A stretch of 23,775 nucleotides of DNA from a virus. Of the stretch, positions 1 to 23,775 are shown piece by piece. The DNA lies in the IMG/VR virus record IMGVR_UViG_3300022837_000097, positions 1-23,775 of that record. The stretch is one strand, 5' to 3'. The notes beneath the pieces were generated by a model. It saw nothing but the letters and a program-made list of their open reading frames with translations. It ran no database searches and was not told where the DNA came from. Numbering within the stretch: position 1 is the stretch's first letter; the number at the start of each line of letters is the position of its first letter. The position numbers were made by a program, and so were the translations under genes.

Positions 1-1
1 T

Positions 2-511
2 GTTGCAGAAAGCTTCGATAACACAACAGCTGATCTCACACTCGTGTCTGGAGCACTTGACGTTGAAGTTGGTGCAAACAGCGACGGTTTGGCAGACATT
101 GAAGTGGGCGTGACTGTATCTGACTTCCGCATTGCTGTTGGTACAGATGCTGTTAAATCAGACAACTTGTACGTACGTGGAGAATATACACGCTCTGCTG
201 ATATGATTAGCGGCATCGACGTGTACGGCACGGCAGCTCTTCAATATACAAGCACAACCGATTTTAGCAACGGTATGTGGTCTATTGATCCTACTATGGG
301 CGTATCATATGAGATCACATACATGGTCAGTGTGTATGGTGAAGTTGGGTACGGATGGGACGTATCAAACAACTTTGACAGTTTGGGCGGTATTGTTGAA
401 GTTGGGGCACCATTCACATTTACGTCTGGAACAACCGTTACACCAAGCCTTGTTTATTCAACAGACTCAGAAAACGTAGACTTGAATGTAAACGCAACAT
501 ATCGTTTCTGA
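2..511 (+). CDS. Outer-membrane beta-barrel (porin-like) protein, 3' part
   Basis: The reading frame is open from base 2, so the true start lies before the window; the GTG at 44 is only an internal codon. The visible 169 residues are a run of alternating polar and hydrophobic stretches with many Gly, Thr, Val and Tyr, as in amphipathic beta strands separated by short Asn/Asp/Ser turns. The chain ends in Tyr-Arg-Phe. A C-terminal aromatic residue, usually Phe, is the BAM-complex recognition signal of Gram-negative outer-membrane barrels. The likely role is a porin or porin-like barrel made in the infected cell, but the substrate cannot be read from sequence and the signal peptide is outside the window. 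A virion surface beta protein is the main alternative. A hairpin terminator follows, then heme oxygenase. Confidence 0.6.
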   Translation, partial: VAESFDNTTADLTLVSGALDVEVGANSDGLADIEVGVTVSDFRIAVGTDAVKSDNLYVRGEYTRSADMISGIDVYGTAALQYTSTTDFSNGMWSIDPTMGVSYEITYMVSVYGEVGYGWDVSNNFDSLGGIVEVGAPFTFTSGTTVTPSLVYSTDSENVDLNVNATYRF

Positions 512-534
512 CGCACAAATATAGTTTGTAAAAG

Positions 535-555
535 GAGGGGCCATAATAGCCCCTC
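535..555 (+). terminator. Hairpin terminator after the barrel gene
   Basis: The inverted repeat GAGGGGC / GCCCCTC gives a 7-bp GC-rich stem with a 7-nt loop, followed by TTTCTCAT. It lies 24 nt after the barrel stop and just before the heme oxygenase ribosome site. The U tract is short, so termination may be partial and heme oxygenase may be reached by read-through. Confidence 0.6.
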
Positions 556-577
556 TTTCTCATCAACAGGAGTTATA

Positions 578-1165
578 ATGTCATTAAAAGAATTGACGTG
601 GGAAAATCACAAAAAGGTCGAGAGAACAGTTTTTGTGAAACGTCTTCTCAAAAAACGCCTTTCACAACACCAGTATTACGTATATCTTTGTAACCTACAC
701 CACGTGTATGTACATCTTGAAGAATGTGCGAGACAAACAGGTGTACTTGAAAATATTGAAGATATTTCAAGAGCTTCCAAGATGAACGATGATATATTAG
801 AGATGGAGAGCACAAATCCTTCGTTTGTAGTTCCTACAATGTGTAAAGCTACACACGCTTACATCGACCATTTAAACACCATCAAAGAAGATTACGATTC
901 CCTTTTGGCCCATGTTTATGTCAGACACATGGGCGATCTATCTGGTGGCCAAATCATCAAAAAATATGTGCCAGGGCCTTCGACACATTATGACTTTGAC
1001 TGTGAGGTAGATGATTTGAAAACTAGAGTGAGAGAAAAATTGCATGATGGTCTTGCAACTGAAGCTAACATGTGCTTTGAATTTGTCCACAAAGTTTTTG
1101 ATGAAATTGAAGTGGTGTTTGCTAACATGGAATTGTCGAACCCACCACAAACAACTGTGGTCTAA
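578..1165 (+). CDS. ho1: Heme oxygenase (biliverdin-producing)
   Basis: Soluble heme oxygenase, which uses O2 and an electron donor such as ferredoxin to open heme to biliverdin, CO and Fe2+. The 195-residue length is close to bacterial and cyanophage enzymes. His11 in the N-terminal helix (WENHKKVE) is in the position of the proximal heme-iron ligand. The distal-helix signature G119-D-L-S-G-G-Q125 is intact, including the glycines that flex over heme and the Asp that organises active-site water. The start ATG has AGGAG five nt upstream. The next gene starts 10 nt after the stop, so the two are probably cotranscribed. No biliverdin reductase (PcyA, PebS) is seen nearby. With hemA about 10 kb downstream it suggests phage control of heme, iron or bilin supply. 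The family call is firm; the purpose is inference. Confidence 0.93.
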   Translation: MSLKELTWENHKKVERTVFVKRLLKKRLSQHQYYVYLCNLHHVYVHLEECARQTGVLENIEDISRASKMNDDILEMESTNPSFVVPTMCKATHAYIDHLNTIKEDYDSLLAHVYVRHMGDLSGGQIIKKYVPGPSTHYDFDCEVDDLKTRVREKLHDGLATEANMCFEFVHKVFDEIEVVFANMELSNPPQTTVV

Positions 1166-1175
1166 GGCGTACAAT

Positions 1176-1808
1176 ATGAACGACGACAGTAAAGCATATC
1201 GCGAATGTCCTGATCTCGTACACTTGTTCAACAAGCTGTGGCTTGCAGAGAATCTCAACTATTATTGTGGACCTGGTGGTGTAGGACCTGAAACGCCAGG
1301 GTGGTTTGTTTCAAGGCCTGTCATGAACTTGCGTGGAATGGGGATAGGTGCAGAGAAAATCTGGATGGATAAGGGTGAGTTGTGCAAAGTACAGCCAGGT
1401 TATTTCTGGTGCGAATGGTTTGAAGGGCCACATTGTTCTGTTTCATATACTGTGAAAGATGGCGCTGCAGTTCAGACATCGTGCTATCAAGGAATCAATC
1501 GCCCAACAGATCTATCTACGTTTATATCGTGGGAAAAGGTCGAACGTGACAATTTTAACATTCCACAATTTCTATATGACGATTTAGTAAAAGTTCCTTC
1601 GTTCAACGTGGAGTTTATAGGCGACAAAATAATTGAAGTTCACCTTCGTGACAGTCCTGATCCTCAATACAATTCTTTGATTCCTGTGTGGGAAAAGAAT
1701 GAAGAAGTTGTTGATATACTACACAAAAACGGTTATACTTATGTTCATGCACCTGAGGATGCAGATGGTTTCTTGTTGAAACCAAGATACGGATTCTTTG
1801 TTAAATGA
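1176..1808 (+). CDS. Conserved T4-like phage protein of unknown function
   Basis: A 210-residue protein in the same transcription unit as heme oxygenase. The frame is open upstream to 1044, but that part overlaps heme oxygenase, so I place the start at 1176, the first ATG after its stop, with TAAGG upstream. The sequence is rich in Trp, Tyr, Pro and Gly. It carries a Tyr-Tyr-Cys-Gly-Pro-Gly-Gly-Val segment near residue 30 and a segment VEFIGDKIIEVHLRDSPDP near residue 150. It looks soluble, with no signal peptide or membrane segment. I recognise similar proteins of unassigned function from T4-like cyanophages and other marine myoviruses. Nothing visible gives a catalytic motif. A role tied to bilins because of its neighbour would be guesswork. 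Confidence 0.8.
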   Translation: MNDDSKAYRECPDLVHLFNKLWLAENLNYYCGPGGVGPETPGWFVSRPVMNLRGMGIGAEKIWMDKGELCKVQPGYFWCEWFEGPHCSVSYTVKDGAAVQTSCYQGINRPTDLSTFISWEKVERDNFNIPQFLYDDLVKVPSFNVEFIGDKIIEVHLRDSPDPQYNSLIPVWEKNEEVVDILHKNGYTYVHAPEDADGFLLKPRYGFFVK

Positions 1809-1829
1809 AGATAGTCACGTGACTATCTT
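1808..1829. repeat. Perfect 22-bp palindrome
   Basis: A self-complementary 22-nt stretch centred on CACGTG starts on the last base of the preceding stop codon. As RNA it could form a stem of about 9 bp. No T tract follows (AGTTCC), so it is not a textbook terminator. It could be a weak terminator, a transcript 3'-end protector or a protein-binding site. Confidence 0.7.
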
Positions 1830-1871
1830 AGTTCCAAACATCCACACCACATCGATCTCATTTAATGTAAC

Positions 1872-1895
1872 ACCATTCAGTATATACTGAATGGT
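1872..1895. repeat. Perfect 24-bp palindrome ahead of a small gene
   Basis: ACCATTCAGTAT followed by its exact reverse complement gives 24 self-complementary bases, ending 18 nt before the ATG at 1914. The ribosome site GAAAGGA starts two nt after it. It could be an operator for a dimeric regulator or a transcript hairpin near the ribosome site. It lies 42 nt from another perfect palindrome of unrelated sequence. Confidence 0.7.
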
Positions 1896-1913
1896 AGAAA
1901 GGATAAACTTTTT

Positions 1914-2117
1914 ATGGCAATAGTAAAGACACACATGAAAGAAGCAGACAATGTGTCCTTCGAGGCACAGATACATCACACCGATACAATGTTTTCTATA
2001 AAGTATTTTGTGAATGGTAATCAAGTCAACAGTGAAGAATATCCTGACAAGACTGCGAAATTTGTCGAAAGTACAGCAGCGAGTTGGTTAGCAGGGATTA
2101 ATGTGTTGAATGGTTGA
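1914..2117 (+). CDS. Small hypothetical protein
   Basis: A 67-residue soluble protein with a GAAAGGA ribosome site about 11 nt before the ATG. I do not recognise the family. The composition is ordinary, with a mix of beta-like segments (FEAQIHH, FSIKYFVNG) and a helical C-terminal third. Its 3' end overlaps the next start by 8 nt, typical of compact phage gene strings. It precedes the gp33-gp59-gp32 block and could be an early or middle gene. Confidence 0.6.
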   Translation: MAIVKTHMKEADNVSFEAQIHHTDTMFSIKYFVNGNQVNSEEYPDKTAKFVESTAASWLAGINVLNG

Positions 2118-2319
2118 AAAATATGGCAACTATGAAGTAGATTTTACAGAATTATTTGTCCGTCTAAAGATAAGCGAAGGCGACTATGAATATATCATAT
2201 CTGTAGACATGTATTCTTCAAGACAAGATGCACGCTGCGCATGCAGGGCATTTCAAATTGGTTTTACAAGCGCGCAGGAATATACGCGCAGAAAGTTGCA
2301 GAATTTAATATGGATATGA
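2110..2319 (+). CDS. Small hypothetical protein
   Basis: A 69-codon frame that starts inside the last codons of the gene at 1914 and ends at a TGA sharing an ATGA with a possible gp33 start at 2316. The N-terminal half looks protein-like (FTELFVRLKISEGDYEYIISVDMY). The last third overlaps an alternative frame that also reads plausibly (SNWFYKRAGIYAQKV), so the C-terminal end is uncertain and a frameshift between the two cannot be excluded. No family is recognised. Confidence 0.5.
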   Translation: MVEKYGNYEVDFTELFVRLKISEGDYEYIISVDMYSSRQDARCACRAFQIGFTSAQEYTRRKLQNLIWI

Positions 2320-2558
2320 CAACATTAGATACTCAAACACCTGAACGGATTCACCTCGCGATTGAAAAGCGATTGGCGATTGGAGCGTCCTACATAGACG
2401 CTTTGGTGGAATATGCTGATGAGCACAACCTCGAAATAGAAGCTGTTGCTGATATCATCAAGAAGTCACCTACTATCAAGGAAAAGATCAGGGTTGAGGC
2501 AAAGAATAGGAGACTATTAAAGAACAATGACACTACTTCAACACGCTTCTTTGAATGA
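2316..2558 (+). CDS. 33: Late transcription co-activator, gp33 type
   Basis: In T4, gp33 bridges host RNA polymerase and the sliding clamp so that late promoters fire. This 80-residue product has the pattern I know from short gp33 proteins of marine T4-like phages: a helix TPERIHLAIEKRL, the core GASYIDALVEYADEHNLEIEAVADII, then KKSPTIKEKIRVEAKNR. Its position directly before gp59 and gp32 matches T4. I chose ATG 2316 because it forms an ATGA with the upstream stop. ATG 2310 and ATG 2241 are alternatives, the latter adding 25 residues. The presence of gp33 agrees with the TATAAATA-type boxes in the window. Confidence 0.75.
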   Translation: MTTLDTQTPERIHLAIEKRLAIGASYIDALVEYADEHNLEIEAVADIIKKSPTIKEKIRVEAKNRRLLKNNDTTSTRFFE

Positions 2559-3129
2559 AACAGGCTTTAAAGCATACACCACTTACCTTGCTCTGAAGCG
2601 ACACTTTACTACTCCATCTTACGACTACCACAAGTACAACGGAAAAGTAAACGCATCTTTTGAAAGTTTTATCCACAGAAAGGACGCTTTTACATTTCAA
2701 CGGATGGGCAAACAAAAAGACTACGAAGGTTTGATTTTATCAAACATCATACTCAATCCTAAGGTCTGGGCAGGTCAATTGCTAGACGAATCAGCACGTG
2801 CTATTCATACAGATTGGGCCAAAAAACAAAGTGCAATCACTCACCATCTAAAAGAAGGATTGAACGATCTAGACGATGATCTACAATCAAATTTCAAAAT
2901 AGACAACGGACAATATCCACACATAGTCAATCTTTATCTTCAAAAGCGGATCACGCTTGAACTACTTACGATAATTACAAAGATGACTAACAGCCAAGCA
3001 TATTGGAACAAGGCAGTAACAGACAAAGTTCTGTTTCCTGACATAATGCAGAAGATCGATAAGTATCACCCATTTCTTGTATACTCAAAAGAAAAAGTAA
3101 CAAAAGTGATAAAAGATCGATTCTTCTAA
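2527..3129 (+). CDS. 59: Helicase loader (gp59)
   Basis: In T4, gp59 loads the gp41 helicase onto gp32-coated forked DNA during origin and recombination-dependent replication. This 200-residue protein is near the T4 length (217). It has the family's N-terminal pattern GFKAYTTYLALKRHFTTP followed by a YDYxKYNGKVNASFESFxxRKD-like segment, and a basic, helical C-terminal half. It starts 32 nt inside the 3' end of gp33, with AGGAG about 14 nt upstream. Its partners gp32 and gp41 are encoded just downstream. I see no frameshift or loss. Confidence 0.9.
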   Translation: MTLLQHASLNETGFKAYTTYLALKRHFTTPSYDYHKYNGKVNASFESFIHRKDAFTFQRMGKQKDYEGLILSNIILNPKVWAGQLLDESARAIHTDWAKKQSAITHHLKEGLNDLDDDLQSNFKIDNGQYPHIVNLYLQKRITLELLTIITKMTNSQAYWNKAVTDKVLFPDIMQKIDKYHPFLVYSKEKVTKVIKDRFF

Positions 3130-3148
3130 CTAAACTCACCAAAAACCA

Positions 3149-3156
3149 CATAAATA
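3149..3156 (+). promoter_or_regulatory. Late-type promoter box CATAAATA before gp32
   Basis: CATAAATA lies 79 nt before the gp32 start in the gap after gp59. It differs from the T4 late box TATAAATA only at the first base, and the same variant occurs at 12871 and, on the other strand, at 12830. It would give gp32 late as well as read-through expression. Confidence 0.45.
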
Positions 3157-3227
3157 CACTCGTAGCTGCAGAAGGTTACGCAAAACTGTCATATAAAATT
3201 CATACATCGCAAAACAAGGAGATATTA

Positions 3228-4151
3228 ATGTCTTTTGCAAATTTAAAGAAGAACCGTTCAAGCTCACTGGAGAAACTTTCGTCACAGCTTGACAAGATGG
3301 CCTCAAAAGGCTTCGCAGATCCCCTAAAAGAAAAATACTGGGTCCCTACTCGTGACACTGCAGGTAATGGTTTTGCAATCATTCGCTTCCTTCCTGCTGG
3401 CGAGAATGACGCCGCTCCTTTCGTTCGTGTGTGGGATCACGCATTCAAGAGTACAGGTGGGTGGTACATCGAGAAGTCTTTGTCGACAATTGGACAAGAT
3501 GATCCGCTGGGCAAATTCAACGCAAAACTGTGGAATACAGGGAATGAAGCTGACAAAGAGCAGGCCCGCAAGCAGAAGCGCCGTCTAAAGTATCATTCAA
3601 ACATTCTCGTCATTAAAGATTCAGCCAACCCTGAAAACGAAGGTAAAGTCTTTCTTTACGCGTACGGTAAAAAGATCTTTGATAAGGTGAACGACATGAT
3701 GAGGCCACAATTCGAAGACGAGACACCAATCAACCCATTCGACTTCTGGGTAGGTGCTAACTTCAAATTGAAGATTCGTCAATATGAAGGCTATCCAAAC
3801 TACGATCGTTCAGAGTGGGAAGAAGCGTCCCAATTGTACGATGGCGACGAAGTCAAGCTTGAAGAGACGTACAAGCAGCTGAATTCTCTTGAAGAGTTGA
3901 TTGCACCCTCACAATTCAAAACATACGACGATCTGCAGGCACGTCTGCACAAAGTACTTGGCGTTTCAGGCGACGGCAGCGAAGGTGGCAATTCCACTGC
4001 AGAAACTATGATTGATGATGATCTTGATATGAGCAAACTCGGCAACGTCTCAGACGAACCCGAAAAGAAAAGCTCTACTTCTGATACATCCAAATCTGAC
4101 GAGACGGACGATGACGATTTGGCATTCTTCCGCAATCTCGCCGATAATTAA
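3228..4151 (+). CDS. 32: Single-stranded DNA-binding protein (gp32)
   Basis: gp32 coats ssDNA and organises replication, recombination and repair. The 307-residue protein has the expected three parts. The basic N-terminal arm (KKNRSSSLEKLSSQLDKM) drives cooperativity. The core starts at RDTAGNGFAIIRFLPAGENDAAPFVR and includes WYIE, the KYHSNILVIKDSANPENEGKVF segment and the PFDFWVGANFKLK segment. The C-terminal tail is acidic and Ser/Asp-rich and ends DDDDLAFFRNLADN. The T4 zinc site (His-Cys-Cys-Cys) is absent: the matching region, STIGQDDPLGKFNAKLW, has no cysteine. The core is probably stabilised without zinc, as I recall for cyanophage gp32. AAGGAG stands at the ribosome site, and a strong hairpin follows the stop. 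Confidence 0.95.
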   Translation: MSFANLKKNRSSSLEKLSSQLDKMASKGFADPLKEKYWVPTRDTAGNGFAIIRFLPAGENDAAPFVRVWDHAFKSTGGWYIEKSLSTIGQDDPLGKFNAKLWNTGNEADKEQARKQKRRLKYHSNILVIKDSANPENEGKVFLYAYGKKIFDKVNDMMRPQFEDETPINPFDFWVGANFKLKIRQYEGYPNYDRSEWEEASQLYDGDEVKLEETYKQLNSLEELIAPSQFKTYDDLQARLHKVLGVSGDGSEGGNSTAETMIDDDLDMSKLGNVSDEPEKKSSTSDTSKSDETDDDDLAFFRNLADN

Positions 4152-4162
4152 GATAGAGATGA

Positions 4163-4190
4163 GAGGCTGTTGATTTGAATCAACAGCCTC
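4163..4190 (+). terminator. Hairpin terminator after gp32
   Basis: GAGGCTGTTGAT pairs with its exact complement ATCAACAGCCTC around a 4-nt loop, giving a 12-bp stem 11 nt after the gp32 stop. ACTCATTAT follows, so there is no long U tract. It may end or stabilise the abundant gp32 transcript and uncouple it from uvsX. Confidence 0.65.
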
Positions 4191-4218
4191 ACTCATTATC
4201 ACTTAGAAACAACACAAC

Positions 4219-4497
4219 ATGACAAAAAAGACAGACTCAGATGTTGAGTTTGACTTCGGGTTTTCGTTTGTCGACGAGAATGTTGAAGTCAAACTCGAAG
4301 AACATTCACCACAAAAAGAAGAGATAGAAGAATTGCAATCGCGTGTAGATCTTCTATACGATACTATCACTCCGTTTCTCGACAACCTATGCAGAAACCC
4401 AAGCAGGTCAACTATCCTTTGGCCTAATAGAGTGGAAAAGATTACTGAATTTAAGACACGTTTGAAAATGATCACAGAAGGGAAACATAAAAAATGA
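4219..4497 (+). CDS. Small conserved protein between gp32 and UvsX
   Basis: A 92-residue protein that starts acidic (DSDVEFDFGFSFVDENVEV), continues as a charged helix (KEEIEELQSRVDLLYDTITPFLDNL) and ends with NPSRSTILWPNRVEKITEFKTRL. I recognise this layout from small proteins in the same gp32-uvsX gap of T4-like cyanophages, where a WPNR motif is also present; no function is known to me. It ends in an ATGA overlap with uvsX, so translation is probably coupled and the product may act with the recombinase. Confidence 0.75.
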   Translation: MTKKTDSDVEFDFGFSFVDENVEVKLEEHSPQKEEIEELQSRVDLLYDTITPFLDNLCRNPSRSTILWPNRVEKITEFKTRLKMITEGKHKK

Positions 4498-5402
4498 GTA
4501 CACTACTTGAAAAGATGCTAAGCACGGGGAGTACCAAATCTTCTGCTGTTCTATCCTCATCGCCCTTTTTCAATGCAAAGGAAGCGATTCCTACCGACTT
4601 GCCAATTCTCAACATTGCATTTAGTGGATCTATTGATGGCGGACTTCTGCCAGGATTGACTGTCGTTGCAGGCGTATCAAAGAGCTTCAAAACTCTATTG
4701 AGCCTCTACTGCATGAAGGCATATCTGGACAAATACCCTGAGGGAATTGCACTGCTATACGACTCTGAGTTTGGTATTACACCAGAGTACATTGAGAGCA
4801 TCGACATCGACATCGATCGCGTTGTTCACATTCCCGTTAAGGATGTTGAGGAGCTCAAGTTTGACATGGTTCAAAAGTTAGATGCGATTGGCAAAAAAGA
4901 CAAAGTGTTTATCATGATTGACTCAGTCGGTAACCTTGCATCTAAGAAAGAGCTAGAAGATGCACAAAACGAAAAGTCTGTCGCAGACATGTCGCGTGCC
5001 AAGAGCTTGAAGTCGTTGTTTCGTATCATCACACCATACCTCACAACCAAAAGCATTCCGTGTCTTGCAGTAAATCACGTATATTCAGAAATCGGCATTT
5101 TTCCAAAGGCTATTGTTAGTGGTGGATGTGTGATTGCAGGTACTAATATTCAGACCCCAACTGGTCTCAAGTCAATCGAGGATTTTAATGTTGGAGAAAG
5201 AGTTATTACGCAGTACGGAGACATGGAAGTGTCACATGTCTGGAATCCTGACACGCTTGATGATGGCAACCCTGAATGTTTTGAAATTGAATTTGAAGAT
5301 GGTTACATTGTCACGTGTTCTGACGAACATAGGTTCATTATTGATGGAGAATGGGTCGCAGCTAAAGACCTTAAACCTGGTGCTGAATGTCAAGTTGTTT
5401 AA
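4494..5402 (+). CDS. uvsX: UvsX recombinase, N-terminal part fused to N-intein
   Basis: UvsX is the T4-type RecA homologue that forms filaments on ssDNA and pairs homologous strands. This gene encodes residues 1-211 of the recombinase followed by a 91-residue N-terminal half-intein and a TAA stop. The extein part has the P-loop G60-V-S-K-S-F-K-T67, a Walker B-like FIMIDSVGNL segment, and ends at IVSGG. The cut lies just before TGIMYSA, in the region of the DNA-binding L2 loop. The intein begins with Cys212. The C-terminal part is the separate gene at 5701. Joined, the exteins give about 360 residues, close to T4 UvsX (391). Activity would need trans-splicing of the two products. Confidence 0.92.
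   Translation: MSTLLEKMLSTGSTKSSAVLSSSPFFNAKEAIPTDLPILNIAFSGSIDGGLLPGLTVVAGVSKSFKTLLSLYCMKAYLDKYPEGIALLYDSEFGITPEYIESIDIDIDRVVHIPVKDVEELKFDMVQKLDAIGKKDKVFIMIDSVGNLASKKELEDAQNEKSVADMSRAKSLKSLFRIITPYLTTKSIPCLAVNHVYSEIGIFPKAIVSGGCVIAGTNIQTPTGLKSIEDFNVGERVITQYGDMEVSHVWNPDTLDDGNPECFEIEFEDGYIVTCSDEHRFIIDGEWVAAKDLKPGAECQVV
5127..5399 (+). other. Split intein in UvsX, N-terminal half
   Basis: Residues 212-302 of the gene product. Block A begins with Cys1 (CVIAGTNIQTPTG), then SIEDFNVGERVIT. Block B is VTCSDEHRF, with the conserved His of the T-x-x-H motif. The half ends WVAAKDLKPGAECQVV and stops. No endonuclease domain is fused. These are the standard splicing blocks of a class 1 Hint-fold intein. 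Confidence 0.88.
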
Positions 5403-5421
5403 ATTAATGTTATGAGCGGAG

Positions 5422-5477
5422 TAAGAGAGTCCTTAGTCATTATGAATAATGATAACAACAAACAAAGGACTCTCTTA
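5422..5477 (+). promoter_or_regulatory. Hairpin covering the ribosome site of the endonuclease relic
   Basis: TAAGAGAGTCCTT (5422-5434) is the exact reverse complement of AAGGACTCTCTTA (5465-5477). The right arm contains the AAGGA ribosome site and the A of the ATG at 5477. A transcript running in from uvsX would fold so that this start is hidden. The 30-nt loop contains the late-box-like TATGAATA. This is the layout known for T4 intron and free-standing endonuclease genes such as I-TevI, where early RNA is untranslated and a late promoter in the loop yields RNA lacking the left arm. Confidence 0.7.
5441..5448 (+). promoter_or_regulatory. Late-promoter-like box inside the hairpin loop
   Basis: TATGAATA differs by one base from TATAAATA. 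A start about 6-8 nt downstream would fall inside the loop and give an RNA that has the AAGGA site but lacks the left hairpin arm. Confidence 0.4.
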
Positions 5478-5669
5478 TGAACATTATTTACAAGATCACA
5501 TTTCAACATCGTCTGGCTCAGAACATTCAGCCTTATTATTACATAGGATCAAAAACTAGTTGTACTGTAGTCGAAGGTGTTATATTGAACTCTAAAGGTA
5601 AACATGAACAGATGGCACGGTGAAAAATGCAAAAGTAAGAGTTTATATCCAGATGATAGTTTGGTATAG
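5477..5669 (+). pseudogene. Remnant of a GIY-YIG homing endonuclease
   Basis: An ATG at 5477 with AAGGA seven nt upstream opens a 48-codon frame. Its product begins MNIIYKITFQHRL and continues PYYYIGSK, the IYK ... YYIG pair at the start of a GIY-YIG nuclease domain. The frame then reaches TGA at 5621. From 5604 a different frame reads RWHGEKCKSKSLYP, which looks like the C-terminal DNA-contact motif (RWHGxxCK) of phage homing endonucleases, and stops at 5669. The whole middle, including the catalytic Arg and Glu, is missing. The best reading is an internal deletion with a frame change in a gene that sat between the two halves of the uvsX intein. Activity is very unlikely. Confidence 0.7.
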
Positions 5670-5700
5670 TTGACAAATTTAACACATTAAAGGAAACAAT

Positions 5701-5817
5701 ATGAAAATACGCTCTATTAGATCAGTAGGTAAGTTGCCTGTATATGATCTATCAGTAAACAGTGACAATTATGATGAGCAGCAATATGTGCTGGAAAATG
5801 GTGTAGTTACTCACAAT
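5701..5817 (+). other. Split intein in UvsX, C-terminal half
   Basis: Residues 1-39. Block F is VGKLPVYDLSVNSDNY and block G ends ENGVVTHN, with His38-Asn39 before Thr40 of the extein. The length is typical of natural C-inteins. All residues needed for splicing in trans with the half at 5127 are visible. Confidence 0.88.
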
Positions 5818-6267
5818 ACGGGAATCATGTATTCAGCAAATACTGTATTCATCATCAGCAAGGCACAAGAGAAAGACGGAACCGAGCTTGCAGGATGGAA
5901 GTTCACAATCAACATTGAGAAGTCACGTTACGTCAAAGAGAAATCTAAACTACCATTCACTGTAATGTATGAGGATGGTATACAAAAGTGGACTGCAATC
6001 TTCGACATTGCGATGGAATCTGGCTTCATCACGAAACCGAAGGTTGGTTGGTACAATCTTGTTGATCCTGAAACAGGCGAAGTAGACGAGAAGAACTATC
6101 GTCAGGCAGATGTGGTTACTAACAATGCTTTTTTTGAAAAACTTGTTAAAAACGTGGATTTCAAAGAGTTTGTAGAGCGCAAGTTCAAACTGTCTGCAAC
6201 TCAAAAGAAGTCGGACGACAACCACAGAGAAGATGATGTGGAAATGGATATGGACACAGACGAGTAA
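5701..6267 (+). CDS. uvsX: UvsX recombinase, C-intein fused to C-terminal part
   Basis: This second gene of the broken recombinase has its own start, with AAAGGAA seven nt before the ATG. Residues 1-39 are the C-terminal half-intein. Residues 40-188 are the recombinase C-terminal part, starting Thr40-GIMYSANTVFIISKAQEKDG and including KFTINIEKSRYVKEKSKLPF, which aligns with T4 UvsX downstream of its own GG-TGVMYSA. The acidic tail (DDVEMDMDTDE) also matches the T4 protein. The C-extein +1 residue is Thr, a permitted nucleophile. The gene lies 298 nt after the stop of the N-terminal gene, with an endonuclease relic between, and a strong hairpin follows it. Confidence 0.9.
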   Translation: MKIRSIRSVGKLPVYDLSVNSDNYDEQQYVLENGVVTHNTGIMYSANTVFIISKAQEKDGTELAGWKFTINIEKSRYVKEKSKLPFTVMYEDGIQKWTAIFDIAMESGFITKPKVGWYNLVDPETGEVDEKNYRQADVVTNNAFFEKLVKNVDFKEFVERKFKLSATQKKSDDNHREDDVEMDMDTDE

Positions 6268-6284
6268 ACAGTGTACGATTGAAT

Positions 6285-6312
6285 GATGGGCAGTGTGATC
6301 ACACTGCCCATC
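6285..6312 (+). terminator. Hairpin terminator after uvsX
   Basis: A 28-nt perfect palindrome, GATGGGCAGTGTGA and its complement, gives a stem of about 12 bp starting 17 nt after the uvsX stop. It is followed by CCATTTTCATT. It probably separates uvsX from the helicase gene, whose ribosome site AGAGG lies 20 nt further on. Confidence 0.7.
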
Positions 6313-6339
6313 CCATTTTCATTATAATAAGAGGTCCTG

Positions 6340-7725
6340 ATGATAGAGCAAACTATTCTTGCTAATCTACTTTACAATGGGGAGTTTTGTCGCAAAGTCA
6401 TTCCATACATCAAAGAAGAGTATTTCGATGATGTTGCAACCAAAAAGATATTTGCATCTTTCTCTGAATATGTCAGCACATATAAAGAACCACCTTCAAT
6501 TGAGGCTCTCAAGATTACGCTGGAAGCACGTAAAGATCTCAACGAGGATTTGTTTAAGGCTATCAACACATCCATCGACGAGTTGAAGGTCGACGTAGCA
6601 ACTAATCAAGATTGGCTTTTAGGGGAGACAGAGAAGTTCTGTCAAGACAAGGATCTGTTCAATTCAATCAGAAAAGCAATTTTGATTCTCGATGGGCAAG
6701 ATAAAGAGTTCGACAAAGGTGCTATTCCTAAGCTGTTGTCCGATTCGCTTGGGATTAACTTTGATAGTCACATTGGACATGATTATCTAGAAGATGCAGA
6801 TAGTCGTTATGATTTCTATCATCGTACAGAAGAGCGAATTCCTTTTGACATTGACATATTGAACCAAATCACTAAGGGTGGACTGCCACGTAAATCTTTG
6901 ACGTTGATTTTAGCAACTACAGGTGGTGGGAAAAGTTTGATGAAATGTCACATGGCTGCAGCGTCTCTCATGCATGCCAAGAACGTCCTCTACATAACAG
7001 CTGAAATGGCTGAGGAGAGAATTGCAGAACGTATTGATGCTAATCTACTAGATGTGACGATTGATCAGCTACGAGAAATGCCCAGAGAGATGTTCAATAC
7101 GAGAATTGCCAAGGTTAAAGGTAGAACACCTGGAAAACTTGTAGTCAAAGAATATCCTACAGGATCTGCTCATGCAGGACACTTTAGACACCTCCTCAAT
7201 GAGCTGAAACTAAAGAAGGGGTTTGCCCCTGATATTATCTTCATTGATTATCTCAACATATGTGCATCTTCTCGTGTGAAGGGTGCAGCAGCCGCAAACT
7301 CGTATACACTGGTTAAGTCAATCGCTGAAGAAATACGTGGTTTGGCAATGGAGTTTGATTGTCCTATTGTATCATCAAGTCAGTACAATCGTGGAGCATA
7401 CGATTCAAGTGATGTAGACCTTACAAATACATCTGAGTGCATTTACGCTAAAGAAACAGTTACGATGAGTGACGGAACGTCGAGGTGCATATCTGACCTA
7501 AAACCAGGCGATAAAATTAAAAGCGAAGATAGTACCAAGCTAGTCACGATGGTCCACCATCCCAAGATGAAAGACTGTGTGAAGATTAAAATGAACAGCG
7601 GCAAGACAATTATTGTCAGTAAGGATCATGTGTTTCCATCTAGATCTAACAACGGCATCGTGTCACGACTATCTGTTAATCAGGGACTAAATGTGGGCAA
7701 CAGTCTGAATGTAGTAGAGGATTAA
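6340..7725 (+). CDS. 41: Replicative helicase gp41, N-terminal part fused to N-intein
   Basis: gp41 is the DnaB-type hexameric 5'-3' helicase of the T4 replisome. This gene encodes helicase residues 1-366 and a 95-residue N-intein, then TAA. The N-terminal helical domain starts MIEQTILANLLYNGEF. The RecA-like domain has the Walker A A192-T-T-G-G-G-K-S199, Walker B IIFIDYLNI at 299-307 and SSSQYNRGAY. The intein interrupts a DnaB motif-4 segment after DLTNTSE, and the extein resumes with SMGIAHTAD in the next gene. Joined, the exteins give 477 residues, against 475 in T4. The stop codon is followed at once by TAC-ATG in the same frame. Confidence 0.93.
   Translation: MIEQTILANLLYNGEFCRKVIPYIKEEYFDDVATKKIFASFSEYVSTYKEPPSIEALKITLEARKDLNEDLFKAINTSIDELKVDVATNQDWLLGETEKFCQDKDLFNSIRKAILILDGQDKEFDKGAIPKLLSDSLGINFDSHIGHDYLEDADSRYDFYHRTEERIPFDIDILNQITKGGLPRKSLTLILATTGGGKSLMKCHMAAASLMHAKNVLYITAEMAEERIAERIDANLLDVTIDQLREMPREMFNTRIAKVKGRTPGKLVVKEYPTGSAHAGHFRHLLNELKLKKGFAPDIIFIDYLNICASSRVKGAAAANSYTLVKSIAEEIRGLAMEFDCPIVSSSQYNRGAYDSSDVDLTNTSECIYAKETVTMSDGTSRCISDLKPGDKIKSEDSTKLVTMVHHPKMKDCVKIKMNSGKTIIVSKDHVFPSRSNNGIVSRLSVNQGLNVGNSLNVVED
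7438..7722 (+). other. Split intein in gp41, N-terminal half
   Basis: Residues 367-461. Block A begins with Cys1 (CIYAKETVTMSDGTSR), then ISDLKPGDKI. Block B is IIVSKDHVFP, with its His conserved. The C-terminal part (SRLSVNQGLNVGNSL) resembles the end of the natural gp41-type split N-inteins known from marine metagenomes. It has many Lys residues, whereas the facing N-terminal extension of the C-half is acidic, which could aid association. Confidence 0.88.
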
Positions 7726-7728
7726 TAC

Positions 7729-8007
7729 ATGAACGATAGTCAAATGGAAAAGATGCAGAATGACTGTTTTGTCAAAGCTCACCACATGATCGTCAACAAC
7801 ATGACCAAAGAGATGGATGTGTTCGACCTGACAGATCTGCTGATAAGCATGGAGATCGAGAAAGAGGAGAAGCAACAAGTTGAAGACAGCAAGATTGATT
7901 ACAACGACACTATTGTAGAAATTGAGAACGTCGGCATGATGGAAACAGTAGATATATCTGTAACAGGTAGTCAATTGTTCTACTGCAATGGCATTTTGAC
8001 AAAAAAC
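7729..8007 (+). other. Split intein in gp41, extended C-terminal half
   Basis: The last 40 or so residues (IVEIENVGMMETVDISV, then LFYCNGILTKN) form blocks F and G of a C-intein, ending Lys92-Asn93 before Ser94. About 53 further residues precede them, rich in Asp, Glu and Met, with no match to an endonuclease motif that I can see. Known natural C-inteins of this kind are nearer 35-45 residues. The extension may be linker left by a lost insert, or an added association segment. In-frame Met codons within it are alternative starts. Confidence 0.85.
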
Positions 8008-8343
8008 AGTATGGGGATTGCTCACACTGCTGATTGTATCCTCGGATTGATCTCATCAGAAGAATTAGAGGCGATGGGCCAGATAATGATCAAGCAGTTA
8101 AAAAACAGATGGGGCGACCTCGGATTCTACAGACGGTTTGTTGTTGGAATAGACAGATCAAAAATGAAGCTGTATGATTTGGAAGAGGGTGCACAGAGCG
8201 ATGTTCAAAATGAGACAAGGAAAAAACAACAACCACAAGAGGACGAAGATAAGCCCACATTCGACACCTCTAATTTCGGACAAGAGGAATCATTTAGAAT
8301 GAAACCTTCTTGGAAGAAAACTAAGGTAGACGGATTCAAATGA
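7729..8343 (+). CDS. 41: Replicative helicase gp41, C-intein fused to C-terminal part
   Basis: A gene of 204 codons starting three nt after the stop of the N-terminal gene and in the same frame. AGAGGA (7716-7721), inside the end of the first gene, gives a ribosome site seven nt before the ATG. Residues 1-93 are an extended C-intein. Residues 94-204 are the helicase C-terminus, starting Ser94-MGIAHTADCILGLISSEE and including KQLKNRWGD and RRFVVGIDRSKMKLYD. The tail is hydrophilic. The split is thus one stop codon plus a reinitiation start, so read-through would give a continuous intein of about 190 residues. The Asn-1 residue is preceded by Lys rather than the usual His. Confidence 0.9.
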   Translation: MNDSQMEKMQNDCFVKAHHMIVNNMTKEMDVFDLTDLLISMEIEKEEKQQVEDSKIDYNDTIVEIENVGMMETVDISVTGSQLFYCNGILTKNSMGIAHTADCILGLISSEELEAMGQIMIKQLKNRWGDLGFYRRFVVGIDRSKMKLYDLEEGAQSDVQNETRKKQQPQEDEDKPTFDTSNFGQEESFRMKPSWKKTKVDGFK

Positions 8344-8351
8344 CGTAACAG

Positions 8352-8380
8352 TTGCCTTTTGTATAGAGGCGTGCTATGAT
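8352..8380 (+). promoter_or_regulatory. Sigma70-type early promoter
   Basis: TTGCCT (8352-8357), a 17-nt spacer, then TATGAT (8375-8380) preceded by TGC, an extended -10. It lies in the gap after gp41 and would drive the gene at 8434 and the phosphoesterase. A late box follows 25 nt downstream, so this unit can be read early and late. Confidence 0.7.
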
Positions 8381-8405
8381 TAGGTAACAGCTCAACGCAT
8401 TGAGT

Positions 8406-8413
8406 TATAAATA
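8406..8413 (+). promoter_or_regulatory. Late promoter box TATAAATA
   Basis: A perfect match to the T4 late consensus, 28 nt before the ATG at 8434 and ahead of the AAGGA ribosome site. Confidence 0.7.
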
Positions 8414-8433
8414 TAAACACAAGGAAATGAAAA

Positions 8434-8961
8434 ATGATTGACTATGATGTACTGAAGAAGCAGATTGACGCAATCAAGGGAACCACATTTGCTGGTTTGA
8501 CAACAAAGACCTCAGTCAAGCTCAAGGGGGGTAAGAAAAACCTCCAGCAGGGCCGCATTACTAAAATTACCGAGAAGGCAAACATCATGTTGTTTTCCAA
8601 CTCGTCTGTCAATGGTTATGAAGGTATGGTCAAGCGCCGTATGGTTGCAGAAGGTAAAGATCCGCAGGAATTTGTGCTTAAGCCACGGCCTTGGGGCAAA
8701 CGTGTTGATAATAGCCCGTTCATTGAACACAATGGTAAGTATTACCTCGAGTGTTTTTTCATCAATGCAGGGACATCTTCATACTTTCTTGACGATGAAC
8801 CTATTGACAAGAAAGACGTCGAAGGTTTGGACGACCCAAAAGAGAAGACTGAAACACAAGTAGAATCTCAGGGTGGGATCGACGACAAGGTTATACTGAG
8901 AACATTTGCTCTCGAGTCTATCCTTTCTATTAAAATTAAGAGTGAGGAGTACACAGCGTAA
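8434..8961 (+). CDS. Conserved T4-like phage protein of unknown function
   Basis: A 175-residue soluble protein starting at an ATG with AAGGA about eight nt upstream. The middle has a beta-like patch with conserved-looking aromatics: KPRPWGKRVDNSPFIEHNG, then KYYLECFFI and GTSSYFLDDEPI. I recall similar small proteins near replication genes of T4-like marine phages (the PRxWG and GTSYYLDGE pattern), all without assigned function. A nucleic-acid-binding role would be a guess. It has both an early and a late promoter and shares a TAATG with the next gene, so the two are translationally coupled. Confidence 0.75.
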   Translation: MIDYDVLKKQIDAIKGTTFAGLTTKTSVKLKGGKKNLQQGRITKITEKANIMLFSNSSVNGYEGMVKRRMVAEGKDPQEFVLKPRPWGKRVDNSPFIEHNGKYYLECFFINAGTSSYFLDDEPIDKKDVEGLDDPKEKTETQVESQGGIDDKVILRTFALESILSIKIKSEEYTA

Positions 8962-10529
8962 TGGATACAGAAGAAAACCTTATTGGGTTATATTTGAAGA
9001 TCGTTGAGACAAAGAAAGATCTTCCTGTCTACAACGACTTTCTTGCACTCGACGTTTCGAGAGGTACTATTAGACACCACTTTGGTGGCATCGAAAATCT
9101 ACATGCACATATGAGAGAAACACACGTAGATGAGCTGATGGTTCACTTCTCTACAGTGGAAAGCATTTTTGATCCCAACCGGTCAATCGATGTTTCGACA
9201 AGCAAGTTTGTGATTACGACAGCAGTCGCCGATTCGCCTGCTGACAAAAACTTCCTTGCTGCTTTAAAGCTATATTGCGACACAAACGACGCACAGCTTG
9301 TAATTATGCCTTGCGAAAGTGTTACTAACAGTTTTGAGAAAAAGACTGCAACGTTTGATCCAATCTTCAACGAAGCGCATTTTAGAGTTGTCAATAGCGA
9401 TGTTGAGCTCAACAGTAATTTTTCTTTGTGTAGTATTCAGGTATCCGCAAAGCAGATTAAATCAATCACAGGTCTTTCACGTCTTGGAAACCGTGAAGGA
9501 TCATATGTGTTTGCAAGCCCAAAGCAGTTCCTTGAGTATATTCCATCAGGCAACAACCGTGGTAAGAACTATGCGATCATGACGCCTGGTGCATGTACAA
9601 AACCATCATATTACACTGACACGTTTGTATCAAAGCGGCTTTCATATATTGCAGAATCAGACCATACAATTGGTGCTATCATTGTTGAGATTAAAGACGA
9701 TACTAAGTTCGACTTTAGACAGATTCAAGCTGCATCAGACGGGTCCTTCATTGACGTGGGGACACAATACAACTCTGACGGTACAACGAGCATGGTACCT
9801 GCCAACATTATTCTTGGTGACCTACACTCTACGTTCATTGACCGGCAGGCTCTTGATTATTTCATAGACAAATTCATTCATTTGAAGGTCGACCATATTT
9901 TTCTCCATGATATTTTTGATGCTTATTCGATAAGTCACCACGTCAAAGACATTGCTGAGAAGGCTGCTAGATCAAACCAAGGGGCAGATTCACTTGAAGA
10001 AGAAGTGCTTTTAACATTTGATACAGTTAAATACGTTGCAGATAAATTGAATCCAACAACTGTGAATATCGTCAAATCAAACCATGACGAGTTTCTCGAT
10101 CGTTATCTTGCAGCAGGTACGTATGTTGAGGATCCAAAAAACCATCTATTTAGCTTGAGAATAGCGCCGACGCTCTTTGATGAAGGTGAAGATGTGCTAA
10201 AGGCTGCTATGAATCTTGTTGAGGTTGTTCCTGACAACTGGAGATTTCTTTCACGTGAAGATTCTCTGAGGATTGGTGGTGTCGAATGTGCTGCGCACGG
10301 TGATCTTGGTATGAACGGGGCTAAGTGTTCCCTTAACTCATTGGAGAAGATTTACGGTGATAGTGTGACGGGGCATACACACTCTGCAGCAATACAAAGA
10401 TCGATATTTAGAGTCGGAACTCTTTCTGATCTTAATATGAGATACAATAGAGGCCCATCATCGTGGACTCAGACTTGTTGTTTACTATACAACAACGGTC
10501 AGAAACAACTGATCAATTTCATACGCTAA
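8961..10529 (+). CDS. Metallophosphoesterase, phage T5 A1-like
   Basis: A 522-residue protein. The C-terminal half is a calcineurin-type metallophosphoesterase with all metal-site motifs: GD287-L-H289, H316-D317, N374-H375-D376, H446-G-D and G-H472-T-H474. The arrangement, including LHDIFDAYSISHH, ECAAHGDLGMNGA and TGHTHSA, resembles the A1 protein of phage T5, which takes part in pre-early DNA transfer and host DNA breakdown. The first 50 residues look like a helix-turn-helix (SRGTIRHHFGGIENLHAH). Residues 60-270 are a domain I do not recognise. The likely role is a nuclease or phosphodiesterase acting on DNA, by analogy only. The start overlaps the previous stop (TAATG). Confidence 0.85.
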   Translation: MDTEENLIGLYLKIVETKKDLPVYNDFLALDVSRGTIRHHFGGIENLHAHMRETHVDELMVHFSTVESIFDPNRSIDVSTSKFVITTAVADSPADKNFLAALKLYCDTNDAQLVIMPCESVTNSFEKKTATFDPIFNEAHFRVVNSDVELNSNFSLCSIQVSAKQIKSITGLSRLGNREGSYVFASPKQFLEYIPSGNNRGKNYAIMTPGACTKPSYYTDTFVSKRLSYIAESDHTIGAIIVEIKDDTKFDFRQIQAASDGSFIDVGTQYNSDGTTSMVPANIILGDLHSTFIDRQALDYFIDKFIHLKVDHIFLHDIFDAYSISHHVKDIAEKAARSNQGADSLEEEVLLTFDTVKYVADKLNPTTVNIVKSNHDEFLDRYLAAGTYVEDPKNHLFSLRIAPTLFDEGEDVLKAAMNLVEVVPDNWRFLSREDSLRIGGVECAAHGDLGMNGAKCSLNSLEKIYGDSVTGHTHSAAIQRSIFRVGTLSDLNMRYNRGPSSWTQTCCLLYNNGQKQLINFIR

Positions 10530-10534
10530 AAAAC

Positions 10535-10557
10535 AAGGGAGCTGTAATGGCTCCCTT
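10535..10557 (+). terminator. Hairpin terminator after the phosphoesterase
   Basis: AAGGGAGC and GCTCCCTT give an 8-bp stem with a 7-nt loop, starting 6 nt after the stop. There is no U tract afterwards (CACACACG), so it may be a transcript-end or processing structure. Confidence 0.55.
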
Positions 10558-10583
10558 CACACACGTAAAGTAGGTGATGTATC

Positions 10584-10793
10584 ATGTTCAAGAATATAGT
10601 CAGAAAAAAACATCTCATATTTAATCGTCTACAGCTTGTAACAATAGTGTATCTAATTGAAAAGTATACTATTTTAAGCAGATCGCTAAACAATGATGTA
10701 GATCTCAACTCTGTTTGGCAAGGTGTACAGAGTTCTGAAGACGTTTCAATCAAACAAACACTTAGAATATTTAAAAGACGCTTAGGTGAATAG
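10584..10793 (+). CDS. Small hypothetical protein
   Basis: A 69-residue basic, helical protein with ATG preceded by TAGGTGATG. It lies between two hairpins, so it forms its own short unit. No membrane segment or motif is clear; the segment RLQLVTIVYLIEKYTIL is hydrophobic but includes charges. I do not recognise it. Confidence 0.6.
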   Translation: MFKNIVRKKHLIFNRLQLVTIVYLIEKYTILSRSLNNDVDLNSVWQGVQSSEDVSIKQTLRIFKRRLGE

Positions 10794-10830
10794 GTAGTAG
10801 CCACCCCTTTAGGGTATGGCTGATGATCCT

Positions 10831-10849
10831 AAAAAGCCTGGGCTTTTTT
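10831..10849 (+). terminator. Intrinsic terminator
   Basis: AAAAAGC, a CTGG loop and GCTTTTTT make a compact stem ending in six T, the most typical rho-independent terminator in the window. It isolates the block upstream of the DUF1127-hemA group. Confidence 0.8.
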
Positions 10850-10861
10850 CCGTTTCTCTGG

Positions 10862-10869
10862 AATAAATA
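10862..10869 (+). promoter_or_regulatory. Late-type box AATAAATA
   Basis: It matches the ATAAATA core, 40 nt before the DUF1127 start and just after the intrinsic terminator. The first base is off consensus. Confidence 0.4.
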
Positions 10870-10901
10870 TCATCATACACACGTGCAAAAGGGGAACGAT
10901 G

Positions 10902-11060
10902 ATGTTCAAAATGATACACGATTACTTTACATACACACGAGCAGTTCGAGATCTATCGCAACTGACTGACCGTGAGTTGAGGGACATTGGAATCACACGA
11001 GGCGACATTAGAAACGCAGTGAGATCGCATCCACCTTCGTCTGATCAAAAATCCATATGA
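10902..11060 (+). CDS. DUF1127-family microprotein
   Basis: A 52-residue protein. The centre, LSQLTDRELRDIGITRGDI, is the DUF1127 signature (LS-L-D-EL-DIG--R-I). DUF1127 proteins are tiny, Arg-rich and abundant in alphaproteobacteria, where some bind RNA and affect RNA turnover and stress or phosphate responses. AAAGGGGAA precedes two adjacent ATGs (10899 and 10902); I chose the second for spacing. It ends in an ATGA overlap with the next small gene, and hemA follows. It is probably acquired from the host and could act as an RNA-level regulator during infection, which is inference. Confidence 0.85.
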   Translation: MFKMIHDYFTYTRAVRDLSQLTDRELRDIGITRGDIRNAVRSHPPSSDQKSI

Positions 11061-11197
11061 GGTATACAAAAAACTTCTTTGGGTCAATAGTAAAAGCAAG
11101 AGAGCGGAGTGTTGCACGGTTGATTTTAAGAGATTACAACCATCTTCTGGACGACGAAGTCAGAAGAAACATTCAAGAACAACTTAGGGATAAATAA
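11057..11197 (+). CDS. Small basic protein coupled to the DUF1127 gene
   Basis: 46 residues, very rich in Arg, Asp and Glu ([23 protein letters not shown]), read from an ATG that shares ATGA with the DUF1127 stop. It looks like one amphipathic helix pair. The overall style is like DUF1127 proteins but the signature is not there. The tight coupling supports a real gene; the function is unknown. Confidence 0.6.
11189..11196 (+). promoter_or_regulatory. Late-type box GATAAATA before hemA
   Basis: The ATAAATA core lies 49 nt before the hemA ATG and overlaps the stop of the small gene upstream. The spacing is like that of the other late boxes in the window. Confidence 0.35.
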
Positions 11198-11237
11198 TCA
11201 TGTCCGAATGGCCCGCTGTATTCTTGGAGATGTGAAC

Positions 11238-12449
11238 ATGAAATACGAATCTGCACTTGACATTGCCTTGAACCTTCTACATTCAGAAGGACGTTACAGG
11301 ACGTTTATAGATATTGAGCGTAAAAAGGGTGCCTATCCTACCGCTACGTGGTACAATCCAGATGGAGAACGTCGAGACGTTGTTGTGTGGTGTGGCAACG
11401 ATTATCTCGGCATGGGTCAACATCCTGTGGTTTTAGAGGCAATGGCTATTGCACTCGAGGCAACGGGTGCAGGTTCAGGCGGCACGAGAAACATATCAGG
11501 AACCACAGTATACCACAGCAGACTTGAAGCAGAACTGTCTGATTTGCATCAGACAGAGGCTGCTCTTGTATTCACCTCAGCATATAATGCCAACGATGCC
11601 ACGTTGTCAACATTGCCCAAGCTCTTTCCAGGCCTCATCATATATTCTGATGCGTTGAACCACGCTTCGATGATTGAGGGTGTGAGACGTAATGGTGGCG
11701 CAAAGCGTATCTTTAGGCACAATGATGTTGACCATCTACGTGATCTACTCGCTGCTGACGACCCATCTGCTCCAAAGTTAATTGCGTTCGAGTCTATATA
11801 CTCGATGGACGGTGATTTTGCACCGATAAAAAGCATATGCGACCTTGCGGACGAGTTTAACGCTCTTACATACATTGACGAGGTACATGCTGTCGGCATG
11901 TACGGGCCACGTGGAGCAGGTGTGTGCGAACGTGACGGTTTAATGGACAGAATTGATATTGTTAACGGTACGCTGGCCAAAGCCTACGGTGTGGCAGGTG
12001 GCTACATCGCTGGATCAGCCAAGATGTGTGATGCAATACGATCTTATGCGCCAGGATTCATATTTACATCCTCTATGCCTCCTGCCGTTGCTGCAGGGGC
12101 AGCAGCATCTGTACATTATTTGAAAAATGCACAACATTTGCGCGACACGCACTTACTTCGTGTCAACATGTTGAAAGGACGCTTTAAAAGTATTGGACTA
12201 CCTTTGATTGATAATGGCAGTCACATTGTTCCTGTACATGTAGGTAACCCCATCCATTGTAAGGTGTTGTCTGACATGTTACTAGAACAACACGGGATTT
12301 ATGTGCAGCCTATCAACTTTCCTACAGTCCCACGTGGAACTGAGAGACTTCGGTTCACACCTTCTCCTGTTCACAGTATTAGCCAAATAGACTATCTGGT
12401 TCAGATAATGGATGAACTCTGGCATAGGTGCGCACTCGACCGCTCTTAG
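11238..12449 (+). CDS. hemA: 5-aminolevulinate synthase (ALAS)
   Basis: A PLP enzyme that joins glycine and succinyl-CoA to give 5-aminolevulinate, CoA and CO2, the first step of heme and bacteriochlorophyll synthesis by the Shemin route of alphaproteobacteria. From ATG 11238 (TTGGAG nine nt upstream; an earlier ATG at 11208 has no ribosome site) the protein has 403 residues, full length. Residues fall at the same numbers as in the Rhodobacter enzyme: R21, N54, T83, N85, H142, D214, H217 and PLP-lysine K248. The loop around the lysine reads GTLAKAYG instead of the near-invariant GTLGKAFG. No Cys-Pro heme regulatory motif is present. The sequence is very like Rhodobacterales HemA, so recent transfer from a host is likely. 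Its stop overlaps the stop of a convergent gene. Confidence 0.96.
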
Positions 12450-12781
12450 AAGCTATCGTTGTTGTTGGAGCCTTTTCGTATACTCATATATGCTTCTTTG
12501 CCATAGAACGCAGCCACAATACCTGCCACAGATATAAAATACAAGTCGGCCATTGATGCTAAAATAGAAGCATCAAAACCTGTCACTATCAAACCTATCA
12601 CAAGTAGAGGATAGGTAACCATCCCGCCAATAGCAACCCACGCCATCTTCCGCTGAGCATCTTCTTTTTTGTCTGCATTCTCAATTGATGTGAGTTTTTC
12701 CATATTTTTTATTTCTTCACTGTCAACGTTTCCATCACCATTTATATCATATTCTGAGTTTGTACCTGTGCGCTTTGACAT
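12446..12781 (-). CDS. EF-hand membrane protein (possible holin-like)
   Basis: The only clear minus-strand gene. I use the ATG at 12781, with AGGAAA upstream, rather than the longer frame from 12829. The 111-residue product has one EF-hand-like Ca2+ loop near its start ([12 protein letters not shown]), a charged helix ([13 protein letters not shown]), then two hydrophobic segments ([35 protein letters not shown]). I know this layout from small membrane proteins of marine phages. The size and two membrane passes would suit a holin or a lysis regulator, but it sits 7 kb from the endolysin. It has its own late-type box at 12830. Confidence 0.75.
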
Positions 12782-12829
12782 TTTAATATTTCCTGTTAAA
12801 ATTATCATAACAAAAGATCGTCCATACAT

Positions 12830-12837
12830 TATTTATG
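12830..12837 (-). promoter_or_regulatory. Late-type box CATAAATA, minus strand
   Basis: Read on the minus strand the box is CATAAATA, 48 nt before the ATG of the EF-hand gene. With the box at 12871 it forms a divergent late-promoter pair 33 nt apart. Confidence 0.55.
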
Positions 12838-12870
12838 TGAGCAATCTTTCATATACAAGTCTAATTTTCA

Positions 12871-12878
12871 CATAAATA
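12871..12878 (+). promoter_or_regulatory. Late-type box CATAAATA, plus strand
   Basis: CATAAATA, 43 nt before the GTG at 12914, opens the long rightward run of late genes. Confidence 0.55.
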
Positions 12879-12913
12879 CTTTCAGAAACCCATTATTTGC
12901 TTGAGGATTTGCT

Positions 12914-14470
12914 GTGACAAAAGAACCAGTTGACGTTATTAACAAGGCCGTAAAGAAGATAGACGATGTTGACAAGGCCACAACGAAGAGAAAAACAGAC
13001 GATTCAAAATTTGTAGAATTGAACCCAACGACGGCTGATGGTGCCGATCCTCTTAGAGAGGTATCAGCTCTTGATGAGAGAGCTCCGCTGTCCATCCAAC
13101 AGCGACGTGCACGTGGAAGAACTATGAGACGGTTTAAAGGCCGCATTGCAATGGCACGTAAACGTGCCGCAAAGCGCAAAGCTTCCCCAGAAAAGTTAAA
13201 AATGCGCGCGCGTAAAAAAGCAAGAGAGATTATTAAAAATAGACTTGCGGCGGGAAAGAAATACTCAGAGATGTCTCCATCTGAAAAAATGCAACTCGAC
13301 AAGAGACTGCTTAGAATATCACCCACAGCAATTGATCGGATTGCCACAAGGCAGTTACCAACCGTTCGAAAAGCAGAAATGGAGAGATTAACAAGGGTCC
13401 GCGGTGCCAGTGCAGCTCCAACTACAAAAGAGAGCATTGATACGCAGTTTGACAATTTCATGAACGAAATGCGTGAGTGTCCCCCAAAGGTACATCACCG
13501 TGCATTCACTAAAGAGGGTCGGGTCAAATTCGACAGAAGATTCAAAATGTATCGTAGCAAAGAAGATAAATTGGATGAACTGTTTGCTCAAAATTTTATT
13601 GAAGATGCTACAGATCTAATGAACATTACAGAGAGCAAATTGCAAAAAGACAAGGACGATCCTTGCTGGGACGGCCACGTTCAACTTGGTACTAAAATAA
13701 AAAATGGTAAGGAGGTCCCTAACTGTGTCCCGACTGAATCGACAGACCCATACGACCGCGAACAAGGAACTGACAGCCTTGTCAGAATATATAAGGGTGA
13801 TACACCAGGTCAAAACGAAAACTATTACCAAACAGATCTTGGCTCAGACTTCACCAACCTCACAAGAGGCGATCGTGTAAGGTTTACACAACACACAATG
13901 GATACGGTGACGGGTGGTGAAAAGCAAGGAACTGTTGTTGGAAGTACTGTAGAACACCTACGTGTACGTGATTCAGAAGGATTTCTACACCTTGTTCGTC
14001 ACCGTGATGTACAATTAATTGAAGATTTGAATTCCATTTTTGAATCGCGTTTTGATCAGAATGTGGTAGAATACACCTTGATGGAGGATGGCGAAGTATG
14101 TGGCGTATTTACTCAGAGTCAGATGGCCACTTTCGAAAAAGTTGTCGATAAACTTTTTGCAAAGTTTGGGATAAACTTTGACTTTACACGACACTTCCGC
14201 GACCGGATGTCCGATGCGAGAAACAACCCTTGTATCAATGTCAAAGAACTTGCATTGATGATCAACAAAATATACAGAAAGAAGGTTGCAGGGGTTGACT
14301 TGTTGTCCAAACACGTCAATACTGAAGTGGTAATTAAAGACATGCAAACAGATCTTAACATGCCAATAGCAATTGAATATGACAGATCGAAAGATGAATT
14401 GCGCGTAGTTTCAAAAACAATCATGCGCAAAAAGAACTTCCGTACACCAAATCCTGAGGTTAAAGTATGA
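12914..14470 (+). CDS. Large conserved phage protein with basic N-terminal region
   Basis: 518 residues from a GTG start with GAGGA seven nt upstream. Residues 60-160 are strongly basic and helical (RRARGRTMRRFKGRIAMARK; AAKRKASPEKLKMRARKKA). Residues 320-370 form a small beta domain that includes GDRVRF and GTVVG. The last 110 residues hold a pattern I recognise from large proteins of T4-like cyanophages and pelagic myoviruses: FDFTRHFRDRMSDARN, IKDMQTDLNMP and TIMRKKNFRTPN. The function of that family is not known to me; a head-interior or DNA-associated virion role fits the late box and the basic region. It overlaps the next gene by ATGA. Confidence 0.7.
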   Translation: MTKEPVDVINKAVKKIDDVDKATTKRKTDDSKFVELNPTTADGADPLREVSALDERAPLSIQQRRARGRTMRRFKGRIAMARKRAAKRKASPEKLKMRARKKAREIIKNRLAAGKKYSEMSPSEKMQLDKRLLRISPTAIDRIATRQLPTVRKAEMERLTRVRGASAAPTTKESIDTQFDNFMNEMRECPPKVHHRAFTKEGRVKFDRRFKMYRSKEDKLDELFAQNFIEDATDLMNITESKLQKDKDDPCWDGHVQLGTKIKNGKEVPNCVPTESTDPYDREQGTDSLVRIYKGDTPGQNENYYQTDLGSDFTNLTRGDRVRFTQHTMDTVTGGEKQGTVVGSTVEHLRVRDSEGFLHLVRHRDVQLIEDLNSIFESRFDQNVVEYTLMEDGEVCGVFTQSQMATFEKVVDKLFAKFGINFDFTRHFRDRMSDARNNPCINVKELALMINKIYRKKVAGVDLLSKHVNTEVVIKDMQTDLNMPIAIEYDRSKDELRVVSKTIMRKKNFRTPNPEVKV

Positions 14471-15522
14471 TACGTTTCAAGCAATATCTTTCTGAGAGCG
14501 CTCAAGCAGCTTCTACATTCAAAAAGGCAGAAAGTGTTGTGTCTTATATCAAGAGCGAAAAGATCAAACAAACTTATATTGACGCACTGGCAGCTCTTGA
14601 AATCGCAGCAGAGCAAAAAGAGATATACAACGCAAGGTTCTCTGATCACAAATCAGCCATAACACGTGGAGTAGAATATGCGTATAATGTATTGTTTGAT
14701 GAAATAAAAGCTGATGTAATCAAATCAGGCCAAGAAACACATGACCTTTGGAGCATGACATCTGCAAGTGACATCAAGAGAATAACGAAGATATTCAATA
14801 GTATGTCCCCAAAGATTTCTAAAGCAGTTGCGTTCACAGATGCTGTTTCAGGAATACACGACGGATTCAAGATCGTAAAGGGCTACGTCAAATCAGGGAA
14901 GCCACCTGTTCAGCCAAAACCAGGACAGTTCTACAAGCCTATAGCATCTGTGGACGCAACAAAATTAGCGTCGAAGTTTATGAGAGAAGCCTCGGACTCG
15001 TTTTCAAAAGAGTTGAAAGTAAGTGTGACTAATCAAATGATGGGCGCGTATGAAAAAATTCTTGACATCACCGATCCAAAAAACTTGCCAAAAGATCCTA
15101 ACACTCAACAAGTTGCTAATACAATCTTTATTGTAAGAGGCACTCGTAGAGATGCTACGCTGGAGTTGATAGATGGACACAAGGCAAGAGTAACAAAATT
15201 AATTAACGACAGTGTTGCAATGGTTGTTGATGGATTTGTCGCTAAAAACTCGTCGAAGCTTGCGCTAATACTTCAGAAAAAAGACGCACCAAAGACGCAC
15301 AAAATCATAAAGACAAATGTAAACAACGGCATGGTAGAAAATACTATGATGTTTGAGTTTAACGACGGTAGCAGTTTTACTATTACGAGCAGTGTAATAT
15401 TCAAGCGGAGTACAAACGGAAAACTCTTTTTTCAATATCCAACGCGTTTCCGAGATGTGAAGATGGCTGACGGATCAGCCATGAAAGGTCCATCTGAAGA
15501 AAAAATGATTAAAGAATTTTAG
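14467..15522 (+). CDS. Probable head-interior protein with capsid-targeting-like N-terminus
   Basis: 351 residues. The first ten, MIRFKQYLSE, followed by SAQAA, resemble the T4 capsid-targeting peptide (MKTYQEFIAE), which the gp21 prohead protease cuts after an L/I-x-E motif; here L-S-E fits. The rest is a Lys-rich helical body (residues 20-200) and a beta-rich C-terminal part (FEFNDGSSFTITSSVIFKRS). No enzyme motif is recognised. It is coupled by ATGA to the upstream protein. An injected internal protein or a scaffold-associated protein is the likely role, by inference. Confidence 0.6.
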   Translation: MIRFKQYLSESAQAASTFKKAESVVSYIKSEKIKQTYIDALAALEIAAEQKEIYNARFSDHKSAITRGVEYAYNVLFDEIKADVIKSGQETHDLWSMTSASDIKRITKIFNSMSPKISKAVAFTDAVSGIHDGFKIVKGYVKSGKPPVQPKPGQFYKPIASVDATKLASKFMREASDSFSKELKVSVTNQMMGAYEKILDITDPKNLPKDPNTQQVANTIFIVRGTRRDATLELIDGHKARVTKLINDSVAMVVDGFVAKNSSKLALILQKKDAPKTHKIIKTNVNNGMVENTMMFEFNDGSSFTITSSVIFKRSTNGKLFFQYPTRFRDVKMADGSAMKGPSEEKMIKEF

Positions 15523-15545
15523 AAATACACAAAAGGACACTCCTA

Positions 15546-16079
15546 ATGATTAGTTATAAGGCCTACACACAAAGAACTGTTACAGATCCAATGGCCAAGT
15601 GGAAAAACACTGCTCCTGCGAATTATGCGAAACACCTTAGTATGTTTTTCGGACAGCCTGAAGAGTTGACTGAAAAACGAGCTGTATGGTACAACAAAGA
15701 CGGATTTATAAGAATAGAAGTGTTGGACGAGTTTGTTCTACACGCTTCGCCGACCCCACACCACGACTATGTATATTGCTATGTTAATTTGAAAATTCCA
15801 CACGAAATGGCTGATGATCTAGCAATGAGCAGTGAAAGCATTCTTATCGACAATCTCAAAAGTGAACTTGGTGCACGATGTTCAAGTCTGAGTGCAAATG
15901 CAACAACGATACAATACGTAATGGATGTCGTCGAAAAAAGAGTCGTTCCATCCAAAGCAGAGTACGAAAAGAGAATTAAGTCTATGAGTAAAATGTTCGT
16001 GGATGGTGTAAAGTACGAACTTGATTGGTGGCCCGATAAATCAGGTGATACTGATCCCGATAACCCATATTATAAATAA
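15546..16079 (+). CDS. Hypothetical late protein
   Basis: 177 residues with AAAGGA nine nt before the ATG. It has a mixed fold, with WYNKDGFIRIEVLDEF and YVYCYVNLKIP as strand-like segments and a helical C-terminal half. There is no membrane segment or known motif. It lies in the late block between two proteins with targeting-like N-termini. Its own start, MISYKAYTQR, is similar in shape but lacks the cleavage motif. Confidence 0.6.
   Translation: MISYKAYTQRTVTDPMAKWKNTAPANYAKHLSMFFGQPEELTEKRAVWYNKDGFIRIEVLDEFVLHASPTPHHDYVYCYVNLKIPHEMADDLAMSSESILIDNLKSELGARCSSLSANATTIQYVMDVVEKRVVPSKAEYEKRIKSMSKMFVDGVKYELDWWPDKSGDTDPDNPYYK
16071..16078 (+). promoter_or_regulatory. Late promoter box TATAAATA
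   Basis: A perfect consensus, 40 nt before the ATG at 16111, overlapping the last codons of the preceding gene. Confidence 0.65.
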
Positions 16080-16110
16080 CCACAATAACATTTAAAAAAA
16101 GAGGACTACA

Positions 16111-16893
16111 ATGAAAAGTTTCAAGGAATTTAATGTTACAGAGGGTCACGATCGTTACCCTGGCGATGATATGACGCAAAAAGAACTTCGGATTGCTATT
16201 AACTCTGCAAGCAACATACTTGAGATGATCGACAACGGTGCCACAATCATGCGGTGGCAGATCAGCGCAATTGTAAAGGCGTCAGACGAACTTGCATCTG
16301 TTTCCACGTCAATGAGTGCTGATATGGATGATTGTGACATGAGTGACAACTCCGACGAGATGGATTACGAGTATTCTTCTATGTATGATGAACAGACAAG
16401 TTTAGGTGAAGGATACGAGGAAGATGATATTGCGATTGGCGGAGATTTAATTTACAAACACAACAGAAAATACAAACTTGCCAAGGTAACGAAGAAAGTG
16501 GGCGGTGGAGCAGCTACAATGGTCCACACATCAACAAAAGATATAGTGCCCCTACACCACATTGTGTCTACAGACATGTCTGATTGGAAATCCTTTAAGA
16601 ACAAGTCGATCAAAGAATCTGTTAATGAGGCAAATAGCCCATACAAAAAAGCTGCCTCCGCTTTGTGGAATGCAGCACAAGATTTTAAAGGTAGAGACCG
16701 CGAGGATCTTATGATGCATCAGAAACTTCTGCGCAGTGCAGATCCTGCTGATCACAAATCTTCTTCTGAATTCCTTAGAAATCTTGACACAGCAATGAGG
16801 GACGTTGTTAGCGACGCTGTTCATAAAAATAGCAGCAAGGCTAATTCATTGAGATGGCACAAGGCTGCAAAAACAACGCGCACGAAGGACTGA
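16111..16893 (+). CDS. Probable virion-interior protein
   Basis: 260 residues with AGAGGA upstream of the ATG. The N-terminus MKSFKEFNVTE resembles a capsid-targeting peptide, although the cut site is not a clean L/I-x-E. The layout is a helical part (residues 25-70), a low-complexity acidic stretch rich in Asp, Met and Ser (73-105), a small beta part (DIAIGGDLIYKHNRKYKLAKV) and a basic C-terminal helix region. No enzyme motif is seen. A T4 Alt or IP-like delivered protein or a scaffold partner is possible. Confidence 0.55.
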   Translation: MKSFKEFNVTEGHDRYPGDDMTQKELRIAINSASNILEMIDNGATIMRWQISAIVKASDELASVSTSMSADMDDCDMSDNSDEMDYEYSSMYDEQTSLGEGYEEDDIAIGGDLIYKHNRKYKLAKVTKKVGGGAATMVHTSTKDIVPLHHIVSTDMSDWKSFKNKSIKESVNEANSPYKKAASALWNAAQDFKGRDREDLMMHQKLLRSADPADHKSSSEFLRNLDTAMRDVVSDAVHKNSSKANSLRWHKAAKTTRTKD

Positions 16894-16903
16894 AGCGCAA
16901 GAA

Positions 16904-17614
16904 ATGAAGAAGTTCAGCGAATTTCAAAAAGAAAGTAAATATGGTCTCTATTTAGAGGCCATATTTCTACACGAAAAAGGTACACTGGATGAGTTTGAAA
17001 TTGTAGGGAGACTAAAAAGGTACTATAATTTTATCAAAGACTTTGCCCAATACGCAAAGGTGAGCGTCAAGGATGTTGCTGAACTGTTAAAAAACAAGAA
17101 GGTGTTTGATTTTTTCAGCAAGATTAAATTCTCTGTGGGTAATATATTCAAGAGGGTTCAATTAGGATTTAAATACCTTCAAGATCTTAAAAAAGCAATC
17201 GCAGATTATCTCACAACAACGAAGGTAGTAAAGTGGACCGAAGAAAAACTCAAAGATCTTGATGTATTTCTGTCTAAGCATCCTAAAACAAAAAGAATGG
17301 CAGGCATCGCAGTTGGCGCAATTCTACTATACATCTGGCTGAACATGAGTTTCACAGGCGACTTTGATTACGACTTTGATCAGTCAGCATTGCTAGATGC
17401 ATTGTTAGGCAAGTTTACGTTAAGTTCTATTTTTGCAGGTCCTGAAGGTGTTAAGATGATTTCGCTATTCGTAACAGGCACGTTGTTTAGTTTTCCGTGG
17501 CCTGGTCCGCAAGCTGCACTGTTCGTAATTTCCTTGTTGTACGGCCTCGCAAAGACATACAAAGTAAGAGATGTTATGGCCAAACTGCAAGTAGCGAGAC
17601 GAAACGTAGTGTAA
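16904..17614 (+). CDS. Membrane-associated phage protein
   Basis: 236 residues, starting MKKFSEFQKES (targeting-like), then a basic helical region (residues 35-125). A hydrophobic segment follows (MAGIAVGAILLYIWLNM, about 130-147) and, after an Asp/Phe-rich patch, a second hydrophobic region (MISLFVTGTLFSFPWPGP and AALFVISLLYGLA). I recall comparable proteins in cyanophage late regions. It could be an internal protein that enters the host membrane on infection, or a structural protein. The first 20 codons contain a strong RNA hairpin. The ribosome site before the ATG is weak (AAGAA). Confidence 0.6.
   Translation: MKKFSEFQKESKYGLYLEAIFLHEKGTLDEFEIVGRLKRYYNFIKDFAQYAKVSVKDVAELLKNKKVFDFFSKIKFSVGNIFKRVQLGFKYLQDLKKAIADYLTTTKVVKWTEEKLKDLDVFLSKHPKTKRMAGIAVGAILLYIWLNMSFTGDFDYDFDQSALLDALLGKFTLSSIFAGPEGVKMISLFVTGTLFSFPWPGPQAALFVISLLYGLAKTYKVRDVMAKLQVARRNVV
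16939..16964 (+). other. 11-bp hairpin inside the start of the 16904 gene
   Basis: ATATGGTCTCT and AGAGGCCATAT pair around an ATTT loop, with one G-T wobble, 35 nt into the coding region. It could slow early elongation or mark an RNA processing site. Confidence 0.55.
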
Positions 17615-17643
17615 CAATCCTCGAAATGCGAACCACTATTTGT

Positions 17644-17651
17644 GATAAATA
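17644..17651 (+). promoter_or_regulatory. Late-type box GATAAATA
   Basis: The ATAAATA core lies 42 nt before the ATG at 17686, in the gap after the membrane protein gene. Confidence 0.45.
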
Positions 17652-17685
17652 GTAGCAACACACATAACAACGGAGAAGGTTACAC

Positions 17686-17877
17686 ATGTCGTACAAGAAT
17701 TTTAAGATTAGACAGGAGCGTAAAAAGGGTTCAACTGATGAGCCTACTGTTGTAGAATCAGTTGTTGATGAGCCTACTGTTGTAGAATCAGTTGTTGATG
17801 AGCCTACTGTTGTAGAATCAGTTGTTGATGAAATTGTTGCAGTCAAAAAAAATAAAAAAACAAAGGGAGTAGAATAA
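17686..17877 (+). CDS. Small repeat protein
   Basis: 63 residues: a basic start (SYKNFKIRQERKKG), three identical decapeptides DEPTVVESVV, and a Lys-rich end (KKNKKTKGVE). GGAGAAGG precedes the ATG. The acidic, Pro/Val-rich repeats between basic ends suggest an extended linker or a binding tether rather than a globular protein. It lies one base before the next late gene, so coexpression is likely. No family is recognised. Confidence 0.65.
   Translation: MSYKNFKIRQERKKGSTDEPTVVESVVDEPTVVESVVDEPTVVESVVDEIVAVKKNKKTKGVE
17737..17826 (+). repeat. Three perfect 30-bp tandem repeats
   Basis: The unit GATGAGCCTACTGTTGTAGA plus ATCAGTTGTT occurs three times with no base change, in frame, each encoding ten residues. 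Perfect identity at third positions points to recent expansion or active slippage. Confidence 0.95.
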
Positions 17878-17878
17878 T

Positions 17879-18292
17879 ATGGCTGGTTGGGGTAGAGTTG
17901 ATGGTCTTGCACTTACAGGTACAGGTTCCATAACAGTAGACACAAACATCGTAACGGGTACAGGTACAGCATTTTTAACAGAAGTTGAGCTGAATAGCCT
18001 TATTACACTTGATACGAGTGTTTTCATGGTTAAGGCGATCAACAGTGATGTTGAAATAGAGGTCCTTCCTATTGCTGAAGTTGGCCTTGCTGCACAAGCT
18101 GTACTACTTTCACAGGCACCAAAGTCTTTGCCCGTGACGCAGATTGATAAAGTACTGTATGTTGAGGTTGGCGAGATTGATGCTCTCACACGTGCTGATG
18201 GTATTAAGACGCCAGGCTGGACGTTGTATGAAGAGTATGGAGATGGACGCAAACGTGTTGAAACTCTCGTTGCAATGAAGTCGACCACGTAA
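17879..18292 (+). CDS. Probable structural protein
   Basis: 137 residues, mostly beta (TGTGSITVDTNIVTGTGTAF), with a C-terminal part KTPGWTLYEEYGDGRKRVE then LVAMK. I recognise the KTPGW-x-x-Y ... R-x-E-x-LVAM pattern from late virion proteins of marine T4-like phages. No finer role is certain; a small head or tail decoration-type protein is plausible. It starts right after the repeat-protein stop. Confidence 0.65.
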   Translation: MAGWGRVDGLALTGTGSITVDTNIVTGTGTAFLTEVELNSLITLDTSVFMVKAINSDVEIEVLPIAEVGLAAQAVLLSQAPKSLPVTQIDKVLYVEVGEIDALTRADGIKTPGWTLYEEYGDGRKRVETLVAMKSTT

Positions 18293-18298
18293 CACAAC

Positions 18299-18673
18299 AT
18301 GATCTTAAATGATGGGACCTTTCTAATATACGCAATGAACTGTTATGACAATCCTTCGTGTCATGACATAGTTGAGTTTGAAGAAGACCTGAAACGCTTT
18401 CAGTATCTTCGCAAGCTATTTAATCGCTACAAACAATTTGGCGAGTTGCGTGAAAGGCTTATCCTAAACCATTTGATCGTTTTGTACAACGTGTTTGGTC
18501 CAAATACTACAGATATGTTGTTCATGAAACTTGAAGGATATCATGAACATTTAAACCCGTTTGTTGATTATTTGAATTATACTACACATCAAGTAGTATA
18601 CAACGGCAAAGTAATAGACTTAGAGAAGATTGAAAACAATCTTCTAATTGAAAACACATTACGGAGAATATAA
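18299..18673 (+). CDS. Conserved marine T4-like phage protein
   Basis: 124 residues, helical, with the pattern I know from a widespread small family in marine myoviruses: FLIYAMNCYDNPSCHDIVEF, then DLKRFQYLRKLFNRYKQFGE and LRERLILNHLIVLYNVFGP. Function is unassigned. There is no clear ribosome site (CACAAC precedes the ATG), and the previous stop is only 6 nt upstream, so translation is probably coupled. Confidence 0.75.
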   Translation: MILNDGTFLIYAMNCYDNPSCHDIVEFEEDLKRFQYLRKLFNRYKQFGELRERLILNHLIVLYNVFGPNTTDMLFMKLEGYHEHLNPFVDYLNYTTHQVVYNGKVIDLEKIENNLLIENTLRRI

Positions 18674-18675
18674 AA

Positions 18676-19092
18676 ATGGATATTAAAAGATTAATAGAAG
18701 AAGCCCTTGATAAAAAGCTAAATGAAATGGAAACCCCATTAGATGAAGCTGCCTACGAAGATATGCTGAAGGACGTGAACAGACTTTCAGGAGGAGATTT
18801 CACGCTCAAATATCAAATGTCCAAAGCTGCATTCAAAAAGGCTGATCCAAACCGTAAGGACCCTAAGGCAAAAACACGTGGTGTCGGTCTGGGTCATATG
18901 AAAAAAGAATCTACTGAACTTGATGAGGATGTACACAACGATCTGAATGATCTGATCTTTCAATTTCAAAAACAGATTACAAGATTTAGTCGTTCAAAAC
19001 TCGATCCTAAAATAGCCAAGCAGATAAAAGCGCTGGACAACACAATGGATGATATTCGTGGTGAGTTGTTCAAAATTCGTCCTGGATTATAA
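18676..19092 (+). CDS. Hypothetical late protein with scaffold-like N-terminus
   Basis: 138 residues. The start MDIKRLIEEALDKKLNEM is a short amphipathic helix with an I-x-E-A motif like prohead-protease sites. The rest is charged and helical (DVHNDLNDLIFQFQKQITRF). Starts of the type (M)xIKxxIxEA occur in this window also at 20528, and I recall them from prohead-core proteins of T4-like phages. No other motif is seen. Confidence 0.6.
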   Translation: MDIKRLIEEALDKKLNEMETPLDEAAYEDMLKDVNRLSGGDFTLKYQMSKAAFKKADPNRKDPKAKTRGVGLGHMKKESTELDEDVHNDLNDLIFQFQKQITRFSRSKLDPKIAKQIKALDNTMDDIRGELFKIRPGL

Positions 19093-19098
19093 TATCTG

Positions 19099-19680
19099 AT
19101 GGTTGACCTTTTCCTTGTATATTCATTCATTCGTAGACTGTCCACACCATTTGATGAGTGGACAGCATATGACCTTGGCATAATAGACGCTGATGGCAAA
19201 ATATTGATCAAACGAAAAGATCTCAGGCGACAAGAAGAGCGTAAGGCCTTTGGTGTATTTGATCTTATGGTTTTAAACTTGAAAAAGCTCCTGGAAAAGG
19301 TTCCAGGAGGTAAGACACGTCTCGCCTCTTACGCTGCAGCTTTGTTTCTACTTCGCGAATGGAACCACTTCACAGAAAATTCGCTCCTAAACGAATCTGT
19401 ATCAGACGCACAACTGCTAAAATCCTTAGACTTCTTCATTCTAGAGCATAACTCTATTATCCACATGCTCGACAACGATGACAACAGCATAAATGAGGAT
19501 CTGAACACTTTTTTTGAGCAAAGATTCAAAGAAGAGGGAATGACTGCAGGATCAGGTGCGATCGCAGGAATAGGTGTGGGTGCTCAAGGGGAACCAGGAA
19601 TAACAAAAGCACAACAAGCACGCTACAAGAGCGGAAACAAAAAAAAGAAAAATCTTAGAGACATTATAGGTATCACATGA
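19099..19680 (+). CDS. Conserved marine T4-like phage protein
   Basis: 193 residues. The first 100 (FIRRLSTPFDEWTAYDLGII, then DGKILIKRKDLR, LMVLNLKKLLEKVPGGKTRL and ASYAAALFLLREW) match a very widespread family of T4-like cyanophage and pelagic phage proteins with no function known to me. The C-terminal part has a Gly/Ala-rich stretch (AGSGAIAGIGVGAQG) and a Lys run, perhaps a flexible tail. It shares ATGA with the endolysin start. Confidence 0.75.
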   Translation: MVDLFLVYSFIRRLSTPFDEWTAYDLGIIDADGKILIKRKDLRRQEERKAFGVFDLMVLNLKKLLEKVPGGKTRLASYAAALFLLREWNHFTENSLLNESVSDAQLLKSLDFFILEHNSIIHMLDNDDNSINEDLNTFFEQRFKEEGMTAGSGAIAGIGVGAQGEPGITKAQQARYKSGNKKKKNLRDIIGIT

Positions 19681-20525
19681 TAACATTGCAACAATTCAAA
19701 AAAACCATTCCAACCAACAAAGAACCAGAGTTGTGGTTCCCTATAGTGGTTGATTTTTTTAATAGGTACGATATTAACACTCCTAACAGGATTGCTGGAT
19801 TCATGGCACAGTGTGGTCACGAGTCGTGTGATTTTACAGCACTTGAAGAAAATCTTAATTATTCAGCAAGTGCTCTCAACCGTGTGTTTGGTAGATACTT
19901 TGGGGCGGGCAAGCGGAATGCTGCTGAATATGCACGCAACCCTGAAAAAATTGCAAACTATGTTTACATGGATGAATTTAGAACTGCAAGAGGTGCTCTT
20001 GGAAACACACAACCAGGCGATGGTTGGAGATTTCGTGGCGGTGGGATCAAACAACTAACAGGCAGAAGTAACTATTCTGTTTTTGCTAGAGATGTGGGCA
20101 TGTCTCCTGAACAAGCTGCTGATTATGTTAGAACAAAACAAGGTGCTCTTGAATCGGCGTGTTGGTTCTGGAAGAAAAACAACATCGCACGGTTTGCTGA
20201 TAGAGACGACATTGATGGAATGAGCAAAGCGATTAATGGCGGATCGATAGGAATTGATGACCGTCGTAGACGTTATGCACGTGCCAAATCAATCATGGAA
20301 TCTAATTCACAACCATCTACAATGATAAGTGAATCTACAACCATTTCCAAAGGATCAAAAGGCGATGTTGTAAAGAGTATTCAAGCAGCTTTGAAAATTA
20401 GTGCAGATGGAGATTTCGGACCACAGACAGTAAGTGCTGTCAAGTCATGGCAACGTATAAATAGATACACATCAAATGGCATTTTGAACCAAAAACAAAT
20501 CAATCAAATATTAGGGAGAACATAA
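19677..20525 (+). CDS. GH19-type endolysin with C-terminal peptidoglycan-binding domain
   Basis: A 282-residue lysozyme-type enzyme expected to cut peptidoglycan glycan chains at lysis. Residues 1-210 form a chitinase-like GH19 domain, with H48-E49 in AQCGHES (E49 the probable general acid), the segment GWRFRGGGIKQLTGRSNY at 116-133 and the AINGGSIGIDDRRRRY motif near 185-200. Residues 225-280 are a PG_binding_1 domain (KGSKGDVVKSIQAAL, then DGDFGPQTVSAVKSWQ). No signal peptide is seen, so it needs a holin. The start is coupled to the previous stop by ATGA. Spanins follow two genes later. Confidence 0.92.
   Translation: MITLQQFKKTIPTNKEPELWFPIVVDFFNRYDINTPNRIAGFMAQCGHESCDFTALEENLNYSASALNRVFGRYFGAGKRNAAEYARNPEKIANYVYMDEFRTARGALGNTQPGDGWRFRGGGIKQLTGRSNYSVFARDVGMSPEQAADYVRTKQGALESACWFWKKNNIARFADRDDIDGMSKAINGGSIGIDDRRRRYARAKSIMESNSQPSTMISESTTISKGSKGDVVKSIQAALKISADGDFGPQTVSAVKSWQRINRYTSNGILNQKQINQILGRT
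20456..20463 (+). promoter_or_regulatory. Late promoter box TATAAATA inside the endolysin end
   Basis: A perfect consensus in the last 70 nt of the endolysin gene, 72 nt before the ATG at 20528. It would give the acidic repeat protein its own late transcript. Confidence 0.5.
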
Positions 20526-20527
20526 CA

Positions 20528-21031
20528 ATGTCAATCAAACAGATAATTAAAGAAGCGATGGATAGAAATCCTCTTGCTCTTAAAGAAGCACTAGAAGCAG
20601 AACTGAACGCACGTGTCGGCGTCGTCATTGAAGCAAAGATGCAGAAAATGGAAGATGATGAGATGGATGACGATGATGAGATGGATGACGACGACGATGA
20701 TGAGATGGATGAAGCTGTTAAGGTAATAAAGGATATGGGTGGAAACACCAAGGCTGTTTTTGATACTGACGGCAGCATGACTCTTGTCAGTAACGACTCG
20801 TCCGGAAAGAATATGGTAATTCTTGGGCCGAAGCAAGTGGAAATGATGCACAGTCAGCTAATGAAAAAAGACAAATCCAAGAAGGTAATACAGGATTTGG
20901 GCGGAAATACTAAAGTTGTTTTTGAATACGACGGCAGCATGAGTCTTATCAGCAAAGACTCGTCCGGAAAGAATGTGGTAATTCTTGAGCCGAAGCAAGT
21001 GGAAATGATGCACAGTCAGCTAATGAAATAG
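20528..21031 (+). CDS. Acidic repeat protein with prohead-core-like N-terminus
   Basis: 167 residues. Residues 1-38 (SIKQIIKEAMDRNPLALKEA, then LEAELNARVGVVIEAKM) resemble the N-terminal helix of prohead-core or scaffold proteins in marine T4-like phages. Residues 41-62 are an acidic tract of Asp, Glu and Met only. Residues 65-113 and 119-167 are two copies of a 49-residue beta-type module (GGNTK-VF--DGSM-L-S-DSSGKN-VIL-PKQVEMMHSQLMK). The module is not known to me. The gene lies between endolysin and spanins but looks structural or scaffold-like. AGGGAGA precedes the ATG. Confidence 0.65.
   Translation: MSIKQIIKEAMDRNPLALKEALEAELNARVGVVIEAKMQKMEDDEMDDDDEMDDDDDDEMDEAVKVIKDMGGNTKAVFDTDGSMTLVSNDSSGKNMVILGPKQVEMMHSQLMKKDKSKKVIQDLGGNTKVVFEYDGSMSLISKDSSGKNVVILEPKQVEMMHSQLMK
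20720..21028 (+). repeat. Two 147-bp coding repeats
   Basis: The copies at 20720-20866 and 20882-21028 encode 49-residue modules. The 3' thirds are nearly identical in DNA (GACTCGTCCGGAAAGAAT; CCGAAGCAAGTGGAAATGAT and onward), while the 5' parts differ more. A fairly recent duplication or gene conversion is likely. Confidence 0.9.
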
Positions 21032-21112
21032 TCCATTGAATTTGAGATGTGCGATTCAGAAGTCCTAAATGTTGCAACGAATAAACACATTGGTAAAGAA
21101 AGAACAAAGTAA

Positions 21113-21586
21113 ATGAAATCGTGGATCTTTATAGGGATGTTGGTCACTTTGATGAGTGGTGCTGTATATTTTTACTACAGCACCACTCAAACTCGTATTG
21201 CGGATCTGACTGCTAATAATGCTACGTTAAAAACTAACATTCAGACAATCACAGATACAAACATCCAGAACGTAAAAGTGGTAGACGAGCTGCAAGAATC
21301 ATATCAGGCTGTACAGGACAACTTTTCTGAACTGCAATCACGTTTTCAAATCACAAGGCTGCAAAACAATGAACTGAGGCAGCGTCTTGGCAGACACGAA
21401 TTAGATGCTTTGGCTGCAGCTAAACCTGTTCTTGTTGAGCGGACTATTAACAACGCATCAGTAAATGTGTTGAGATGTTTCGAATTGATGTCAGGTGCAC
21501 CTATTAACAAAAAAGAGCGTGATGCTCAAACTGAGGGTCAGTTCAACTCTGAGTGTCCTTGGCTATGGGAGGAACTGGTCCGATGA
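21113..21586 (+). CDS. Inner-membrane spanin subunit (Rz-like)
   Basis: 157 residues with the layout of an i-spanin: a short cytoplasmic start (MKSW), one membrane segment (IFIGMLVTLMSGAVYFYY), and a long periplasmic coiled coil (residues 28-100). A C-terminal tail follows with two Cys (RCFELM and ECPWLW). i-Spanins pair with a lipoprotein to fuse the inner and outer membranes in the last step of lysis. The next gene starts at its stop (ATGA) and encodes such a lipoprotein, which supports the call. Sequence identity in this class is low, so the evidence is layout and context. Confidence 0.8.
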   Translation: MKSWIFIGMLVTLMSGAVYFYYSTTQTRIADLTANNATLKTNIQTITDTNIQNVKVVDELQESYQAVQDNFSELQSRFQITRLQNNELRQRLGRHELDALAAAKPVLVERTINNASVNVLRCFELMSGAPINKKERDAQTEGQFNSECPWLWEELVR

Positions 21587-21927
21587 AAAACTTTTTGTTT
21601 GTAGTTGTGATATTTCTAGTAGGTGCTTGTAGTGCACCCGAACAAGTTGAACAGGCCAGGCCGATTGAAGTTAGAACAGTGCAGATATCCAAGCCTGCAC
21701 CGATTGTCCCTAGTGTTGATCAGCTTAGACTCAAACCAGTCACGTGGATCATCATAACACCTGAAAATGTCGACGCCAAGTTTGCTGAAATGCAATCAGG
21801 CGAATTGGTATTGTTTGCATTGACGTCAGAAGGATATGAGGCACTTGCGCTGAATCTATCAGACCTACAAGCCCTGATAAGACAACAAAAAGAAGTAATA
21901 ATCGTGTATAAATCAAGCTACAAGTGA
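21583..21927 (+). CDS. Outer-membrane lipoprotein spanin subunit (Rz1-like)
   Basis: 114 residues from ATG 21583, which shares ATGA with the i-spanin stop; the longer frame from 21553 would bury the signal peptide. MKNFLFVVVIFLVGAC-S is a lipoprotein signal with lipobox V-G-A-C, Cys16 being the lipidation site. The next residue is Ser, not Asp, which fits outer-membrane sorting. A Pro-containing periplasmic part follows (KPAPIVPSVDQL). The order i-spanin then o-spanin, in separate rather than nested frames, is a known arrangement. Confidence 0.82.
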   Translation: MKNFLFVVVIFLVGACSAPEQVEQARPIEVRTVQISKPAPIVPSVDQLRLKPVTWIIITPENVDAKFAEMQSGELVLFALTSEGYEALALNLSDLQALIRQQKEVIIVYKSSYK

Positions 21928-21932
21928 AAAGA

Positions 21933-21940
21933 TATAAATA
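21933..21940 (+). promoter_or_regulatory. Late promoter box TATAAATA
   Basis: A perfect consensus 63 nt before the ATG at 21996. A TATAAT (21967-21972) follows in the same gap but has no -35 at the right distance. Confidence 0.6.
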
Positions 21941-21995
21941 GACCGTGCAGTTGCTGATTTGGCGTGTATAATATACAAACAGAGGGCCAATTCCA

Positions 21996-22517
21996 ATGGA
22001 CAACAAAAAAGAAGAGGTAGGCGATTTGAAGACGGATATCGCTGTTTTGCGCGTAAACCTACAAAACATTGAGCGGTATTTCAGTTCGATAGAAAAAAAC
22101 GTGTTAAAGGTAGAACGTGTGTCTGACCAAATCCTATTGGCCACATCACGTCTTGATAAAATTCAAGATGACCTGAAATCTGTAAGAGCTGATTCAGACA
22201 TGAGAAGACGTGAGTCAGAGAATTCTGTTCGTGAGATGAAACAACAAATGACTTCAATGTCCTTATATAACGAAAAAGCGTTCGCGGACAATCTTAAATC
22301 TGTCCTTGACGAGGTCAGAATCCTCAAAAACGATACAGCAACATCTTTTGAAAAAGTGTACTCAGCAATAGCAAAAAACAGAAATGAATTAGATGACGAT
22401 ATACAAACACTCGAAAATAGAGTGTCTAAGTTGGAGCAGTGGAAGTGGTGGGTCATGGGAGCTGGCGCTGTTCTTGTCACGATATCAACACAGATCTGGA
22501 AGTTGTTTATTAGTTGA
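21996..22517 (+). CDS. Coiled-coil protein with C-terminal membrane anchor (XhlA-like)
   Basis: 173 residues, nearly all one long coiled coil (residues 8-145, heptads such as LQNIERYFSSIEKNVLKVE). It ends with SKLEQWKWWVMGAGAVLVTI and STQIWKLF, a single tail membrane segment. This matches the layout of XhlA-type lysis proteins, which attach to the inner membrane and act with a holin, though XhlA is much shorter. The position directly after the spanins supports a lysis role. A structural coiled coil is the alternative. No second membrane segment is present, so it is not a typical holin alone. Confidence 0.6.
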   Translation: MDNKKEEVGDLKTDIAVLRVNLQNIERYFSSIEKNVLKVERVSDQILLATSRLDKIQDDLKSVRADSDMRRRESENSVREMKQQMTSMSLYNEKAFADNLKSVLDEVRILKNDTATSFEKVYSAIAKNRNELDDDIQTLENRVSKLEQWKWWVMGAGAVLVTISTQIWKLFIS

Positions 22518-22542
22518 CGTTAACCGCTACTTGTGTGACAAT
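22514..22542 (+). promoter_or_regulatory. Sigma70-like early promoter before primase
   Basis: TTGACG (22514-22519), a 17-nt spacer and GACAAT (22537-22542) preceded by TGT, an extended -10. The -10 is weak but the spacing is exact. It would start the switch from the late lysis genes to the replication gene. Confidence 0.5.
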
Positions 22543-22572
22543 GGGTAGTATTCTTAATGAAAGTGACACGCT

Positions 22573-23595
22573 GTGGCGGATTTTGTCGACGTGCAATACG
22601 TGAGCCTTTTGGCAGGACAGTTGCAAAAATATGTTGTAAAGCATCGCAACCCATTCAAGGCAAATTTCAGATGTGTGGTATGTGGAGACTCGCAAAAGTC
22701 TCAAACAAAAGCGCGCGCATGGATCATCGAGAGTCCTAAGACGGGCGCATTCCAATATCACTGTTTCAATTGTGGTGCAAGTCAGGGATTCGGAAGTTTT
22801 CTCAAAGCAAACTTCCCTCCAATGTATGCGAACTACATCGCAGAAAAATACATCAGCAATGCTAAGGACAAACCTTCTACGCCCTCGATCGATGAGTGTG
22901 CAAAAACACCTAAACCCACGTTTAATAGAAACCCTTTATCCTCCATCAAAAAGGTCAGCCAACTCAATTCTGATCATCCTGTCAAACTATACATTGAAAA
23001 GAGACAGATTCCACCACAACAACATTACAGGTTGTATTACACACCTAAGTTTAAGAGGTGGATTAACACAGTTATTCCAAGCAAATTTGAACATCTCGAC
23101 AAAGACGAGCCGAGATTGGTTATGCCCTTGTTCGACAAGGCAGGCAAGGTGTTCGGTGTATCTGCACGTAGTTTCGATCCAAAAAGCAGTTTGAGATATG
23201 TCACTATCATGTTTGAGGAAGTGCCAAAGCTGTTCGGTCTCGACAAGGTAAACTTCAACAAGAAGTACTTCATAACAGAAGGTGCTCTCGACTCTATGTT
23301 TCTCACAAACGCTGTTGCTATGGTGGGTGCAGATACAAATGTATATGGACTGGAACGGATGGAGAATGCAATTTTTGTCCACGATGCTGAGCCAAGGAAT
23401 CTTCAAATTTGTAACAGAATGGAAAAGCTCTTGAGGATGGGTCACAAGGTCTGTATATGGCCATCTTCTGTTCCTGCTAAAGACATTAACGACATGCATC
23501 TAAATGGCATGCAGGACATTGAAGGCGTCATAAAATCAAACGCGTATAGTGGCCTCGAGGGTCAGTTGAGATTTCGCGCGTGGAAGAAGTGTTGA
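22573..23595 (+). CDS. 61: DNA primase (gp61)
   Basis: gp61 works with the gp41 helicase to make RNA primers for lagging-strand synthesis. The 340-residue length equals that of T4 (342). The N-terminal zinc-binding domain has Cys34-x2-Cys37 and Cys64-x2-Cys67. A linker follows, then the TOPRIM catalytic core with E236-G-A-L-D-S and the acidic H-D271-A-E motif; a later KDIN motif is also typical. The start is GTG at 22573; no strong ribosome site is visible (GAAAGTGA lies about ten nt upstream) and no in-frame ATG lies nearby. It is about 14 kb from gp41 in this window. Confidence 0.9.
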   Translation: MADFVDVQYVSLLAGQLQKYVVKHRNPFKANFRCVVCGDSQKSQTKARAWIIESPKTGAFQYHCFNCGASQGFGSFLKANFPPMYANYIAEKYISNAKDKPSTPSIDECAKTPKPTFNRNPLSSIKKVSQLNSDHPVKLYIEKRQIPPQQHYRLYYTPKFKRWINTVIPSKFEHLDKDEPRLVMPLFDKAGKVFGVSARSFDPKSSLRYVTIMFEEVPKLFGLDKVNFNKKYFITEGALDSMFLTNAVAMVGADTNVYGLERMENAIFVHDAEPRNLQICNRMEKLLRMGHKVCIWPSSVPAKDINDMHLNGMQDIEGVIKSNAYSGLEGQLRFRAWKKC

Positions 23596-23651
23596 CATCC
23601 TGATGAAAAAGGCGCATGCTATCTTTAGAGACACACACAAAGGTAGATCCG

Positions 23652-23775
23652 ATGGAACTTGCAACTTTTACAATCCCACTTTTCTCCAAAGTACAAATTG
23701 AAAAGCGTCTTCAGAAGCTGGTTAAAAAAGCTTTGAAGTACGGCAACGAAGATATTGTATATTCGTTCGGTAGCG
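23652..23775 (+). CDS. Small phage protein, 5' part
   Basis: An ATG with AAAGGTAG upstream opens a frame that runs off the window. The 41 visible residues (FTIPLFSKVQIEKRLQKLVK, then KALKYGNEDIVYSFG) resemble the start of phage proteins I know with a KLxKKAxKLG pattern, whose function is unassigned. The end is not visible. Confidence 0.55.
   Translation, partial: MELATFTIPLFSKVQIEKRLQKLVKKALKYGNEDIVYSFGS

What the first reader, a model, noticed from the sequence alone, without database searches (positions are those of the whole stretch)
4494..6267. UvsX recombinase split into two genes by a trans-splicing intein
Cys212 starts block A of an N-half-intein that stops at TAA (5400). A second gene with its own AAAGGAA site encodes a 39-residue C-half ending His-Asn, then Thr and the rest of UvsX. 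The cut is in the DNA-binding L2 loop region, so unspliced halves should be inactive. Split-intein fractured genes are known for gp41 and other enzymes in marine metagenomes. UvsX inteins exist, but I do not recall a split one at this site.
Basis: partly seen in the sequence, partly recalled or inferred. Interest (0 to 1): 0.85.

Follow-up and report, generated by a model that had tools for sequence, protein, structure and literature searches.

The report
UvsX recombinase split by trans-splicing intein
A phage DNA-repair recombinase is encoded as two separate proteins that most likely stitch themselves together through a split intein; the arrangement is real and conserved, but it is a further case of a known kind that already sits, mostly unremarked, in sequenced phages.

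Summary
UvsX is encoded by two genes: residues 1-211 plus a 91-aa N-half intein (4494-5402), and a 39-aa C-half intein plus 149 residues (5701-6267). Taking the intein out leaves a seamless UvsX. The intein family gives a confident HINT-fold model close to the gp41-1 split intein. A near-twin contig has the same stop, and both intein halves are under purifying selection, so a sequencing error is unlikely.

The gap holds both ends of a GIY-YIG-type homing endonuclease gene whose middle is deleted (intact in the twin), behind a hairpin. The neighbouring gp41 helicase gene is split too. And the site is not new to databases: 19 sequenced phages carry this intein in uvsX, and 37 of 40 distinct loci counted are split.

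Those gaps hold several kinds of endonuclease or decayed remains, and near-identical inteins carry different ones: the break looks stable while endonucleases come and go. It is a new member of a known kind (fractured genes, Dassa et al. 2009: recalled, not readable here). Trans-splicing itself was not shown. The most surprising by-product is a related contig with uvsX in three genes and two split inteins.

The parts
4494..5402 (+). uvsX N gene: N-extein 4494-5126 (residues 1-211), N-half intein 5127-5399 (91 aa from Cys212), stop 5400-5402
   Evidence: PF00154 RecA 36.8 bits and PHROG 97/8337; twin
5421..5478 (+). hairpin in front of the old endonuclease gene; its 3' arm covers AAGGA and the first two bases of the ATG; TATGAATA (one mismatch from TATAAATA) at 5441-5448
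   Evidence: fold -22.9 kcal/mol, z -5.77, 0 of 200 shuffles as low
5477..5602 (+). 5' remnant of a GIY-YIG-type homing endonuclease gene (42 codons; open frame runs on to 5623)
   Evidence: PHROG 7504 homing endonuclease 7e-14; 97.6% to residues 1-42 of the twin's 289-aa protein
5595..5666 (+). 3' remnant of the same gene, in another frame; about 677 bp between the two are missing compared with the twin
   Evidence: 87.5% to residues 266-289 of the twin's protein; alignment with the twin
5689..5695 (+). AAAGGAA, likely ribosome-binding site of the C gene, kept in the twin
5701..6267 (+). uvsX C gene: C-half intein 5701-5817 (39 aa, ends His-Asn), C-extein 5818-6264 (149 aa from Thr), stop 6265-6267
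   Evidence: T4_UVSX_C 39.2 bits and PHROG 18112
6340..7725 (+). gp41 helicase N gene: N-extein 6340-7437 (366 aa), N-half intein 7438-7722 (95 aa), stop 7723-7725
   Evidence: DnaB_C 63.3 bits, PHROG 19
7729..8343 (+). gp41 helicase C gene: 93 aa ending in a C-half intein (LTKN at 8007), then C-extein from Ser 8008; starts three bases after the stop, in the same frame
   Evidence: PHROG 19; same layout in the twin over 2004 bp without a gap

Best explanation
The locus is a fractured uvsX gene. The phage makes UvsX as two proteins, each carrying half of an intein. The halves meet and fold into one HINT domain, which cuts itself out (Cys1 acyl shift, transfer to Thr+1, Asn cyclisation) and joins residues 1-211 to the other 149, giving a normal 360-aa UvsX. 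In this lineage a free-standing GIY-YIG-type homing endonuclease gene, with its own hairpin and late-promoter-like control, sat in the break and would have copied the insert into intein-free uvsX genes of co-infecting phages. In this genome the endonuclease gene has lost its middle, so the element is probably no longer mobile by itself, yet the split intein is kept because UvsX cannot be made without it. Shown here: gene structure, junctions, empty site in relatives, HINT fold of the family, conservation and purifying selection, endonuclease remains, hairpin. Inferred: trans-splicing, UvsX activity, homing, late control, and that the intein was once contiguous.
For: Exact junctions and a seamless spliced UvsX. 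Cys1 and S-x-x-H invariant in 26 aligned N-half regions. Sequence matches to solved inteins, among them Npu DnaE 2keq 1.8e-7 and gp41-1 6qaz 2.4e-7. Model of the contiguous relative L045 at pLDDT 94.2, gp41-1 6riz at TM 0.85/0.88. Same stop and purifying selection between window and twin: dN/dS 0.064 for the N-half intein; one synonymous and no non-synonymous change in the C-half. Endonuclease remains in the gap, intact gene in the twin. 37 of 40 loci at this site split, 3 contiguous.
Against: No spliced product, transcript or UvsX activity can be seen with these tools. The window's own N-half hits Pfam intein models only below their cut-offs. The deletion in the endonuclease gene rests on one assembled contig. 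The number of purifying-selection sites in the 39-codon C-half is small.
Confidence: 0.92

Rival explanations
1. Two-subunit UvsX: the halves work together without being joined, as reported for the split NrdA of phage Aeh1 and the split gp43 of phage 25; the intein halves are idle.
For: Such unspliced split enzymes are reported in T4-like phages (PMC2988022, passages).
Against: Both intein halves keep the splicing residues and are under purifying selection; all 40 counted loci keep GG|C at the first junction and HN|T or HN|S at the second. The cut lies at the L2 region.
Confidence: 0.04
2. Pseudogene or artefact: the stop at 5400 is an error or uvsX is dead.
For: The window is a single metagenome contig; the endonuclease gene beside it is indeed broken.
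Against: The twin has the same stop and start; dN/dS is 0.038 for the N-extein and 0.064 for the N-half intein; the same split is seen in cultured phages.
Confidence: 0.02
3. Controlled assembly: beyond being a tolerated parasite, the split is used to time UvsX, the C gene being boosted late from the promoter-like site left in the hairpin. This adds to the best explanation rather than excluding it.
For: Hairpin and promoter-like site remain although the endonuclease gene is broken. Exact TATAAATA lies within 90 nt upstream of 14 of 32 endonuclease genes, against 18 of 245 other reading frames.
Against: The window's site has one mismatch; the C gene has its own ribosome-binding site; remains of a recently lost endonuclease gene explain the same facts.
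Confidence: 0.1

Closest known systems
Fractured genes with split inteins and a free-standing endonuclease (Dassa et al. 2009, NAR gkp095; recalled, paper not held)
   Same: A DNA-metabolism enzyme broken in two by a split intein, with an endonuclease gene between the halves in the twin and in most relatives.
   Different: In the window the endonuclease gene is reduced to its two ends. Whether that paper already lists UvsX could not be checked.
uvsX split intein of cultured T4-like phages (e.g. Shewanella phage Thanatos-1, Yersinia TG1, Proteus Pm5461, Klebsiella Lion_ER11)
   Same: Same gene, same junction, same split point, N gene - endonuclease - C gene - gp41 region.
   Different: 50-57% identity in the N-half intein (these four); intact endonuclease genes; gp41 not split in the eight opened.
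gp41-1 split intein (6qaz, 6riz)
   Same: HINT fold, TM 0.82-0.85 by query length; a T4-like replication gene as host.
   Different: Another host gene; 23-25% identity to the modelled relative L045.
T4 SegA
   Same: GIY-YIG endonuclease beside uvsX that cuts uvsX (PMC2988022 passages). Thanatos-1 has a relative of it (50% over 179 aa) inside its uvsX split intein.
   Different: SegA stands outside uvsX; the twin's endonuclease has no SegA match at E 0.01.

Membership tests
Naturally split intein | Cys1 (or Ser) at the N-junction and block B T/S-x-x-H | tested here: met
   Cys1, S65 and H68 invariant in 26 aligned regions, window included
Naturally split intein | C-half ends His-Asn, followed by Cys, Ser or Thr | tested here: met
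   THN|T in the window; HN|T or HN|S in all 40 counted loci
Naturally split intein | Halves on two genes, split at the usual endonuclease point (C-half about 35-40 aa) | tested here: met
   91 and 39 aa in the window; usual sizes as given in PMC12707363 (passages) with N-halves of 100-120 aa, slightly longer than here
Naturally split intein | HINT fold | tested here: met
   on the contiguous relative L045, with window rows in the alignment; not on the window's halves themselves
Naturally split intein | Joins its flanks in trans | not testable with these tools
   needs co-expression
Fractured gene with free-standing endonuclease | Intact endonuclease gene between the halves | tested here: not met
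   only the two ends remain in the window; intact in the twin. The window is filed as a split intein in a fractured gene that has lost its endonuclease
UvsX recombinase | RecA/UvsX core, UvsX C-terminal domain, place next to gp41 | tested here: met
   PF00154, PF21134 above cut-off; PHROG 97; gp41 follows; the T4 map has gene 40 between uvsX and 41
UvsX recombinase | Recombinase activity | not testable with these tools
   needs purified protein

The most novel reading that the evidence does not exclude
The same uvsX site has gone further in a relative: on contig L088 (IMGVR_UViG_3300025502_000435) UvsX is spread over three genes and needs two different split inteins to be joined in trans. The middle protein (141 aa) is a C-half intein, an 11-residue extein (SMFPTAVISGG) and an N-half intein, and each of the two gaps holds an endonuclease-like gene. 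This would be a natural three-part trans-spliced protein with a peptide-sized middle piece, built by repeated invasion of one gene.
Probability: 0.6. Interest if true: 0.72.

Novelty: new member of a known kind. Interest (0 to 1): 0.45.

Why it matters
The finding is a further case of a known arrangement, but an informative one. At one junction of one gene the relatives show the empty site, a contiguous intein, the split intein with several kinds of endonuclease, and the split intein with decayed ones, so how genes become and stay broken can be followed in steps. The window shows the stage after the endonuclease is lost: the phage is left with a split recombinase gene. The family also offers many natural split-intein pairs for protein engineering, and a possible natural three-part case (L088).

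Tried and rejected
Group I intron in uvsX: Rfam at gathering thresholds found nothing in the window and nine related loci; the extra inserts in L088, L090 and L092 proved to be a second split-intein site. A single-sequence model of the whole L045 precursor was useless (pLDDT 43). A link between interrupted uvsX and interrupted gp41 was counted (both 5, uvsX only 26, gp41 only 5, neither 96), but loci were fetched with queries from both genes and the window and its twin count separately, so I draw nothing from it. The intein tree is weak (7 of 36 inner branches starred); its labels are a little more clustered than shuffled ones (19 changes; shuffled mean 23.2, as low in 2 of 200), mainly GIY; the HNH label is no more clustered than chance. 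The turnover claim therefore rests on pairs of near-identical inteins.

Papers: Dassa 2009 (tried by DOI and PMC id) and three related papers are not held. Searches for a UvsX split intein in print. In the listings, abstract starts and passages I saw, none describes it; led to the Thanatos paper, where the terms intein, UvsX and homing do not occur. Supplements were not readable.

Full report
What is there. The first codes for UvsX residues 1-211 and, from Cys212, a 91-aa N-half intein. The second has its own AAAGGAA site and codes for a 39-aa C-half intein ending His-Asn and then 149 residues of UvsX from Thr. Family models name both as RecA/UvsX. The two exteins join to 360 aa that align without a gap at the junction with the intein-free relative L023. 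The junction falls after residue 211 of T4 UvsX and aligns with RecA TTTGG|NALKF, at the end of the L2 region (limits of L2 recalled).

Is it an intein. In 26 aligned N-half regions Cys1 and S-x-x-H are invariant. The window's own N-half hits Pfam intein models only below their cut-offs, so a contiguous relative was used. The 131-aa intein of L045 matches solved inteins by sequence: best 4kl6 at 6.2e-9, Npu DnaE 2keq at 1.8e-7, gp41-1 6qaz at 2.4e-7. A model from a 35-row alignment has mean pLDDT 94.2; the listed best fold matches are inteins and intein-like domains, gp41-1 6riz among them at TM 0.85 and 0.88.

Is the stop real. The contig of L006 (208 kb; 90-92% DNA identity) has the same stop, start and ribosome-binding site. 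Between the two, dN/dS is 0.038 for the N-extein and 0.064 for the N-half intein; the 39 codons of the C-half show one synonymous and no non-synonymous change. The C-extein was not measured.

What lies in the gap. The twin has an intact 289-aa homing endonuclease gene there (Pfam gives only NUMOD3 for it, the GIY-YIG label is by eye and by PHROG 7504/314). The window keeps its first 42 and last 24 residues in different frames; its gap is 298 nt against 975 in the twin. Before the remnant stands a hairpin covering AAGGA and the first two bases of the ATG (z -5.77), with TATGAATA, one mismatch from TATAAATA (T4 late promoter, recalled), in its inner part. Exact TATAAATA lies within 90 nt upstream of 14 of 32 endonuclease genes (31 at this site and L092); dinucleotide shuffles give 0.83 on average and at most 4 in 300 rounds; 18 of 245 other reading frames of 100 aa or more in the same loci have it. 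The window itself is not among the 14. A hairpin stem of 9 bp or more occurs upstream of 13 of the 33 genes listed, the window included. This resembles the hairpin plus late promoter of some T4 endonuclease genes (recalled).

How common is it. Of 50,697 phage records 59 match the N-half intein at E 0.001; 25 of these match at 49-57% identity within uvsX, from 19 phages when six duplicate accessions are paired. Eight of them were opened and all eight have N gene, endonuclease gene and C gene in that order; the annotator of Vibrio phage VmeM-32 noted a HintC domain. The metagenome searches lean towards the window: 80 of 144 relatives kept, 67 loci, 80 of 561, 16. One search lists 41 distinct intein loci; L092, a different site, was dropped, and loci cut by contig ends were not counted. 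Of the 40 left, 37 are split and 3 contiguous. By eye, with Pfam and PHROG hits for some of them, the 37 gaps hold 14 GIY-YIG genes, 1 SegA-type, 9 HNH, 5 of a type reading LKYLC[VI]T (one tested: PHROG 314, homing endonuclease), 2 large genes that I call Vsr-like from memory (PHROG 3339, homing endonuclease), and 6 with no open frame of 100 aa, the window among them. In one search the SegA-type row was still labelled other.

What this says about its history. On the intein tree the gap contents need 19 changes against a minimum of 6, but the tree is weak. Clearer are pairs: L019 and L020 have identical inteins, one with a decayed gap and one with an HNH gene; L141 and L144 are close neighbours with different endonucleases; L014, L247 and L245 form a group with two kinds; the window and L006 differ by the deletion. 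So the break seems stable while endonucleases come and go. The endonuclease inside the Thanatos-1 uvsX intein is a SegA relative (50% over 179 aa); T4 SegA stands next to uvsX and cuts it (PMC2988022, passages). That fits an endonuclease already aimed at uvsX settling in the intein (inference).

The neighbour. gp41, downstream, is also split: stop 7723-7725, three bases, a new ATG in the same frame. The twin has the same layout over 2004 bp without a gap. dN/dS is 0.068 for the N-half intein and 0.015 for the first 58 codons of the C gene, where dS is near saturation, so the second figure is rough. That 58-codon stretch is an extension in front of the C-half intein; similar extensions are seen in relatives whose halves lie 42 to 1134 bp apart. 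L157 and L155 have identical N-halves with gaps of 102 and 1134 bp.

Three pieces. In L088 uvsX has a second split site 11 residues upstream. Its middle gene (3553-3978) codes for 141 aa: C-half intein b (36 aa), SMFPTAVISGG, N-half intein a (94 aa). L090 has site b split and site a contiguous; L092 has only site b. The three-gene form rests on one contig: a search with the middle protein returned no other full copy among 16 loci.

Verdict. The additions are the decayed endonuclease, the doubly split neighbourhood, the turnover of endonucleases at one split, and the three-gene relative. Trans-splicing remains to be shown.

Noticed in passing
6340-8343: gp41 helicase next to uvsX is also split by an intein, with only a stop and three bases between the halves; the twin has the same.
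   Followed up: partly
7729-7902: The gp41 C gene starts with a stretch of about 58 codons in front of the C-half intein, similar in distant relatives (L089, L141, L154, L155). Function unknown; it may help the halves meet.
   Followed up: no
L088:1593-5561: uvsX in three genes with two split inteins and an 11-residue middle extein; L090 combines one split and one contiguous intein.
   Followed up: partly
L002:5911-6564: Shewanella phage Thanatos-1 carries a SegA relative inside its uvsX split intein (50% over 179 aa).
   Followed up: partly
L089:1559-3908: gp41 of this contig seems to have a further interruption near residue 192 besides its split intein.
   Followed up: no
L233:569-3549: The record of Shigella phage ESh36 (marked UNVERIFIED) has gp41 in two pieces with a reading frame between, and intein-like half sequences at the gp41 site.
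   Followed up: partly
578-1808 and 11208-12449: Heme oxygenase, a likely bilin reductase (by eye; only PHROG 3577 of unknown function) and a 5-aminolevulinate synthase (646 bits; 93% in the twin). Phage cassettes of these three genes are published (PMC11480375, passages); here the synthase lies about 9 kb from the other two.
   Followed up: partly
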